From the NCBI GenBank assembly GCA_022651005.1, contig JALCQD010000001.1, forward strand, positions 248,001 through 312,000: a stretch of 64,000 nt of DNA. The letters run 5' to 3'. Position numbers and translations under genes: made by a program. Below are positions 1 to 64,000 of this stretch, piece after piece. The stretch's first letter is position 1, and every line of letters begins with the position of its first letter. Below the pieces are notes generated by a model. It was not told the origin of the DNA. It searched no databases and was given only the letters and a program-made list of their open reading frames with translations. Source of the DNA: Bifidobacteriaceae bacterium (lineage in GTDB: Bacteria > Actinomycetota > Actinomycetes > Actinomycetales > Bifidobacteriaceae).

Positions 1-473
1 AACCACCCACGGAACCACAGCCCCACCACACTCAACGGCTTATAGAGCGACCGGCGCTCCACGCCAAGCTGTGCCACAAGCATCGAGAGAACGCACATCA
101 ACGGCATCGTCGTCAGAGTGAATCCCACATTGGAATACCTGGGACTCAGCACCGTGACCTCCCATATGAGCCAGCCACACAGAGCCACGAAAATCACCGC
201 ACAAAACAGTGACGCTCGTGAACCGACCTCGCGCAGTTGACGCCAGAAGAGTGCGCCAAAAGTCGCAAGAACGATCAGCCAAAAGACGCTGAACGCAATC
301 ATGATCGGGCCCTCGCTCTGAGCATCCTCGAGCGTCGCAATAATGACGCGGTCAAAAACGAGTGCAAGCCACAGTGCCGCAAGCGCATAGAGCACTCCTC
401 GCTGAGGGGATGGCTCTTGCTCGGTTTTCGACATTGGAAGAGAGGGCAATGGTAATGGTTCGCGTGACGTCAT
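1..473 (-). CDS. Integral membrane protein, C-terminus cut by window edge
   Basis: The reading frame runs off the left edge, so only the first ~157 residues are visible. The ATG at 473 overlaps the stop of the upstream XRE regulator as ATGA, and GGGGAG lies about 8 nt before it, which decides the start. An in-frame ATG 13 codons later is less likely. Four hydrophobic segments are seen near residues 26-48, 55-78, 87-107 and 115-138, so it is a polytopic membrane protein. I do not recognise a family. Its position as third gene after DUF2975 and an XRE repressor suggests it belongs to that small regulatory/membrane operon. Confidence 0.7.
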   Translation of the reverse strand, partial: MTSREPLPLPSLPMSKTEQEPSPQRGVLYALAALWLALVFDRVIIATLEDAQSEGPIMIAFSVFWLIVLATFGALFWRQLREVGSRASLFCAVIFVALCGWLIWEVTVLSPRYSNVGFTLTTMPLMCVLSMLVAQLGVERRSLYKPLSVVGLWFRGW

Positions 474-730
474 CGCGCGTCTCCCCTTCTGGAGGTGCTC
501 TCCGCCCCGCTTCCTTCTTCTACCGTGCCGTCCGCCGCATACTCGAGGATGTCTCCTGGTTGGCATTCCAAGACTCTGCACAGCGCGTTCAGGGTTGAGA
601 AACGGATGGCCTTGCCCTTAGAGTTCTTGAGGATCGAGAGGTTGGCAGGCGTCACGCCCACGCGTTCCGACAGCTCGTTAAGGCTGATCTTGCGCTGTGC
701 CATGACGACGTCGAGAGTAATGGAAATCAT
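470..730 (-). CDS. XRE-family HTH transcriptional regulator (YozG-like)
   Basis: This 86-residue protein is essentially one Cro/C1-type helix-turn-helix domain (about residues 5-68). It has the order seen in YozG-like regulators: RKISLNELSERVGVTPANLS for the first helices, then FSTLNALCRVLECQPGDILEY. The tail is short and polar. It lies 14 bp after a DUF2975 membrane protein and overlaps the next membrane gene by 4 bp, so the three genes are probably one transcript. XRE regulators of this size, paired with DUF2975 proteins, usually control their own operon. The inverted repeats upstream of the DUF2975 gene (1278-1309) are the likely binding site, which is inference. Confidence 0.85.
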   Translation of the reverse strand: MISITLDVVMAQRKISLNELSERVGVTPANLSILKNSKGKAIRFSTLNALCRVLECQPGDILEYAADGTVEEGSGAESTSRRGDAR

Positions 731-744
731 GTGTATCGCTCCCC

Positions 745-1197
745 TCAGATCGTCAAATCGTTTTCGGCTTTGATAGCAGCAGCTTGCGCCACCACCTGCG
801 ACAGCGTAAAGCAGGCGAGGCCGATGAGAACCGCGGCCACTACCACGAGAACGGACGTCGCGTCAGGATAGAGAATCGTGCGAAGCGTGAACAACGCCGC
901 CGTCACCATAGACAGCCATCCGGCACGCGTCAGCGCTCGGGAATTGCGCTTTGTGAAAGCTCCATCGGTCGCGACCATCGCCTGCGCCTCACCCAGACCC
1001 CAGATCACAAGAACACCTACCAGCATGTAAAAAACGGTGATGAACACAACGTACGTGCCGCTGCCAGCTCTTTCATCGGCGAAGATCCTCATAAGCGCCC
1101 CCGCCGTCCACGGCAGCGTCACGACGAGAACGCCTCCCACCGCCATGACCACTCGAATGACAATGACCAGCGTTCGCGTCAAAGATTTTGTAGACAT
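745..1197 (-). CDS. DUF2975 family membrane protein
   Basis: The 150-residue protein has four predicted membrane segments, near residues 10-35, 48-70, 92-112 and 116-140. Length, topology and the immediately downstream XRE gene match the DUF2975 family. Members are small four-helix membrane proteins of unknown biochemical role, typically encoded next to a YozG-like repressor. The ATG at 1197 follows GAGGGAC. It is the first gene of a probable three-gene operon reading left out of the window. An AT-rich region with overlapping inverted repeats precedes it. The family assignment rests on topology and neighbour, not on a motif I can prove. Confidence 0.75.
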   Translation of the reverse strand: MSTKSLTRTLVIVIRVVMAVGGVLVVTLPWTAGALMRIFADERAGSGTYVVFITVFYMLVGVLVIWGLGEAQAMVATDGAFTKRNSRALTRAGWLSMVTAALFTLRTILYPDATSVLVVVAAVLIGLACFTLSQVVAQAAAIKAENDLTI

Positions 1198-1277
1198 GCC
1201 ACGTCCCTCTCTTTTCGTGGGGCGTGCCCGGTGCGGACCACTGGCAGCCCCACGAAAATAGCTTGCGTATCTCCTTC

Positions 1278-1309
1278 ATTATTTATCGATAATCAATAAA
1301 TAATTATCG
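1278..1309. promoter_or_regulatory. Overlapping inverted repeats, candidate operator of the DUF2975/XRE operon
   Basis: In this AT-rich stretch, ATTATTTA (1278-1285) is repeated inverted as TAAATAAT (1297-1304). CGATAAT (1287-1293) is repeated inverted as ATTATCG (1303-1309). TTATCGATAA (1283-1292) is itself a perfect palindrome. It lies 80-110 bp upstream of the DUF2975 start, where a repressor site would be expected. Nothing else in 1198-1407 stands out apart from this and the ribosome binding site. Confidence 0.5.
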
Positions 1310-1407
1310 TTTTAAAGGAAATATGCGTGACATTCACATTTGCGCCGAGTCCACATCCGTTCCTCGCCGCACTCAGGCCGCACCGTCCTCACCTCTCGGC
1401 CTCACTC

Positions 1408-2562
1408 CTATCGGCGAGCCTCAGAAGACAGCGGGAAGCGCAGTGCCATCACCGTGCCCTGCGGCCCCGTGCTCTCCACATCGACAGTGCCACCGTAGCG
1501 GTGGGCAATATCGCGCACGAGCGCGAGTCCGAGTCCGTATCCGCGCCGATGAGCTCCACCCGCTGCCCGAGCATTACCGCCCTCTTCTCGATTGCTCGTC
1601 AAATCCTCACGCACGAACCGGGTGAAAAGCCTCTCGGGATCTCCAGAGATCCCCGCACCTCGGTCCTCCACCCGAACAACGGCACGATTCTTCGACACCT
1701 CGAGAGAAAGCCTCACCTGCGAGTCCTGGGGAGAATGCGCCACGGCGTTATCCAGCACGGCGACAAGGCAACGCGTCAACCCGGTCTCACCGCCATTTAC
1801 CACCGCCTGCTCATTCTCCGGGAGCACCTCCACGTGAATGCTCACGTTCCGTTCCGCTCCCAATGGCTCCACTGCCGACGCCGCCTTGCGCATCGACACA
1901 GCAACACGTGACGTCTCTCCGCTCGCCGCCGACTGGGTGGCCGAAAGCAAATCGTTGACAACGGCGTCCATGCCATCCACATCCTCACGTAACTGCCGTA
2001 AATCCTCTGTAACGTCCGCAGAGAGGTCTGAGCCAACGCCCCCGCCTTGCGACAGATGCCATTCCACCGTGTCGATGCGCAAAGACATCACGGCGAGGGG
2101 AGTCTTGAGTTCGTGGCTTGCATCAGCCACGAAATGCCGCTGGAGACGAATCACGTCTTCCATCGGCACGAGCCGTTGCCGCGCAAAATACCAACCGATG
2201 ACGCCGGACGCCACCACTGCACACACGACGAAGGCGACGACGAACGCTACTGCACGATTACGATCAATGACCCACGCATCGTACGATGCCGGAAGCTGAG
2301 TTTTCCCGGCGATGCCGTCTTCTGCGAACTCATGGCGAGAACTCATCACAACGCCAACGACGAGCAATACCCCGCCGAGAACGCAGATCGCGCTCATCGC
2401 CGCCACGATGCGCAGACTCACTGACGATGCCGCCGCGCCCGTGGAAGCGGCACCATCAGAAGGAGCCCTTCCGGAGGAAGTCCTCGGCGAATGATGCGTG
2501 AGAGAAAATAATCGTCGCATTTCTGCTCCTTCGTGCGTCCCGCTGTCGGCATTCCGCCGCAT
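1408..2562 (-). CDS. Sensor histidine kinase (HisKA/HATPase)
   Basis: The protein is 384 residues from ATG 2562. An in-frame ATG at 2520 has a better-placed AGGAG and is a real alternative. There are two membrane segments (about residues 50-75 and 107-128). A short linker is followed by the phosphoacceptor H-box VADASHELKTPLAVM and the ATPase N-box (VLDNAVAHS). The glycine-rich boxes are EDRGAGISG and GYGLGLALV. It autophosphorylates on the H-box His and passes phosphate to the response regulator encoded 16 bp upstream. The order PAP2 phosphatase, regulator, kinase suggests a cell-envelope signal, but the ligand is unknown. Confidence 0.9.
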   Translation of the reverse strand: MRRNADSGTHEGAEMRRLFSLTHHSPRTSSGRAPSDGAASTGAAASSVSLRIVAAMSAICVLGGVLLVVGVVMSSRHEFAEDGIAGKTQLPASYDAWVIDRNRAVAFVVAFVVCAVVASGVIGWYFARQRLVPMEDVIRLQRHFVADASHELKTPLAVMSLRIDTVEWHLSQGGGVGSDLSADVTEDLRQLREDVDGMDAVVNDLLSATQSAASGETSRVAVSMRKAASAVEPLGAERNVSIHVEVLPENEQAVVNGGETGLTRCLVAVLDNAVAHSPQDSQVRLSLEVSKNRAVVRVEDRGAGISGDPERLFTRFVREDLTSNREEGGNARAAGGAHRRGYGLGLALVRDIAHRYGGTVDVESTGPQGTVMALRFPLSSEARR

Positions 2563-2578
2563 TATTCCCCTGTCGATG

Positions 2579-3298
2579 CTATTCCCCTGCTGGTTCTCCG
2601 ATGCGATACCCTCGGCCGTGCACTGTGATAATCATGTCGCGCACCGTCTTCCGCCGAATATACGACACATAAGTGTCGATGACGCCGCTATCCGCATGAT
2701 CTGAAAAGACTTTTCTCACCAACTCGTCGCGAGCGAAAATGTGCTGCGGCGAGGAGGCGAGCACGCCCAATAATCGCACCTGCGACACCGTGAGGTTCAC
2801 GGAGCCCCCGGCAGGATTCTCGATCTGCTGCCGGTTCGGACGCAACATCCAGTCACCGATGGGGATTTCAACTTCCTGGACCGAACGCCCCCGGGTCAGC
2901 GAGCGCACGCGCGCCTCCAGCTCGGCGAAATGAAATGGCTTCACGAGATAATCGTTCGCCCCACCATCGAGACCGTCGACGATGTCGTCCACGCTGGCAA
3001 GCGCCGTCAGCATAAGCGCCGGAACGCTCAGCCCGTTGCGGCGCAGCGCACGCACCACGTCAAGGCCGTCCATATCGGGAAGGCGGCGATCCGCCACCAC
3101 CACATCGAATTGGTCTCTCGTGAGCGCCGTCAGTGCCTCGCTGCCCGTACGCGCCCATGTGACACGATACATGCGAGCGAGCAGGCTCCGGGTCATATCG
3201 CCCAAGCGCGCGTCGTCCTCGATGAGAAGTATTGCCGGTTTTAGGAGCGCAAAGGGGTCCGAAAGTGCCGTCGGGGATTCAGTTTCCGTACTGCTCAT
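2579..3298 (-). CDS. OmpR/PhoB-family response regulator
   Basis: The 239-residue protein has a receiver domain (about 22-140) with acidic pocket IEDD, phosphoacceptor Asp in VVVADRRLPDMDG, Thr in MLTAL and Lys in YLVKPF. A winged-helix effector domain follows (about 145-235), with VSYIRRK and GRGYRIGEP at its end. The start ATG overlaps the PAP2 phosphatase stop by 4 bp (ATGA), so the two are translationally coupled. Its cognate kinase follows directly. Regulation of the operon itself and of envelope genes is likely but not shown by the sequence. Confidence 0.93.
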   Translation of the reverse strand: MSSTETESPTALSDPFALLKPAILLIEDDARLGDMTRSLLARMYRVTWARTGSEALTALTRDQFDVVVADRRLPDMDGLDVVRALRRNGLSVPALMLTALASVDDIVDGLDGGANDYLVKPFHFAELEARVRSLTRGRSVQEVEIPIGDWMLRPNRQQIENPAGGSVNLTVSQVRLLGVLASSPQHIFARDELVRKVFSDHADSGVIDTYVSYIRRKTVRDMIITVHGRGYRIGEPAGE

Positions 3299-4023
3299 GA
3301 CAGCTCCGCCTCCTCCTGCCCAACACCACGATCAGCAGTACGCTCGCTAATAGCAGCTCCGACTCCCGGAACACGGAAGAGCCGTTGCATGAGCGGCGCG
3401 ATACTCACGATAATCAACGGGCACACCACCAGTGACGTCGCAACATCTGTGGGAAAGTGAACGCCAAGGATAAGGCGGGAAGTAGCCACGCACAGTACGA
3501 AGGCAGCCGCCACCGCATAGCCCACCGTCCACGCCACAGCGCTGTGCGTCACACGGCGCATCACGAGCAGCACCAACGCCACCACGGAAACGGCAGCTGC
3601 AACATGGCCGCTGGGGAAGCTTGGGTCTCCGGGGGTCGTCACGCCCACGTCCGGACGAGGGCGATTGACGATTTGCTTGATAATGAGCACATACGCCAGC
3701 GGTACAAGAACCGTGGCGAGGTGCGCAGCAATCGGCCGCCATTGCTTGGTGACCGCAAGTACTGCCACCGCAATGATGACGATCCACACAGCGCTCGCCA
3801 CGGGCGAGAACAGCGCAGCGATGAGCCACGACAGCGCTACCACTGCAGCAGGTGCCGCATGAATGGAGACGAGGAAGGCGGTTTCGATTGCCGTTTGATG
3901 TGCGGAGGCTGCGAGAAAATGGCCGACGATGGGCGTTGCAATGCACACTGCAAGGGTGACGAATTGCACCACCAGCCGAGGCGCTCTCGACGAATGACGT
4001 TTTTCACTGGACATGAGCCCCAT
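3295..4023 (-). CDS. PAP2-family membrane phosphatase
   Basis: This is a 242-residue, six-helix membrane protein carrying the full phosphatidic-acid-phosphatase signature. The parts are K-x6-RP in KQIVNRPRP, PSGH in FPSGHVAAAV and SR-x5-H-x3-D in SRLILGVHFPTD. Family members remove phosphate from lipid pyrophosphates or phosphatidate at the outer membrane face, for example undecaprenyl pyrophosphate recycling. The substrate here cannot be read from sequence. It is the first gene of an operon with an OmpR-type regulator and a sensor kinase and overlaps the regulator by ATGA, so lipid phosphate turnover and signalling are linked. Confidence 0.9.
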   Translation of the reverse strand: MGLMSSEKRHSSRAPRLVVQFVTLAVCIATPIVGHFLAASAHQTAIETAFLVSIHAAPAAVVALSWLIAALFSPVASAVWIVIIAVAVLAVTKQWRPIAAHLATVLVPLAYVLIIKQIVNRPRPDVGVTTPGDPSFPSGHVAAAVSVVALVLLVMRRVTHSAVAWTVGYAVAAAFVLCVATSRLILGVHFPTDVATSLVVCPLIIVSIAPLMQRLFRVPGVGAAISERTADRGVGQEEAELS

Positions 4024-4062
4024 GATGCACCCTCTCGGCTAAGAACTCTCTAAGAAACACCT

Positions 4063-4851
4063 GTGCGCGAATCACATCACGCAGGTGCGCCTCCTTACTC
4101 TAGTATGAACATCGTGACGATTCCATCTTCAGAGCACACCTCATTCGCCCTCAAGGGCTCCCCTGTGCTCAGCGTGCGCAACGCAACGTGTTCCACTGAT
4201 TCCACCACGGTTTTTTCGAATCTGGATCTCGATCTGTATTCCGGCGAAATCGTTGACCTCACAGGCGCGAGCGGTGCCGGAAAATCAAGTTTGCTCACCA
4301 TCATCGCTCAACTCAACCCGCGTGGGAATGCCACGCTGAGCCTCCATGACACGGACTCGACGCGTTTCTCCTATCAACAGTGGCGCAGGCGCGTGGCATA
4401 CGTACCGCAGAAGCCAACGCTGCTGGGAGATACCGTGGCCTCGGCTATTCGGCTGCCATGGACACTAAAGGCATACGAGGAATCGGAACGTGAGAAGAAC
4501 GCGCCTTTTGCGCTGTCTCCCGCCACTGAGGCAACCGCTCCCGACGATTCCTCGCTGCGTGCCTCTCTGGACGCGATCGGGTGCGCCGATGTGGAACTTG
4601 ACCGTCACCCTCGTGATCTCTCGGGCGGGCAGGCGGCCCGCGTCTGCCTCTTGCGCACCATTCTCACGCGGCCGGCGGTGCTGCTGGCCGACGAGGTTGA
4701 CGCCGGGCTTGACGACGACAACGCGCTCAAAGTGTCGGCGATGATGACGTCGGCGGCAGAGGAAGGCATGGCGATTCTCCGCATCCGACACCGAGCGTCG
4801 GACGGGCACGAGTCACGCACAGTGGTGCTGAAGGATGGGGTATTGAAATGA
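4063..4851 (+). CDS. ABC transporter ATP-binding protein, FetA/YbbL-like
   Basis: The longest frame starts at GTG 4063; the ATG at 4105 is a likely true start. Neither has a strong ribosome binding site, so the N-terminus is uncertain. The nucleotide-binding domain shows Walker A GASGAGKSS, Q-loop YVPQKP, signature LSGGQ and Walker B VLLADEVDAG with catalytic Glu. About 30 extra residues lie between the Q-loop and the signature. The downstream permease overlaps by ATGA and belongs to the FetB/UPF0014 family, which makes this the partner ATPase. In E. coli FetAB is linked to iron export and oxidative-stress tolerance; the same role here is inference. Confidence 0.85.
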   Translation: MRESHHAGAPPYSSMNIVTIPSSEHTSFALKGSPVLSVRNATCSTDSTTVFSNLDLDLYSGEIVDLTGASGAGKSSLLTIIAQLNPRGNATLSLHDTDSTRFSYQQWRRRVAYVPQKPTLLGDTVASAIRLPWTLKAYEESEREKNAPFALSPATEATAPDDSSLRASLDAIGCADVELDRHPRDLSGGQAARVCLLRTILTRPAVLLADEVDAGLDDDNALKVSAMMTSAAEEGMAILRIRHRASDGHESRTVVLKDGVLK

Positions 4852-5663
4852 TTCTTTCGAGTTATGCCACAGTGACCGCCGCCGCTACCGCCACTACTTC
4901 CTACCCCATCGATATCTGGGGCGTGGTGGTGGCGCTTGTATTGGTGGCGGCAGCAACCGCCATCTCAGGGCTCCTGCATCTGGGCCTCGTGAAATCCATG
5001 GTCATCTCGACGGCACGCTCTCTGCTGCAGCTACTGGCCATGGGACTGATTATTCGTTTCGTCATACAGCAGAACAACTGGATGCTGGTGGTGGCGCTGC
5101 TGGTCATCATGCTTTTTGCGGCGGTGCAGATCACGCTGGCGCGGGCGCATGGAATTCCAAAAGGGCTCGCGCTGCCGGTGTTTCTCACACTCACCGTCGT
5201 GATGCTGCTCATGGTGTGCCTCGTCACAGAGCTCATGCTGCGACCTCAGCCGTGGTACGCGCCACAGCTGGTCATTCCCGTGACGGGAATGATGCTGGGC
5301 AACGCCGTGTCGGCCATAGCCCTCGCCTTGTCGCGTTATTTCGAAGACATGCACGAGCGTGCCGACGACATTGAGATGCTGCTGGCGCTGGGTGCCACAC
5401 CGTACGAGGCGGCGAGGCCGTCCATTCTGTCCTCTGTGCGACTGGGGCTCATCCCCACCATTTCGACGCTCGCCTCCAGTGGCATCGTGCTCATTCCCGG
5501 AATGATGGCAGGTCAGGTGATTGCGGGGGCCGATCCCCTCAATGCCGCCGAATACCAGTTCGTGGTGCTGGCGTCGCTGTCCGCTCTGACCCTGGTGGGA
5601 GACATTGTCATCATGATGGCCGTCTATAAGCGCAGCTTCACTGACAGGGATCAGGCGGTATAG
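4848..5663 (+). CDS. fetB: ABC transporter permease, FetB/UPF0014 family
   Basis: The 271-residue protein has about seven membrane helices and the conserved UPF0014 core. This includes SMVISTARSLLQLLAMG near residue 45, PVTGMMLGNAVSAIALAL, and the cytoplasmic coupling segment EMLLALGATPYEAARPS. The end of the protein carries IPGMMAGQVIAGADPLNAA. Length and motifs match full FetB proteins. It begins 4 bp inside the ATPase gene and is probably cotranscribed with it. The gene ends in front of convergent guaB, with hairpins between them. Confidence 0.88.
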   Translation: MILSSYATVTAAATATTSYPIDIWGVVVALVLVAAATAISGLLHLGLVKSMVISTARSLLQLLAMGLIIRFVIQQNNWMLVVALLVIMLFAAVQITLARAHGIPKGLALPVFLTLTVVMLLMVCLVTELMLRPQPWYAPQLVIPVTGMMLGNAVSAIALALSRYFEDMHERADDIEMLLALGATPYEAARPSILSSVRLGLIPTISTLASSGIVLIPGMMAGQVIAGADPLNAAEYQFVVLASLSALTLVGDIVIMMAVYKRSFTDRDQAV

Positions 5664-5684
5664 ATCAGAGTAGTTTAACGTCGT

Positions 5685-5721
5685 CTTGTCACTCAACGCC
5701 GTTGAGTGCGTAAGTGACAAG
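5685..5721. terminator. Two mutually exclusive hairpins between fetB and guaB
   Basis: CTTGTCACT (5685-5693) pairs with AGTGACAAG (5713-5721). CACTCAACG (5690-5698) pairs with CGTTGAGTG (5700-5708) around a single base. The two stems share bases 5690-5693, so they cannot be fully formed together. No clear T-run follows, so this is a weak or Rho-assisted terminator at best. Confidence 0.45.
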
Positions 5722-5734
5722 ATCAGACGCACGC

Positions 5735-5767
5735 AAAAGGGGACGCTCCCGAAGGAACATCCCCTTT
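5735..5767 (-). terminator. Rho-independent terminator of guaB
   Basis: On the minus strand AAAGGGGA and TCCCCTTT form an 8-bp stem (5736-5743 with 5760-5767) around a GC-rich loop. The run TTTT follows. It lies about 45 bp after the guaB stop. A 12-bp palindrome, TACCGGCCGGTA (5789-5800), lies between the stop and this hairpin. Confidence 0.7.
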
Positions 5768-5809
5768 CAACTACTTACTCGGCTTAACTACCGGCCGGTA
5801 ACCCGACTA

Positions 5810-7363
<1,554 letters not shown>

Positions 7364-7486
7364 TTATCCGTGTGTCTTGACACAAATGTGAACGGCCGTG
7401 TCTTTTGGCCGAGTTCTCGCTTCAGGCTGATTTTCCGGGGAGTACATCAACCTTCAAAGGTGTGCGTACCTACCCCTTTTAGCCGT

Positions 7487-8005
7487 TTATTTCTTGTCTT
7501 CACCCGCATTGCTCACGTAGGGGAAACGCGAGGTGAGCACAACGTACGCCTCGATACCGATGACCACAATGGCTCCCACAACAACATAGATCGCGAACAA
7601 CCGGTGATCGAACCACGTGGCGGACTTCAGGGCCACGAGCGCAATGATGATGATCACAATCTTGATCATCCACGACACCACCAAGCATGCGGTGAGCATG
7701 GAGAAGGTCATCTTTCCATGTGCCAACGCACCAAATACGGCGGGCGTCATGAGGCTGAAGATCAGCAGAATCACCAGCGCAATCACCGCCGCCACAATCC
7801 CGTGTGCGCCAGCCATGAACCAGCCGACGATTGCACCGATGACCGCCAACGCCACGAGAGCCACCGCCGAGTAGCGCACAATACGCCACATGAGCGATTC
7901 CACGGTGTCCTCGCTCGAGTGCACCGGCTCCAGACCGAGCTGCGCATCAACGTCGGCAGCGGACTTCTTTTTGCTCTGGTTATTCGGGGAGTTGAGAAGA
8001 GCCAT
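7487..8005 (-). CDS. AtpI-like small membrane protein (Rv1303-type)
   Basis: The start is set at ATG 8005 by AAGGAGGAG upstream, which makes a 172-residue protein overlapping the end of wecA by 26 bp. It has a polar N-terminus of about 45 residues, then four membrane helices, and a short polar tail. In mycobacteria the same position after rfe/wecA is held by a membrane protein (Rv1303) that directly precedes the ATP synthase genes. Position and topology therefore suggest an AtpI-like protein, which in other bacteria helps assemble the c-ring. Here guaB follows and no atp gene is visible in the window. The name is inference from context. Confidence 0.65.
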   Translation of the reverse strand: MALLNSPNNQSKKKSAADVDAQLGLEPVHSSEDTVESLMWRIVRYSAVALVALAVIGAIVGWFMAGAHGIVAAVIALVILLIFSLMTPAVFGALAHGKMTFSMLTACLVVSWMIKIVIIIIALVALKSATWFDHRLFAIYVVVGAIVVIGIEAYVVLTSRFPYVSNAGEDKK

Positions 8006-9119
8006 GAGTGCGCTCCTCCTTTCGGATTTCACGCATACGGCGCGAATAGTGCGGCGCCAGCGTGGCAACGGTGAGAATGGGCACAATGATAACGACGCCG
8101 ATGAGCACATCCACGAGGGGTACGAACAATGTCAGCGTTGAAGCGAAAGCAATGAGGAATGCCCATCCCCACATGATGAGCACGGCGGAACGCACCGAGT
8201 GCCCGATGCGCAGCATGCGGTGGTGCAAATGCATGCGGTCGGGATGCATGGGAGAATGCCCGTGGCTCACACGCCGCACGATGGCCAACACCATGTCGAG
8301 CACCGGAATGAAGAGCACCAAGATCGGCAGCAGAATCGGCATGAATACTGGCAGGTAAGCGCCTGATCCCATGGTGGAAGGATCGAAGCGACCCGTCATC
8401 ACGATGGACGCGCAGGTGAGCAGGTACCCCAATAGCATGGAGCCCGAGTCACCCATGAAGAGCTTTGCAGGATGCCAGTTGTGCAAAATGAAGCCCACGC
8501 AGATTCCCACGAGCGCCACGTCAAGCAACGTTGCCATGGACGTGTAGCTGGGTTGATCCCGCGAGAGGAAATAGCTGTAGAAAGCGAACGCGATGCCGCC
8601 TATCGCCACGATTCCTGCCGCCAAACCGTCGAGGCCATCGACGAAATTCACAGCGTTGATAGAGGCCACGATGAGGAACGCCGTCACCGCCATCGACACA
8701 CTGGGAGAGGCCGTGATGAGCGAGCGACCCCAGGGCAGCGAAATAATCTGCACTCCCTGCCACGATACAAACACCGCTATGAGAAGCTGACCGGCGAGCT
8801 TGAGCATCCAGTCAAGATCCCAAATGTCGTCAGCAATTCCCAACAGACAGATGAGCACCGCGCCCACCAGAATCACCCACGGCTGCGTGTTACCGATGAA
8901 GAGACCGGAAATCCATGGCGTTCCAAACGCAAAGCACACGGCAACCGCGAAGCCCAGCAGCATGCCGAGTCCACCCATGCGAGGCGTGGGAACAGTGTGC
9001 ACGTCGCGAGCGCGCACCTCCCCCACCGCTCCCATGTCGATGGCGAGGTGACGGATGAGCGGTATCAGCAGATACGTCGCTCCCCCGGCCACGGCGGCAA
9101 TGAATATATAGACTCTCAT
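7980..9119 (-). CDS. wecA: MraY/WecA-family glycosyl-1-phosphate transferase
   Basis: The 379-residue protein has about eleven membrane helices. It transfers a sugar-1-phosphate, commonly GlcNAc-1-P, from a UDP-sugar to undecaprenyl phosphate, which starts synthesis of wall glycopolymers. Diagnostic motifs are the Asp pair in GIADDIWDLDW, NAVNFVDGLDGLAAG, the metal-binding FMGDSGSMLLGYLL, and HLHHRMLRIGHS. The last favours WecA/Rfe over MraY. It starts 11 bp after the sua5-type gene in the chain rpmE-prfA-prmC-sua5-wecA. The exact sugar cannot be told. Confidence 0.88.
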   Translation of the reverse strand: MRVYIFIAAVAGGATYLLIPLIRHLAIDMGAVGEVRARDVHTVPTPRMGGLGMLLGFAVAVCFAFGTPWISGLFIGNTQPWVILVGAVLICLLGIADDIWDLDWMLKLAGQLLIAVFVSWQGVQIISLPWGRSLITASPSVSMAVTAFLIVASINAVNFVDGLDGLAAGIVAIGGIAFAFYSYFLSRDQPSYTSMATLLDVALVGICVGFILHNWHPAKLFMGDSGSMLLGYLLTCASIVMTGRFDPSTMGSGAYLPVFMPILLPILVLFIPVLDMVLAIVRRVSHGHSPMHPDRMHLHHRMLRIGHSVRSAVLIMWGWAFLIAFASTLTLFVPLVDVLIGVVIIVPILTVATLAPHYSRRMREIRKEERTHGSSQLPE

Positions 9120-9130
9120 GTGCGTCCAGT

Positions 9131-9841
9131 CTAGCGGTCGGCGTGGGCCGAGGAGATGGTGGAAGATCCAGCCTTGCGTGCGGTATCGGCATGCAGCGCG
9201 GCGCGAATCACCCGCGCGGGAATAACACCCTCACGCAGAATATCGATGCCATCGGTTTTCTCGGGAGCCGCAGCCACCACCGTGGACGACACGGGCCCGG
9301 GAGTTGTACCCGCGTCGAAATATACTGCCACGTCGTCGCCGAGGGCCGCATACGCCTCCTGCGCGCTCGTGGCGGATTCCTGACCGGAGATATTGGCGCT
9401 CGTCGCAGCGAGGGGACCAAGAGCAGCGAGAATGTCATGCAGCGGGGCAAAGTCCGGCACGCGGATCCCCTGCGTGAGTTTTTCCGAACCATCAGGACGT
9501 GCATCGTGGCGCAGGGTGGCGAGGCGCGATGCCGGTACTGCGTCACAGATGGGAGAGAAGCCTCCTGGCAGGAACGTGGCGCTGAGCACCTCCAGAGGAT
9601 GAGGAAGACTCAACCCAAGGCTTTCGAGCGGCGAAAGGTCGGGAAACAGCACCTGGATTGATTTGGTGCGCGGACGGCGTTTCACTTCAAACAGTCGATC
9701 GATGGCTTCAGAATTGAAGGGATCGCAGGCCACGCCATAGACGGTGTCTGTGGGCACGACGATGAGGTCGCCTCGGGAGATGGCGGAGCGAGCCTCTTCC
9801 AACGATTCTGCCGTAATGGTACGTATCCTCTCGCTGCCCAT
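9131..9841 (-). CDS. L-threonylcarbamoyladenylate synthase (Sua5/YrdC/TsaC family)
   Basis: This enzyme makes threonylcarbamoyl-AMP from Thr, bicarbonate and ATP for the t6A37 modification of ANN-decoding tRNAs. The YrdC fold is clear: VPTDTVYGVACDPFN near residue 30, KRRPRTKSIQVLF, the later PLAATSANISGQ, and STVV with LREG near the end. At 236 residues it is a YrdC domain with a short tail rather than a full two-domain Sua5. It is packed 2 bp after prmC and 11 bp before wecA, as in other actinobacteria. Confidence 0.92.
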   Translation of the reverse strand: MGSERIRTITAESLEEARSAISRGDLIVVPTDTVYGVACDPFNSEAIDRLFEVKRRPRTKSIQVLFPDLSPLESLGLSLPHPLEVLSATFLPGGFSPICDAVPASRLATLRHDARPDGSEKLTQGIRVPDFAPLHDILAALGPLAATSANISGQESATSAQEAYAALGDDVAVYFDAGTTPGPVSSTVVAAAPEKTDGIDILREGVIPARVIRAALHADTARKAGSSTISSAHADR

Positions 9842-9843
9842 CC

Positions 9844-10833
9844 TCAGTTCCTTCCTTCCGCTTGCTCACCGCTCATTATTGCGCCTCCGGCCGTTCCCAC
9901 ACTGAAACGCGGACGTCCGGTGAGATCTGGTTGCGTCTCGACAGCGTGGAAACCCTCTTGCACGAGCGACGCGCGAACCGCCGCTCCCTGCGAAATGTCG
10001 TGTTCCATCACGAAGTAGCCTCCGGGCCGCAGCAAACGGGCCGCACGTTCGATCACCAGCTCGGGAATGCGCATCCCATCCGCAGACCCCCCATACAGCG
10101 CACGGTCGGGATCGCGGTCCACCTCCGGTTGTGTTGTCGGCTCAGATTCTGGAACGTACGGAGGGTTCGAGATGATGCAGTCCACTCTCCCATTGAGTTC
10201 CTGCAACGTCTCGTCAGCGGTTGCATCGGCGAGAAGCGGCGTAAAGGTCATCTTTGGATACTGACTCTTCACGCTGGTGGCGTTGCGTGTGAGCCATCGG
10301 AAGGCCTGCGAATCTATTTCCACGGAAGTGACGTGCGCCCCCCGAATCTCACTCGCCACGCTGAGTCCCACTGCGCCGGTGCCAGCGCACAGGTCCACGA
10401 CGAGAGGCTCCTTAAGCCCTGCTGCGTTCAACCAATCGATACCCGCCTGCACCACTGTCTCAGTTTCGGGACGCGGTATGAAGACCCCGGGTTCCACCGA
10501 GAGTTCCAAAAATCTAAAGCCAACCGAGCCCACAATGTACTGGAGCGGCTCTCTGGAAGCGCGACGGGTGCAGAAATCAGCGAAGCGTGCACGAACTTCA
10601 TCGATATCGCAAGCCTCCGGCACACCCAGCGCCAGCCACCTACGCACATCTGAAAGCGACACACTTGCGGCTGCTGCGAGGAGCATCAGGGCCTCATGGT
10701 CGGCGTGCTCGATCCCAGCGTCACTCAGTTGCTTCTGTGCCGAACGCACCAACAATGCAATGTAGGCGGCATCAACACTGCCCTCGTCGTCGACCTCTCC
10801 AGTATTACCGTGAAGAGCACTCACTTCCATCAT
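9844..10833 (-). CDS. prmC: Peptide chain release factor N5-glutamine methyltransferase
   Basis: PrmC uses S-adenosylmethionine to methylate the Gln of the GGQ motif in release factors. The 329-residue protein has the N-terminal helical domain ending in REPLQYIVGSVGF. The Rossmann methyltransferase domain follows, with VVDLCAGTGAVGLSVA (SAM loop) and the catalytic IISNPPYVPESE. Two adjacent ATGs open the frame (10833 and 10830). It begins 9 bp after the stop of prfA, its substrate's gene, which supports the assignment. A run of about 20 extra residues at the N-terminus is polar. Confidence 0.95.
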   Translation of the reverse strand: MMEVSALHGNTGEVDDEGSVDAAYIALLVRSAQKQLSDAGIEHADHEALMLLAAAASVSLSDVRRWLALGVPEACDIDEVRARFADFCTRRASREPLQYIVGSVGFRFLELSVEPGVFIPRPETETVVQAGIDWLNAAGLKEPLVVDLCAGTGAVGLSVASEIRGAHVTSVEIDSQAFRWLTRNATSVKSQYPKMTFTPLLADATADETLQELNGRVDCIISNPPYVPESEPTTQPEVDRDPDRALYGGSADGMRIPELVIERAARLLRPGGYFVMEHDISQGAAVRASLVQEGFHAVETQPDLTGRPRFSVGTAGGAIMSGEQAEGRN

Positions 10834-10842
10834 GAGGGTCTC

Positions 10843-11931
10843 TCAGACCTGACGCGCCAGACGCTCGGCCTCGTCGGCCTGAATATCGGAGTCGATGACT
10901 GCCTGCAGATCGCCGTCGAGCACTGCATCGAGGTTGTACGCCTTGTAGTTGGTACGGTGGTCCACAATGCGATTCTCTGGGAAGTTATACGTGCGAATGC
11001 GTTCGGAACGGTCCAGGCTGCGCACCTGAGAATGGCGCATATCGGCTGCCTCGGCCTCCTCCTGCTCGTGCTTGAGGGCAAGCAGCCGTGACTTCAGGAC
11101 TCGCAAGGCCGCCGCACGATTCTGAATCTGGGACTTCTCATCCTGCATGCTCACAACAATGCCGGTGGGGATATGCGTCATGCGCACCGCGGAATACGTC
11201 GTGTTGACCGACTGTCCACCCGGGCCGGAGCTCATGAAGATATCGATCTTCAGATCCTTAGGATCGATTTGAATCTCATCGTCGTCCTCGTCTGCCTCCG
11301 GGAACACGATGACACCGGCGGCACTCGTCTGGATGCGCCCTTGCGATTCGGTGACGGGGATGCGTTGCACTCGGTGCACGCCGCCCTCGTATTTCAGGCT
11401 TGCCCACACACCGTCCTGCGGAGAAACAGAGCCCTTTGTGCGGAAAGCGATCTGAGCGTCCTTGACGCCACCAAGTTCCGTGCCGTTCTCGCTCATCATC
11501 TCGGTTGACCACCCACGCTTCTCCGCATAGCGCAAATACATGCGCATGAGATCACCCGCGAACAGCGCGGCCTCGTCGCCGCCTGTTCCCGCCTTGATCT
11601 CCATGATGGTATCGCGTGCGTCGTCGGGGTCTCTCGGAATGAGTGCCACGCGAAGAGCCTCTTCAGCGTCTGCAACCTGAGGTTCCAGCCGCTTTGCCTC
11701 TGCAGCGAAGTCCGCGTCCTCGCTGGCAAGTTCCTTGGCTGCTTCGAGATCGTCAGACGCCGACTTCCACTTCTCATACGCGGACACAATGGAGCCGAGA
11801 GCCGCATGGCGTCGACCGAGCTTGCGAATCTTATTGGGGTCGGATGCCACCTCTGGCTGGCTCATCTGTACTTCCAAGTCGTGGTATTCCTCAACTGCGG
11901 TCAACGCCGCAGGAAATTTTGAGTCCGCCAT
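10843..11931 (-). CDS. prfA: Peptide chain release factor 1
   Basis: RF1 recognises UAA and UAG and triggers peptide release. The 362-residue protein is of usual length. It has an N-terminal coiled-coil region, the stop-codon-reading tripeptide PVT in [10 protein letters not shown] (an RF1-type P-x-T), and the catalytic GGQ in [16 protein letters not shown]. It lies between rpmE and prmC, and an intervening hairpin at 11983-12030 may separate it from rpmE transcription. Confidence 0.97.
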
Positions 11932-11982
11932 ACCGGCCCCTTTCTACGAATGTGCGTGGTATCAACCACACCTAAAGACAAC

Positions 11983-12030
11983 AAAAACGCCAGCCCGACG
12001 CAGATTGGAGCTGCGCGCAGACTGGCGTTT
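11983..12030 (-). terminator. Terminator/attenuator between rpmE and prfA
   Basis: AAACGCCAG (11985-11993) and CTGGCGTTT (12022-12030) form a perfect 9-bp stem, with an inner CTGCGCGCAG palindrome. On the minus strand TTTTTGTTGTCTTT follows. It lies just after the rpmE stop and 50 bp before prfA, so it can end rpmE transcripts or reduce read-through. Confidence 0.8.
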
Positions 12031-12038
12031 AAGGTTCG

Positions 12039-12254
12039 TTACTTGGAAGCCTTCTTGCCGTAACGAGCTTCGAAGCGAGCCACACGACCGCCGGTATCGA
12101 GAATCTTCTGCTTGCCGGTGTAGAACGGATGGCACTTCGCGCAAACGTCTGCTGTGATGTGTCCCGAGGTGACCGTGGAACGCGTCACGAAAGTGTTGCC
12201 GCAAGAGCACACGACCTCAGTGGGGACATACTCGGGATGAATTCCCTTTTTCAT
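12039..12254 (-). CDS. rpmE: Ribosomal protein bL31, zinc-binding form
   Basis: The start is placed at ATG 12254, giving a 71-residue protein with the family N-terminus [15 protein letters not shown] lies 6 nt before it, and the longer upstream frame is not supported. Two CxxC-like pairs are present: CSCGN and [10 protein letters not shown]. This is the zinc-retaining (C+) form of L31. It sits at the large-subunit central protuberance and bridges to the small subunit. Its neighbours are prfA and prmC, as in many actinobacteria. Confidence 0.97.
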
Positions 12255-12393
12255 ACTGACTCCTAGAACTAGAGGATTCGGGTCGCCTTGCCGGGATTGG
12301 CAGACGTGAACCGAAGCCTTCAATAGGTTACTACCATGCCTCGAATTAGCAAATTATTGACGCAGGCCTTCGACGCTTCTACGTCTGTTTCCC

Positions 12394-13077
12394 TTACTTC
12401 TCTCCGGCCTCGAGCGCGCGAACCGTGAGAACTACCGTTGAGGCATTGCCGCAGCCGGTATAGTCGCTGGTCTTCACTGAGATGGCTTGCTTTTGATCCG
12501 GAGGGTACACCTTCATTGCGTCTGCCTTCTTGGGAGAGCACACAGACTCCGAGTAGGCACCCGCGTTCGTGATCTTCAGCACAGAGTGAGCGGAATCACC
12601 GGCCTTCAGCGTGATGGATTTCGAGGCGACGCTCGAGTCACGCTCGGCCGCGGCGCCAATCTGCGTGCCGTCTGCTTGCAGAGAGACTCCGGGGAACCCC
12701 TTCACCGTGCACGAGGAGGTGCCGGAGTTGGTGAAGACCAGGTACGGATAGGCGTTGCCCGCGCCACCTCCTTGCCCGGAGCTAAGGCTTACCTTGAGAT
12801 TCGCGCTGGTGCACTCGCCGTTGGATGAGTCCCCAGTCGACGACGCGGTGTCAGAAGAATCGGAACCGGCGCTTTGAGAGTCCGCCGAGTCCGTGGAATT
12901 CGCTGTCGCGTCGTCTTTGTTCGAATCAGTACTTGATTGACTGGAGTCAGAGGAATCCTTGGATGCCGTGCCATCGCTCGCCGAGGTTTGACCGCAGCCT
13001 CCGAGCGCCACGAGGAGCACGGAGGTCGCAACGACGCCCATCACACGAGCAATCTTTCCATCAAATATATGCATCAT
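12394..13077 (-). CDS. Secreted lipoprotein with DUF4232-type domain
   Basis: The 227-residue protein opens with a signal peptide and lipobox LVALGGC (Cys near residue 28). About 60 residues rich in Ser, Asp and Thr act as a wall-spanning linker. A C-terminal domain of about 140 residues then follows, with paired cysteines, GTSSCTVKGFPGVSL and DYTGCG. This layout matches actinobacterial DUF4232 lipoproteins, whose function is unknown. A second in-frame Met directly follows the first. It is monocistronic in appearance, between rpmE and the ClC gene, both on the same strand. Confidence 0.85.
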   Translation of the reverse strand: MMHIFDGKIARVMGVVATSVLLVALGGCGQTSASDGTASKDSSDSSQSSTDSNKDDATANSTDSADSQSAGSDSSDTASSTGDSSNGECTSANLKVSLSSGQGGGAGNAYPYLVFTNSGTSSCTVKGFPGVSLQADGTQIGAAAERDSSVASKSITLKAGDSAHSVLKITNAGAYSESVCSPKKADAMKVYPPDQKQAISVKTSDYTGCGNASTVVLTVRALEAGEK

Positions 13078-13132
13078 GATTTCAGAGTATCAGCCGAATT
13101 CTGTGCACTCTGTGCTTACTTACACCCCGTGC

Positions 13133-14527
13133 TTATTTGCCGGACGGCACCACTCCCGCACGCCAGCGCTTCGGAATGCGTCTGCCGTGCGCGGCATAGG
13201 AGCCCAACTCATCGTAAATTGGCTGACCGCCCATGGCGTCGTACACGATGTAGGCCAGTAACGTCACTACTCCCAGCGGCATCAACACACCGTACGACGT
13301 CATTTCCATCACCAAGATAATGGCCGTCAACGGAGCCTTGCTCACCGCTCCAAAAAGTCCTGCCATGCCAACAATCACCATGAGCGACACGTATCCGGCA
13401 TCAGTTCTCATCCCCGCGCCAGACCATCCGAGCCATTCGAAGCACCGCGCGCTCAATGCGCCAAAAACCGCTCCCAACGTGAGCATCGGGAGGAAGATTC
13501 CACCAGGCAATCCAGAGCCATACGACAGCTGCGAACCCACCAGACGCACCACGAACAACAGCACGAGCATGAGAATCGGCACATTGGCGTGGCTCAGCAT
13601 CGTCACCAACTCATTGCCGCCACCCAGCGCATCGGGGAGAAAGAGCCCCACCGGGATGACCAGCAGAAGCGGAATAAGTGGGCGAAGGTTCTTGGGCACG
13701 TGAAGAACCTTGTAAAAATCAAATCCCCAAAACAGCGACTTCTCATACAACTTGGCCACTAAGCCGAGCACTACCCCGAGCACCAACAGCTGCCAATATT
13801 GGGAAATGGGGGGAACGTGTGCCTCAGGAAGGTCGAAAACGGGTTTTAGCCCGAACACTTCGACCGCCACAGAACTTGCGGTCAGCGAGGCAGCGAAGGC
13901 GGAAAGGCCAATCTTAAGCGAAAAACGCGAATAGATCTCCTCTGCCACAAAAAGCACACCCGCAATCGGAGCCGTAAAAGCCGCCGACAATCCGGCTGCG
14001 GCACCAGCAGCGACGAGTTCCCTGCGAAACTTTCGCGTCGTGGCGGTGGAAGCCGACATTCCCATGCCAACGCTCGCACCAATCTGGACGCTGGGCCCCT
14101 CACGCCCCAAGAACAGACCAGGGCAGATGGCCATGAGACCGCCGATGATCTTGCGCCAGAGAACTTTTGCCCACGGGAACCTTACCGGCTGTGCGGAGCG
14201 CAGGCGAGATTCCACGTCAGGAATTCCGGAGCCTGCCGACAGCGGTTCGCTTTTCACCATCCACGCCAAACCGACTGCGAGCGCGCAACTCACCGGGAGA
14301 ATGATGGCAAGCGTCCACCAATGACCGTCAAGCGTAAAGCCGTACAGTTTTTTGAGCCACACGACGGAAAAGGAAATGGTCCAACGAAAGACGCTCACGA
14401 CCGCACCCACGAGCGCCCCAACCACAACGGACCACCCAACGAGTCGAGGGGATACGGAATGGCGAGAAAGACGACGCACATAAGAGAAAGCGGAGTCCTT
14501 GGATTTATCCTTACCGGATGTACTCAC
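13133..14527 (-). CDS. ClC-family chloride/proton antiporter
   Basis: The 464-residue membrane protein has the three chloride-site motifs: GSGIPDVES, GREGPSVQIGAS with the gating Glu, and GSGLPGGIFLPMLTLGA. The second, internal proton-pathway Glu is present in VLFVAEEIYSRF, at the position of Glu203 in E. coli ClcA. An antiporter is therefore more likely than a channel. The family exchanges 2 Cl- for 1 H+ and helps in acid resistance. No CBS domains follow. The gene stands alone between a lipoprotein gene and groES. Confidence 0.93.
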   Translation of the reverse strand: MSTSGKDKSKDSAFSYVRRLSRHSVSPRLVGWSVVVGALVGAVVSVFRWTISFSVVWLKKLYGFTLDGHWWTLAIILPVSCALAVGLAWMVKSEPLSAGSGIPDVESRLRSAQPVRFPWAKVLWRKIIGGLMAICPGLFLGREGPSVQIGASVGMGMSASTATTRKFRRELVAAGAAAGLSAAFTAPIAGVLFVAEEIYSRFSLKIGLSAFAASLTASSVAVEVFGLKPVFDLPEAHVPPISQYWQLLVLGVVLGLVAKLYEKSLFWGFDFYKVLHVPKNLRPLIPLLLVIPVGLFLPDALGGGNELVTMLSHANVPILMLVLLFVVRLVGSQLSYGSGLPGGIFLPMLTLGAVFGALSARCFEWLGWSGAGMRTDAGYVSLMVIVGMAGLFGAVSKAPLTAIILVMEMTSYGVLMPLGVVTLLAYIVYDAMGGQPIYDELGSYAAHGRRIPKRWRAGVVPSGK

Positions 14528-14596
14528 TCCGCTCCCCTTTCATGTGACGCACCGTGCAGGTATGCGCTCACCGCGCCTCACCACACGCCAGCATAC

Positions 14597-14629
14597 AAAA
14601 AGCCCCGGTCGTTCTTGCAAACGATCGGG
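14597..14629 (-). terminator. Terminator of groES
   Basis: On the minus strand CCCGATCGTT and AACGACCGGG form a 10-bp stem with one mismatch around a short loop. GGCTTTTT follows. It lies just after the groES stop. Confidence 0.75.
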
Positions 14630-14652
14630 ACCAGAGAACAATGACGAGAAAA

Positions 14653-14946
14653 TTACTCGAGAATCGCGAGCACGTCGCGAGCCGACACGATGAGGTAATC
14701 CTCACCCTGATAGTTGAGCTCGGTGCCGCCGTACTTCGAGTAGAGAACCTTATCTCCGACCTTGATGTCTACGGGGATGAGCGCTCCCTTGTCGTCACGA
14801 CGACCTGGGCCAACTGCAAGGACCTCTCCCTGCTGCGGCTTTTCCTTGGCGGAATCCGGGATAACCAGACCCGACGCTGTCGTCGTTTCAGCAGCTGCCT
14901 GCTTGATAACGATCTTGTCTTCCAATGGCTTGAGTGAGACCGACAT
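14653..14946 (-). CDS. groES: Co-chaperonin GroES (Cpn10)
   Basis: The 97-residue protein caps the GroEL ring. It has the family N-terminus with PLEDKIVIK, the mobile-loop region [22 protein letters not shown], and the C-terminal [21 protein letters not shown] precedes the ATG. There is no groEL next to it, as usual for bifidobacteria and several other actinobacteria. A complete CIRCE operator overlapping a promoter lies about 100 bp upstream, so heat regulation by HrcA is expected. Confidence 0.97.
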
Positions 14947-15039
14947 GTGGACCTCCTCTTTCTAGTGAGTTCGTTCCAATTCACTACGCGGATGCGCGGC
15001 GGCTGACGATCACCATCACTCTGCGAAGTGCTAAGGGTC

Positions 15040-15085
15040 ATAGTAACGCGCTTTTAGCACTCTGCCAATTTGAGTGCTAAAAGCG
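15040..15085 (-). promoter_or_regulatory. CIRCE operator inside the groES promoter
   Basis: TTAGCACTC, 9 bp, GAGTGCTAA (15054-15080) is an exact CIRCE element, the HrcA binding site. The symmetry extends to 14-bp arms (15049-15062 and 15072-15085). Read on the minus strand, TTGGCA (15063-15068) and TACTAT (15040-15045) are spaced by 17 bp and form a sigma-A-type promoter. HrcA binding would cover the spacer and both boxes. Confidence 0.92.
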
Positions 15086-15141
15086 AAATCACAAATATTC
15101 TGCGAAAGAACCGTCTTCTTCAGACTGCAGAGCCACAGCTT

Positions 15142-16302
15142 TTACGACTGACGACGAGCCAACACCGCATCGACGTCAACTCCAAGGGAATCCGAGGATG
15201 CCTCAGGAGCTGCAACAGAAGCGAGTTCTGTCTCGCTGGGGGCTACATCGGCGAACATGGCCTTCTGTTCCTCACGAGACTTCGGAACGGCCTTCGACAC
15301 CTGCTTATAAGACTTGATCTCGGCGCTCTTCACCGTATCGGTCTCAGAGGGCACTTCGGACTCGCCAAGAGAGAAGGAAATGAGATCCTTGTCAGAAGTC
15401 GATTCTCGCGTATCCGCCTGAGCGGCTGCCTTGGCGACCACGTTCACGGTGGTCGTCTCGTCGTCGGCGTTGCCGTCCTCGATGGCCTCGGCCTCGCTCG
15501 TCGGAGCGGGAGCACTCTTGGGCGCATAGGAGGGAGCCTCGGTCACTTTGCCGGACTCATCGGCCGCAGCCTCTGCCACGACTTCTTCCGCTGCACGTAC
15601 CTGTGCGGCTGCCTGCAACTTTGCGGCAGCACGCGCCTCGCGGGCGTCATGCCGCTTCGCAATGGCGGCGGCCTTCTCCTGTGCCTGCTTGCGTAGCACC
15701 TCACGCACATCGTTGACAGGAATCACATAGGTGGGCGCCGTTTCAAGAACTTCGTGGCCGGCTGGCGACAGTCCCGCGGCCTCGGGTGTGCTGACCGTGA
15801 TGGAATCTGTCACATGGGATGACTCAACGTCACTGGAGTCTGCAGTGGTACCTCCCGACGCTACGGATTCCTCCCACGCGCGAGCCACCTTTGCAGCGCG
15901 TGCCCCAAAGAAAAGAACCACAGCGATAAGAGCCACAGGAATAAGCGCAAACAACGGGCTGAAGTGCAGCACAATGCCGAGTACCACAAGCGCCACTGCC
16001 ACTAGCAGCAATGACCCCACAAGGATCTGACGGCGGCGAATCGAAGCGCGTCGGAGACTGCGAATCTCACTGATTTTCTCTTCCGACAACTGCTTGACAG
16101 CCTGTGGCATGTTCGTACCTCTCGCGCCCTGAATAATGGATCCAGGCTCAATTCTAACAAGGTGCAGAGAGGTGGAAAACCGATCCGCCTCGTGTTTCCT
16201 CGCTCTGTTGATAGCCAGCCGGGTTCGACTCGGCAAAATTCCGCACAAAACGAGTGCGACGATGGCAACAATGACTATGCTGCTCATCGAATCGAATCCC
16301 AT
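15142..16302 (-). CDS. Membrane protein with long acidic cytoplasmic tail, GlpR-like by position
   Basis: The 386-residue protein has an N-terminal membrane helix (about 6-24), a basic region of about 65 residues with RRASIRRRQ, two close helices (about 91-135), and a long Ala/Glu/Ser-rich tail with a coiled-coil-prone stretch (about 195-245). No enzyme motif is seen. In Mycobacterium and Corynebacterium a membrane protein next to rimJ, moeA and 5-FTHF cyclo-ligase has this kind of topology. In C. glutamicum it is GlpR, the receptor of the gephyrin-like divisome protein Glp. The same neighbours occur here, minus galU and moeA, so a GlpR-like role is a reasonable guess, not shown. Confidence 0.6.
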   Translation of the reverse strand: MGFDSMSSIVIVAIVALVLCGILPSRTRLAINRARKHEADRFSTSLHLVRIEPGSIIQGARGTNMPQAVKQLSEEKISEIRSLRRASIRRRQILVGSLLLVAVALVVLGIVLHFSPLFALIPVALIAVVLFFGARAAKVARAWEESVASGGTTADSSDVESSHVTDSITVSTPEAAGLSPAGHEVLETAPTYVIPVNDVREVLRKQAQEKAAAIAKRHDAREARAAAKLQAAAQVRAAEEVVAEAAADESGKVTEAPSYAPKSAPAPTSEAEAIEDGNADDETTTVNVVAKAAAQADTRESTSDKDLISFSLGESEVPSETDTVKSAEIKSYKQVSKAVPKSREEQKAMFADVAPSETELASVAAPEASSDSLGVDVDAVLARRQS

Positions 16303-16367
16303 GCCTTTACGATAGAGGACACCGTGTCGCCAAAGCTATGGTTGCGAGGGTGTGTCGCAAGAAATTC

Positions 16368-17015
16368 TCACGAATTCTGCGGAGCGGTAGGCACCGCTGT
16401 CTGCTGCTTCCCGTTCCCTACCTCAGCGAGGTGACTCGCAAGCTGCGATTCCACCGTGCCCACCACGTCCTCGGCAAGCAAGGACCAGGTCTCATGGTCA
16501 CGCCACTGCCCCGCCACGTGCATGTAATGACGCTTGAGTCCTTCGGGAATAAAACCCACCTTTTCAACCACGCGCCGTGAGTTAGCATTCACCGGCAGCA
16601 ATGCCACCTCGAGGCGATGGAGGTGCGGGCCCTGCTGGGAGAAGAACGCCCAGTCGGCCAAAAGCGCCACTGCGAGTGGGGTGAGGCCGCGTCCGGCGTG
16701 ATCTTGCGAAATCCAGTATCCCACGATGCCCGACCGCAGAGATCCGTAGGCGATGGCCCCCAAGGACACCTCACCCACGATCTCGCCGTTGTCCACCATA
16801 GCGAGCACTACGGCCTTACCGGCGTGGGCATCTTCGTCGATGCTGCGCACCCACTCCGCAAACGTCAGCGCCACTCCTGATTGCGGATCGCTCGCATTCC
16901 ACGGCTCGAGCCAGTCGTGGTTCTGAGTGCGCAACTTCTGCCAGCGAGGCTCATCCGACTCGCGGAATGGTCGCAGCGCAAAGCCAGGTTTAACCACATG
17001 CGAGCTGATGCTCAT
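16368..17015 (-). CDS. GNAT N-acetyltransferase, RimJ/RimL-like
   Basis: The start is set at ATG 17015, because longer frames overlap the divergent cyclo-ligase gene. That gives 215 residues. The fold runs from LRPFRESDEPRWQKLR, through IVGEVSLGAI and GYWISQDHAGRGLTP (acetyl-CoA loop), to VNANSRRVVEKVGFIPEG and HYMHVAGQWRDHETWSLL. This is typical of RimJ/RimL enzymes that acetylate protein N-termini; the true substrate is unknown. The binding site upstream is weak. The gene is upstream of the GlpR-like gene on the same strand and divergent from the cyclo-ligase. Confidence 0.85.
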   Translation of the reverse strand: MSISSHVVKPGFALRPFRESDEPRWQKLRTQNHDWLEPWNASDPQSGVALTFAEWVRSIDEDAHAGKAVVLAMVDNGEIVGEVSLGAIAYGSLRSGIVGYWISQDHAGRGLTPLAVALLADWAFFSQQGPHLHRLEVALLPVNANSRRVVEKVGFIPEGLKRHYMHVAGQWRDHETWSLLAEDVVGTVESQLASHLAEVGNGKQQTAVPTAPQNS

Positions 17016-17105
17016 GGGGTATGCGAAGTTGGAGTCTGTGGGCTCGAAGAGGCGGCGAAGACGAAGCACACACCTATTATTACCGGTGTCTGATACAACG
17101 AAGGC

Positions 17106-17753
17106 ATGAGTGAACGCAACGCCGATTCCACAACCGTGGTTCCGCATGATTCCAAGTCCGCACTGCGCAAGAAATTTCTCGCCCACAGACTAACGCTGCC
17201 ACAAGCGGAAATAACAGCATGCGGCGAACAATTGCGCGTTCGCGGCAACAAGATTTCCGAGATCACGCAGGCAAAAACACTCGCAGCTTATGTCTCCATG
17301 GGATCAGAAATTCCGACGCTCCCACTACTGAACGACGTACTCGCCCGGGGAACGAGGGTTCTTGTGCCCCGACTGGGAACAGGCCGCCAGATTGGGTGGT
17401 CATACATGGAGAGCTCAGAGCGGCTCGTGCCACAGGGTGCTCATCGACCAGAGGAACCGGCAGACGCTCCTGTTGTGGGACTCGATGAACTGAACACGGC
17501 AGACGTCATTCTTGTACCCGCTTTTTTCATCGATGCCGAAGGTTTCCGTTTGGGGCGCGGTGCCGGCTGGTACGATCGGGCACTCCTTCACCGTCGAGCG
17601 AACGCAGTCGTGATCGGAATCGCGTATCCATGGGAAACCGCAAGCGAAGAGCCCAAGGATGATGAAGCTTTACCCCGTCTGCTTCCCCGCGACCCACACG
17701 ACATTCCTGTCGGCATGGTGCTCACGCCCGCCGGCGTTACGCGGCTGCATTAA
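17106..17753 (+). CDS. 5-formyltetrahydrofolate cyclo-ligase
   Basis: The enzyme uses ATP to convert 5-formyl-THF into 5,10-methenyl-THF in the one-carbon pool. The 215-residue protein has an N-terminal KSALRKKFLAHR, the substrate-facing VSMGSEIPTLPLL, and the signature GRGAGWYDRALLHR, a variant of the usual GxGGGYYDR. ILVPAFFIDAEGFRLG precedes it. It leads the rightward set cyclo-ligase, fmdB, SAF protein, mscL, the same order as around Rv0992c in mycobacteria. Confidence 0.92.
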   Translation: MSERNADSTTVVPHDSKSALRKKFLAHRLTLPQAEITACGEQLRVRGNKISEITQAKTLAAYVSMGSEIPTLPLLNDVLARGTRVLVPRLGTGRQIGWSYMESSERLVPQGAHRPEEPADAPVVGLDELNTADVILVPAFFIDAEGFRLGRGAGWYDRALLHRRANAVVIGIAYPWETASEEPKDDEALPRLLPRDPHDIPVGMVLTPAGVTRLH

Positions 17754-17879
17754 AAGATGTAGTTCTAATCAGCTATCAGAACGATTCGCCTGCTGTTCGC
17801 CCGTTGGCATTACAATAGCTACTCGGTGTGCACGCGTGGAGCATGCGCACATTCCCGTTGACCGTGAAAGGTGTTATCT

Positions 17880-18074
17880 GTGCCCACTTACCACTATCGT
17901 TGCAAGAATTGCGGTTACGATTTCACGCTCATGCAGTCTTTCGACGATGATCCCATCACCGTATGCCCCAAGTGCGGCCAGGAGCAGATTCGCAAGGTCT
18001 TCGCCGCTGTTCCCATCGAGTTCAAGGGCCACGGCTTCTATCGCACGGATAAGTCCTCGGGCTCGTCAAAGTAG
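17880..18074 (+). CDS. FmdB-family zinc-ribbon protein
   Basis: The GTG at 17880 gives the usual FmdB N-terminus MPTYHYRCKNCGYDF and follows GAAAGG at a good distance. A GTG three codons earlier is less likely. The 64-residue protein has one zinc ribbon with CKNCG and CPKCGQ, plus the family phrase IRKVFAAVPIEFKGHGFYRTD. FmdB proteins are called regulatory from one old case, and their real role is uncertain. It follows the 5-FTHF cyclo-ligase, as in mycobacteria. Confidence 0.92.
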   Translation: MPTYHYRCKNCGYDFTLMQSFDDDPITVCPKCGQEQIRKVFAAVPIEFKGHGFYRTDKSSGSSK

Positions 18075-18151
18075 CCATGAGGAATTATTAGACTTTTCCA
18101 CACCCATCGATTTTTTCTGCCGCCACATTCGCATTACTGCATGATGGTGGA

Positions 18152-18880
18152 ATGACCTTTTTTGATCCCTCGGCGCAAGCGTTCGTGAAACGCATTATTT
18201 TGAAGCTTCCCGGACGGCACGCCTCCTTTGACGGCGCGTATGCCGACGACCGCATAGAAGCGCACTCGATCCACTCTGAGAGAGACTACATCAGCGTTGA
18301 GGATGCTCGTCTCACGTTGGAACGGCGCCGCAAATACGCGGCATTCCGCACGCTTGTTTTGATAGTGCTTGTCAGCATCTCTGCCCTCTTGTGCCTCCTC
18401 GTTGTGGCGCCGAACAAGAATCTCGCCGTGGTCGTTACGACACACGCAATTTCCGCTGATCACAAGATCACGGCATCGGATATACGCATTGAGTACGTCA
18501 ACGACACGACTCCCGCGGCAGGCGTCGCCGAAGAAACACATTCGCTGCTAGGAACGTACGCGTGCGTGAATCTACCTGCGGGCGCAATGCTGCAGAAATC
18601 TGCAGTGAGAGAGGCCCCTCCGGTTCCCGCGCATGCAACAGTCATCGCTGTGCCGTTGGAGAGCAGCACGCGTGAGCTGCAGGTAGGGCAGAGAATATCG
18701 TTGGCATCGCACGATGGCACAATCGCAGCAGAAGACGTCCTCATCATGTCGATTCCACCAGCGAGCGACGGCGACGGCGCATCCTCTACGGTTTTTGTGG
18801 CGGTCTCTGCCGAAAAAGCTCAGACAGTGTTGCGAAACGCTGAACAGGCGCCCCTTTTGGCGATCCAAACAACACGTTAA
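18152..18880 (+). CDS. SAF-domain membrane-anchored protein (CpaB/RcpC-like)
   Basis: The 242-residue protein has a cytoplasmic N-terminus of about 65 residues, one membrane helix (about 67-88), and an extracytoplasmic SAF domain. The SAF part shows THAISADHKITASDIR and LPAGAMLQKSAV. The family includes CpaB of pilus assembly and flagellar FlgA, but no pilus genes are nearby. In actinobacteria a SAF protein commonly sits between fmdB and mscL, as here. Its function is unknown. Confidence 0.8.
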   Translation: MTFFDPSAQAFVKRIILKLPGRHASFDGAYADDRIEAHSIHSERDYISVEDARLTLERRRKYAAFRTLVLIVLVSISALLCLLVVAPNKNLAVVVTTHAISADHKITASDIRIEYVNDTTPAAGVAEETHSLLGTYACVNLPAGAMLQKSAVREAPPVPAHATVIAVPLESSTRELQVGQRISLASHDGTIAAEDVLIMSIPPASDGDGASSTVFVAVSAEKAQTVLRNAEQAPLLAIQTTR

Positions 18881-19039
18881 GCTCAGATCACGCATGAATT
18901 CGACAGGTAGGCACAAACTGTGCCACCATGAATATGGACGTGGAGGTTGTACGCAGTGACAAACATGGTGCCGACCACCATTACGCCTCAACAAGTGAGC
19001 AATAACAAGGAAAATCTCGAGGACTATTCGGAGGACAGC

Positions 19040-19510
19040 ATGATTGAGGGATTTAAGAAATTCATCGCACGCGGACAGATGATCGACATGGCAGTTGGCG
19101 TTGTGATGGGCGGCGCTGTCACCACAGTCGTGAATGCCATCGTCAAGAGCTTTATCAACCCGCTCATCGCCATGATTTTCGGCAAGCCGGATCTCGATAA
19201 TCTTCTCGCCTTTACCCTCAACGGTGCCACAGTGTCGTTCGGCGCCATTTTGGGGGCGCTGCTCAACTTCCTCATCATCTCTGTGGCGATCTATTTCTGC
19301 ATCGTGGTGCCGATCAACAAGTTCCGTGATTTCTCCAAGAAGCACTCCTCCGAGAAGGACGGAAGCGATGACGAGGATGAGGTAGAACTCAGCCCCGAAG
19401 ACCAGACCATCGCGCTGCTCACCGAAATCCGTGACCAGTTGGCCGTACAGAATGGTGGACAAAAGACAGACGGAGCAAAAGCAGATACCACAGCGAACGT
19501 GACACAGTAA
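19040..19510 (+). CDS. mscL: Large-conductance mechanosensitive channel
   Basis: The start is taken at ATG 19040, with GGAGGA just upstream and the family N-terminus MIEGFKKFIARGQMIDMAVG. The longer open frame adds an implausible 31-residue leader. The 156-residue protein has two membrane helices (about 15-45 and 70-95). The first is glycine-rich (AVGVVMGGAVTTVV) and lines the pore. A charged tail of about 55 residues includes LTEIRDQL, the C-terminal helix. MscL opens under membrane tension to release solutes in hypo-osmotic shock. It ends at a very strong palindromic terminator. Confidence 0.95.
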   Translation: MIEGFKKFIARGQMIDMAVGVVMGGAVTTVVNAIVKSFINPLIAMIFGKPDLDNLLAFTLNGATVSFGAILGALLNFLIISVAIYFCIVVPINKFRDFSKKHSSEKDGSDDEDEVELSPEDQTIALLTEIRDQLAVQNGGQKTDGAKADTTANVTQ

Positions 19511-19549
19511 TAACGTGGCACAGTAATTATCTGTCATCCGCACTCATTC

Positions 19550-19601
19550 AAATAGTGAGGGGCCTCTTTGCGATTAATCGCAAAGAGGCCCCTCACTATT
19601 T
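19550..19601. terminator. Perfect 52-bp palindrome, bidirectional terminator
   Basis: Two 26-bp arms meet with no spacer: AAATAGTGAGGGGCCTC and onward to GCGATT, then the exact complement back to CACTATTT. It separates convergent mscL and the 60-residue gene. Each strand ends in a short T-run (CTATTTT and CTATTT), so it can terminate transcription both ways. Confidence 0.85.
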
Positions 19602-19628
19602 TGCGAAGCGTCTGGTTCCACAGCCGCT

Positions 19629-19811
19629 CTATTTCTCCTTCTCAGCATCGAACTTGCCCCAATGCGGGGGAAGCTCAGTGAGGATGCGGCGGTCGTCGTC
19701 ACGCAAACGCGCGTCCTCCGTCTGTGCATCCTCTGGGTCCAGCTTCACGCCGTCCGCGTCGAACTTTTCGGTCCCTCTGCGCACCACCCGGCGATGTTCC
19801 CGCTTTGCCAT
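19629..19811 (-). CDS. Small charged protein of unknown function
   Basis: This 60-residue, highly charged protein starts with its ATG overlapping the stop of the 1296-residue gene (TGATG), so it is translationally coupled to it. It has an Arg-rich N-terminus (KREHRRVVRRG), an acidic middle and ends in PPHWGKFDAEKEK. I do not recognise a domain. Cotranslation with the helicase-like protein and the upstream FHA gene suggests it works with them. It lacks a signal peptide or membrane segment. Confidence 0.65.
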   Translation of the reverse strand: MAKREHRRVVRRGTEKFDADGVKLDPEDAQTEDARLRDDDRRILTELPPHWGKFDAEKEK

Positions 19812-22800
19812 CAGCGCCCCCCACTGCTTGGATCGCGCTTTGGTTCAGAAGCCTCGTTCTCAGTGGAACTCGCCACTCCCGCCACATCTTCGAGCAGTGC
19901 GGCGATGCGATCCACTTCACGATCGGGGTTCACGAACGCGCCCACCGACCACACGTGCACGGTCTTCCATCCGGCGACGGCGAGCTCTTCGGAAAGGTAG
20001 CGGTGACGCTGGCGCAACGACGTGATTTTCATGAATTGCGTGTCGTCGGTAAACACTGCAACGGAGAAGTTGGTCTCAGCGTCATCCGAACTTCCCTTCT
20101 TCCCAACAACGAGCGGAAGATGCCGGCCATCGTCATATCCATATCCCAACGCGGTCGCATATCCGCGAGCGCGGAGACGAGCCGCAAGATCACTCAGCAG
20201 AACGCTGGCCTCCTCGGGATGTGCCACCATCGGCACCTCGCCGGTCCCGAGGTTTTCTGCCCACTGCAGCAGACGCTTCAACATCTGCGAACCGGGCTGG
20301 GTGAGGCGCTCGTCCTCCAAATCGTCTGATGTGAAACCAGCCACGATGTCAAAATCGCCGTTCACCAGCGCAAGCACATCCAGAAGTCGCTTGGCGCCGC
20401 CAGGCTGTTCGATGACGCCGAACTGTTGCAGCAACTTTCCATGTGTGGTCTTGCCGAAGCTAGTGGAGAGAATCACGTCGCCGGGAGTCATGCCTGCGAC
20501 GTTCGCAATATCCGCCACCTCGATATGCGGCAACAGCATGGCGACGTCGCGGTTCTTCTGTGCGGCGCGCTCGAACGCGTCCGCGACGAGCGACGCGTGA
20601 GCCTGCGTCAGTGTCACCACGGACAGAGCATAACCGGCAGGAACCACGGGCATCTGGGCGGCGCGGCGTTCCACAATCGCCACCACTTCGTCGATCTCCT
20701 CGCTTGTGGTTTCCACAAGGCCGGATCCCCGCAGCGGCACACCCTTGGCATCCACCCAGCTGAATCCCACCTGCGCATGGAAGTCCGCCCCCGTTGGGTA
20801 TGAGCCCATCGGGTAGCCGTTGTCTCGCAAGAAGGAGGCGATATCGGGATTCAGCGGTACCCGGGAATATCCGGAATCGATGGTTGGCAACAGCGTGGCA
20901 GCACGCAACACGGCGGGGCAACTGGCCGTTGCCTTATCAGCAATGACTACTGCCTGAGGTGCATACGACAGCACCGACAGGAACTCAGCTGCGGGCGCAT
21001 GAGCGCAGGCATCCACGATCACGATGTCGGCCAAGCTTGCCATGGCGTAAGACGCCGCAAGATTCGCCGGGGTCGCCACAAACAGTGGCTTGGCGAAGCT
21101 CATGAGCGTCGGGTAATCCTTACGCAGGCTTGCCACGGATACGGTTGCTGGGCCCGTAAGTCCGTCATGCGGAGTTTTTGCCATGCTCTCCGTTGACTGC
21201 ACTGACTCAGAGGATCCCGCTCCAGACAGCACGGCGTGCAGCTGGTTGGCGTCCTGCGAGCGCGCATAGAGCGTATCGGAGAGACGCTTGGTGAGCTCCT
21301 GATTGATGAGAGGGCCCACTGATTCGATGTGTTCGAGATCAAGATCAGTGAAACGCTCAGTGGTATCGGTCAGCAGACTGCCATCCTGGTTAGCAATCAT
21401 GTCGGAGGAATGAACGATGGTCTCAAAGACCGTGGTCCACCACGCCAGCTGCAGCTCATCGGGCGCAGACTCCGGGGCAATGGCGCGATCGTGGAGATCG
21501 TCCACGAGGCCTGTGAGGCCCACTTGCTCAAACTCGTGCTCGAGGTTCGTGCGCTCGGGCAAATCTGCAAGCGAGGCGTGGTCATCGTAGAGGCGCTTCA
21601 GCCGAGCTTCGAGTGCCACAAACTGCGCGGAAGTGAGATCGGAGCCCTCGGGAGTTGTGGACAGCACCACATCGAGTGCGGTGAGATCCGCGGTGAGAGA
21701 TTCGAAAGTCTCGATGATGGCGTCCAATTTCGGAGGAAGCACGGGCCAGCCACCGTGTGGCACAAGTTCATGCCATTGCACCGCCTGACGCGCTACGACA
21801 CCAAGCGCCTCGTGCAGATCTTCCACTTTCACGCCCGGACGCAAGAGAGACTTGACTTCCTTGACATAGCGACGACGCTCCCAGAAGCCCATCTCAATGC
21901 CCTGTGCCTTACGATCAGGCTTGGAGAGCGTAGCGGTGAGCATGGAGCTCAAGTCGCGTTCGAAAATGGCGGGTGTGAAAACGTCAAGCACGCGCCGCAG
22001 ATTCTGGAGGGTTGCCACCTGACGGCCCCACTCGGCCACAGTGTCCGGCACGGGGAACCCGCACGTCTCCACTGTGGAGCGGATCTGTTCACGCACATGC
22101 GGTAGAAGGGTGTCTAGCAATTGCACAACGCGCTGATAAGCGGATTCTGCATCCTGAGTGCTGAGTAACGACGCCTTGAACCAAGCGGTATCAGCAGGTT
22201 CCAGGGTGTACTCGCCCAGCTGTCCGGCACGAATGAGTTTAGCGCCCCACTGTGAGAGCTTCCCGTTGAGTTGGCGCGCTGTATCAGCGGAAAGGCGTAC
22301 CCGGGTGCGTGGCTGACTTGGCAGCGCCGACACTTTGGCGAGGTTCTCAATGGTTTGGTACGCAGAGACTCCCCACGGGCTTTTCTCCTCGTGAAGATCA
22401 CCGAAATAGCGGGACAAGCGGCTGCGGATGCCCACAAGCTCATCTGCCAGTTGGTTGTACCGCGTCACAGAGCTGGCTGCCTGATGAGTGCCAGAAGCGC
22501 TGACAGCTCCGACAAGACGCGCGTCCACTGACTTCTTGAAGTCAGGATCGGTGGCGTCGAGAACGAGCGGCCCTAAGCCCAAACGCGTCGCTTCACGGAG
22601 GAAGTTGTTTTTCTGGGAGCCCACGCATGGAGCATAGAGAACGGTTTTGCCCGCGGCGATGGCGCGGGAGGCAATGGCCAAAGCATATTTTGACGAGGTG
22701 GAGTTCGACGGTGCGTTGAGAAAGATGCTCGCACCGCGCGCCACTTCACGAGCGGCGAAACGCACGGGGTTGGGAACATCCCCCACTTCGAATTCGTCGT

Positions 22801-23701
22801 GTGGATCGGCATCGGCGGTGGAATCGGCCTGCGCGTCCACCGAGGGTTGCGATTTCAGCTGATTGATTGCCGTGGCGTCGCCCGCAATGGCGTCGAGAAC
22901 TGGCAAGCCACTGGGGCTCGCCTCCAGCCGTTGCACAATCGACGTGGCACGACGGGCAATCATGGTAGCTGGATTCACGAAGCACCCCACCACGAAGACA
23001 TGATCTATGCCAAAACCATCGATGACACGTGACGCGAGGGACGCAATCTTCGCCAACGCAATGGACGTATTGACCACGCCGTCTTCGTATTCTGAAGCTT
23101 TCAGCAACGCTATGGGGTCGAAGCTCACGCCACGCAGCTTGAGGGCGCTCACCAGCTCAGGGTTGACGTTCACTCGGTCCCAGATGCGCAGAGTCGCGCG
23201 AGACATGCGCTCCTCTCCGGAGCGATCCACGTCGATGGGATAGAGCAGAACGGGCATCTGCTGCTTGCCCTGTGCCCACTTCGCCACTCCGGCGATCAGC
23301 GAGATTGCGCCAAACCCGTATGCCGCCTGAGCTTCGCTCTTGCGGGCGTAGACACGTCCCAGATCGCGCTCGGCTGCAGTGAGCGACGACGCCTCTCGAA
23401 ACAGACTCGACAGGTGCGCCTCCCCCGTGGCGAAAAGCTGGGCGGTGCCGCTGGGATGCGCCTTGGTGAGATCGAGGCTTGCGTCAAGCGCGGTGAAGTC
23501 CTTGAGCGGATCCGCCAGGATGAGATGCGAATAGTCCTCAACCCAGCCACGAATGGTACCCGACTGTGCCAAAGGACGCGGCAGTGGAACCGATTGTGCG
23601 GGGTCTTGGTGGGAGGAGAGGGCAGGTGCCTGATCATGAGCCTGCTGATGGCCTTGTTCCATGTCGCTACGCTCCCCCATGCCTGTGTTCTGCTGCACCA
23701 C
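19811..23701 (-). CDS. Degenerate SF1 helicase/Vsr-nuclease-like protein (COG1112-like)
   Basis: The protein is 1296 residues from GTG 23701; an ATG at 23680 is possible. The N-terminal ~330 residues match the DUF4011-type front of COG1112 helicases, for example GAISLIAGVAKWAQGK with PVLLYPIDV. Where the Walker A loop should be, residues 330-338 read APSNSTSSK, without GxGK[ST]. The Walker B position reads VIVDACAHAP (Asp897-Ala898), without the catalytic Glu. The end (about 1165-1280) resembles the Vsr-like domain of such proteins (RLRARGYATALGYGYDDG, GWKTVHVWSVGAFVNPDRE) but lacks the usual acidic residues. A non-catalytic scaffold is the best guess. It lies between an FHA gene and a small gene, tightly coupled to both. 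Confidence 0.7.
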   Translation of the reverse strand: MVQQNTGMGERSDMEQGHQQAHDQAPALSSHQDPAQSVPLPRPLAQSGTIRGWVEDYSHLILADPLKDFTALDASLDLTKAHPSGTAQLFATGEAHLSSLFREASSLTAAERDLGRVYARKSEAQAAYGFGAISLIAGVAKWAQGKQQMPVLLYPIDVDRSGEERMSRATLRIWDRVNVNPELVSALKLRGVSFDPIALLKASEYEDGVVNTSIALAKIASLASRVIDGFGIDHVFVVGCFVNPATMIARRATSIVQRLEASPSGLPVLDAIAGDATAINQLKSQPSVDAQADSTADADPHDEFEVGDVPNPVRFAAREVARGASIFLNAPSNSTSSKYALAIASRAIAAGKTVLYAPCVGSQKNNFLREATRLGLGPLVLDATDPDFKKSVDARLVGAVSASGTHQAASSVTRYNQLADELVGIRSRLSRYFGDLHEEKSPWGVSAYQTIENLAKVSALPSQPRTRVRLSADTARQLNGKLSQWGAKLIRAGQLGEYTLEPADTAWFKASLLSTQDAESAYQRVVQLLDTLLPHVREQIRSTVETCGFPVPDTVAEWGRQVATLQNLRRVLDVFTPAIFERDLSSMLTATLSKPDRKAQGIEMGFWERRRYVKEVKSLLRPGVKVEDLHEALGVVARQAVQWHELVPHGGWPVLPPKLDAIIETFESLTADLTALDVVLSTTPEGSDLTSAQFVALEARLKRLYDDHASLADLPERTNLEHEFEQVGLTGLVDDLHDRAIAPESAPDELQLAWWTTVFETIVHSSDMIANQDGSLLTDTTERFTDLDLEHIESVGPLINQELTKRLSDTLYARSQDANQLHAVLSGAGSSESVQSTESMAKTPHDGLTGPATVSVASLRKDYPTLMSFAKPLFVATPANLAASYAMASLADIVIVDACAHAPAAEFLSVLSYAPQAVVIADKATASCPAVLRAATLLPTIDSGYSRVPLNPDIASFLRDNGYPMGSYPTGADFHAQVGFSWVDAKGVPLRGSGLVETTSEEIDEVVAIVERRAAQMPVVPAGYALSVVTLTQAHASLVADAFERAAQKNRDVAMLLPHIEVADIANVAGMTPGDVILSTSFGKTTHGKLLQQFGVIEQPGGAKRLLDVLALVNGDFDIVAGFTSDDLEDERLTQPGSQMLKRLLQWAENLGTGEVPMVAHPEEASVLLSDLAARLRARGYATALGYGYDDGRHLPLVVGKKGSSDDAETNFSVAVFTDDTQFMKITSLRQRHRYLSEELAVAGWKTVHVWSVGAFVNPDREVDRIAALLEDVAGVASSTENEASEPKRDPSSGGR

Positions 23702-23707
23702 TGTGCC

Positions 23708-24988
23708 TTACTTCCTTCCCTCACGGTATGTACCGTATCCGGCGTTGCTCCTCAGAGCAGAGTCGATGTCGGGATCCCCAATGGCCTCGAGCCATGCATA
23801 CAGATCGTCATACAGATGCGGATTCAGCGCCAGGAACGGCAGCAACTCATGGTGCTTTGCCATTTCAAACTGTGCCGTCTGATCTGCCGTGCGCTGCGCG
23901 TCGTCGGAGTTCAGCTCCCCGATCTGGACCGCTGGCTCATGGTGATCGAGCTCACCACGCGTAAGACGATCGAAAACGGATCCGGGCTCAAACACTGCAC
24001 CGGAATCCTGCGGACGCTGACCACCGCGGCCTTCCTGCGGCGCCTCGTAACCGGCCGCCGGACGCTGATACGGCTGATACTGCTGTTCAGTCGAAGTATC
24101 GTTCACCTGTACAAATGACTGAGAAGCACTCGCCGCTGCCTCAAATGGAGTTTCCTCAGAATCGGCCGTTGCAGTAGGCTGCTCTGCAGCCGCCGGTTCG
24201 CTCTCTTGTTCCAACGTTCCAGCCGCAGTCTGCGTCTTTGTTTCTGTTTCGGAAGCGGGCTCCGCATGGTTCTGCGGCGTGGAATCAGTCTGAGCAGAAG
24301 GGGTCTGCGTCTGCTGTTCTTGCTGCGCCTTCTGAGCCTGTGATTGCGCCTCGAGATCCTGCTTCATCTTCGCGAACCCTGAGGTGCTAGCGGCCGCTTC
24401 TTGCTGCTCGAGGCGCGTCTGCCGACCCGACACCTGTTGACGCACCTTGTTCGCGTCGAACATCTGGGTAGGTTCGCCAGCGCGGACGTCGAGAATCTGA
24501 TCAACAGACAACGACGGCGCGTCAACCCCCTCCGGCGCCGTCTGGGCGGCGTAGGAGAAGAGATCGTTCGCCGGCTGTTGCGCAGGACGCTCTACGGGAC
24601 GTCCTGCGGGACTTGAGATTTCGCGATGAATTTCCACCGCGACGTCTCCCAGCTGCAAACGCAATGGCGTGCGCGCAAGCGTGTAATCCTGATCTAGTGG
24701 CAGACGCATCAGCTCTCCATCAGATCGCACAATATACGTGCCGTTGGTGGAATGAAGATCATGAATCGTAGCAGAGCCATTCGCATTCACCGTAAAACGA
24801 GCGTGACGCTTCGACATCGATTTGCCGGGATCGTCAACGTCGAGACGGGTCTCTCCCTCTCCCACTGAGGCTGGCCGCAACGGAGTCCTGCCGATGATCA
24901 CCGAATCACCCGCATAGAAGTGATATTCCCTCCCAGTATCGCGAATCTTGACAATCCAACCCTGCGTTGTGGCGTGTGTGTCACTCAC
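23708..24988 (-). CDS. FHA-domain protein with long disordered middle
   Basis: The 426-residue protein starts at GTG 24988 behind GAGGAGG. Residues 10-120 form an FHA phosphothreonine-binding domain: VIIGRTPLRP, the loop SMSKRHARF and DLHSTNGTYIV. About 230 residues rich in Gln, Ala, Thr and Glu follow, ending in a conserved C-terminal segment (about 365-426) with HHELLPFLALNPHLYDDLYAW. The next gene starts 6 bp later. FHA proteins read Ser/Thr kinase signals, so this protein may recruit the helicase-like partner in response to phosphorylation, which is inference. Confidence 0.85.
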   Translation of the reverse strand: MSDTHATTQGWIVKIRDTGREYHFYAGDSVIIGRTPLRPASVGEGETRLDVDDPGKSMSKRHARFTVNANGSATIHDLHSTNGTYIVRSDGELMRLPLDQDYTLARTPLRLQLGDVAVEIHREISSPAGRPVERPAQQPANDLFSYAAQTAPEGVDAPSLSVDQILDVRAGEPTQMFDANKVRQQVSGRQTRLEQQEAAASTSGFAKMKQDLEAQSQAQKAQQEQQTQTPSAQTDSTPQNHAEPASETETKTQTAAGTLEQESEPAAAEQPTATADSEETPFEAAASASQSFVQVNDTSTEQQYQPYQRPAAGYEAPQEGRGGQRPQDSGAVFEPGSVFDRLTRGELDHHEPAVQIGELNSDDAQRTADQTAQFEMAKHHELLPFLALNPHLYDDLYAWLEAIGDPDIDSALRSNAGYGTYREGRK

Positions 24989-25174
24989 GATCGGCGCCTC
25001 CTCATTCCGTAACCATGCTCACCCAAGTGATTCCAAATCTACTCAAATTGTGGCATAGAGTTCGTCATGGTGCCGAAATTTCGCTTATCTCCTGAAGAAT
25101 CTCCAAAAACACACTCCTATTACACGCTGCTCTCTCGCTGTAGCCCTTTTTTCACGTCCCAGTTCGTTCCCTCC

Positions 25175-25252
25175 CGCTCCACGGGGCAATTCGACTCATG
25201 TTTGAAACCGATTTGAACCATTCTCGACCAGATTGTGAGTCGATATGCCCCG
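25175..25252 (+). repeat. Left 78-bp inverted repeat
   Basis: The repeat begins CGCTCCACGGGGCA and contains two arms, CGGGGCAATTCGACTCA (25182-25198) and TGAGTCGATATGCCCCG (25236-25252). These pair with each other across 37 nt. The outer 43 bp match the right copy at 38 positions. The gap 24989-25289 holds this repeat and otherwise only AT-rich sequence with no gene. Confidence 0.8.
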
Positions 25253-25289
25253 ACACAGCGAAAACTGACGTTGCTGTCCTCAACAAGGC

Positions 25290-26339
25290 TCAGACTCGCA
25301 CGGATGGCGGATACCCAATTCCCAGATATGGAACAGCATGATTGAACTCCAAGAACCCTGATTTTGCTCCTTTGCGACGAGGAACTCCGTAGATAGCAAG
25401 TTCACGCTGGAGTACCGAAAGATTGTGAATATCATCAAAATCGATATCATTCACGCTGACGCCTTGTAATGACAAACGATGGCCACGCTTCTCCTCGGCA
25501 GATTCAATCTCTCGCACAGATTTGCCCTGTGTCATTACCGGGTCCACATACTTCTGTCGCCCATGAAACTCGAAAACAACAGGTCCTCTTGCGCCGTGTT
25601 CCCAAAAGTAATCAACACGAGACTTCTTCTTTCTCAGAGGATCAAAAAAATTAACCTGCAGCTCAGGAGGTTCGAAACCCAAACAGATCATCTGCGCGCG
25701 GGCATATGATTCACCGCCATTTTCGCTGAGTCCGTCACCATACGAAATGCATATCATCGCTCGGCGCGCATTCCGATACGTCATGTGCGACATGCAATAT
25801 TCCATCAAACTTTTCATGCTGACCCATTCCGAGCGTAAAGCCGCATCGACGATGCCCAACGCTTCAGAGAACTCTAGCTCACGAACGCAATCGAAAACCG
25901 TCCGCTCCATACGCGTCACTGTGACGCTTCGTGCATATGAGATCTCAGATAGCTCCGTCTCATTCGCATAATGCGACACCACTCGCTTGCTGGAATGTCG
26001 GCGCACAGAGCTTGGTGAAAGAATGTGGAATTTCCCGTCCATCAGATAATACGAATCACAAATTCCGCAGACGATTGCCGCTGAAAGACCGCAAAAGACC
26101 CACTTTTGATGCACAGTCGCAAGTGTCTGAATTAAAGTCCTTGTCTGTTCTATAGGGGTGAGTGATTCCCACCATTTCCTATGCGCGAAAAATCCTCGAT
26201 AAGGTGAACAAATCACGCTGTTTTCGCGCCGTGCATTGCGCCACAGTGTCTGCCGCACATTGCGCGACAATGGAACATATGCGAGACCGCGAAACTCACA
26301 ATCGTTCAATTCAGAGTCTAAGTATGAGGAGAGTGTCAT
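25290..26339 (-). CDS. AbiEi/DUF559-like protein with predicted PD-(D/E)XK-type C-terminus
   Basis: The 349-residue protein resembles actinobacterial proteins that join an AbiEi-like N-terminal part to a Vsr/DUF559-like nuclease part. Visible marks are VFCGLSAAIVCG (the usual SHxSAA position), VTRMERTVFDCVRELEF (the TSPxRTxxD position) and ALGIVDAALRSEW. Then come GESYARAQMICLGF, SRVDYFW and VVFEFHG. Glu210, Asp243, Glu257 and His259 could form the active site. No partner toxin gene is adjacent. There is no good ribosome binding site; a small hairpin (GAGGC/GCCTC, 26345-26359) precedes the ATG. Composition is AT-richer than neighbours, which suggests transfer. Confidence 0.65.
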   Translation of the reverse strand: MTLSSYLDSELNDCEFRGLAYVPLSRNVRQTLWRNARRENSVICSPYRGFFAHRKWWESLTPIEQTRTLIQTLATVHQKWVFCGLSAAIVCGICDSYYLMDGKFHILSPSSVRRHSSKRVVSHYANETELSEISYARSVTVTRMERTVFDCVRELEFSEALGIVDAALRSEWVSMKSLMEYCMSHMTYRNARRAMICISYGDGLSENGGESYARAQMICLGFEPPELQVNFFDPLRKKKSRVDYFWEHGARGPVVFEFHGRQKYVDPVMTQGKSVREIESAEEKRGHRLSLQGVSVNDIDFDDIHNLSVLQRELAIYGVPRRKGAKSGFLEFNHAVPYLGIGYPPSVRV

Positions 26340-26439
26340 GTCTCGAGGCTAAACGCCTCACATCGTGAGGATCGGAAAAATCAATGGATGTGGTCGAATG
26401 GACATTACAAGCGGTCATACCATTAATCGCAACATCTCA

Positions 26440-26517
26440 CGGGGCAGATCGGCTCACGTTCCATCCAAAAATGACTCAAATCGGTATCAAGCATGAGTCA
26501 AAATGCCCCGTGGAGCG
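26440..26517 (-). repeat. Right 78-bp inverted repeat
   Basis: This is the reverse complement of the left copy, with 62 of 78 bases matching without gaps. The arms CGGGGCAGATCGGCTCA (26440-26456) and TGAGTCAAAATGCCCCG (26494-26510) are again 37 nt apart. It ends CCCCGTGGAGCG. The gap 26340-26648 holds this repeat, the promoter side of the nuclease-like gene and the rplL terminator. Confidence 0.8.
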
Positions 26518-26549
26518 CGTTGTTGGGGGATGAGAAGGGCCGCGCATAC

Positions 26550-26590
26550 AAGAAGTCCCGGGAAGGTCAAAACCCATCCCGGGACTTCTT
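26550..26590 (-). terminator. Terminator of rplJ-rplL
   Basis: AAGAAGTCCCGGGA (26550-26563) and TCCCGGGACTTCTT (26577-26590) form a perfect 14-bp stem around 13 nt, about 60 bp after the rplL stop. The T-run is short. Confidence 0.8.
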
Positions 26591-26648
26591 GATACAGAAT
26601 GTCAGTTCACACGTACGTGAACCTCATGCACAAAGGCAGAAGAACTTA

Positions 26649-27032
26649 TTACTTAAGTTCGACGGTAGCGCCGGCCTCTTCGAGAGCAGCCTTCGCCTTG
26701 TCAGCGTCTTCCTTCTTGGCACCTTCGAGAACGGCCTTGGGAGCGCCGTCAACGAGATCCTTGGCTTCCTTGAGGCCGAGGGAGGTGATGGCACGAACGG
26801 CCTTGATGACCTGGATCTTCTTGTCACCAACAGAAGCGAGAACGACGTCGAACTCGTCCTTCTCTTCAGCGGCAGCAGCAGCGCCAGCGGCAGGAGCAGC
26901 AGCAACGGCAGCAACCGGAGCAGCAGCTTCAACGTCGAATTCGTCCTCGAACTTCTTGACGAAGTCAGAGAGTTCAACCAATGTCATTTCCTTGAACGCG
27001 TCAAGGAGCTCGTCTGCAGAGAGCTTAGCCAT
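26649..27032 (-). CDS. rplL: Ribosomal protein bL12 (L7/L12)
   Basis: This stalk protein recruits translation GTPases to the ribosome. The 127-residue protein has the dimerising N-terminal domain ([18 protein letters not shown]), an Ala-rich flexible hinge (about 35-58) and the C-terminal domain with [31 protein letters not shown] and [16 protein letters not shown] precedes the ATG. It is the second gene after rplJ, with 123 bp between them, and ends at a strong hairpin. Confidence 0.98.
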
Positions 27033-27155
27033 AATGGCTTCCTTTCAATCAGCGGTCGATTTATTCAAATCGCCGCAGCGGTACGGTGACCGCACACTAC
27101 ATTTTTGAACCTCAAGGGTGCGAAGCATGTTCCGGAATGGAACACTCTCTTCGAC

Positions 27156-27677
27156 TCAGGCGGCCTTTTCTTGCTTGTCGCGCAGAGCGTCGAACGTACG
27201 AACTGCCTTGGTGGGCAGTGCGTTGAACGCGTACGCAGCCTTGGCCATCGTGCCCTTGAGAGCACCAGCCATCTTGGAGAGAAGAACAGGACGAGATTCG
27301 AGCTCAGCGAGCTTTGCAACCTCTGCCGCGTCATAGATGGATCCGTCAACGAATCCGCCCTTGACAACGAGCTGCTTGTTCTCCTTGGCAAAGTCACGCA
27401 GGGTCTTAGCGGCCTCGACGTAATCGCCACGGATGAAGGTGTAAGCGCCAGGTCCGACCATCTGATCGTCCAGGCCCTCAACACCGGCTTCCTTCGCGGC
27501 AATGCGTGCCAACGTGTTCTTCGCCACAACATAGGAAGTATCGGAGCCAAGCTTGACGCGCAGGTCAGAGATCTGCGGCACACTCAGGCCCCGGTACTCG
27601 GTAAGGATGACGGCGTCGGCGTTGCGGAATTGTTCCGTAAGGTCGGCAATCACCTTTTCCTTTTCGGGCCTTTTCAT
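27156..27677 (-). CDS. rplJ: Ribosomal protein uL10
   Basis: L10 anchors the L12 dimers to 23S rRNA. The start is ATG 27677, after AAGGAA, giving 173 residues with the N-terminus MKRPEKEKVIADL. The longer frame runs back through the attenuator and is rejected. Typical segments are ILTEYRGLSVPQISDLR, YVVAKNTLARIA and the C-terminal L12-binding helix. The leader (27678-27880) carries a promoter and an intrinsic terminator, so expression is likely controlled by attenuation. Confidence 0.97.
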   Translation of the reverse strand: MKRPEKEKVIADLTEQFRNADAVILTEYRGLSVPQISDLRVKLGSDTSYVVAKNTLARIAAKEAGVEGLDDQMVGPGAYTFIRGDYVEAAKTLRDFAKENKQLVVKGGFVDGSIYDAAEVAKLAELESRPVLLSKMAGALKGTMAKAAYAFNALPTKAVRTFDALRDKQEKAA

Positions 27678-27734
27678 GGCGTTCCTTCCTAAGTGATCGC
27701 TGTTCATAACCACCGCGCGAGTACCTGCAGGCAT

Positions 27735-27761
27735 AAAAAAAGCCCTGCACACAGGCAGAGC
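27735..27761 (-). terminator. Intrinsic terminator (attenuator) in the rplJ leader
   Basis: On the minus strand GCTCTGC and GCAGGGC form a 7-bp stem with one G-U pair around a 6-nt loop, followed directly by seven Ts. It stands between the rplJ promoter and start codon, about 60 bp before the ATG, so it must be read through or disrupted for rplJ-rplL expression. Confidence 0.8.
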
Positions 27762-27883
27762 GGACTTCACCGAAGCGAAATATTCTCAACCTGCGCTGGC
27801 CTCACGAGGAAGCTTCGGGAACCGTGTTTGCACCTCTCGGCACGCACACTGCTCCAACCAACGGTCTGTGGTTTACAGATGAG

Positions 27884-27912
27884 ACTATACACGAGAGGGA
27901 GCGACATGCCAA
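27884..27912 (-). promoter_or_regulatory. Promoter of rplJ-rplL
   Basis: On the minus strand TTGGCA (27907-27912) and TATAGT (27884-27889) are 17 bp apart, close to the sigma-A consensus. This leaves a leader of about 200 nt before rplJ, long enough for an L10-type regulatory fold. Confidence 0.8.
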
Positions 27913-28025
27913 ACTTCTGCCGTCGTTCACCTCTGGGACAGCGGTAACGCTGTTACAGTGACATCATCAGCAGAATATCATTTCGATGAGTTCACTACGG
28001 TTGCTCATCCTCTTCGAAAGGTCTC

Positions 28026-28538
28026 ATGACCGCATCACACAATCCCGAACACACTCAAATTTCAGCGGCTGACATCACGGTCGACATCACCACCGACCTC
28101 GAAAGTCAGGCGCACCGAGACTCCATCGCCATCCGCACAGAGGTATTCGTGCGCGAGCAACATGTTCCGGTGGAACTCGAAGTGGACGCCGAGGAAGGCC
28201 TGTGCACCTATTTTGTGGCGTATGTCCATGAAGAAACGAGCACGAAGGGAACATCCCTCCTCCTGCCAGCTGCCACGCTTCGCCTCCTGCCGACCAGTTA
28301 CGGCCTCCATGTTCAGCGCGTTGCCGTTGCAAAACCTTACCGCAGCACCGGCTTGGGCCGCGAAATCATGCTGCATGTCATCGATTATGCGCGCGTGCGC
28401 GGCGTGCGTGAGCTACGCCTCGACGCTCAGACTCACGCCACCGGATTCTATGAAAGTCTCGGGTTCGAGTACGCCGATCGCCCCGAATTCATGGACGCCG
28501 GCATCGCCCACCGAGAAATGTTCCTGCACCTGAAGTAA
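28026..28538 (+). CDS. GNAT N-acetyltransferase, ElaA-like
   Basis: The 170-residue protein starts with GAAAGG before ATG 28026. It has an RTEVFVREQHVPVELEVD segment, typical of ElaA-like acetyltransferases, then LHVQRVAVAKPYRSTGLGRE (acetyl-CoA loop). LRLDAQTHATGFYESLGFEY and a final AHREMFLHL complete the fold. The substrate is unknown. It is monocistronic, between the rplJ promoter region and a convergent two-component system. Confidence 0.88.
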   Translation: MTASHNPEHTQISAADITVDITTDLESQAHRDSIAIRTEVFVREQHVPVELEVDAEEGLCTYFVAYVHEETSTKGTSLLLPAATLRLLPTSYGLHVQRVAVAKPYRSTGLGREIMLHVIDYARVRGVRELRLDAQTHATGFYESLGFEYADRPEFMDAGIAHREMFLHLK

Positions 28539-28562
28539 TAACGACTCAGGCGCCCCACGGTG

Positions 28563-29279
28563 TCAGAGGTCGGCGCGCTCGACAAGACGTGCCAGCTGAA
28601 TGCGGTTGAGTCCGAGCTTGTCGGCGGCGGCAGACAAATGCACCTTCACTGTCCGCTCACTGATGAACATCTTTTCCGCAATCTCGTTATTGCGCAATCC
28701 TTGGGCACTCAACAAAACAGCCGTTCGCTCGCGCTCACTGAGTTCGTCGAGTTGCGCCCGCGCCGCCGCTTGTCGGTCCATTGGCCGGTCCGCCGTAAGT
28801 TCGCGGAGAAGCTGTTTCTGACTAGCGGAATTGAACTGCGGCGTTCCCTCGTATACTCCCACCACGCGGTGAATCATCTCTTGAGGAGAATCCGTTTTGG
28901 ATACGAATCCCTCAGCCCCCGCCTCGATGGCGCGTTCCGCCATACCAGAGGGACTCAGAGACGTCAGTATGAGAACATGCGGCGATCCCGGGAGTGCACG
29001 AAACGCCGCGGTACCCTGAATGCCATCCATTCCTCCGGGAATGTTGATGTCCATGAGCACCACATCCACCGGGTGATCGCGGGTCAATGCGAGTGCATCC
29101 TCCACGGAGAGCGCGGAGAAAGCGACCTTTAATCGATCGTGCGAGTAATCGGTAAGGATCAGCGACACCGCCTGGCAAATCATGGGATCGTCATCGACAA
29201 TGGCAACTCTGATAGTGTCCGGTTCGGCGTCTGATGCGTGCATGGTCCCCATGATATCGGTCGGGCGTGGCAGGCTCAT
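28563..29279 (-). CDS. NarL/LuxR-family response regulator
   Basis: The 238-residue frame has a receiver domain (about 22-145) with acidic pair VDDD, phosphoacceptor Asp in VVLMDINIPGG and Lys in GFVSKTD. The C-terminal LuxR-type HTH follows, with LSERERTAVLLSAQGLRNNE and MFISERTVKVHLSA. Starts at the later Met codons (MGTMHASD) are possible. It follows its kinase by 9 bp. Targets are unknown. Confidence 0.92.
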   Translation of the reverse strand: MSLPRPTDIMGTMHASDAEPDTIRVAIVDDDPMICQAVSLILTDYSHDRLKVAFSALSVEDALALTRDHPVDVVLMDINIPGGMDGIQGTAAFRALPGSPHVLILTSLSPSGMAERAIEAGAEGFVSKTDSPQEMIHRVVGVYEGTPQFNSASQKQLLRELTADRPMDRQAAARAQLDELSERERTAVLLSAQGLRNNEIAEKMFISERTVKVHLSAAADKLGLNRIQLARLVERADL

Positions 29280-29288
29280 GACGCCGGC

Positions 29289-30701
29289 TCAGGAAATCGG
29301 CACGAAGGGAAGACTGACATCCAGGTGGAACACGGAACGTCGGTCTGTTCCATAAGCGCACGTCCCCTTGCATTCCTCCACCCGCGGTGCGAGACCTTTC
29401 AGCCCATTGCCGCCATGCGCACCCGATGCCATACCGGACGGAAGGGGCATCGACGTGCCTCCCGGAGTTGGTACTCCAGTTTGAGTTCCCTCTTGTGGCA
29501 GCAGCGGAACCGGATTCGTCATGGAAATGGTGATGCCTTTGGTGGGGATCACCGAAATGCTCAAAGATACAGGAACACCCGGGGCATGGCGGCGCGCATT
29601 GGTGAGGCCCTCTTGTACGGCGCGAAAGGCGACCTTTCCCACGTTAGGGCTGAGTGCGCTCAATCCGCGGATATCAACCCAGAGCCGCAGCTCGGTTCCC
29701 GACTCACGCACATCCGCAAAGAGCGCATCAAGCGCGTCCTGAGTCAGGGCCGTCTCCTCCCCTGGCGCAAGGAGCCGAGCCGCGGAATCCGGGTGCCTCA
29801 ACATGTCGATGATGCTGTGCGCCTCATCGAGAGCTCCTGCCGCTTGACTCCGCAGATCGTCGGATTTCCGCTGAATTGACGCCTGCAATTGGGAATCTGT
29901 TGGGGCTTGCCGCAATTTCTCGACGTCTGCCCCCAAAGTCGTGGCATTGACGGCAATGAGCGAAAGGCTGTGCGCCAGCGTGTCGTGTGCCTCAGCCGCT
30001 ATGGAATCGGCGATCTGCTTATTGCTCAGGCTTGTTTGAATATCGTCTGCCCGCTGTTTTTCCGAACGCGCCTGGGCCAACGAACGACGCGATACTGCAG
30101 CGTTTCTCATGGCAATGCCACAGAAAACGCCGATACCCATGAGAATGGCGGGGACAAAGAGGCAGATGAGCCACCCCGTCACATTCAGCATGCCGGATGC
30201 CGTGTGGACCGCTTCACCGTTCCCACCCTGCCCAAAAAAGGTGAGAATAAGCGAATATTTCATCGGAGCCGATAAATCTACGACGTACGACATGACTGAG
30301 GCGACATAGGCGAACGCTGCGCACAGAGTGATGTTATGTCGATTACTTCTGCGCGCCACGAGGCCAGCGATCCCGACAATCGCGAAAAGGGAATCAAGCT
30401 GGAAAAGCAAGGTGACTCCACTTGCGATGAGAGACACCACATAGGGTCGTTTCTCTCTCCACATGAGAAAGAACGGAGCGACAATACCCACTAGCGTTCC
30501 CAGAGCTCTGAGCGTGAAAAACCAGTTGTTTCCGAGCGCAAGCGCCCAATTTCCTCCAAAGGACGCGATGGAAAGATTCATCACAGCGCATACCACAATA
30601 AGGGCGACAGTGTAGCCGCGCCTAGCGGGAATGTTCATCTGGTCCTCATCGTCGTCAGAGGTCCGAGGTGCGTGCAGCAGTGATGTCATAGCCCTCATCA
30701 T
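29289..30701 (-). CDS. Sensor histidine kinase of the HisKA_3/NarX type
   Basis: The 470-residue frame could start at a later ATG (30689, after GAGGG). It has five or six membrane helices in the first ~215 residues and no clear extracellular domain. The dimerisation helix has the phosphoacceptor His in EAHDTLAHSLSLIAVNA. The ATPase domain follows, with AVQEGLTNARRHAPG and GGNGLKGLAPRVEE. The ATPase region contains a Pro/Gly-rich insert of about 35 residues. It pairs with the NarL-type regulator downstream, as in systems for cell-envelope or antibiotic stress. Confidence 0.9.
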   Translation of the reverse strand: MMRAMTSLLHAPRTSDDDEDQMNIPARRGYTVALIVVCAVMNLSIASFGGNWALALGNNWFFTLRALGTLVGIVAPFFLMWREKRPYVVSLIASGVTLLFQLDSLFAIVGIAGLVARRSNRHNITLCAAFAYVASVMSYVVDLSAPMKYSLILTFFGQGGNGEAVHTASGMLNVTGWLICLFVPAILMGIGVFCGIAMRNAAVSRRSLAQARSEKQRADDIQTSLSNKQIADSIAAEAHDTLAHSLSLIAVNATTLGADVEKLRQAPTDSQLQASIQRKSDDLRSQAAGALDEAHSIIDMLRHPDSAARLLAPGEETALTQDALDALFADVRESGTELRLWVDIRGLSALSPNVGKVAFRAVQEGLTNARRHAPGVPVSLSISVIPTKGITISMTNPVPLLPQEGTQTGVPTPGGTSMPLPSGMASGAHGGNGLKGLAPRVEECKGTCAYGTDRRSVFHLDVSLPFVPIS

Positions 30702-30896
30702 ATGAACGCCAACGGAAGTGCGTCAGTGACCGAGAGGGCACATCTCGGAGCCAAACCACTACGTTCGTGTCGCTGAATTCTGCCCAAAGGTGCACCCCAT
30801 GCTGCCCTTCCGCCCAATTGTGGCGGAATGAACCTGTTTATAGCGTAAAGACGTCAATGCTTTCAAGAACCATTGCGAAGAGAAAGACTTCATCTC

Positions 30897-31763
30897 ATGA
30901 CTGACAATAATCAGCAGCCGACCCCAGTACGACCAACGCCGCCAGCACAACCAGTACGACCAACGCCGCCAGCACAACCAGAACAACAAGCGGCGCCCCA
31001 ACAAGCAGCAAAAGGCACCACCGCCTCAGGAATCACAGCTCTCGTTCTCGGTATTCTCGCCGCTATTTTGAGCTTCATCCCGATTATCAATAATTTTGCT
31101 GCGTTCCTTGCGGTGGTCGGCATTGTTTTCGGCATCATTGGATTTGTGGCCACGAAGAAAACGGGCAAGAAAAAGGGGCGGGGCATTGCCATCGCGGGTG
31201 CGATTCTTTCGATTCTCGCGCTCGTCATCACGCTGGTGATGCAGTCGGCTTTCTCTTCTGCTATCGATTCCGCCACGTCTTCAGCGGCCAAGGATTCCAC
31301 GAGCTCGTCGGCGTCTGATTCAACCTCATCAAAAAAGTCAGACAACGCTTCTGATTCCTCGGATTCCAAGGCCACCGCGTCGAGCGGAACGCAGAAGACC
31401 GAGGGTGACGTCGCGGGAGCACACGCCTCCATCAAGTCTCTCGCAAAGTCAGCGAACGATTACAACGGAAAGCCCACCGTGCTGGTGACCGTGGAGTGGA
31501 AGAACACCTCCGACGACAATCAGATGATCACCACTGCGCTCAATCCCAAGGCATATCAAAAAGGAAAGTCTCTCGAGACCGCCATCTATACGGCTGCTCC
31601 TAAAGGCTATGACGCCCAAGCGGAGCTGACGGAAATCAAGCCCGGCGCCACTGCCACCACAATCCTTGCCTATGTGCTCGATGACTCCTCCACTTCCGTC
31701 GAAGTGGAGCTCAGCAATCTGTTCGACAACAGCACGAAGATCACACGCACATTCTCGCTATAG
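30897..31763 (+). CDS. DUF4190/DUF5067-like membrane-anchored protein
   Basis: The start is placed at ATG 30897, giving 288 residues. A Pro/Gln-rich head includes two identical VRPTPPAQP repeats. Next come two membrane segments separated by a basic loop (KKTGKKKGRG), a DUF4190-like unit. A Ser/Asp-rich linker of about 45 residues leads to an exported domain that resembles DUF5067 (VLVTVEWKNTSDDNQMITTAL). Such proteins are common in Gram-positive envelopes and their function is unknown. The gene stands alone. Confidence 0.7.
   Translation: MTDNNQQPTPVRPTPPAQPVRPTPPAQPEQQAAPQQAAKGTTASGITALVLGILAAILSFIPIINNFAAFLAVVGIVFGIIGFVATKKTGKKKGRGIAIAGAILSILALVITLVMQSAFSSAIDSATSSAAKDSTSSSASDSTSSKKSDNASDSSDSKATASSGTQKTEGDVAGAHASIKSLAKSANDYNGKPTVLVTVEWKNTSDDNQMITTALNPKAYQKGKSLETAIYTAAPKGYDAQAELTEIKPGATATTILAYVLDDSSTSVEVELSNLFDNSTKITRTFSL
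30924..30977 (+). repeat. 27-bp perfect tandem duplication inside a coding region
   Basis: Two exact copies (30924-30950 and 30951-30977) of a 27-bp unit beginning CCAGTACGACCAACG encode the Pro-rich repeats of the DUF4190-like protein. The absence of any silent change indicates a recent duplication. Confidence 0.9.
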
Positions 31764-31792
31764 CTCACTGCAAAGCCGCACAAGAGAACTGC

Positions 31793-31838
31793 AAGAGTCT
31801 CGCTTCGGATGAAATCTTTCACTCGAAACGAGGCTCTT
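31793..31838. terminator. Bidirectional terminator between convergent genes
   Basis: AAGAGTCTCG (31793-31802) pairs with CGAGGCTCTT (31829-31838), with one T-G pair. It lies between the DUF4190-like gene and mtnN. CTTCTTT follows on the plus strand. Confidence 0.65.
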
Positions 31839-31877
31839 CTTTACGCTGCGAGAACTACTCTCTCAGCGCCAACGCTC

Positions 31878-32591
31878 TCACATTCTCTTGATGATGGCGA
31901 GAACCAGCTCGGAGGCGGTGTCAGCAAAGCGCGAGATGTCGAAATGCTTGAAGGACTCGTATTCGGTGTCAGCGTTGTCGCTCATGGCACGAATCACGAG
32001 TGCAGGCACCTTGTTCTTCAGCGCAATGTGCACCACTGCCGCGCCTTCCATCTCCACGGCGTCGGCACCTGTCTGCTCCTTCACGGACGCGGTCATGTCG
32101 TCGCCGGATACAAAGTGATTGCCTGAGGCAATGATGCCGATGATGTACTTGGTGCCTTGCTCCTCCAACGCCTGTTCGGCGATACGGATGAGACGCGGAT
32201 CGGAATGGTATTCCTGTACCTGCGGATTCGAGGCTGCGAGGAGCTCCATGTCCGAATCGAGATAGCGCAACGTTCCGCCCAGCACCACGTCATCGATGTG
32301 CAAATCCTTGTTGAGGTTGCCAGCAATGCCGGAGAACAGAACGGCCTTGGGCGAATACTTCGTGATGAGATGCTGTGTTGCCGCAGCAGCCGCCACGGTC
32401 CCCATGCCTGCCACAGTGGCCACCACGCGCAGGGTGTTAACGCGATTGCTCACGATGGAACCGGTAGTGACGGTGAGACCCGCTTCCTTCACGTTCTTCA
32501 CATCTGAGAGATGACGGGCGAGCAAATCGATTTCCTCGTCCAGCGCACCCAGAACGGCGATGGTTGCAATCCTATTTTCAGTGGTCACCAT
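31878..32591 (-). CDS. mtnN: 5'-methylthioadenosine/S-adenosylhomocysteine nucleosidase
   Basis: The enzyme cleaves adenine from MTA and SAH, recycling products of SAM use and feeding AI-2 formation when LuxS is present. The start is ATG 32591 with GGGAG upstream, giving 237 residues. Catalytic marks are Glu in LGALDEEIDLL, VEMEGAAVVHIA and Asp in RAMSDNADTE. GIAGNLNKDLHIDDVV matches the family core. It is monocistronic, with its promoter in 32610-32732. Confidence 0.93.
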   Translation of the reverse strand: MVTTENRIATIAVLGALDEEIDLLARHLSDVKNVKEAGLTVTTGSIVSNRVNTLRVVATVAGMGTVAAAAATQHLITKYSPKAVLFSGIAGNLNKDLHIDDVVLGGTLRYLDSDMELLAASNPQVQEYHSDPRLIRIAEQALEEQGTKYIIGIIASGNHFVSGDDMTASVKEQTGADAVEMEGAAVVHIALKNKVPALVIRAMSDNADTEYESFKHFDISRFADTASELVLAIIKRM

Positions 32592-32732
32592 TGTATGATC
32601 TCCCAGCATTCTTGAGACGTCCGTGCGCTTGTGGCCCGCGGACGTCTGCCTTCAGTCATTCAGACATATAAACGACGTCGTTACTCTACTGGTGAGACTG
32701 TACCGTCGAATTATTTCCGGATTTTTTGGCGC

Positions 32733-33968
32733 TCACTTCCACCGTCGCGTCGATACGGCGTCGGCGAGGGTACGAAGCAACCGCTCGGTATCGTTCCACG
32801 ACAAGCAGCGATCCGTGACGGACTGACCGTATACCAGGTTCTTGAGAGGCGCGGGCTTCTGATTGCCCCCCACGAGGAAGCTCTCCATCATGACGCCCGA
32901 GATATTCGGCTCACCATCGGCGATGCGGCGGGCAATGTCCTCGACCACCTTTGCCTGACGTACCTCGGACTTCCCGGAGTTGCCGTGCGAGGCGTCGATG
33001 ACGAGCCCGTGGGCTGCAGCCGAATCAGCCGGCATCTCCTCACGCACTTGTTCCATGGCATTCCTCACCGACGCGGAATCGTAGTTCGGCCCGTGAGAGG
33101 AGCCACGCAGCACCACATGGCAGTCCGGGTTGCCGAGCGTCTCCACAGCCGCCGCACGTCCACGGTGGTCAATGCCAAAGAACGTGTGCTGCTGTGCCGC
33201 GGTGAAGCATCCATCGATGGCTGCCTTGACCGAGCCGTCGGTGGCGTTCTTGAAGCCCACCGGCATCGACAGGCCGCTCGCCAACTGACGATGCACCTGA
33301 GACTCCGTATTCCGAGCACCAATGGCACCCCAACTCACAGCATCAGAAATATACTGAGGGCTCGTGGGCTCGAGGAACTCCGTGGCAGCGGCGAGATTCT
33401 GGCCGAGCACATCGAGTAAAATCTTCCGAGCCAGCAGCAAGCCCTTCTTGATGTGGTGCGTGCCATCGAGATCCGGGTCATTGATGAGACCCTTCCACCC
33501 GATGGTGGTGCGCGGCTTCTCAAAATACACACGCATCACAATGAGCAACTCACCACCAAGCTCATCCTTCAGCTTGCTCAGCCGCGTGGCGTACTCATGA
33601 GCAGCCTTGGGATCGTGAATGGAGCAGGGCCCCACAATCACCACGAGACGATCGTCCTGACCGTAGAGGCACGCGCGCAATTCGTCGCGCGAATAGGCCA
33701 CGATGTTGCGCATGTCTTCGGTGAGCGGCAGCTTCTTGAGCACAGACGCCGGCGTGGGCAGAGGATCAAGCTCCAGCACACGACGGTTGACGATGGGATC
33801 AATGCCCTCTTCGTCCTCCCACCGCGACATATTGTCCATTTCGAAGGGATTCTTACCCTCCTTGAGCGCCATGCGGATGGCGGCGAGCTGCTCCTCGTCA
33901 TCGTCGAGCGGGGCAGATGAATTCACGTTTTCGGTTGCCGACACACCTTCGGCGTTGTCCTCGCTCAT
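32733..33968 (-). CDS. DAHP synthase, class I (second copy of a tandem pair)
   Basis: The enzyme joins phosphoenolpyruvate and erythrose-4-phosphate in the first step of the shikimate pathway. The 411-residue protein has VIVGPCSIHDPKAAHEYATR, MRVYFEKPRTTIGWKGLIND, the barrel segment with SWGAIGARNTESQVHRQLAS, and VIDASHGNSGK. It is of the AroF/G/H type. The start overlaps the upstream paralogue's stop by 4 bp. It has a longer acidic N-terminus than the other copy. Two copies probably differ in feedback inhibition, and large stretches are nearly identical at DNA level. Confidence 0.94.
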   Translation of the reverse strand: MSEDNAEGVSATENVNSSAPLDDDEEQLAAIRMALKEGKNPFEMDNMSRWEDEEGIDPIVNRRVLELDPLPTPASVLKKLPLTEDMRNIVAYSRDELRACLYGQDDRLVVIVGPCSIHDPKAAHEYATRLSKLKDELGGELLIVMRVYFEKPRTTIGWKGLINDPDLDGTHHIKKGLLLARKILLDVLGQNLAAATEFLEPTSPQYISDAVSWGAIGARNTESQVHRQLASGLSMPVGFKNATDGSVKAAIDGCFTAAQQHTFFGIDHRGRAAAVETLGNPDCHVVLRGSSHGPNYDSASVRNAMEQVREEMPADSAAAHGLVIDASHGNSGKSEVRQAKVVEDIARRIADGEPNISGVMMESFLVGGNQKPAPLKNLVYGQSVTDRCLSWNDTERLLRTLADAVSTRRWK

Positions 33969-35167
33969 GCTGCCTCACCCTCACCGTTCATGCGACGGGC
34001 GTCCATCGCGTCATTCAATTCATGCAGGAGCTGTTCCGTGCGTTCCCACGACAGACAGCGATCCGTCACCGATTTTCCGTAGACAAGCGTATCCAATGGT
34101 GCGGGATTCTGGTTGCCCGCCACAAGGAAGCTCTCCATCATGAGGCCGAAGATACCCTGCTCCCCCGCTGCGAGACGCCCCGCGAGCTCGTGAACCACTT
34201 GCGCCTGACGAATCTCGGACTTCCCGGAATTCCCGTGAGAAGCGTCGATGACAACGCCACGTTCCGCAGCTCCCGATGCCTTCGACTCGGAAATTTCCTC
34301 GAGAGCCGCCACGACCGAGTTAGCGTCGTAGTTTGGCCCGTGAGAGGAACCTCGCAGCACCACATGGCAATCCGGGTTGCCCAACGTTTCAGCAGCGATG
34401 ACGTTGCCGTCCACGTTGATCGACAGAAAATGATGCTCAAACTGAGCCGTGTAGCACGAGTCGGCAGCGACGCGGACCGAACCGTCGGTGGCGTTCTTGA
34501 AGCCCACCGGCATCGACAGGCCACTCGCCAACTGCCGATGCACCTGAGACTCCGTATTCCGAGCACCAATGGCACCCCAACTCACAGCATCAGAAATATA
34601 CTGAGGCGTGATGGGATCGAGGAACTCCGTGGCAGCGGGGACTCCCGTTCCCAGCACATCAAGCAGGGTCTTGCGCGCCTGCCACATACCCTTGCGAATA
34701 TTGAAGGTGCCATCGAGATCCGGGTCATTGATGAGACCCTTCCACCCGATGGTGGTGCGCGGCTTCTCAAAATACACACGCATCACCACGAAAAGATTCT
34801 TGGACGTCGCCTGCGCCACCTTCGCCAGACGCGTGGCGTACTCGTGCGCCGCCTTCGGATCGTGAATAGAACACGGTCCCACGATCACAAGCAAGCGGTC
34901 GTCCTGGCCGTTGAGGATGTCTCGGATCTCCTGGCGGGAGCTCTTCACGAGGTGGGCTCGCGTATCATCCAGCGGGAGTTCCTTGAGGAAAGCGCGCGGA
35001 GCCGGAATGGGATCGAGCTGGCGGATATTGACATCTGATGTTTTCGGCACATCGGCGAAAGCCGGATCAGGATTGGAGGCCGTGCGCGGCGTCGTCTGAT
35101 AAAACGATGTGCCCACCTCTTGCGAACTGTCTGGACCACGTAGAACGCTCATCACAACCTCCTCCAC
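33965..35167 (-). CDS. DAHP synthase, class I (first copy of a tandem pair)
   Basis: The 400-residue paralogue of the next gene carries the same motifs: VIVGPCSIHDPKAAHEYATR, FEKPRTTIGWKGLIND, GARNTESQVHRQ and VIDASHGNSGKSE. It differs mainly in the N-terminal ~60 residues and in the segment around residue 240-260, where effector-binding sites lie in E. coli enzymes. It leads the two-gene operon and is coupled by ATGA to the second copy. Its own promoter must be in 35168-35330. Which amino acid inhibits each copy cannot be read. Confidence 0.94.
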   Translation of the reverse strand: MEEVVMSVLRGPDSSQEVGTSFYQTTPRTASNPDPAFADVPKTSDVNIRQLDPIPAPRAFLKELPLDDTRAHLVKSSRQEIRDILNGQDDRLLVIVGPCSIHDPKAAHEYATRLAKVAQATSKNLFVVMRVYFEKPRTTIGWKGLINDPDLDGTFNIRKGMWQARKTLLDVLGTGVPAATEFLDPITPQYISDAVSWGAIGARNTESQVHRQLASGLSMPVGFKNATDGSVRVAADSCYTAQFEHHFLSINVDGNVIAAETLGNPDCHVVLRGSSHGPNYDANSVVAALEEISESKASGAAERGVVIDASHGNSGKSEIRQAQVVHELAGRLAAGEQGIFGLMMESFLVAGNQNPAPLDTLVYGKSVTDRCLSWERTEQLLHELNDAMDARRMNGEGEAA

Positions 35168-35335
35168 TCGTAGGAAACCACTTTTACTGCTTCAAAACTT
35201 CACTGCTTTACCATTGCAGCTTCCGCGCTACACACTGCACCATTTAACCACCCGCACACCTCTCGGCAATTGGAACGGTCACAGCGAGTTCATATATTTC
35301 GAACACGACCATCACTGATTTCGTTCCACAAATGC

Positions 35336-35369
35336 AGCGAGCGTGACCGCTGTGCCGGCCACGCTCGCT
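35336..35369 (-). terminator. Terminator of pepC
   Basis: AGCGAGCGTG (35336-35345) and CACGCTCGCT (35360-35369) form a perfect 10-bp stem around 14 nt, 20 bp after the pepC stop. The T-run is weak (GCATTTG). Confidence 0.7.
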
Positions 35370-35389
35370 ATCAAACTGTGTGCGAATGC

Positions 35390-36724
35390 TTACTTCGCGA
35401 GCGCTCCCATCGGATCCCATGCCGGCAGGCTGATGGGTTCTTCATCCAGTGCCTTTTGATACTCAGCCGGGAGCATGGACTTGGGAACCGCCACCTCATA
35501 CACGAACTCGCTAAACCACGGGTCGTCCATCGTAAAGTAACCCTTGTCGGCAATCTTGTCTCCCCAAGAGTTCTCCACGCGCCAGCGGTTGGTGGTTTTG
35601 CCGTCCTCTGCCACATCCACGCCCACGAAAGCCATGGCGTGATTCATGGCGGAATCGGCGAAGCGCACGCGCTCCTCCTTGTTGAGGTCGAAGTCCACCG
35701 AATATACGGAGCCGTAGTCGAACAGATCCGTTGCCCAGGCGCCATTGGTGCGATCCATCATCGGATGGCAATCGGCACCGAACCATACCGGGATGCCCTG
35801 CTCGGAAAGGATGGTGCGGACGCAATCCTTCATGAACTGGGAATCGACGTTGAGATATTCCGTACGGTCACCATCTACCACGTTGCCGAGGTGCTCGATG
35901 GCGATCTTCTTTCCCTTGGGATGTTCGCGACGCGGATCGTCAACGAGGCACACATAGTCTTCGAGGCCGGCGTCGACGTACTTCTTCCAGAATGCCTGCG
36001 GCGTGAGCTCGCCATCACGATGGAACTCGCCCTCGTCGTCAGTCCATTCCCAATCGATGGACTTCGGTGGGTTGCCCAGATGGATGGTGAGCACACGGTG
36101 GGCAGCGGCAAGTGCCTCGGACACAATGCTCTGCACCTCAGCGGCGTCCTTCGTCTCATAGATGTGTGCAACGGCCTGGCGCAGCACGTGACGCAGCTGC
36201 GTATTGAGTTCGCCCGTGTTCTGCGATGAGGCGGTCTCGGGGAAGAAGTCCTTGGGAACCGCGCCATACTTCTTGTAGATGTTCATGGCCATGGTCCACT
36301 GACCACCATCGCCCATGAGGTCCGTCAACAGATGCTGCACGAGACGAGAATCCTCGGACTCTCCCGCGGACTTCAGCTCAGCCACATCCTGCAGAAAGTA
36401 ATTCGCGCGTTCAAGCTTGTCGAAGTACATGGCATAGCTCTGGGAGAATTCGAAGTCCTTGATGCCGAGGTTCTTCTTGGCAATGAAGCGTGCCACGTTG
36501 AGCGAGCTGAACAGCCAGCACCGGCCGGAATGAGCCTGCGACGTGACCTGGCCATTATCCACAGTGACGGAGAAACGACGCTGAAGATATCGCGCCTTGT
36601 CAAAATTCAGCGCCGTCTTATCAATGCCATTGGCGGTAACGGCATTGAGTGCAAGACGATTGCTTGGCGCTGCGTCGAAGGCATTCTCAAGATTGTTCAG
36701 TGTTGCCACATCCAAAGATTTCAC
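35390..36724 (-). CDS. pepC: Cysteine aminopeptidase C (bleomycin hydrolase family)
   Basis: This cytoplasmic C1B peptidase removes N-terminal residues from peptides. The 444-residue protein has the full triad: Cys in QAHSGRCWLFSSLNVARF, His in MNHAMAFVGVD and Asn in VENSWGDK. Length and the N-terminal SNRLALNAVTANGI match the family. The C-terminal tail (MGALAK) would reach into the active site of the hexamer and set aminopeptidase specificity. It is monocistronic, with a terminator downstream and AAGGGAGC ahead of the ATG. Confidence 0.96.
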   Translation of the reverse strand: MKSLDVATLNNLENAFDAAPSNRLALNAVTANGIDKTALNFDKARYLQRRFSVTVDNGQVTSQAHSGRCWLFSSLNVARFIAKKNLGIKDFEFSQSYAMYFDKLERANYFLQDVAELKSAGESEDSRLVQHLLTDLMGDGGQWTMAMNIYKKYGAVPKDFFPETASSQNTGELNTQLRHVLRQAVAHIYETKDAAEVQSIVSEALAAAHRVLTIHLGNPPKSIDWEWTDDEGEFHRDGELTPQAFWKKYVDAGLEDYVCLVDDPRREHPKGKKIAIEHLGNVVDGDRTEYLNVDSQFMKDCVRTILSEQGIPVWFGADCHPMMDRTNGAWATDLFDYGSVYSVDFDLNKEERVRFADSAMNHAMAFVGVDVAEDGKTTNRWRVENSWGDKIADKGYFTMDDPWFSEFVYEVAVPKSMLPAEYQKALDEEPISLPAWDPMGALAK

Positions 36725-36805
36725 TTGTGATAGCTCCCTTATTTTCTGCTACTTCTACTACGTTACTTATTTGACGTTCGGATTGGACACAATCCTAAAC
36801 TCGCT

Positions 36806-38185
36806 TCACTCCGCCGCGTCTGAGGCGTTGCCATTCTCGGCCTGAGAAGCATCTGCTGCATCGTCTTTTTCATTTGCCGGTGCATTGCTGTCTCCTGCCT
36901 CGTCACCATTGGATGTCGAAGACTGCTCGACGGGCGCTGGAGCGAAGTTGCCAAACGCCTGAGAGAACATGGAACGAATTTCATCCACACGAGCCGTGAT
37001 GGACGCCTCACGAGACTGCAGGTTGGCGATACGGGTATTGAGTCCGTCAATTTCTTCCTTGGCGGCCTGACGCTGCGCCTCAATCTGTTGTTCGGTCTTG
37101 GTCTTGGCCTCGCTCAGCATGTGTGCCACCTCCTCATCGGTGGACTTGCGCTTAGCCGCGGCATACGCGTCAGCCTCATCACGAGTGGCACGAGCGGTAC
37201 CAAGGATTTCCTCGCTCTCCTTTTCGTTCTTCTCGCGACGATCCTTGAGCTGGGCGAGCAGCTCATTCACCTTTGTAGTGGCGTCGGCCTGCTGGCTGGA
37301 GATCTCGGAACGAACGTTCTCATACTCCTGAGCCGCCTTGGCGAGGGTCTCGGCACGCTGCACGTTGGCTGCATCGGCGATCTGAGCCGCCTTGGCCTTT
37401 GCCGCGTCGGTGATTTCCGTTGCCTGACGCTGCGCATCAGAAAGCGTCTTGCTCACTTGCTCGCGTGCCTTGGACAGCTTTTCGTTGGCACCGGCCAGTG
37501 CCTGCTGAATCTGATCGTTGGCCTCGGACTTGAGACGCGCAATCTCCTCATCGGCAGCCTTGCGCTGTTGAGCAATCTGAGAGGACGCTGCGGCCTGCTT
37601 GCCTGCGATGTCCTGTTCCTGTTGTGCCTTCCACGCTGCGAGCTGCTTGTTGTGCTCCTCGCGCTGATTGCTCAGCTCCAGCGTGAGGGCCTGACGCTGC
37701 TCGTCGTTTTCCTGAGCGGTGCGACTTCCCAATTGCTCGGACTTTTGCTGGGCAGATGTGGTAATGGTTTCAGCCTCGCCCTTTGCCTTGGCAAGAAGGG
37801 AATCCGCCTGGCTCTGCGCCGCATCAACGGTACGCTTAGCCTCGAGCTTTGAATTATTAATAAGAGTGGCTGATTCCTCATGAGCGGAGGCCTTGATGTT
37901 CTCTGCGTCCTGCTTCGCACGCGCCAGAAGCTCCGTGCTGGTCTGCTCCGCCGAAGCGAGCAGCTGCTGTGCATTGGCTCCCAGAGAAGCGAAGGAGTCC
38001 TTCGAGGGCGCAGCCGACTTCGTGGACTTTTCCTTTTCCAATTCCGCCTCGAGCGTGAGGATGCGGGAGTCGTAGGTCTTGATCTGGTTGCGCAGCAACT
38101 GCACAGATCCCTCATACTCCGCGAGGGCGCGATCGACCTTTTCCTTGTCGTAACCGCGCAAGACTACTGGAAACGAATCAGCCAT
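36806..38185 (-). CDS. DivIVA/Scy-like coiled-coil protein
   Basis: The ATG at 38185 follows AAGGAG, giving 459 residues. It opens with the DivIVA-like sequence FPVVLRGYDKEKVDRALAEY, and almost the whole of residues 30-400 is predicted coiled coil rich in Ala, Gln, Glu and Lys. The tail is acidic and disordered. In Streptomyces, proteins with this layout (Scy, FilP) organise polar growth. A cytoskeletal or polarity role here is inference. The gene stands alone, divergent from the pyroglutamyl-peptidase homologue. Confidence 0.75.
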   Translation of the reverse strand: MADSFPVVLRGYDKEKVDRALAEYEGSVQLLRNQIKTYDSRILTLEAELEKEKSTKSAAPSKDSFASLGANAQQLLASAEQTSTELLARAKQDAENIKASAHEESATLINNSKLEAKRTVDAAQSQADSLLAKAKGEAETITTSAQQKSEQLGSRTAQENDEQRQALTLELSNQREEHNKQLAAWKAQQEQDIAGKQAAASSQIAQQRKAADEEIARLKSEANDQIQQALAGANEKLSKAREQVSKTLSDAQRQATEITDAAKAKAAQIADAANVQRAETLAKAAQEYENVRSEISSQQADATTKVNELLAQLKDRREKNEKESEEILGTARATRDEADAYAAAKRKSTDEEVAHMLSEAKTKTEQQIEAQRQAAKEEIDGLNTRIANLQSREASITARVDEIRSMFSQAFGNFAPAPVEQSSTSNGDEAGDSNAPANEKDDAADASQAENGNASDAAE

Positions 38186-38381
38186 ATTGACTCCTTTGAG
38201 ACACCTTCTAGACAACCATCGAAATGAAGAGAAACGCACTTTTCACAAGTCTTCTTGAACCTTTTTTACCATGAAGCGTATCCATGCTGCGCGCTGAGAA
38301 AAAGATGTGCGGGGAATCTTTTCAGAGGACCATCCCGCGAAGCTTTCACTCGAGTTCCCGGCATTTATTAGACTGAAGACC

Positions 38382-39068
38382 ATGAGAACTTACAACGTGG
38401 TGGTATCAGGCTTCGAACCCTTTGAAGATCGGTTGTCCAACCCCTCCGGCGACGTGGCCACACTGTTGAGCTCCGACGATACGGCGGCACGCCTTCAGGA
38501 ACTCACCGGCGCCGCCATCACCGTGACACCGTCCGTGCTTCCCCTGAGTTTTGATCAAGCATGGCCAACGCTTTTGACGACAATCGAAAACGTTCACCCG
38601 GATATCATCGTGTCGCTCGGTCACAAGCACTCGGCCCGCGGCGTCAATCTCGAACGCTGTGCCATCAATCTCATCGACGCCGACAAGCCAGACGCCTACA
38701 ACGTGCAGCCGCGCAAGGTGGCAGTGTCCAAGAACGGGCCAGCCGCCTTCTGGACGAAGTTACCGCTGAGGCGCATTCTGCAAACCTTCTCGAATGCGCA
38801 GATTCCCGCATCCTTGAGTTCCGACGCCGGCACCTACGTCTGCAACGCATTGTTCTACCAACTCATGGCGTGGTGCGCCACGACGCCCGATGTACTCGCC
38901 GGCTTCGTCAGTCTTCCGACTGTCAACGAAACGCAACGCACACAAAATGGCCTTCCCCTCAAGGAAATGGTCGAAGCCGGAGTCCAAGTCATCGCGCAGA
39001 CCGCGAGCTATTTCACTCAGGTCGACATCCAAGACCAACTCGTGGGCAGCGACGCCGACGCGGCATAA
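38382..39068 (+). CDS. Pyroglutamyl-peptidase homologue lacking the catalytic His
   Basis: The start is placed at ATG 38382, giving 228 residues with the family opening VVVSGFEPFEDRLSNPS. The C15 peptidase Glu (Glu91, LERCAIN) and Cys (Cys154, DAGTYVCNALFY) are in place. Where the family has GFIHIP, this protein reads GFVSLP, so the catalytic His is Ser177. The IPDNEG segment is also changed to KPDAYN. The rest aligns well with B. subtilis Pcp without gaps or stops, so the gene is intact but the peptidase activity is doubtful. Confidence 0.85.
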   Translation: MRTYNVVVSGFEPFEDRLSNPSGDVATLLSSDDTAARLQELTGAAITVTPSVLPLSFDQAWPTLLTTIENVHPDIIVSLGHKHSARGVNLERCAINLIDADKPDAYNVQPRKVAVSKNGPAAFWTKLPLRRILQTFSNAQIPASLSSDAGTYVCNALFYQLMAWCATTPDVLAGFVSLPTVNETQRTQNGLPLKEMVEAGVQVIAQTASYFTQVDIQDQLVGSDADAA

Positions 39069-39075
39069 GCCGTCG

Positions 39076-39885
39076 TCATTCCCCGGTCGTATTCATCTTC
39101 CCGATCATTGCTCGAACGGCGGTCAGCGCCTCAGCCTTGGCAATATCTTCAGCAGCGGCAACGTCATGGACCGTCACGATGGCCATGTTGTCCACCGAGC
39201 CTTCCACAATGCCAATCTCTTCTTGCTGCGCATACCGCAACAGGACGCTGGCGTCATTGGTACTGCCGGAAAAATCATCGTCCTCTGACGCTTTTCGATA
39301 GGCATCAGAGAGCGTCCCAAAACGGAACGCCTGCGGTGTCTGCAAACGCACAACCTCTTCTCGCGGCACAACGTGTTCCACCACTTTTCGGTCCCCGGAA
39401 TCTCGCGTGACGGCAATGGCATCATCGCTTGGCTCCGCCACAACGACGGCATTGCGATCGTTCAGCGCGCGCACGCACTCGGTGATGGTCTCGTCCGTGA
39501 CGAAAGGTCTGCTGGCATCATGCACCAGCAGCTTCGCCTGCGGCGGGATTCCGGCCGAACTCAACGCGGCCAACGCCTCTGATACCGAATCGGAGCGCTG
39601 CTCCCCACCGTTGAGAATCATGCGCAATTTCGCGTAGTTCTCGCGATCTGCGATCTTCTCCACCGCGCCACGCACCGCGTTATTGACGACCACGACGATG
39701 TCGCTCACGCGGGCGTTCCTCTCGAACGCGCGGATGGACCAGTCAATCACCTCTCGCTTGCCCACGGACACGAGTTGTTTCGGCTGACTCGGATCGAAAC
39801 GACTTCCCTGGCCCGCGGCCAAGATAACTGCAACGACGGGGACAGTCTCGGGCACAGATGCTGTGTCCATAGTTTCAGACGTCAT
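39076..39885 (-). CDS. ispD: 2-C-methyl-D-erythritol 4-phosphate cytidylyltransferase
   Basis: IspD makes CDP-methylerythritol in the MEP isoprenoid pathway. The 269-residue protein has VILAAGQGSRFDPSQPKQLV, LVHDASRPFVTDE, VVRLQTPQAFRF and STNDASVLLRY. TarI-type ribitol-5-phosphate cytidylyltransferases share the fold, so an alternative teichoic-acid role is possible but less likely without tar genes nearby. AAAGGAA precedes the ATG. It follows the YfiH-type gene by 24 bp on the same strand. Confidence 0.85.
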   Translation of the reverse strand: MTSETMDTASVPETVPVVAVILAAGQGSRFDPSQPKQLVSVGKREVIDWSIRAFERNARVSDIVVVVNNAVRGAVEKIADRENYAKLRMILNGGEQRSDSVSEALAALSSAGIPPQAKLLVHDASRPFVTDETITECVRALNDRNAVVVAEPSDDAIAVTRDSGDRKVVEHVVPREEVVRLQTPQAFRFGTLSDAYRKASEDDDFSGSTNDASVLLRYAQQEEIGIVEGSVDNMAIVTVHDVAAAEDIAKAEALTAVRAMIGKMNTTGE

Positions 39886-39909
39886 ATTTTCCTTTCACCA
39901 CTCAGCGAC

Positions 39910-40869
39910 CTAGCGCGGCAGCAGAACGCTCACGAACCGGCCGTTGCTGCCCGACGCGTGCGTGAGCGTCCATTCGCGGTACGAGTACAGCAGCGGATTC
40001 TCCAGAGTACACATTGGGTTGAGCGCCAGTTCGTTGGCATTACCCTCACGTTCGAGCCGAGCGGTAGTCTGCGCAGCGATTGCTGGATCCGCATCATGAA
40101 TGTTCGCGGACCTCACGCCTGCAGCGATCATTTCGGCTGCCAACGCACGACGCATGTCGATTCCCGCACCACCGAACCGAGTGCGCGTCACGAACTCCTC
40201 GCCACCGCTCGATGCGACGCGAGACTTCGAGTACTGCGCTGTTGCCTGTGCAAATTCTTGCGCCACCGCATCCCCGGTTTCGTAGCAGTTTCCACAAATA
40301 TTTGGGCCGAGCCACACTTCCGTATCTGCGGCAGTAGAGCCTTTTGACGCCATGATTTTCAGGGTTTCGAGTGCCACGCCATTCTCAACGCCCTTACGCC
40401 CGACGTGGGCCGCACCGTACACTCCGTTGACGCGATCCATAAAGAACAATGGCGTGCAGTCGGCCGTGTAGATTCCCAGCGCAACGTCCGTGCGTGTGGT
40501 GACGAGAGCATCGGCCTCGCGCTCAGCGAGAGCTGGCAAGGCCGCGCGCACTGCATCCGTATTGCCAGGTTGCGCACCCGCCTGCGCTAGGTATTCGTCC
40601 ACGTCTACAACCGTGTGCGAATGCACCTGACGCAGCAGCACGAGCGGTTTCCCGATTGCGGCGTCAAGCTGACGATGATGCTCAGCGATGTTTTCTTCCT
40701 CTTCATGCACCTTGTAACTCAAGTTAAAGCCAGCACCATTGCTGATGTCCGCGGTATCTCCCATGCCCCGATTGGCAACGTAGAGAATCTGAGGTGCGTC
40801 ATGATGAGTGGTCGCCCTGAAGATGAGCGGCTTCTCCGAAAAAGGGAATGCTGCGATGCCCGTGGTCAT
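39910..40869 (-). CDS. Multicopper-polyphenol-oxidase/LACC1 family protein (YfiH-like)
   Basis: The start is ATG 40869, which overlaps the upstream U32 gene as ATGA, giving 319 residues. The zinc-binding His-Cys-His set is visible in LLRQVHSHTVV, GIYTADCTPLFF and GAAHVGRKG. GPNICGNCYETG completes the family core. Homologues act as purine nucleoside phosphorylases or, in E. coli, in correcting peptidoglycan (PgeF). The exact activity here is open. It sits in the operon U32-yfiH-ispD. Confidence 0.88.
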   Translation of the reverse strand: MTTGIAAFPFSEKPLIFRATTHHDAPQILYVANRGMGDTADISNGAGFNLSYKVHEEEENIAEHHRQLDAAIGKPLVLLRQVHSHTVVDVDEYLAQAGAQPGNTDAVRAALPALAEREADALVTTRTDVALGIYTADCTPLFFMDRVNGVYGAAHVGRKGVENGVALETLKIMASKGSTAADTEVWLGPNICGNCYETGDAVAQEFAQATAQYSKSRVASSGGEEFVTRTRFGGAGIDMRRALAAEMIAAGVRSANIHDADPAIAAQTTARLEREGNANELALNPMCTLENPLLYSYREWTLTHASGSNGRFVSVLLPR

Positions 40870-42227
40870 ACTGATGCCCTTTCCTGTTGAGCCTTTTGCT
40901 CCTGTTCCATTGCGAGGTCCTGTGTTTTCTGAGGTTCCTTTGGCGAGCGCATCATCATCTGCTCGGTGACCTCTTGCGGACACGCCATGGTGAACACGTC
41001 CATCGGATGATTTGCTGCTGGCACAGGAGTACCGGACTCGTCACGGATATTAGAGGCGACGAGCGCGTAGGGTTCGAGCCCCGGACGGAGAAACTCGATT
41101 CTCTGACCTTCTGAGATCTTATTGTGCTCTCTGAAGGTGAGAACGCCGTCTTTCCATGAGATGACGTCCCCCACAACGTTCCAATCCCACACGTATCCCC
41201 CTCGCTGCGATTCCTGAGTCACGCGATGCTCGGGATAGTAGAAACCGGTGGAATATTCGCGATGAGATACCTTGTAGGGCTCCTCTTTCAGCCACTGCGG
41301 CAGGTCATAATGCAGGGGATCGGCAAGGTAGAGATTCGTAGCCTGCTTGTAGGCGTTCGTCAGAGTGGCCACGTAGTAGGCGTTCTTTGCACGGCCTTCG
41401 ATTTTGAGACTGGTAATGCCGGCGTCCACGAGGTCGTCGATATGCTCGATGAGATTCATGTCTTGCGAATTGAACAGATAGGTTCCGCCGTCGGATTCCT
41501 CGACAGGGAAATAGCGTCCCGGGCGCTTCTCCTCCATCACTGAGTATTTCCAGCGGCAGGATTGGGCGCAGTCTCCATGATTGGCGTCACGGCCCGTGAG
41601 ATATTCGGAAATGAGGCAGCGGCCCGAGAATGCCATGCACATGGAACCGTGCACGAAGCACTCAATGTCGAGGTCCTTGGGCGTTTTTGAACGGGTTTCT
41701 TTGATGGCATCCAGGCTAAGTTCGCGGGCAAGCACCACGCGCTTAGCGCCCAGACCGTGCAGTTCGTTGGCTGTGAGGTAGTTGACCACGCCTGCTTGCG
41801 TAGAGACATGTAGCTCCAGATTCGGGGCCACTCGCTTGGCAGTGAGCATCACGCCAATGTCAGAGACGATGAGAGCATCGGCACCCATCTGCGCCACCGA
41901 ATCGATGTAATCGGGAAGGTCGTCCACTTCCGGATTAGTGGGAAGGATATTGCAGGTGATGTAGACGCGCACGTCACGCTCGTGAGCGTAGCGGATTGCC
42001 TCCTGCATCTGCTCAGGAGTGAAGTTCTTGGCACGGGAACGCATTCCGAAGATTTTGCCAGCCATGTACACGGCGTCGGCGCCAAAATCTACAGCCGCCT
42101 TAAAGCTCGCCATGTTGCCCGCCGGAGCCAGTACCTCGGGGTTACGACGGCGGATCATGGGAGGCATCACTGCCGTATCCGTTGCTGCCCGCTCAGTAGC
42201 CTCCTGTATCGCCGCTGCGTTCTCCAC
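40866..42227 (-). CDS. U32 family protein, TrhP/YrrO-like
   Basis: The 453-residue protein has the U32 signature ECFVHGSMCMAFSGRCLIS, with more cysteines in GDCAQSCRWKYS, likely iron-sulfur ligands. The barrel start VLAPAGNMASFKAAVDFGAD is typical. In E. coli and B. subtilis, members (TrhP, RlhA) hydroxylate tRNA or rRNA uridine or cytidine using a prephenate-derived cofactor; older work calls them peptidases. By size and order TrhP (5-hydroxyuridine at U34) fits best. It starts a probable operon with the YfiH-like gene and ispD. Confidence 0.85.
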   Translation of the reverse strand: MENAAAIQEATERAATDTAVMPPMIRRRNPEVLAPAGNMASFKAAVDFGADAVYMAGKIFGMRSRAKNFTPEQMQEAIRYAHERDVRVYITCNILPTNPEVDDLPDYIDSVAQMGADALIVSDIGVMLTAKRVAPNLELHVSTQAGVVNYLTANELHGLGAKRVVLARELSLDAIKETRSKTPKDLDIECFVHGSMCMAFSGRCLISEYLTGRDANHGDCAQSCRWKYSVMEEKRPGRYFPVEESDGGTYLFNSQDMNLIEHIDDLVDAGITSLKIEGRAKNAYYVATLTNAYKQATNLYLADPLHYDLPQWLKEEPYKVSHREYSTGFYYPEHRVTQESQRGGYVWDWNVVGDVISWKDGVLTFREHNKISEGQRIEFLRPGLEPYALVASNIRDESGTPVPAANHPMDVFTMACPQEVTEQMMMRSPKEPQKTQDLAMEQEQKAQQERASV

Positions 42228-42308
42228 TCTGCTCCTTTATTTCTTGTTGTGCGTAATGCACTATGAGACGTTCAATTACAAAACGCTATTAACTAAAAAC
42301 ACAAAGGA

Positions 42309-42333
42309 GAGACGCGCTTTATGAGCGCGTCTC
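42309..42333 (-). terminator. Terminator of the aldo/keto reductase gene
   Basis: GAGACGCGCT and AGCGCGTCTC form a perfect 10-bp stem (42309-42318 with 42324-42333) with a 5-nt loop. TCCTTTGTGTTTTT follows on the minus strand. Confidence 0.75.
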
Positions 42334-42347
42334 CGCTTTTAGTATCC

Positions 42348-43211
42348 TCAGCCGAGCTTTGCGAGCTCTTCCGCGCTCAGTTCGAGATCGCCGGACTTCA
42401 ATGAATCGAGGATGGTTGCAGGACGGTGGGCGCCAGGAATCACAAACATGTGATCACCCTTGGCGAGCTCCCATGCCAAAACAACCTGCTGATAGCTCAC
42501 CGAATGTGCTGCTGCAACCTCACGGAAAGCGTCAAACTTGGTCTCGTCCTTCTTGCTGCGATAGCCGCCCAGAGGACTCCAGCACACGAAGTTCAAACCA
42601 ACCTTGGCCGTGTACTCCAGTGTGTCTTGAGTGTCCTTGTAGATGGGCGAGTACTGGTTTTGTACAGCAATGAAGTCGCTGCCCAGAATTTCGCGTGCCA
42701 TATCGATCTGTTCAATAGAGGCATTCGAGACACCGACCTTCTTAGCCACGCCAGCGTCCAGAAGTGCCTTGATGCCTTCGAGCGACTCGTTGTAGGCAAC
42801 CTTCGGATCAGGACGATGGAAGTACAAAAGATCGATGGCATCGACGCCAAGCGCCAGCGCCGATTCCTTGCCATGCTTGATGAGGCTTTCGGGGCGACCG
42901 TCGACATCCCAGGTAGGAACGTTGTTGGTGAAGTTGCGATAATGACCCACCTTGGTGGCAACAGTGACCTCGTCGCGCGGTCCCTTCCACGACTCCAACG
43001 CCTTGCGAACGAGCTTCTCGTTCGTCTCTTCCTCGCCGCCGGATTCGTAATACGCCCATGCAGTGTCGAGATGACGGCATCCCGCATCGAGTGCAGCGTG
43101 GATCGTCTCGATGCCCACCTCTTCGCTGGGGTGATCCTCGATGGACAGCGGCATGCAGCCCAAACCGATTGCGGTTGTGGCGTATGGTCCTAGATTACGT
43201 GCAAGTACCAT
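42348..43211 (-). CDS. Aldo/keto reductase (TIM-barrel, NADPH-dependent)
   Basis: ATG 43211 with AAGGAG upstream gives 287 residues; the longer frame is rejected. The barrel starts AIGLGCMPLS and has the tetrad Asp and Tyr in CRHLDTAWAYYESGGEE, Lys in VTVATKVGHY and His in LLYFHRPDP. NADPH is held by SPLGGYRSKKDETKF and the C-terminal VIPGAHRP. The sequence resembles the AKR11/12-type enzymes acting on sugars or aldehydes, but the substrate is unknown. It is monocistronic. Confidence 0.88.
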   Translation of the reverse strand: MVLARNLGPYATTAIGLGCMPLSIEDHPSEEVGIETIHAALDAGCRHLDTAWAYYESGGEEETNEKLVRKALESWKGPRDEVTVATKVGHYRNFTNNVPTWDVDGRPESLIKHGKESALALGVDAIDLLYFHRPDPKVAYNESLEGIKALLDAGVAKKVGVSNASIEQIDMAREILGSDFIAVQNQYSPIYKDTQDTLEYTAKVGLNFVCWSPLGGYRSKKDETKFDAFREVAAAHSVSYQQVVLAWELAKGDHMFVIPGAHRPATILDSLKSGDLELSAEELAKLG

Positions 43212-43375
43212 GTGAAGCTCCTTTAGGTTGAACCTCGTAATTTTCCTCTTGAGTACCGTTCTTAGGGTAGCCGCATAGCGTGAGATTACGACGAATGCAG
43301 TGCACAACACGGCGCCGATTGCGCGGAGAACGAAATCCGCGAGGGAGGGAAGATACGGCATCTCCTCTCCATACG

Positions 43376-43407
43376 AAAACGGGAACCCCGAATTCTCGGG
43401 ATCCCCG
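43376..43407 (-). terminator. Terminator of pnp
   Basis: On the minus strand CGGGGATCCC and GGGGTTCCCG form a 10-bp stem with three wobble pairs around 8 nt. TTTT follows. It lies about 55 bp after the pnp stop. Confidence 0.7.
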
Positions 43408-43463
43408 GTTACACCACTTTTGTTATCTACCGCTCACTTCTCATGAGGTGACAACGGACTGAA

Positions 43464-45929
43464 TCAGTCCTCATCGCCTTCGAAGGTGTCGAAGTCGCGA
43501 CGCACGCGGCGACGCGGACGCTCGGTGCGCTCAGTGCGCTCCTGGCGGTATTCCTTGTAGCCTTCTTCGTCGGCCTGGAACTCACGCTCCTGGCGACGGC
43601 CGCCTCCGCGACGATCTCCACGATCGCCACCACGGCGGTCATCACGGCCACCACGGTCATCACGACGTCCGCGTCCTCCGCGGCGGTCATCACGGCCACC
43701 ACGCTCGCGACGTGCAGGCTGTTCCTGATCTTCGAAACCAGGGATAGCAAGCGAAATCTTGCCACGGTCATCAACGGACTGGACGACGACGTCAACCATG
43801 TCGCCTTCCTTGAGAACGTCTTCGACGGCCTCGACGCGCTCGCCGTCGCGCAGGTTGCGGATCTGCGAGATGTGCAGCAGTCCGTCGGTTCCCGGAGTGA
43901 GGTTCACGAAAGCGCCGAACGACGTGGTCTTGACGACCTTGCCGTTGTACTTCTCGCCTGCCTCGGGAACGTGCGGGTTCGCGATCTGATCGATGATGTC
44001 CTTGGCCTTGGCAGCAGCCTCTCCGCCTTCGGAAGCGATGTAGACAGTTCCGTCGTCCTCAATGGAGACGTCAGCGCCGGTATCTTCCTGAATTTGGTTG
44101 ATCATCTTGCCCTTAGGTCCAATGACCTCGCCGATCTTGTCGACAGGAACCTTGGTGGTGATGATGCGAGGTGCGGTTTCGCTCATCTCTGCGGGCTCAT
44201 CAATGCACTCATTGATGACCTCGAGAATAGTGGTGCGAGCCTCATGAGCCTGCTTCAGGGCGGCGGCAAGAATATCTGCCGGCAGTCCCTCGAGCTTGGT
44301 GTCGAGCTGGAGCGCAGTGATGAACTCGGACGTGCCGGCCACCTTGAAGTCCATATCACCGAAGGCATCTTCGGCGCCGAGGATATCGGTGAGGGTCTTG
44401 AAGACCATCTTTCCGTCGACATCACCGGACACGAGGCCCATGGCGATACCGGCAACCGGGGCCTTCAGCGGGACGCCAGCATCAAGCAGCGAAAGCGTCG
44501 AAGCGCAGACGGAGCCCATCGAGGTGGAACCGTTGGAACCGATAGCCTCGGAGACCTGACGAATGGCGTAGGGGAACTCTTCGCGGCTCGGCAGAACCGG
44601 GATGAGCGCCTTCTCGGCGAGGGCACCGTGGCCGATTTCGCGGCGCTTGGGGCTGCCGACGCGACCGGTTTCACCGGTGGAGTATGGAGGCATCTCGTAG
44701 TTGTGCATGTAGCGCTTGGTGGTGTCACCGGAGAGCGCGTCGATGGTCTGCTCCATCTTGAGCATGTTCAGCGTGGAGACACCGAGAATCTGGGTCTCAC
44801 CGCGCTGGAAGAGTGCGGAACCATGAACACGAGGAACCACGTCGACCTCTGCGGAGAGGGTACGGATGTCCTTGAGACCACGGCCGTCAATGCGGTAGTC
44901 CTGCGTGAGGATGCGACGACGCACGATCTGGCGCTGCAGCTCCTTGAACGCGTTGCCCAGTTCCTTGTCCTTCTCGGCATCTTCCATGTCGGTGAACTCG
45001 GTAGCGAGCTTTTCGCGAACGGATTCCTTGATCTCGTGAATGCGCTCTTGACGAGGCAGCTTCTCCGCAATGGAGAGGGCTTCGTCGAGATCGGAGTGAG
45101 CGATGTCGTCGATGCGCTTGTAGAGATCCTCGGTGTACTCCGGGAACAGCTTGAAGTCCTTGGTCTCCTTGGCAGCGGCCTTCTTCAGCTCGTCCTGAGC
45201 CTCGCAGATGACCTTGATGAAAGGCTTCGCAGCCTCAAGACCTTCGGCGACGACTTCCTCGTCGGGCTTGGTAGCGCCCTCGTCGTAGATGAGCTTCCAT
45301 GCGTTCTTGCCAGCGCCGGCTTCAATCATGGAGATGGCAACGTCGCCGTTTTCGACAACACGGCCGGCAACCACGATTTCGAAGACAGCCTTTTCACGCT
45401 CGGACCAGCGCGGCATAGCGACCCACTGATCGTCGATGAGCGCGAGGCGAACGCCGGACACCGGGCCACCGAAAGGCAGGCCGGAGATGAGGGTGGACGC
45501 GGAAGCCGCGTTCAGGGCGATCATGTCGTAGGCGTCATCAGGATGAATGGCGAGGATGGTCTCAACGACCTGGACCTCGTTACGAAGGGTGTGAGGGAAC
45601 AGGGGGCGCAGCGGGCGATCAATGATGCGGCACGCCAGAATGGCCTCGGACGAGGGACGGCCCTCGCGACGGAAGAAGGAGCCCGGGATCTTGCCCGCGG
45701 CGTACATCTTCTCTTCCACGTCCACGGTGAGCGGGAAGAAATCGTAATTCTCCTTGGGGCTCGAACCGGCGGTTGTGGTGGACAAAACCATGGACTCGTC
45801 GTCCAAATAAGCAGCTACTGCCCCATCTGCTTGCTGAGCGAGACGACCCGTCTCGAAGCGCAGCGTGCGCTTGCCGAACTTTCCATTGTCAATAACAGCT
45901 TCTGCTGCTTTAATTTCGGGACCCTCCAC
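43464..45929 (-). CDS. pnp: Polyribonucleotide nucleotidyltransferase
   Basis: PNPase degrades RNA 3'-5' with phosphate and can add tails. The 821-residue protein starts at GTG 45929 behind AAAGGAGG. Two RNase PH domains are linked by a helical domain, with [20 protein letters not shown] in the first and [20 protein letters not shown] in the second. A KH domain ([17 protein letters not shown]) and an S1 domain ([19 protein letters not shown]) follow. The last ~75 residues are an Arg/Gly/Asp-rich tail with repeated [10 protein letters not shown]-type units, likely extra RNA contacts. The gene follows rpsO. Confidence 0.96.
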
Positions 45930-45977
45930 GGGTTCCTCCTTTGTTTACTTTGCATTCCAACATCTGGCACGGCGGTT

Positions 45978-46010
45978 AACCTCGGCCTCTTCCTAGGCCC
46001 TCGGGAGGTT
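45978..46010 (-). promoter_or_regulatory. Hairpin in the rpsO-pnp intergenic leader
   Basis: AACCTC (45978-45983) pairs with GAGGTT (46005-46010). GGCCT (45984-45988) pairs with AGGCC (45995-45999), leaving a 5-nt bulge on one side. It lies 50 bp before the pnp start. In E. coli and Streptomyces a hairpin here is cut by RNase III to start pnp autoregulation; the same use is inferred. Confidence 0.6.
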
Positions 46011-46033
46011 TTTCTCATTACTCCCCACCATGC

Positions 46034-46064
46034 AAAAAAGCCCAGACACGAATGGTGTCTGGGC
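46034..46064 (-). terminator. Terminator after rpsO
   Basis: GCCCAGACAC (46040-46049) and GTGTCTGGGC (46055-46064) form a perfect 10-bp stem with a 5-nt loop. Six Ts follow on the minus strand. It directly follows the rpsO stop and would limit read-through into pnp. Confidence 0.88.
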
Positions 46065-46073
46065 GGAAGAATA

Positions 46074-46343
46074 TTAGCGACGCAAGCCGAGACGCTCGAT
46101 CAAAGAACGGTAACGCTCGATGTCTTCCTTGCGCAGGTAGTTGAGCAGACGACGGCGATCACCAATCATCAGCTGCATGCCGCGACGGGAATGATTGTCG
46201 TGCTTGTGAGCCTTGAGATGGTCAGTCAGATCGGAAATCTGCTTGCTCAAGAGAGCAACCTGAACCTCGGGAGAGCCGGTATCGCCCTCATGCGTTGCAA
46301 ACTCTGAAATGATGGACTTCTTTTCTTCGCTGCTGAGTGCCAC
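46074..46343 (-). CDS. rpsO: Ribosomal protein uS15
   Basis: S15 binds the central domain of 16S rRNA and contacts the large subunit. The 89-residue protein starts at GTG 46343 behind AGGAGGAG. It has the family sequence [20 protein letters not shown], the basic [20 protein letters not shown] and [20 protein letters not shown]. It is upstream of pnp, the normal order, with a terminator and a leader hairpin between. Confidence 0.98.
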
Positions 46344-46519
46344 AGCTCCTCCTTGAATTTGTTGCGCGGTGCCAACATCAGTGTGATGCAGCGCTCTTTA
46401 TCCGCGGGCGTTATACGCCAAAGAGCAAGTGTACACGAGTCCTGAGATATTCACAGAGCGACCTGCATGAAGATTCATTGCGCCGCACTGCGTCACACGT
46501 CACATTGTGTCACGCTATG

Positions 46520-47290
46520 TCACACGGTGGTGATGATGCCGCCGAAAAGCACCACCATGAGAGCGATGAGCTCAATCACCAAATAGCACGATAGCGCCGG
46601 ACCTGCTTTTGTGAGTACGTTCAGTGGCGAGGTGCGTTTAATGAGAATGAGAATGGCAACGAAGACCACCGCAAACGCCACGAAACCAACTACTGCTGAA
46701 ATAATGCCAAGATTGACCGCATTTGCATAAATTGCATGGTCATGGAACACCACATAGGTGGAATACCAAAAATCGCCTTTCAGCAACGAAAAGCCACCAA
46801 GAAATTGCTCGAGGCCAAACGCGCAAAGGGCCATGACACCGGAAAATCTACGATGCCACCCCGCCACCGCGAGTCCCACAAAAGAGAAAGTGAGAACAAC
46901 TGTGATCCACGCAAGTAATGCCAAACCTCGAGGATCGACGTTTTCCAACACCTTTACGAGCTTTTCCGTGTGATTGATAGCGAGATCGCGGCCATACCAA
47001 TACGGAACAAGCATCGCAATGAGGGCGAGCACAATGGTGATAATCCACGGCCAGGGACGGAAGGCGCCGCGCTTCTGCTCCGCTATGGAAATGTTGTTGT
47101 GAGGAGTACGCAAAGACTCGATCGCGTCATGAACTTCAACCGCCGCCATTTCCGTGTCAGCGAGTTCCGAGTTTTGAGGAGCATCCGGCGAAGTGCCTTC
47201 TGAGATCGAAAAAGCCCCCTGGTGGTTAGCACCGGAAGAAGTCATACGCGGCTTATCAGTAGACACGACACAACCTTTCCATCTCGTCAA
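46520..47290 (-). CDS. Membrane protein of unknown function with polar N-terminus
   Basis: The frame is 256 residues from 47290. A GTG at 47266, after AAAGG, is a likely alternative start. About 75 polar residues are followed by four or five membrane helices (about 80-102, 123-145, 150-165, 190-218, 228-254). I recognise no family. It lies 70 bp after the EXPERA-domain gene on the same strand, so the two may be cotranscribed. Just after the stop codon, at 46492-46519, the DNA carries several short repeats of the type GTCACA. Confidence 0.6.
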   Translation of the reverse strand: MTRWKGCVVSTDKPRMTSSGANHQGAFSISEGTSPDAPQNSELADTEMAAVEVHDAIESLRTPHNNISIAEQKRGAFRPWPWIITIVLALIAMLVPYWYGRDLAINHTEKLVKVLENVDPRGLALLAWITVVLTFSFVGLAVAGWHRRFSGVMALCAFGLEQFLGGFSLLKGDFWYSTYVVFHDHAIYANAVNLGIISAVVGFVAFAVVFVAILILIKRTSPLNVLTKAGPALSCYLVIELIALMVVLFGGIITTV

Positions 47291-47361
47291 TCACGTGAAC
47301 ATTCTGCTCTAGCTTAGCGGTCGCCTCTTATCAACCGCTGTGAAAGCACGGCCGCACCGCG

Positions 47362-47955
47362 TCACCACTTTCTGGTGAAAGGCAGTGGCTTCCTCATCCG
47401 AATGAGCAGCAACAGGGGCACGATGATGTAGGGAAGATTAAAGGCGAGGAAGACAGCAGGGTTGGGAGTCGCTTGTCCGGCGGGGCCAAAGAATTCCACG
47501 CCGAAGATCGGAATGCCCGTCATCGAGATGATCATGGTGGCGTAGATGACTGACGGCAGCTGAATCCAGTTCCACTTACGCACGATGGCAATGTCGAGAA
47601 TCACATAGAAAAAGACGTATACAAAAGCCGATGTGCCACTGATAAAACGCAGCCACAACGGGTGGGACTGATATAGGGGGTCGAAGTTGGAGGAATACCA
47701 GTAGTTCGCCTTTACGAGAAGATTCGTAGAATCGGCGGTCTGCGCGAGTCCGAGACCTTCCACGGAATCCGAAATGATGCACGTCACAATAAACACGGTG
47801 AAAATAACGAGGAAGAAAATATCCATCGGCCGCTTCCGGAGAGGAAGATTCTCGGGCCTCTCAGTCACTCCGGCATTAGTAAATACATCGTGAGTTCTGA
47901 TGCTTGTTGTGGCATCGCTGTTCAGGCCGTTGCCGGCTTCACTCTTAAAAGTCAT
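47362..47955 (-). CDS. EXPERA-domain membrane protein, TMEM97-like
   Basis: The start is uncertain: ATG 47955 (197 residues) is used, but ATG 47967 or TTG 48021 are possible. Residues 43-190 form four membrane helices and align with human TMEM97. Shared points are helix 1 with Asp63 (TCIISDSV), WYSSNFDPLYQSHPLWLRF with Asp92, KWNWIQLPSVIYATMIIS, and LPYIIVPLLLLIRMRKP. The TMEM97 Glu73 position is not acidic here. In eukaryotes the EXPERA family includes sterol-binding TMEM97 and sterol isomerase EBP. The bacterial role is unknown. It lies upstream of another membrane gene on the same strand. Confidence 0.7.
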   Translation of the reverse strand: MTFKSEAGNGLNSDATTSIRTHDVFTNAGVTERPENLPLRKRPMDIFFLVIFTVFIVTCIISDSVEGLGLAQTADSTNLLVKANYWYSSNFDPLYQSHPLWLRFISGTSAFVYVFFYVILDIAIVRKWNWIQLPSVIYATMIISMTGIPIFGVEFFGPAGQATPNPAVFLAFNLPYIIVPLLLLIRMRKPLPFTRKW

Positions 47956-48061
47956 GTGCTCGAGCATAGCAGCGGGACGCAACGGAACCAGGGCAGGTGT
48001 GACGCGGACGAGTTTTTCCAATGTAAGAAAGACGAGAAACAGAAGGGAAATCCATAAATGG

Positions 48062-48132
48062 AGCGAGTGACGGGAATCGAACCCGCGTAATCAGTTTGGA
48101 AGACTGAGGCTCTACCATTGAGCTACACTCGC
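48062..48132 (-). tRNA. tRNA-Gly (anticodon TCC)
   Basis: On the minus strand GCGAGTG and CACTCGC form the acceptor stem. TAGCTCAATGGTAGAGC is the D arm, TCAGT-CTTCCAA-ACTGA the anticodon arm with TCC, and GCGGGTTCGATTCCCGT the T arm. CCA is not encoded. Confidence 0.97.
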
Positions 48133-48226
48133 GAACAAGATTTAAGTATACAAGATGACCAGACTACGGAATGTCGAACCGGTTTCCGCCCAGTTTTGTC
48201 GCGGTGTCGTTGTGAACTTTTCCGTG

Positions 48227-48799
48227 ATGTCACAGACTCAGAATTCTTCAAAAACACCGTCGGCTTCCACTTCTAGTATGCCGGTTCTCCGCCCTTCTAC
48301 CACTGCTGACGTGCCGGCAATCATGGACATCATCATTGCCGCTAAGTCGCTCTTGCATGCAGATGGCATCCCGCAGTGGCAAAATGGCACCCCCAATGAA
48401 GACACCATCACGGCAGACATCGAACAGAAACAGGCCTACGTTCTTGATCTCGACGGAACCATCGTGGCGAGCGCCGCGCTCGTTGACGGAACAGATCCTA
48501 ATTACGACACCATTTACGACGGCCAATGGCAGCCCAATAGTGACACCGCTTACGCAGCGATTCACCGCACGTGCGTCTCCTCGAGATATCACGGGCGGCA
48601 TCTGGGATCGCTGCTTCTCTCCTCTCTGATAGAACGCGGCACACAGCTGGGACTGCACCAATTCCGCATCGACACTCACGAGAAAAACTTGCGGATGCAG
48701 TATCTCATCTCGCAGGCCGGCTTCATGTACTCGGGTAATGTGCGCATGAATAACGATCCGGCTGACATGCGGCGCGTCTATCAACTTTTCGTCAAGTAG
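48227..48799 (+). CDS. GNAT N-acetyltransferase
   Basis: The start is uncertain. ATG 48227 gives 190 residues; the frame is open from 48155, and ATG 48278 (MPVLRP) also fits. The domain has LRPSTTADVPAIMDIIIAAK, IVASAALVDG, IHRTCVSSRYHGRHLGSLLL (acetyl-CoA loop) and FRIDTHEKNLRMQYLISQAGF. It resembles acetyltransferases of the rhodanese-free GNAT family with unknown substrate. It is transcribed away from tRNA-Gly and toward the M13 peptidase gene, with 104 bp between them. Confidence 0.85.
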   Translation: MSQTQNSSKTPSASTSSMPVLRPSTTADVPAIMDIIIAAKSLLHADGIPQWQNGTPNEDTITADIEQKQAYVLDLDGTIVASAALVDGTDPNYDTIYDGQWQPNSDTAYAAIHRTCVSSRYHGRHLGSLLLSSLIERGTQLGLHQFRIDTHEKNLRMQYLISQAGFMYSGNVRMNNDPADMRRVYQLFVK

Positions 48800-48903
48800 T
48801 CGTCGCCTCACGGCGCGGCCCACCTCTCTCAATATCTGCGCCCATAAAGGAATCACGCCGGAATGCATGAGAGTTGTCATTTCGCACGGATAGCCTTTGA
48901 TAC

Positions 48904-50958
48904 ATGGATACCAATACTGATGAATATTCGTCATCTGTGCGTCCGCAGGATGACTTTTACCGCTACATTAACGGTCCGTGGATTGACTCCTACGAACTTC
49001 CTGACGACCGCTCTCGTTTCGGCTCTTTCGACAAACTTGCAGAGGATGCCGAAGCCGATGTTCGTGACATTCTCGAAGACACCGCAACACCTGCGAAAAA
49101 ATCTTCCATTCTCTATAGGAGTTTCCTCGATACCGAAGCGCTGGAAAAAGCAGGAATAGATCCGATCCGCGCCGAACTTGAGACCATCACTTCCGCCACG
49201 ACGAAGGCGGAGCTGTTGGAGCGCTTGGGATCTCTCAATCCGGCGGGTGGCCCCGATCTTATCGGGATTGCCGTGTACCCCAATCCCGGGGACTCCTCTA
49301 AGAACGTCGCACACATCGTACAGGCCGGCATTGGACTGCCCGACGAGGCGTACTATCGCGAAGATCGTTACCAGCCCGTCCGCACTGCATACGCTGCCAT
49401 GATCTCACGCTTCTTCACGCTCGCGAAGATTGCGCACAACGACGAAGAGGCCAATAACCTCGCGCAGCAGGTGCTCAATCTCGAAACTAAGATCGCCGCG
49501 CACCACTGGAGCGTTGTGGAGACTCGCGACGAAGACAAGACGTACAACCCTGCCACCTGGGACGAGCTGAGCGCGAAGCTGCCACATCTCGATCTCGCGG
49601 CGTGGGTTGCAGCCTGGCAAAAGGCATACAACGCCACCACTACTGCGGCACAGCAGCCTCTCGATTTTGCCGCCGCCCTGAACACGGTGGTGATTCACGA
49701 GCCCAGCTTCCTCACCGGGTTGGATTCCGTATGGAACTCCGAGAGCCTGGACGCATGGAAGACCTGGAGCTTGGCACACCAGCTGATGGCACGCGCCTCG
49801 TATCTCACGCATGACTTCGAACAGGCGAGCTTCGATTTCTATGGCAAGGTGCTTTCTGGCACCACACAGATTCGCGATCGGTGGAAGCGCGCCGTCAGTC
49901 TCGTCAACGGCATCAGCGGCGAAGAAGTAGGCAAGGTCTACGTGGATCGTCACTTCCCCGCTGAGTCCAAGGCTCGCATGGAAACGCTCGTCTCCAACCT
50001 CATCAAGGCATATCGCGTCTCCATCACCTCAAGCTCGTGGCTCGGCGAAGACACAAAGAGCAAGGCCTTGGAGAAGCTGGCGAAGTTCTCGCCAAAGATC
50101 GGCTACACCAGCCACTGGCGTGATTACAGCGCCCTGGATGTCTCAGCGGACGCAGACCTCGTGAGCAACGTACGCGCAGCAAGCGTCTACGAGGCAGGGT
50201 TCCAGATCGCCAAGGCTGTACAGAAAGTCGATAAAGACGAATGGCTCATGAACCCGCAAACGGTCAATGCCTACTACGAGCCCACCATGAACGTCATCGT
50301 ATTCCCGGCTGCCATCCTGCAACCGCCGTTCTTCGACCCGGATGCCGATGACGCTACCAATTACGGTGGCATCGGGGCCGTCATAGGCCACGAAATCGGC
50401 CACGGATTCGACGATCAGGGCAGCAAGTACGACGGGGACGGAAAACTTAACGACTGGTGGACCGCAGAAGATCGCGCAAACTTCGAGAAGCTCACAAAAG
50501 CACTCATCGAGCAATACAACGCCTTCACTCCTTTCCAGTTGCAGCAGAAATACGATGCAGCCGGGGAACCAGACAAGGCTCCGCATGTCAATGGCGCCTT
50601 TACGATTGGCGAGAACATCGGCGATCTCAGCGGCGTCAACATCGCGCTCAAAGCGTACGTGTTGTCGCTGGGCAAGTCGGCGGATTCACCGACCGCACTC
50701 GCGGACTCTCTCGTAAGTTCACCAGAGATAAATGGCCGCACTGCGGCCCAGCGCTTCTTCATCTCTTACGCTTCAATCTGGCGTTCAAAGACACGCGACG
50801 AACTTGCCGAACAGTACCTTGCCATTGATCCGCACTCCCCCGCAGAGTTCCGCACAAACGGCATCGTGAGAAACGTTGACGCTTTCTACGACGCTTTTAC
50901 GGTTACGGAAAAGGATCGCATGTGGCTTGATTCGAACGAGCGCGTTCGCATCTGGTAA
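48904..50958 (+). CDS. pepO: M13 family zinc endopeptidase (PepO/neprilysin-like)
   Basis: The 684-residue protein is a full-length M13 peptidase without signal peptide or membrane anchor, so it is probably cytoplasmic like lactic-acid-bacterial PepO. The zinc site HEIGH is at residues 496-500, the third ligand Glu in GENIGDLSG at about 570. MNVIVFPAAILQPPFFD and the C-terminal RVNGIVRN-type segment (FRTNGIVRNVDAFYDAF) complete the family pattern. It cleaves oligopeptides. It is monocistronic, ending at a hairpin before convergent ssb. Confidence 0.95.
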   Translation: MDTNTDEYSSSVRPQDDFYRYINGPWIDSYELPDDRSRFGSFDKLAEDAEADVRDILEDTATPAKKSSILYRSFLDTEALEKAGIDPIRAELETITSATTKAELLERLGSLNPAGGPDLIGIAVYPNPGDSSKNVAHIVQAGIGLPDEAYYREDRYQPVRTAYAAMISRFFTLAKIAHNDEEANNLAQQVLNLETKIAAHHWSVVETRDEDKTYNPATWDELSAKLPHLDLAAWVAAWQKAYNATTTAAQQPLDFAAALNTVVIHEPSFLTGLDSVWNSESLDAWKTWSLAHQLMARASYLTHDFEQASFDFYGKVLSGTTQIRDRWKRAVSLVNGISGEEVGKVYVDRHFPAESKARMETLVSNLIKAYRVSITSSSWLGEDTKSKALEKLAKFSPKIGYTSHWRDYSALDVSADADLVSNVRAASVYEAGFQIAKAVQKVDKDEWLMNPQTVNAYYEPTMNVIVFPAAILQPPFFDPDADDATNYGGIGAVIGHEIGHGFDDQGSKYDGDGKLNDWWTAEDRANFEKLTKALIEQYNAFTPFQLQQKYDAAGEPDKAPHVNGAFTIGENIGDLSGVNIALKAYVLSLGKSADSPTALADSLVSSPEINGRTAAQRFFISYASIWRSKTRDELAEQYLAIDPHSPAEFRTNGIVRNVDAFYDAFTVTEKDRMWLDSNERVRIW

Positions 50959-51023
50959 GAAGCATGGTTCCCTTTTGAACACCGCATTTCGATCAATGAA
51001 CGCGGCGCCCAAAAGGTACACCG

Positions 51024-51059
51024 AGAGGCCGTTTCACGTCTCAGACGGGAACGGCCTCT
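51024..51059. terminator. Terminator shared by convergent pepO and ssb
   Basis: AGAGGCCGTT (51024-51033) and AACGGCCTCT (51050-51059) form a perfect 10-bp stem, followed by TTTC on the plus strand. The right arm lies inside the last codons of ssb. Confidence 0.75.
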
Positions 51060-51673
51060 TTCATGTTCTCTTCGGTCTCGATGGTCTCCTCCATTTTTTT
51101 GATGATTTCTGCGTCGTGGTCGTGTAGCTCGCCGTTTGCTGAGGAAAGCGTGCTTCCATCTGCAAATCCGTCGAATCCACTCTCCACCGGGTTGTGAGGT
51201 ACAGATTGCTGCTGCACCCGCGACGGTGCTGACTCCTGAGACTGAGCATGATCCTGTTGCGTCTGTTGCGACGGCTGCGTTTGCTGATAACTCGCCGTCA
51301 CCGCCGTCGCAGATCGCGTCTTCACGAAGCTACCGATGCCTTGGTTAAGGTCGTATCCCACAATATTGGCCTGCAGAATGAGAGACGTTCGACGAGTCCC
51401 GTCGTCTCCCGACCACTCGTCTGTCGCCATTTCTCCCACTACGACCACTGGGTCTCCCTTGTGGAGGCATGCGGCGATGTTAGTACCGAGCGAGCGAAAA
51501 GCCCTCACGGAAATCCACGTTGTGGGCTGATCTCTCCATTGTGAGGCTCGGTGGTCGTAGAACCCACGGGGTACTGCCAGTCTGAAACTGGATCCTTGAA
51601 CATTTCCATTGCCAAACTTCTTTGGATCCGTCCCAAGATAGCCACGGACCACCACTGATGAATTGAAGGCCAT
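51041..51673 (-). CDS. Single-stranded DNA-binding protein, second type
   Basis: The 210-residue protein has an OB fold (about 1-112) opening with MAFNSSVVVRGYLGTDPKK, TTWISVRAFRSLGTNIAACL and GDPVVVVGEMATDEW. A Gln/Ser-rich tail of about 90 residues follows. It does not end in the acidic DDDIPF-type tip but in ENMKEAVPV. It is not next to rpsF or rpsR, so it is probably an additional SSB besides the replicative one. AGGAG is seen before the ATG. Its upstream region holds DnaA-box-like sites. Confidence 0.88.
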   Translation of the reverse strand: MAFNSSVVVRGYLGTDPKKFGNGNVQGSSFRLAVPRGFYDHRASQWRDQPTTWISVRAFRSLGTNIAACLHKGDPVVVVGEMATDEWSGDDGTRRTSLILQANIVGYDLNQGIGSFVKTRSATAVTASYQQTQPSQQTQQDHAQSQESAPSRVQQQSVPHNPVESGFDGFADGSTLSSANGELHDHDAEIIKKMEETIETEENMKEAVPV

Positions 51674-51774
51674 TACTTCTCCTTTGTCTGTTGTTCTCTA
51701 TGACGCCGTTCTTTTCTTGGACGGGTACACCAACTGTGCACGATTCTGCCTGCGGTGGCAGCAAAATGAAGGGG

Positions 51775-51863
51775 CTGTGGTCGAATGCGGCGTTGTCCAC
51801 AGACATCGTCTGCGCTAGCACGCCTTATGCACAAAATGTTTCGCGCATCACATTCGACCACAG
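51775..51863. promoter_or_regulatory. Inverted repeat enclosing DnaA-box-like sites between ssb and tag
   Basis: CTGTGGTCGAATG (51775-51787) recurs inverted as CATTCGACCACAG (51851-51863). Between them are TTGTCCACA (51793-51801), an exact actinobacterial DnaA box, and TTATGCACA (51825-51833), one base off the consensus. It is the divergent promoter region of ssb and tag (51674-51969), which holds nothing else I can name. Confidence 0.55.
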
Positions 51864-51969
51864 GCAGCGATATGGGTGGCGCAAGAATAACGCCCGTCCT
51901 ACTCTGAGAAAAGATTCATTGACTTATAGTGCAAACTCCGCCGCAGACGTCACGAAAGGTGAAACCGCA

Positions 51970-52611
51970 ATGCGCACCTCATTGAGCAAAGAAGAACGAA
52001 CGGAACAATCCTTTGAGACGACAACAAACGGTCTCATCCGCTGCGAGGATGGGTTACTGCGGCCCGAGTGGGCTGCCGCGCCCGGGTTGCTGCGCGATTA
52101 TTACGACACCGAATGGGGCGTTCCCACACACGACGAGCGTGAGATCTTCGAACGACTCTGTCTCGAGGCATTTCAAGCCGGGCTGTCGTGGCTGACGATC
52201 CTCAAACGGCGTGACGCGTTCAGAGAGGCTTTCGCACATTTTGACCCCGATGCGGTGGCCTCTTTCAGCGATGCCGACCTAGAACGCCTGGCCCACAATC
52301 CCTCCATTATCCGCAACAGGCGCAAAATTGAGGCAGCACGCACTAACGCTCGTGCCACGCTGCATCTGCGTGAGAGCACAGATCTTCCCGATCTGCCCGC
52401 TCTCTTGTGGTCATATGCCCCTGAAAATCCTCAGCGCCCACGTAGCATTTCAGAGCTGCGCCCCACGAGTCCCGAATCTATCGCGTGCTCAAAGGAACTC
52501 AAGAAACATGGCTTCGCCTTCGTGGGTCCCACCACTGTCATGTCCACGCTGGAGGCCATCGGAGTTCTTGACCGGCACATCGAGGGAGCATATTCACCGG
52601 TAACAGCATGA
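51970..52611 (+). CDS. tag: DNA-3-methyladenine glycosylase I
   Basis: Tag excises 3-methyladenine from DNA. ATG 51970 with AAAGG upstream gives 213 residues. The core is YYDTEWGVPTHDEREIFERL with the substrate-binding Glu, FQAGLSWLTILKRRDAFREA, and FAFVGPTTVMSTLEAIGVLD. The zinc ligand Cys at the end of the E. coli enzyme (H-x3-C) is absent here: the text reads RHIEGAYSP. It is divergent from ssb across a region with DnaA-box-like sites. Confidence 0.9.
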   Translation: MRTSLSKEERTEQSFETTTNGLIRCEDGLLRPEWAAAPGLLRDYYDTEWGVPTHDEREIFERLCLEAFQAGLSWLTILKRRDAFREAFAHFDPDAVASFSDADLERLAHNPSIIRNRRKIEAARTNARATLHLRESTDLPDLPALLWSYAPENPQRPRSISELRPTSPESIACSKELKKHGFAFVGPTTVMSTLEAIGVLDRHIEGAYSPVTA

Positions 52612-52722
52612 ACAAAGGGGTTACCCGATATTCTCTCCGCTGCCTCTCACATTCTCATTTCCTTCTGCGGACGTGCGTCATACCGCCGTTGTCTCATGCC
52701 TTCGATTAAACTTTCACGGGTT

Positions 52723-52796
52723 GGGGCTGTAGCTCAGTCGGTTAGAGCAGCGAACTCATAATTCGTCGGTCCACGGTTCAAGCCCGTGCAGCCCCA
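52723..52796 (+). tRNA. tRNA-Met (anticodon CAT)
   Basis: GGGGCTG and CAGCCCC form the acceptor stem. TAGCTCAGTCGGTTAGAGC is the D arm, CGAA-CTCATAA-TTCG the anticodon arm, and CACGGTTCAAGCCCGTG the T arm. The first acceptor pair makes it elongator rather than initiator; tRNA-Ile2 (also CAT) cannot be fully excluded. No CCA is encoded. The following 52797-53026 holds no gene. Confidence 0.95.
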
Positions 52797-53026
52797 CGCT
52801 TTCCTTGCACACTTTGGTGCATCGCCTCTCATACCTTTCATCCGCCATGTTCGGCAAATGAGTAGACCTCGTCCGCACGAGGCACGCACGTGTCTTCCCG
52901 GCAGGCATCCGGATATACTAGTGAGTTGGTTCGCAGGATTCAGCGCAATCCACGGGATAGTCTCTTCGCAATGCTGACAGAGGACAACGTTGCCCGCGCA
53001 CCACATGGATATGAGAAAGGCTTTAC

Positions 53027-54400
53027 ATGAGCAGTCGTGATGCCAAGGCGGAATCGGCGCGACAAGACATACCCATATCGGCTGCTGCTCCTTCGACCAC
53101 ATCCGCTCCTTTACCTGTCACCGCCACTGATTCGCATAATGAAGGTTCTGAAGCAACGGATGTCTCAGAGGCCACGCAGGCCTCACCCATTCCGAACGCA
53201 AATCCTACCGAAGAAGACACTCCTCGCGAAGCGGTCCATCGTATGAGACGCACTCTCGCCACCCAGGTTCAGGACAAAGGAATCGCCCGCACCATCCTCG
53301 GTGTTCTTCTCAATCATCTGTTTCTTGCAATTCTCATTGTTGTTTCGATTATCACTTCATTTTTCAACACGCCTCAGTGGAGCTATGTGGATTGGCACAT
53401 CATCATTGTGCTCTTCCAATTGATGCTCGTTATTCGCGCCTTCGAGGAATACGGCCTCATCAGCTGGCTGTCCATGCACATTCTTGCACGCTGCACCAAC
53501 GCGCGAACGCTCACTGTAGCAATGTGTTTACTCTCACTCTTCCTGTCGATGGTGGCCACCAACGACGTCACCATTCTTACGGTGGTGCCCCTAGTGCTGA
53601 TGATCGGGCGAAAATCCAACGCCTCCATCTATTTCCCCGTCACGATGGTGACCATGTGTGCCAACCTCGGCTCAAGCCTGACGCCCATCGGCAACCCGCA
53701 TAACCTCTACATCTTCACGCACTTCAACCTGAGCGTCGCCACGTTCATGACATACTCGCTGCCGCTCTTCGCAGTGAGTCTCGCGCTCATCTTTTTCTCC
53801 GTCTCCTTCGTCAAGAAGACGCCGGTCACCTCGGATACCGGCATTCCTCAGATCGTGAATCCAAAGCGCATCATTCCGTTCCTGTTCGCTGCGGTCTCTG
53901 TTATTCTCTGCGTCCTGCAAATCGTTCCGGACTGGGCCGCGCTCGTCGTCACGCTCGCCATCACACTGTTCGCTGACGCGCGCATGCTGATGAAAGCCGA
54001 CTACAACCTACTCTTCACGCTGTTCTTCATCTTTATTGCCGTGGGCAACATTTCACACATGACAGCGCTGCATGTCTTTCTTACGGGTCTCGTCGGATCG
54101 TCCATGTCGACGTACCTTTCCGGATTGCTCCTCAGCCAGATCATCAGCAACGTGCCCATCACGGTCTTGCTGTCACAATTCACGGCGTCGCCGGCGGCTT
54201 TGTTCTACGGCGTCGATATCGGTGGACTCGGCTCACCTATCGCCTCGTTGGCAAACCTCATCACCATTACCTTGTTCATCAAGGCCTTCCCCAAGGAACG
54301 CAAGAAGTTCCTGACAGTATTCCTCAGCGTGAATTTCGCGGCTCTCATAGTTATGGGAACAATATTCGGCGTGCTGCAGTATTTCGGCATCCTTACGTGA
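53027..54400 (+). CDS. Ion-transporter superfamily permease (SLC13/ArsB/NhaD-like)
   Basis: The 457-residue protein has a polar N-terminus of about 85 residues, then ten or eleven membrane helices. MVATNDVTILTVVPLVLMIG and ANLGSSLTPIGNPHNLYIFT are the two helical-hairpin motifs of the ion-transporter superfamily. The second half repeats the pattern with LLLSQIISNVPITVLLSQF and DIGGLGSPIASLANLI. It could carry dicarboxylates, arsenite or Na+/H+; the sequence does not decide. It starts after GAAAGG, downstream of tRNA-Met, and ends at a strong hairpin. Confidence 0.85.
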   Translation: MSSRDAKAESARQDIPISAAAPSTTSAPLPVTATDSHNEGSEATDVSEATQASPIPNANPTEEDTPREAVHRMRRTLATQVQDKGIARTILGVLLNHLFLAILIVVSIITSFFNTPQWSYVDWHIIIVLFQLMLVIRAFEEYGLISWLSMHILARCTNARTLTVAMCLLSLFLSMVATNDVTILTVVPLVLMIGRKSNASIYFPVTMVTMCANLGSSLTPIGNPHNLYIFTHFNLSVATFMTYSLPLFAVSLALIFFSVSFVKKTPVTSDTGIPQIVNPKRIIPFLFAAVSVILCVLQIVPDWAALVVTLAITLFADARMLMKADYNLLFTLFFIFIAVGNISHMTALHVFLTGLVGSSMSTYLSGLLLSQIISNVPITVLLSQFTASPAALFYGVDIGGLGSPIASLANLITITLFIKAFPKERKKFLTVFLSVNFAALIVMGTIFGVLQYFGILT

Positions 54401-54437
54401 GCGGTACCGAGGACAGAGCGTCAGCATCTCAGATATA

Positions 54438-54476
54438 GCAGGGGCCGGAATTGTGCCATACAATTCCGGCCCCTGC
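54438..54476. terminator. Bidirectional terminator with 17-bp perfect stem
   Basis: The 17-nt arms 54438-54454 (GCAGGGGCCGGAATTGT) and 54460-54476 are exact complements with a 5-nt loop. It lies between the convergent permease and DJ-1 genes. Neither side has a long T-run. Confidence 0.75.
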
Positions 54477-54500
54477 CCATTGTGAAGTGCGAGGTATCAT

Positions 54501-55196
54501 CTACCTCAGCGCTGCAATAACCGCCTCCGTCACAGCCTTGCTCGATTGCGGATTTTGACCCGAAATGAGATTACCGTCGATTTCGACATGACTTGTAAAG
54601 GGCTCTTTTTCGATGAAGTTGACACCCATTTCCTTGAGGCACGACGCAAGATACCACCCAATCTTCTGCACGCCGCCTAATTTCTCCTCACGATCAGTAA
54701 AAGAAGTCATGGTACGACCGGCAAACAAGAAGTTGCCATTGGCTTTTTTTGCAGCGAAAAGGCCCGCGGGACCGTGGCAGAACGGAGCGATGATCTTGCC
54801 AGCGGCGTCCGCTCGCTCAAGAAGATGGCCCATATTCTTATCAGCCGCAAGATCAACCATCGGACCGTGTCCGCCAGGCATCACGATGGCGTCATAATCT
54901 CCTGCAGTCACATCGCTGATTGCCATGGGATGCTCCAAAACGTCTGCAATAGAGGCGAGGTACTTCTTATAATCGACGGAGGCCTCTGCGCCCACCATCT
55001 CTTTGGTCAACGAACCCGGATCAGCAGGAGCGGGCTTACCGCCAGGAGTCGCGATGGTGACGTCGAGACCGGCCTTCACCAGACCCCTGTATGCCACAAT
55101 AAACTCCTCAGCCCAGAACCCCGTCGGATGCATCGATCCGTCCTCGAGTGGCATGGCATCCGCCGACGTCAGAACAACTAACACCTTTTTACTCAT
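54501..55196 (-). CDS. DJ-1/PfpI family protein (second of a tandem pair)
   Basis: ATG 55196 with AAGGAGAG gives 231 residues. The nucleophile elbow is APFCHGPAGLFAA, with the Cys followed by His. The conserved Glu lies in TGFWAEEFIVA and IVMPGGHGPMVDL precedes the elbow. The sequence belongs to the Hsp31-like branch, whose members act as chaperones or glutathione-independent glyoxalase III. It is about 75 bp downstream of a close paralogue and likely cotranscribed. Confidence 0.88.
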   Translation of the reverse strand: MSKKVLVVLTSADAMPLEDGSMHPTGFWAEEFIVAYRGLVKAGLDVTIATPGGKPAPADPGSLTKEMVGAEASVDYKKYLASIADVLEHPMAISDVTAGDYDAIVMPGGHGPMVDLAADKNMGHLLERADAAGKIIAPFCHGPAGLFAAKKANGNFLFAGRTMTSFTDREEKLGGVQKIGWYLASCLKEMGVNFIEKEPFTSHVEIDGNLISGQNPQSSKAVTEAVIAALR

Positions 55197-55272
55197 GAAT
55201 CTCTCTCCTTGCTCTGACCATGATAGCCGAACGTCTTCCCCGATCGGCAATTCAGCGCTGCTCGCCTCAGAG

Positions 55273-55968
55273 CTACCTCAGTGCAGCGATGACGGCGTTT
55301 GTGACGGCAGCACTCGACTGAGGATTCTGACCGGAAATGAGATTACCGTCAATCTCAATATGGCTTGTGAAAGGCTCTCCGGCTGTCACATGCGCGCCGC
55401 GCTCGTTCAGTTTGCTCGCCAAATACCACGTGATGCCCTGTACACCACCCATGGTCTCCTCGCGGTCGGTGAAAGCCGTCATAGTCCGACCTGCAAAGAG
55501 AAAGCTGCCGTCGGCTTTCTTTGCTGATAAAAGACCTGCGGGTCCGTGGCAAAACGGTGCAATAACGATTCCTTCCGCATCCGCATGTTCCAACACATGC
55601 CCCATGGTCTCATCAAAAGCGAGATCCACCATTGGTCCATGCCCTCCTGGCATGACGATGGCGGAATAATCTGTGGCGTCAATGGCGCTTAATGACAGCG
55701 GATGCTGTAACTGGCTGCTGATTGACGCCAGATACTGGCGGTAATCACGGGCGGCGTCCTCACCTACCGCCTCAACGCTTACAGATCCAGGGTCTACCGG
55801 GGCCGGCCTTCCATCGGGAGTCGCCACCGAAACGTCGAATCCCGCCGCGAGAAGACCGCGATGGGCAACAATAAACTCCTCCGCCCAAAACCCCGTGGAA
55901 TGAGTAGACCCATCTTTCAGAGGCAATGCGTCAGCCGCTGTGAGAATTATTGCTACTTTTTTTGCCAT
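55273..55968 (-). CDS. DJ-1/PfpI family protein (first of a tandem pair)
   Basis: The 231-residue paralogue of the next gene has the same motifs: TGFWAEEFIVAHRGLL, MPGGHGPMVDLAFDE and the elbow IAPFCHGPAGLLSAKK. It has the same C-terminal EIDGNLISGQNPQSS. GAAAGGTAAATC precedes the ATG. An aldo/keto reductase gene ends about 90 bp upstream on the same strand, so the three may form a carbonyl-stress set, acting on reactive aldehydes such as methylglyoxal. That link is inference. Confidence 0.88.
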   Translation of the reverse strand: MAKKVAIILTAADALPLKDGSTHSTGFWAEEFIVAHRGLLAAGFDVSVATPDGRPAPVDPGSVSVEAVGEDAARDYRQYLASISSQLQHPLSLSAIDATDYSAIVMPGGHGPMVDLAFDETMGHVLEHADAEGIVIAPFCHGPAGLLSAKKADGSFLFAGRTMTAFTDREETMGGVQGITWYLASKLNERGAHVTAGEPFTSHIEIDGNLISGQNPQSSAAVTNAVIAALR

Positions 55969-56055
55969 GATTTACCTTTCGTTGAATCATGATGAATCAT
56001 TCTCGCTCCAGCAAAGCCGATCACAACGAGGTACATCAAAACAATGGGTAGGGTG

Positions 56056-56904
56056 TTAGCCCTGCGTGGGATTGTGGAAGTGCACGGGAGCACTGTCATC
56101 GAGTCCGCGCAACGTCTCGAGATCACTCTTGTCAAGCGTGAAGTCCAGAGCGGCATTGGCGGCAATATGTTCCTGAGAACTCGCCTTGGGAAGAGGCAAT
56201 ACCCCGTTATCGAGTACGAAGCGCAATGCGATCTGCGCCACCGAAACACCATACTTGGTAGCCATTGCCTTCATCTGCGGATTGTTCAGCAGGTCTCCCG
56301 TCGCCAATGGCGAATACGCCTCAACAAGCATGTCGTGTCGCGTACTGAAATCGACAATCTTCGGCTCGGTGAAGCCCACATAATACTGGATTTGATTCAC
56401 CATAGGAGCGACGTCAGTATTATCCAGAATGTTCGTAAGATCGTGGACGTCGAAATTTGAGACGCCGATCGCGCGAATCTTGCCGGCCTTGTACAACTCC
56501 TCGAAGACCTTCCACACTTCGAGATTTCCTGCGTCGTCACGCTCTCCTATCCGACTCCACGGCCATGGGGCGTGAATCAGATACAAATCCAGATAGTCCA
56601 TGTCAAGATTGCCAAGCGTTTCCACGAAATGACGACGAGCGTCCTCTGCGTTTTTAACCTCAGCCGGCAACTTTGAGGTCACAAAAACCTTATCCCGGTC
56701 AATGCCAGAATCCTTGATCGCCCTTCCGACGCTTTCCTCGTTACCGTAAGCGTAAGCGGTATCGATGTGCGTGTACCCGCTCTTCAGAGCGCCAGACACC
56801 GCGTCATACGCGGCTTTCCCATTGGGTATCTGCCACGTTCCAAAGCCAATCTTGGGAATCTTTACACCGTTGCTGAGCGTATATGTCTCATCGAGGACAG
56901 TCAT
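56056..56904 (-). CDS. Aldo/keto reductase, AKR5-like
   Basis: ATG 56904 with AAGGTGG upstream gives 282 residues. It has LSNGVKIPKIGFGTWQIPNG, the tetrad in YTHIDTAYAYGNEESVG (Asp, Tyr), VFVTSKLP (Lys) and LYLIHAPWPWS (His), and a C-terminal LPLPKASSQEHI that binds NADPH. Members reduce small carbonyls such as 2,5-diketogluconate or methylglyoxal. It precedes the DJ-1 pair on the same strand. Confidence 0.9.
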   Translation of the reverse strand: MTVLDETYTLSNGVKIPKIGFGTWQIPNGKAAYDAVSGALKSGYTHIDTAYAYGNEESVGRAIKDSGIDRDKVFVTSKLPAEVKNAEDARRHFVETLGNLDMDYLDLYLIHAPWPWSRIGERDDAGNLEVWKVFEELYKAGKIRAIGVSNFDVHDLTNILDNTDVAPMVNQIQYYVGFTEPKIVDFSTRHDMLVEAYSPLATGDLLNNPQMKAMATKYGVSVAQIALRFVLDNGVLPLPKASSQEHIAANAALDFTLDKSDLETLRGLDDSAPVHFHNPTQG

Positions 56905-57029
56905 ATTCCACCTTCTGCATTCGGGAGTTTGTGTGTGCCAGCATCGTATGACGCGGCCCACGACGAATCACGGCAATCAGCCGATAGAAAATTCAGAAGG
57001 GTTTTACCACATTTTTAACGTGGACTTAT

Positions 57030-57707
57030 TTATCGCTTATCGGGAGGAAGCGCATGCAGTTTGTGTTGTTTCTCATATTCTTCGATTTCTTCCTTCGGCG
57101 CCTTCTTTTCGAAGAGTTCGATGAGATGCTCGTGCTCATCAATGGACGATTTCTGCCGTCCGGGACGGAAATAAATAAATCGGCGATTGAGATTGATGAG
57201 GTTCAGGCGATCCAACTCATTGTCGAGCAACTCCACAAGGTGAGGATCATCACACCTTTTATAGATTGCTTCATGGAAACCTCTATTAAGTCTATTGAAA
57301 TCTTTCGAATTTTCAGGAGTGGGATTGTCGAGATCCATTGTCTGCAAAATCGTATGCATCTCATCGTCAAAGCCACGCAGTTTTTTGATATCGGCAGCCG
57401 TGATATGGGGAGCCGCCAAAACCGTGGCGAGTGCATCGAGACGAGCAATGAGCTGAATTTGTTGATGATGCTCATTGATGTCAAACGTTGCAACGCGAGC
57501 ACCCGCATTGGGGATGATATTCACCCATCCCTCTGCCTCAAGACGACGCAATGCCTCACGCCACGGAATGGGACTGTAACCGTTCTCCCTCACAAGGTCA
57601 CTGACAACAATGCGATACCCAGGGCCGTACGTCTTGTCGAGTATTCGCTCCTTTACAAGGGAGTACACCTCATCGACTTTGCTTTGGGGCTTTGCCGCAG
57701 ACGCCAT
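57030..57707 (-). CDS. GntR-family regulator with FCD-type ligand domain
   Basis: The 225-residue protein has a winged HTH (about 10-75): VYSLVKERILDKTYGPGYRI, SDLVRENGYSPIPWREALRR and INIIPNAGARV-type wing (WVNIIPNAGARVATFD). An all-helical FCD-like ligand domain follows, with FNRLNRGFHEAIYKRCDD. It is the last gene of a leftward set MFS-esterase-MFS-GntR and probably regulates it. The TCATATATTATATGA palindrome at 62066-62080 is a candidate operator. AT-rich inverted repeats also precede its own start (57735-57785). Confidence 0.88.
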   Translation of the reverse strand: MASAAKPQSKVDEVYSLVKERILDKTYGPGYRIVVSDLVRENGYSPIPWREALRRLEAEGWVNIIPNAGARVATFDINEHHQQIQLIARLDALATVLAAPHITAADIKKLRGFDDEMHTILQTMDLDNPTPENSKDFNRLNRGFHEAIYKRCDDPHLVELLDNELDRLNLINLNRRFIYFRPGRQKSSIDEHEHLIELFEKKAPKEEIEEYEKQHKLHALPPDKR

Positions 57708-57798
57708 TGATACCCGACACTTTCTGAACTGATCTAGAACCGTATGCTACTTACATATCCTGCATATCTTGGTTCGTATATGTTTTCTTATTCAAATT

Positions 57799-59022
57799 CT
57801 AACGGATGGAGGAACCGGCAGAGGTCGCAACTCCTTGTTTTCTCGCCAGGCGTTTCCGCAGAATGACAACCGTGCCAATGGCAATAATCAAACTAATTGT
57901 CATAACGCGCCACATAGCGGGATATCCAAAATTCTCTGCCACCAGACCGCCCAACGATGGCCCTACAAGATTCCCGAGATCCGAACCAATGAAATTCGTG
58001 GAACTTCCCGCTCCTCTTCGCTCACTCGGAACCAGCTTCATGGTCATTGCCTGCAGAACAGGCTGGCACGAGCCGTATCCAAGCGCAAAGATCACTGCGG
58101 CGAGAAGGAACTCCCATAGTTCGGAAGCAAAGCTGATGACAAAGAAAGCAGTAACGAACAGCGCAAAAAAGGGAATCAAAACAGAGGAACCCCAGCGATC
58201 GAAAAGATACCCCGCAATCGGTCGAACTCCGAAAAGCATGACCGCATAGACAGTGAAGAAATAGCCGATATGAAGTCCCAATCCCTTCTCTGTTGCAAAC
58301 ACCACAAGGAAAGAGTTCACCAAGCTATAGCAGGAATACGTACAAAAGAGCAGAAATGCAGGAGCGAGAGCTTCTTTGGCGATAATATTTTTGACTGAAA
58401 TTTTGAAAGGACGACGCTCACGTGCCGGCATGGAAATGTTGAATGCGAGAACGATGACAAGCGCCATGACTCCCGCCGCCACGAAGAACAACGTTTTGTA
58501 TCCAAAAAGGTGTGAAATATACAGTGCCGTAGTAGGAGACACCATCTGAGCGATGCCAGCACCCAGAGTGAAGATACCCATGCCCGTTCCCATTTTTTCG
58601 CGAGGCAGCGCATCCGCAGCGAGTGCGATGCAGCACGTAGCAGTAAACGCCTGACCTATCCCCTGCACGAGACGAAATGAAATGACTGATTGGATCCCCG
58701 AAGATATCCCATAGCCACAAAACGCGATCATGACGAGGAAGACGGCAGCCATGAGGACGTGATGCCTGTCGAAGGCATCAATAGCGGGAGCTGAGACACA
58801 TTTGAAGATGAGAGATGTGATAGCGATGGAACTGGCGACAATGCCGATGATTGTAGGAGTCGCACCCATCGACTGGGTAAACTTCCCAATGAGAACGTTG
58901 CACATCTCCAACCCGATGGACAGCAACGAATAGGCCAAGAATACAGATACAAACGAACGATTCCACAATTTAGTGGGACCCGTCTGCGCTGTTTTCGATT
59001 CTATCGACGACTCCATTATCAT
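57799..59022 (-). CDS. MFS transporter (paralogue of the 60766-62013 gene)
   Basis: The 407-residue protein has twelve predicted helices. After helix 2 it has DRHHVLMAAVFLVM (the family's loop 2-3), and FRLVQGIGQAFTATCCIALA and LPREKMGTGMGIFTLGAGIA in helices 4-5. It aligns along its length with the other MFS gene of this cluster, including the opening GPTKLWNRSFVSVFLAYSL. The two probably carry related substrates for the esterase between them. The substrate class cannot be told. Confidence 0.88.
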   Translation of the reverse strand: MIMESSIESKTAQTGPTKLWNRSFVSVFLAYSLLSIGLEMCNVLIGKFTQSMGATPTIIGIVASSIAITSLIFKCVSAPAIDAFDRHHVLMAAVFLVMIAFCGYGISSGIQSVISFRLVQGIGQAFTATCCIALAADALPREKMGTGMGIFTLGAGIAQMVSPTTALYISHLFGYKTLFFVAAGVMALVIVLAFNISMPARERRPFKISVKNIIAKEALAPAFLLFCTYSCYSLVNSFLVVFATEKGLGLHIGYFFTVYAVMLFGVRPIAGYLFDRWGSSVLIPFFALFVTAFFVISFASELWEFLLAAVIFALGYGSCQPVLQAMTMKLVPSERRGAGSSTNFIGSDLGNLVGPSLGGLVAENFGYPAMWRVMTISLIIAIGTVVILRKRLARKQGVATSAGSSIR

Positions 59023-59102
59023 CTCCTGAATAGTCCCTATATCACAATAAGGCTGGGGAGCATGGCTGCTTGCCCCACGCTCCCCAGCAATCCAGCATCA
59101 CA

Positions 59103-60716
59103 TCACCATGCACGCTGTGTCTGGAAGAATCGGTACCAGAAATTGATCTTCTTTTCACTCGCTACTTCCATGGAGCCACAGTGCTGTCCGATTTCCATCA
59201 CGCGTGGCACGTCGGAATCATAGAGGGGCCACTCCACTAAGCCTTCCCCGTTGGGATCGCCAGTTTTGATGAAGTTGGTCCAATACGTCGAAATGGTGTC
59301 ACTCACCTCATGGTCTGTAGCATTCCATCCACGGTCCTCGACATCAAGGTTATCGAACGCGTAGATGATTTCAGAAGCGTGAGCGGCGCGGCGGGGCTTG
59401 TCTTTACCCACGAGCGCACGATACGTCCAGAAATAAGTCCGGACAGGCAGCGAAACGTGCTTCGTCCAGTCACGCCCCCACAAATACGTTGAAATACGGG
59501 CATTATCACCTACCGACTCATTCGAAGCCAAAGAGGCTTCCTCATCATTCGTCGCCGGATAGAGAGCCAGGTACTCCTCTGCCAGGTCACCGAATTTCTG
59601 CTCTGCAGACTCGCGGAAATCCTTCAAAGTGACGTGCGTTGGAGGCATCCCCGGATGCCATGGAGCATTCGGATCCGCAGCATCGTCGCGATACTTTTGA
59701 AAAGTCTCGGGAGGAACTGCGCCCGACTCGTCCAGGTTGTTGCCTGCAATGTATGTCACTTGATTTTGCAGACCTTTTTCATACGTTTCATCGTATCCGT
59801 GAGGTAGAACCCATCCGTCAATGACGGGTCTGAAGAGCGGTGGACGAGCGCTCGACCCGGTGTCGATATCCATGTCAGCGGGATTGCCATCGCCCTTGAA
59901 AAATGCGTCCCAGGGCATATTTCGTAATTCAGTCGGATTGAGATTGCGACCTTCTGAGGTCAGCGATTTTACGAATTCCGTACCGCATTCTTCAGCATGG
60001 CTCTTTTCTCGATATGACGTCGATAAGTACCGTAGTTCAGTGTCACGGCTATAACGCGCATGACTTTCCGCAATGACCTTTTGGAACAGACCCTTTGCCA
60101 AAGGCGACATGGAGAGGAAGTTGCAGGTCCCCGCCCCAGCCGATTGTCCGCCGATAGTCACGTTGCTGGGATCGCCACCGAAAGCTGCGATATTGTTCTT
60201 GACCCAGGTAAGCGCCTTGATGCAGTCGAGAAGACCGTAATCACCGGAAGCGTTATGCCCCGACTCCTCACTCAGTTCGGGCGTTGCGAGGAAGCCGAGA
60301 GCACCGAGGCGATAGTTGAAGTTCACGACGATCATGCCGCGCGAGGCGAGATTCTCGCCATTCAACGTCGGATCTGCGGCGCTTCCTTCTTGGAATCCCC
60401 CACCGTAAATCCAGACAAAGACTGGCAAGCGGTCAGCAGCGTTTTCTGCACCGCTCCACACATTGAGATACAGGCAGTCTTCGTCCATGGGGAGCCCGAG
60501 ATTCTCAATGGAAGGATTCATCCTTTGTGGGCTTACCGGACCATATGAATCCGCGGTACGTACCCCCTCCCACGATTCCGCATCCTGTGGAGCACGCCAC
60601 CGCAAGTCCCCCACGGGAGGCTTTGCGTATGGCACACCAAGGAATGCCGCAACCGGCTTTTTCTTCCCTTCAATTCCCTCGAGGTCACCGTTTTCAGTGT
60701 GAACGATTTTTAACAT
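59103..60716 (-). CDS. Type B carboxylesterase
   Basis: The 537-residue protein is a full-length alpha/beta-hydrolase of the carboxylesterase/cholinesterase family. It has the EDCLYLNVWSGAE signature, the oxyanion-hole region VWIYGGGFQEGSA, nucleophile Ser in TIGGQSAGAGTCNFL and His in RRAAHASEIIYAFDNLD. It has no signal peptide, so the ester is cleaved in the cytoplasm. It lies between two paralogous MFS transporters and upstream of a GntR regulator, suggesting uptake and hydrolysis of an ester, perhaps of a plant or aromatic compound. Confidence 0.92.
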   Translation of the reverse strand: MLKIVHTENGDLEGIEGKKKPVAAFLGVPYAKPPVGDLRWRAPQDAESWEGVRTADSYGPVSPQRMNPSIENLGLPMDEDCLYLNVWSGAENAADRLPVFVWIYGGGFQEGSAADPTLNGENLASRGMIVVNFNYRLGALGFLATPELSEESGHNASGDYGLLDCIKALTWVKNNIAAFGGDPSNVTIGGQSAGAGTCNFLSMSPLAKGLFQKVIAESHARYSRDTELRYLSTSYREKSHAEECGTEFVKSLTSEGRNLNPTELRNMPWDAFFKGDGNPADMDIDTGSSARPPLFRPVIDGWVLPHGYDETYEKGLQNQVTYIAGNNLDESGAVPPETFQKYRDDAADPNAPWHPGMPPTHVTLKDFRESAEQKFGDLAEEYLALYPATNDEEASLASNESVGDNARISTYLWGRDWTKHVSLPVRTYFWTYRALVGKDKPRRAAHASEIIYAFDNLDVEDRGWNATDHEVSDTISTYWTNFIKTGDPNGEGLVEWPLYDSDVPRVMEIGQHCGSMEVASEKKINFWYRFFQTQRAW

Positions 60717-60765
60717 GTTTCCTTCTTAGATTTCCCAAAAAATCTCGCAGTTCTTGCCTCTGGAC

Positions 60766-62013
60766 TTACTGCACGTCGGCATACACAGCGACCTTGCGCT
60801 TGATGTAGCCGTTGGCAACAATCACGATGATGATGGCCACCACAAGCACAACCGTCATGATCTGCCACATGGCGCTGTATCCAAGTGCGTCAGCAATGCC
60901 ACCGCCCACGATCGGTCCAATGATGTTGCCGGCGTCGGAACCGAGGAAGTTCGTTGCAGAGGCAGAGCCTCGACGGCTCTTGGGAACGAGCTTCATCGCC
61001 AGAGATTGCAGCACTGGCTGGCATCCGCCGTAGCCGAAGCCAAAGAGAACAGCAGCAAGAAGGAACATCCACATTTGATTCGACACGCTAATGAGGAAGA
61101 ACGATCCGATAAAGAGCACAAGCATGGGAACAAGCACAATGTAACCGAACTTGTCGGCGAGCTTGCCGGAAAGCGGCCGCGAGAGGAAAAGCACTGCTGC
61201 GTACACGGTGAAGAAGAATGAGATGTTGCTGCCAACAGACTTATCTGCATATGTCGCCAAGAACGGGTTCACGATGGAATAGCAGGTGAAGAGCAGCACC
61301 ATGAGAAGCGCAGAGATAAGGACTTCCTTGGCAAAAATGTTCTTTGGGTTGAAGGAGAACTTCTTGGTCCGCGTGAACTTCAGCTTGATCTGCGATGTGA
61401 GGAAGATGGCGATGATGGCCACAATGCCGGCAATGAAGAAGGAAACACCATAGTTATAAGCTTCGGCAACCTTCAGCGCGATCACCGGCCCCACCATCTG
61501 CGCAACGCCTGCTCCAAGCGAGAAGAAGCCAAGACCAGTTCCCATTTTTTCTCTGGGCAGTGCATCTGCAGCAAGTGCAACGAAGCAGGTGGTAGAGAAA
61601 GCCTGACCAGCTCCTTGAATGAGGCGGAAAGCAAACAATTCAGAAACATTGCCAGAAATTCCGAAGCCAAACATAGCCAATGCAATGGCCGCGATGGCGC
61701 CGATAAGAATGTGCTTGCGATTGAAGGTATCCAGGGCAGGCGCTGAAATGAGCTTGAGAACGATGGCCGACCAGGCGAAAGCACTGGACACGATGCCCAT
61801 CATCTGCGCAGTGGCACCAAGCGACCCCGTGTACTTCCCTACCAACTGATTACTGATCTGAAGAGCAATCGAAACGAAGACGTTCGCCAACACGATGCTA
61901 ACGAACATGCGGTTCCAAATTTTTGTGGGACCACTGGACTGGAGTTCCACTTGTTCCTTGTTCTCCTTGGACGCGGCTTCAACGCCGGTTGATTCGGAGG
62001 TTTCCTGATCCAT
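60766..62013 (-). CDS. MFS transporter (paralogue of the 57799-59022 gene)
   Basis: The 415-residue, twelve-helix permease opens with a charged segment and then SGPTKIWNRMFVSIVLANV, parallel to the other MFS protein of the cluster. FRLIQGAGQAFSTTCFVALA and LPREKMGTGLGFFSLGAG occupy helices 4-5. Many positions match its paralogue, so the pair arose by duplication. It is the first gene of the leftward cluster, with an AT-rich promoter region and a palindromic candidate operator upstream. Confidence 0.88.
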   Translation of the reverse strand: MDQETSESTGVEAASKENKEQVELQSSGPTKIWNRMFVSIVLANVFVSIALQISNQLVGKYTGSLGATAQMMGIVSSAFAWSAIVLKLISAPALDTFNRKHILIGAIAAIALAMFGFGISGNVSELFAFRLIQGAGQAFSTTCFVALAADALPREKMGTGLGFFSLGAGVAQMVGPVIALKVAEAYNYGVSFFIAGIVAIIAIFLTSQIKLKFTRTKKFSFNPKNIFAKEVLISALLMVLLFTCYSIVNPFLATYADKSVGSNISFFFTVYAAVLFLSRPLSGKLADKFGYIVLVPMLVLFIGSFFLISVSNQMWMFLLAAVLFGFGYGGCQPVLQSLAMKLVPKSRRGSASATNFLGSDAGNIIGPIVGGGIADALGYSAMWQIMTVVLVVAIIIVIVANGYIKRKVAVYADVQ

Positions 62014-62065
62014 GATTTTCCCTTCATCGTTAAAGGTGAATAGTGTGGCGCCGTCAAATACAATA

Positions 62066-62080
62066 TCATATATTATATGA
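62066..62080. promoter_or_regulatory. 15-bp palindrome, candidate GntR operator
   Basis: TCATATATTATATGA is a perfect palindrome about its central base, 53 bp upstream of the MFS start, in an AT-rich patch. Size and symmetry fit operators of GntR/FCD regulators. The divergent gap 62014-62315 has otherwise only a weak AGACGCA/TGCGTCT inverted repeat (near 62115-62146) and the pox ribosome binding site. Confidence 0.6.
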
Positions 62081-62315
62081 AATACAAAAGGGCTCTTCTT
62101 CTTCGTTGCCTGTGAGACGCAACCACTACATCTCTCTCAGTGCGTCTTTCCATAAAAATTCCCAGATGTGACGCTCATCTCACCCGATTCCTCGGTTAGA
62201 TTAAGAACCCGCTTTTCGGTTGACGCCCGCCACGCCCTAGCGTTTGATGGCAAGTGAGAAGAGTTGCAACGCCGAGAGAACGCCACTTCTCTCAGGCGCC
62301 AGATTTCAAGGAGGA

Positions 62316-64000
62316 ATGATGGCAAAAATGATCGCAGGACAGGCACTCGTCAAGGTTCTCGAAGAGTGGGGAGTTGACCATGTCTACGGAATCCCCGGAG
62401 GCTCCATCAACCACACCATGGAGGGTCTGTATCTCGAAAAGGACCGCGTCAAATACATTCAGGTGCGTCATGAGGAAGTTGGCGCCATCGCCGCCTCCGC
62501 CGACGCAAAGTACACCGGCAAGATTGGCGTCGCCTTCGGCTCAGCGGGCCCGGGCGCTACCCACCTCTTCAACGGCCTCTACGACGCAAAAATGGATCAC
62601 GTACCCGTATTGGCGCTCGTAGGCCAGGTTCCCACCGTCAACATGAACACGAACTACTTCCAGGAAATGGACGAAGTTCCCATGTTCTCCGACGTGAGCG
62701 TGTACAACCGCACCGTCACCACCGCCGAGCAGATTCCCTACGTCATCAATCAGGCCATTCGCGAGGCCTACCGCCAGTCCGGCGTTGCAGTTGTGGTACT
62801 GCCGGAAGATCTCACCGAGGCTGAAATCGATTACGTGCCGTCGAAGACTCCGAAGGTATGGAAGAACGACTTCAAACAGATCATTGACGAAAACGCCATT
62901 AACGACTCCATCTCGATGATTCAGCAGGCCAAGCACCCGTTGCTTTATGTGGGTCGAGGCCTTCTTGGCGCACGCGATACCGTGGAGCGCTTCGCTGAGC
63001 AATTCGCCATGCCGGTTATCAATACAGTTCCAGCAACCGGCGTCATCTCGCCTCTCCACCCGAACTCCATCGGTACGTTCGGCAGGCTTGGCACGAAGCC
63101 AGCCTTCGAGGCACTCCAGCATGCGGATCTCATCTTGTTCGTCGGATCCGAGTTCCCCTTCGCCCGCTTCTGGCCGAGTAATGTCAAGATTTTGCAGGTT
63201 AATACCTCCGCCTACGACATCGGTAAGACCGTTCCCGTCGACTACGCCGTCATCGGCGACGCTAAAACGTATCTGGAAGCCCTCATCGAGACCGGTTATT
63301 CCGTCCAACCCGAGGCCTGGATTGAGCAGAATCACGAGAACAAGAAGAACTGGGATGCATGGCTCGACGCTCGCGCCAACGATGATTCCAAGGGACTGAA
63401 TCCCGAAACCATCACCAAGCACATCGCCGAACTCGCCGGCCCCGACGACATCTACGCCGTCGACACTGGCAACGTCTCCGAGTGGGGCGTGCGCGGCCTG
63501 CCAATCACACAAAACCAGCGCTTCGCCATCTCCGGACTCTTCGCCACCATGGGCTTCGGCCTGCCTGCAGGAATCGCCGGAGCACTCAACGCCGCACCGG
63601 GAGCCAACGTCTGGGCGCTCAGCGGCGACGGCGGCTTCTCAATGGTCGCCCCGGACATCATCACCGAGGCCCGCTACGGTCTTCCCGTTGTCAACGTGGT
63701 GTTCTCCAACAACCGTCTCGGCTTCATTTACAAGGAGCAAATTGACACCCAGCAACACCTCTACGGAGTTGACCTCACCGACGCCGACTGGGCGAAGGCT
63801 GGCGAGGCGTTCGGCGGCATCGGTTTCACCGTGCGCTCCATCAAGGACGTTGAAGAAACGTTCAAGAAGATCGCACAGCTGCAAAAGGACGGCAACAAGA
63901 AGCCCATCGTCATCAATGCCATCATCAATCCCGACGATCCAGTCGCGACGGCCTACATGCCGCTTGATCCCGAGAAGTACGGTCAGGACGCTGTTGATGC
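62316..64000 (+). CDS. Pyruvate oxidase (thiamine-diphosphate/FAD), C-terminus cut by window edge
   Basis: The frame continues past the window end (about 560 residues visible). Two adjacent ATGs follow AAGGAGG; the second (62319) is better spaced. The N-terminal ThDP domain has VYGIPGGSINHTME and QVRHEEVGAIAASA with the activating Glu. GPGATHLFNGLYDAKMDHVP follows, then the central FAD-type domain. The C-terminal domain has GDGGFSMVAPDIITEARYGL and VFSNNRLGFIYKEQ, the GDG-NN metal-diphosphate motif. This fits SpxB/PoxB-type enzymes that make acetyl-phosphate or acetate, CO2 and H2O2 from pyruvate. Other ThDP carboligases are less likely but not excluded. Confidence 0.85.
   Translation, partial: MMAKMIAGQALVKVLEEWGVDHVYGIPGGSINHTMEGLYLEKDRVKYIQVRHEEVGAIAASADAKYTGKIGVAFGSAGPGATHLFNGLYDAKMDHVPVLALVGQVPTVNMNTNYFQEMDEVPMFSDVSVYNRTVTTAEQIPYVINQAIREAYRQSGVAVVVLPEDLTEAEIDYVPSKTPKVWKNDFKQIIDENAINDSISMIQQAKHPLLYVGRGLLGARDTVERFAEQFAMPVINTVPATGVISPLHPNSIGTFGRLGTKPAFEALQHADLILFVGSEFPFARFWPSNVKILQVNTSAYDIGKTVPVDYAVIGDAKTYLEALIETGYSVQPEAWIEQNHENKKNWDAWLDARANDDSKGLNPETITKHIAELAGPDDIYAVDTGNVSEWGVRGLPITQNQRFAISGLFATMGFGLPAGIAGALNAAPGANVWALSGDGGFSMVAPDIITEARYGLPVVNVVFSNNRLGFIYKEQIDTQQHLYGVDLTDADWAKAGEAFGGIGFTVRSIKDVEETFKKIAQLQKDGNKKPIVINAIINPDDPVATAYMPLDPEKYGQDAVD

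Follow-up and report, generated by a model that had tools for sequence, protein, structure and literature searches.

A conserved bifidobacterial operon encodes a putative inactive relative of anti-phage helicase-nucleases, with catalytic motifs lost repeatedly across the order

Why should a bacterium keep a long open reading frame for a helicase-nuclease whose catalytic residues appear to be gone? The question is raised by a locus in a window of 64,000 nucleotides (the whole stretch of DNA that was analysed), for which a preliminary description had proposed a coupled operon of an FHA protein, a large protein with the plan of a COG1112 helicase and a Vsr-like end, and a protein of 60 residues. 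ORF calls confirm the three minus-strand genes and their coordinates (Table 1). The junctions are as described, with 6 bp between the stop codon of the FHA gene and the GTG of the large gene, and one base shared by the large and small genes in TGATG; the large gene is indeed open throughout, although its start codon is uncertain, as similarity in most relatives begins near residue 50. The large protein consists of a DUF4011-like N-terminus, an SF1B helicase core with a large helical insert, and a nuclease fold of the MTES_1575/Vsr type. The neighbouring zinc-ribbon gene is presumably fmdB, and is so called below.

Table 1. Features of the locus, in positions of the window
Feature	Position	Strand	Basis
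FHA + LRV_2 protein gene, 426 aa	23708..24988	-	ORF call
Large gene, 1296 aa, GTG start, 0 internal stops	19811..23701	-	ORF call
Small gene, 60 aa; equivalent to the C-terminal tail that the large protein carries in other lineages	19629..19811	-	ORF call + locus comparison
Degenerate Walker A loop NAPSNSTSSK, residues 329-338	22688..22717	-	
Degenerate Walker B IVIVDACAH, residues 893-901 (Asp kept, Glu lost)	20999..21025	-	
Helical insert, helicase motifs I-II, residues about 410-830	21212..22474	-	
MTES_1575 (Vsr-type) nuclease fold, residues 1171-1268	19898..20191	-	
E-x-PPHW motif of the tail	19659..19676	-	
FHA domain, residues 32-90	24719..24895	-	
LRV_2 domain, residues 367-414	23747..23890	-	
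mscL, convergent neighbour, conserved, locus marker	18947..19510	+	
Zinc-ribbon gene (Zn_ribbon_8), conserved neighbour	17871..18074	+	
5-formyltetrahydrofolate cyclo-ligase (MTHFS), conserved neighbour	17106..17753	+	
rplL (L7/L12), upstream neighbour, conserved in Bifidobacteriaceae	26649..27032	-	
rplJ (L10), upstream neighbour, conserved in Bifidobacteriaceae	27156..27770	-	

The proposed relation to COG1112 is borne out by profile searches. The MTES_1575 nuclease profile matches every one of the 35 sequences in alignment A1 (E <= 0.001), the window's member with 26.3 bits (7.8e-06), which is below Pfam's gathering cut-off of 38.2, while the DUF4011 and AAA_11 profiles are found in 8 and 5 of the 35, the window's member being in neither set. 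The ProA profile (NF058533) matches the 1296-residue protein at 1e-40 and the profile of the candidate defence family PDC-S37 does so at 6.7e-44, and the scores with ProA (139.2 bits) and Hhe (NF042953, 37.1 bits) are far under the curated NCBIfam cut-offs of 1500 and 2000. With ProA, two intact orthologs reach 803 and 819 bits, and two orthologs without the Walker A lysine 339 and 341. Intact orthologs have the same order of DUF4011, SF1B helicase and MTES_1575 as ProA, Hhe and PDC-S37, and it is in the C-terminal part of the 1296-residue protein that the best-scoring stretch lies; unlike these systems, whose profiles are 1903, 1797 and 1550 long, the protein is shorter, has lost its catalytic residues and occupies a conserved chromosomal locus. 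A profile search of the PDB returned SMUBP-2, NAM7/Upf1 and DNA2, and the AF2 model (pLDDT 86.3) aligns with IGHMBP2 (Z 17.6, rmsd 4.6, 455 aligned), Upf1 (Z 17.1, rmsd 6.0, 456 aligned) and Dna2 (Z 16.9, rmsd 5.0, 455 aligned), in matches that span model residues 1-1086 and hardly cover the nuclease domain. By homology the protein belongs to the DUF4011/COG1112 class of SF1B helicases with a Vsr-type nuclease (MTES_1575), and the predicted model has the SF1B helicase core fold in common with Upf1, IGHMBP2 and Dna2. In contrast to these enzymes it has no P-loop lysine, Walker B glutamate or motif VI arginines, and it carries a long helical insert.

Alignment to intact orthologs agrees with the earlier reading of both active sites as degenerate. 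The Walker A position reads PSNSTSSK, in which the serine after the lysine position is still serine (S337), and Walker B reads VDAC, with the glutamate lost and D897 kept; D892 and D897 are invariant in 40 Bifidobacteriaceae rows. The motif VI arginines (TRAR in intact orthologs) are gone from the aligned Bifidobacteriaceae rows, and the signature of an active helicase (Walker A GxxxxGK[ST] plus Walker B DE) is absent from the protein. Within the family, 7 of the 10 positions of the Walker A loop fall between the 62nd and the 99th percentile of variability, and S336 and S337, which align with the Walker A lysine and serine, at the 44th and 41st. A displaced but complete Walker A is ruled out by a pattern scan of full lengths, since [AG]xxxxGK[ST] occurs neither in the protein nor in 40 Bifidobacteriaceae orthologs, and the only two GK[ST] of the protein sit in other motifs, at 351 (motif Ia region, where intact orthologs have G-K too) and at 1083 (motif V). 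In the nuclease, where catalytic positions were assigned by reading off intact orthologs, P1196 and F1217 replace the catalytic Asp and Glu, D1219 is still present, and the active MTES_1575/Vsr-type signature (catalytic Asp plus [ED]xD) is missing. With D897 and D1219 kept and S336/S337 only at mid-percentile, some binding of nucleotide or metal is possible.

The purifying selection that had been supposed for the large gene is found: two close relatives each give a dN/dS of 0.095, and a third, farther one gives 0.283, with dS near saturation. The large protein is matched in 181 of 189 Bifidobacteriaceae genomes and in 159 of the 161 of good quality; loss of the gene is thus possible, the remaining two (G153, G177) giving no match. 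In 40 Bifidobacteriaceae rows, 163 columns have at least 97.5% identity, and the insert (410-830) is mostly below mean variability, forming the longest mostly well-conserved stretch within the family. One internal stop occurs in several Bifidobacteriaceae matches; three were inspected (L007, L008, L015) and have a single open frame to 1275. The dN/dS values and the presence of the gene in nearly all genomes speak against decay as a pseudogene, and by these comparisons the 1296-residue gene is not a decayed copy.

The loss of the motifs, however, is not restricted to this operon. Terrabacter, Intrasporangium and Knoellia have orthologs with intact motifs at the same locus, with mscL/fmdB downstream of them, and among loci with more than 2 kb downstream, mscL or fmdB lies within 5.5 kb in 25 of the 28 that have the Walker lysine and in 86 of the 94 that lack it. 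This conserved synteny argues against a horizontal defence island. From 134 loci taken, 133 remained after removal of one without a helicase hit (L118), and two truncated ones (L178, L192) were unscored for motifs. Among the 131 scored orthologs, Walker B DE is present in 32/32 rows with the Walker A lysine vs 0/99 without it, and the nuclease D..[ED]xD in 32/32 vs 1/99, counts in which the Micrococcaceae and Intrasporangiaceae are not independent (the named loci are the best-scoring 80 of a longer list and come mostly from these two families, and L102 and L176 are identical in sequence). Across orthologs, the ATPase and nuclease sites appear to fail together. At the Walker A lysine the variants form a series from K to Q, G, A, R and V, and then to a P-loop that is unrecognisable.

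On a tree built from a quick search (LG+G4, motif columns kept) with 22 of the 80 named loci and without L115-L118, which are divergent or had no hit, the motif state changes at least six times, and a single clade of losses is rejected with p-AU 7.4e-9 for an inactive group defined by motif after inspection of the tree. The rejection should be conservative, as the motif columns favour clustering of the inactive rows. Groups f5 and f8 were assigned to the Micrococcaceae and Cellulomonadaceae by tree position, and f16 to the Intrasporangiaceae/Dermatophilaceae by identical sequence (L102, L176); f1, the window's own family, was taken to be the Bifidobacteriaceae. By best hits, which may include other COG1112 proteins, 246 of 248 genomes of the order have a match; class-wide it is 164 of 295, where matches outside the order are for the most part weak or cover only a fragment of a longer open frame. 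High-scoring matches of almost full length outside the order come from 19 genomes of one family, f34 (lysine replaced by Arg in 3/3 examined), from one f24 genome (Arg) and from one f38 genome (intact), and a strong match in one f32 genome is in two pieces with intact motifs. The lost motifs stand as first described, but they are not peculiar to the operon in the window: judged from the tree and the p-AU test, inactivation extends across a large part of the order and arose on more than one occasion.

The small gene also calls for another explanation than the one given to it at first. In 61 of the 133 loci the large protein ends in a fused tail with the motif PPHW; the tail is separate in 59 and not seen in 13, of which four (L086, L115, L164, L192) are at contig ends; in another of the 13 (L114) the tail is present and was missed by the search pattern, so that it is separate in at least 60. 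The layout of three coupled genes holds, but a small gene encoding an independent third protein does not fit a tail that is so often fused, and comparison of loci identifies the 60-residue gene as the C-terminal PPHW tail of this protein family, supplied in trans. Pfam and NCBIfam profiles gave no match to the 60-residue protein. The pattern GARNNNCCNCCNCAYTGG has its sole match in the window's genome assembly at the E-x-PPHW of the tail. In eight genomes the E-x-PPHW pattern has four matches, each beside the large gene, and four of the genomes have none; as a reversed control pattern gave six matches in the same eight, only the position of the matches is informative. When L177, a fused ortholog, was modelled with AF2 (minus at least its first 101 residues), the tail came out as a short helix with a pLDDT of only 59-68, behind a linker with 31-52.

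The FHA partner shows a narrower distribution. GR, S-x-S-K-x-H and STNG are kept in 17/17 aligned FHA sequences, and GR, S-x-x-H and N-G are what I take to be the phosphothreonine-binding residues of FHA domains; the domain appears to keep an intact putative phosphothreonine site, with its reader residues in place. By BLAST (E <= 1e-3) the window's FHA protein is found at 16 of 20 Bifidobacteriaceae loci (not at L115-L118) and at none of the 20 compared from other families (L085-L104), although a diverged FHA protein might escape such a search. This speaks against an order-wide partner, and among the loci compared the FHA partner is seen only in the Bifidobacteriaceae. FHA matches occur in 183 of 189 Bifidobacteriaceae genomes, of which weak ones may be other FHA proteins; LRV_2 had no match in 6 of the 15 genomes searched. 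The window's genome has five protein-kinase matches. For the Scardovia clade, an 'FHA domain protein' with an indel has been described, which is not identified there as the window's gene (PMC4921777).

In the literature surveyed, few bacterial pseudo-helicases are found, these being PriA of D. radiodurans (PMC4504706), RecC and PcdA, and none of the literature matches listed reports this family as a pseudoenzyme. PcdA of Staphylococcus resembles the 1296-residue protein in being resident, with degraded Walker motifs and an origin in a restriction/defence NTPase, but it belongs to the AAA+ McrB family, not to the SF1B helicase-nucleases, and has retained its NTPase activity in spite of a degraded Walker A (PMC10602043). 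Its NTP hydrolysis also illustrates that motif loss is no proof of lost activity (PMC10602043). The words 'helicase', 'forkhead' and 'kinase' are unmentioned in the main text of a study of essentiality in Bifidobacterium breve (PMC5514069). What seems to be new here is the evolutionary history of a putative pseudo-helicase-nuclease, with intact orthologs at the same locus and joint, repeated loss; together, the intact and lost-motif orthologs of related bacteria provide a natural series for a helicase-nuclease without catalysis, and the 60-residue gene is explained as a detached tail. Alongside PcdA, it would be another defence-type enzyme turned to housekeeping.

The large protein is now probably a non-catalytic scaffold. 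The best reading, to which I would give about even chances, is that of a domesticated relative of anti-phage helicase-nucleases, inactivated repeatedly, that descended vertically and acts as an ATP-independent scaffold with the PPHW tail and the FHA partner. Profiles, synteny and tree suggest that the ancestor belonged to the ProA/Hhe (DUF4011-AAA_11/12-MTES_1575) class of SF1B helicase-nucleases and was active; inherited vertically, it would have become a chromosomal resident beside mscL/fmdB early in the order. In most sampled lineages, including the Bifidobacteriaceae, the ATPase and nuclease sites have been lost, and presumably the activities with them, with the fold maintained under purifying selection. 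Together with the conserved helical insert, the helicase fold may serve as a static holder of nucleic acid or of a protein complex; the PPHW tail, in cis or in trans via the 60-residue gene, could be a constitutive part or a docking peptide, as its fusion suggests; and the FHA + LRV_2 protein of the Bifidobacteriaceae may bring the scaffold to, or release it from, a phosphorylated partner. The fuller proposal of a dual pseudoenzyme domesticated from an anti-phage-type helicase-nuclease at a conserved locus, with at least six state changes on one tree, the PPHW tail as ancestral partner, FHA control in one family and a scaffolding role in chromosome or RNA metabolism, is a more tentative one.

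RecC joins a dead helicase fold to a dead nuclease fold, both kept for structure. An unlikely alternative here is a similar subunit, catalytically dead, that would guide DNA within an end-processing or repair machine to an active motor whose gene lies elsewhere in the genome. In its favour are the pairing of a dead helicase with a dead nuclease, as in RecC (for the nuclease fold of RecC in RecBCD, PMC1185551), and a recurrent loss with kept fold that would suit a role in which DNA threading matters. The operon has no active motor gene, its conserved neighbours being mscL, fmdB, MTHFS and rplJL, and the predicted fold is nearest to Upf1-type SF1B helicases. A search for a partner motor, confined to AAA_12, gave one weak match elsewhere in the window's genome (26.5 bits). 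RecC also differs in helicase group and nuclease family, and the 1296-residue protein, unlike RecC, has no known active partner. Strong AAA_12 matches are present in some other genomes. Less likely again is a protein still in the service of defence, sensing invader nucleic acid or phage protein without catalysis and signalling via the FHA partner, to which the kinship with ProA, Hhe and PDC-S37 would point; its near-universal presence in the Bifidobacteriaceae, usually at one place per genome and at a conserved locus, is unlike most mobile defence genes, and the operon has no recognised nuclease or toxin effector. I would rank lower still a residual nucleotide switch, with binding or slow hydrolysis through the Walker B aspartate and the old P-loop serine: the invariant D892 and D897, the not especially variable S336 and S337 and the precedent of PcdA (PMC10602043) would agree with it, but Walker A has lost its lysine and glycines, the remaining loop is variable, and the motif VI arginines are absent from the aligned Bifidobacteriaceae rows. 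That the gene is a decaying remnant without function, as the loss of both catalytic sites might suggest, is hardly credible in view of its dN/dS of 0.095-0.283, its presence in 181/189 genomes and its 163 near-invariant columns.

The 1296-residue protein is a form of the DUF4011/COG1112 helicase-nuclease, a known kind, and its original assignment to COG1112 helicases with a Vsr-like end is right, since profile matches, PDB alignments and the predicted fold all lead to it. The window protein alone matched the anti-phage NCBIfam profiles ProA (1e-40) and Hhe (6e-10), the candidate defence family PDC-S37 of PADLOC (6.7e-44) and, under Pfam's cut-off, the nuclease domain MTES_1575, which the cited source places in the Vsr family (PMC3710099). 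Among 35 aligned orthologs, MTES_1575 was matched at E <= 0.001 in all 35, DUF4011 in 8 and AAA_11 in 5, and the alignment matched SMUBP-2, NAM7/Upf1 and DNA2 in the PDB. Residues 70-1268 were modelled with AlphaFold from 46 sequences (pLDDT 86.3, pTM 0.75); with this model, Foldseek returned Setx, IGHMBP2 and Upf1 (best E 2e-6), and VIA-align gave Z scores of 16.9-17.6 for IGHMBP2, Upf1 and Dna2 (rmsd 4.6-6.0, 455-456 residues).

The FHA, large and small genes lie where the preliminary description placed them, the large one open across 3.9 kb, with the 6-bp gap to the FHA gene and the TGATG overlap with the small gene both present. The described degeneration is equally visible in Walker A (NAPSNSTSSK) and Walker B (IVIVDACAH), and a displaced Walker A, [AG]xxxxGK[ST], was found neither elsewhere in the window protein nor in any of 40 family orthologs. 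In the nuclease fold at the C-terminal end, P1196 and F1217 occupy the catalytic Asp and Glu positions, and D1219 is kept.

Two things are surprising: what the small gene turns out to be, and that the sites were inactivated jointly, and repeatedly, at an orthologous locus. Of 131 scored loci, the 32 that have the Walker lysine all retain DE in Walker B and D..[ED]xD in the nuclease; among the 99 that lack it, the DE was kept in 0 and the nuclease motif in 1 (7 if Glu is allowed for the first Asp). In place of the lysine, all 49 Micrococcaceae rows have Gln, f8/Cellulomonadaceae have Val, Ser or Thr, families f18, f6 and f34 have Gly, Ala and Arg, respectively, and rows of the window's family have Ser, Ala, Thr or Asn. 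The state of the lysine changed at least 6 times on a 72-row tree. A tree uniting all 51 inactive rows in one clade, as expected from one single loss, was rejected (log-likelihood difference 284, p-AU 7.4e-9); Nostocoides sp. Soil756 and Phycicoccus sp. CSK15P-2, which both sit within intact Intrasporangiaceae, are among the separate losses. The intact state would be ancestral, because its motif is that of the whole superfamily.

Intact proteins, with GPPGTGKSQ, FDEASQ and D..[E]xD, occur in Terrabacter, Intrasporangium, Knoellia and Humibacillus, among others keeping the lysine. ProA scores were 819 and 803 bits for the intact orthologs at loci L155 and L171 (Knoellia koreensis), 339 for Pseudarthrobacter sp. 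NamE5 (L181), 341 for Cellulomonas fimi (L231) and 139 for the window protein. In the window, the small gene is followed by convergent genes for mscL, a zinc-ribbon protein (fmdB) and MTHFS. Where more than 2 kb follow the gene, mscL or fmdB was present within 5.5 kb at 86 of 94 loci without the lysine and 25 of 28 with it, Terrabacter, Intrasporangium, Knoellia and Humibacillus being among the latter. At L223, a record titled as an Acidobacteria MAG, a protein of Micrococcaceae type occupies the usual fmdB/MTHFS locus, so the record is probably a mislabelled or contaminated bin.

Of 189 genomes in the window's family, 181 matched the large protein (159 of the 161 with >=90% completeness and <=5% contamination) and 183 the FHA protein, where weak matches may be other FHA proteins. 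The claim that the large gene is under selection holds, with dN/dS of 0.095 in both comparisons with the closest relatives and 0.283 in one with a more distant relative; the FHA gene gave 0.116 and 0.112 and the small gene 0.049 and 0.215, each with one comparison saturated, and all these figures are rough because dS (1.3-2.5) is near saturation.

Within the window's family, 7 of 10 Walker A positions fall at the 62nd-99th percentile of variability; S336 and S337, aligned with the Walker A Lys and Ser, fall at the 44th and 41st. By contrast, the helical insert (410-830) is mostly of above-average conservation, and residues such as W443, W507, R569, R597, R609, R621 and W754 are invariant. I read this pattern as reflecting conservation of an interaction surface rather than of catalysis. 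Judged by its sequence, the protein is a real, conserved dual pseudoenzyme, presumably without ATPase or nuclease activity, which would act as a static scaffold in a complex with the FHA protein and the tail. Its nearest precedents are RecC, whose dead nuclease fold is described as letting DNA through (PMC1185551), and PcdA, described as a McrB relative recruited into cell division (PMC10602043); the residual NTPase activity reported there for PcdA cautions against calling the large protein inactive from its sequence.

The small gene corresponds to a detached tail. The 60-residue protein ends in RRILTELPPHWGKFDAEKEK, and at 61 of 133 loci, among them 37 of 49 from Micrococcaceae and 12 of 23 from Intrasporangiaceae, the large protein itself closes with a similar sequence (e.g. 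WLxEQRPPHW); in 59 of 133, plus L114, this ending lies on a separate downstream ORF. The ending occurs with both intact and inactive proteins but was not seen in the 6 loci from outside the order (f24, f32, f34, f38), and E-x-PPHW occurs once in the source assembly. Fusion in some lineages and separation in others argues that the tail acts together with the large protein; modelling of a fused ortholog did not show where the tail docks. Many fused tails (e.g. L155-L179) share a D-x-x-D/L-x-GWGE-like motif upstream of PPHW. Two divergent orthologs from genus g4 of the window's family (L116, L117) have the tail fused, and lack the FHA gene and mscL/fmdB neighbours.

Of 20 loci from the window's family, 16 have an FHA-LRV_2 gene immediately upstream, and the same 16 have rplJ and/or rplL beyond it; among 20 loci from other families in the order, none has the FHA-LRV_2 gene there. 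Phospho-regulation is plausible, on these data for the window's family only, because the FHA gene adjoins, its phosphothreonine-binding residues are kept (17 of 17) and the source genome has five protein-kinase matches. The 349-aa ORF that follows rplL, without a Pfam match at E <= 1 but AbiEi-like in PADLOC, may be an inserted gene of the abortive-infection/type IV antitoxin-like kind that separates rplJL from the operon in the window. Three further LRV_2 matches occur in the source genome (G000:C1:216353, C1:215927, C3:62386), and LRV_2 is scattered in the order.

Features upstream of the operon in the window
Feature	Position	Strand	Match
349-aa ORF between rplL and the FHA gene	25290-26339	(-)	PADLOC AbiEi-like, best 1.6e-06
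LuxR-type response regulator, one half of a two-component pair	28563-29279	(-)	
HisKA_3-like histidine kinase, other half of the pair	29289-30701	(-)	22.1 bits, slightly below the Pfam cut-off
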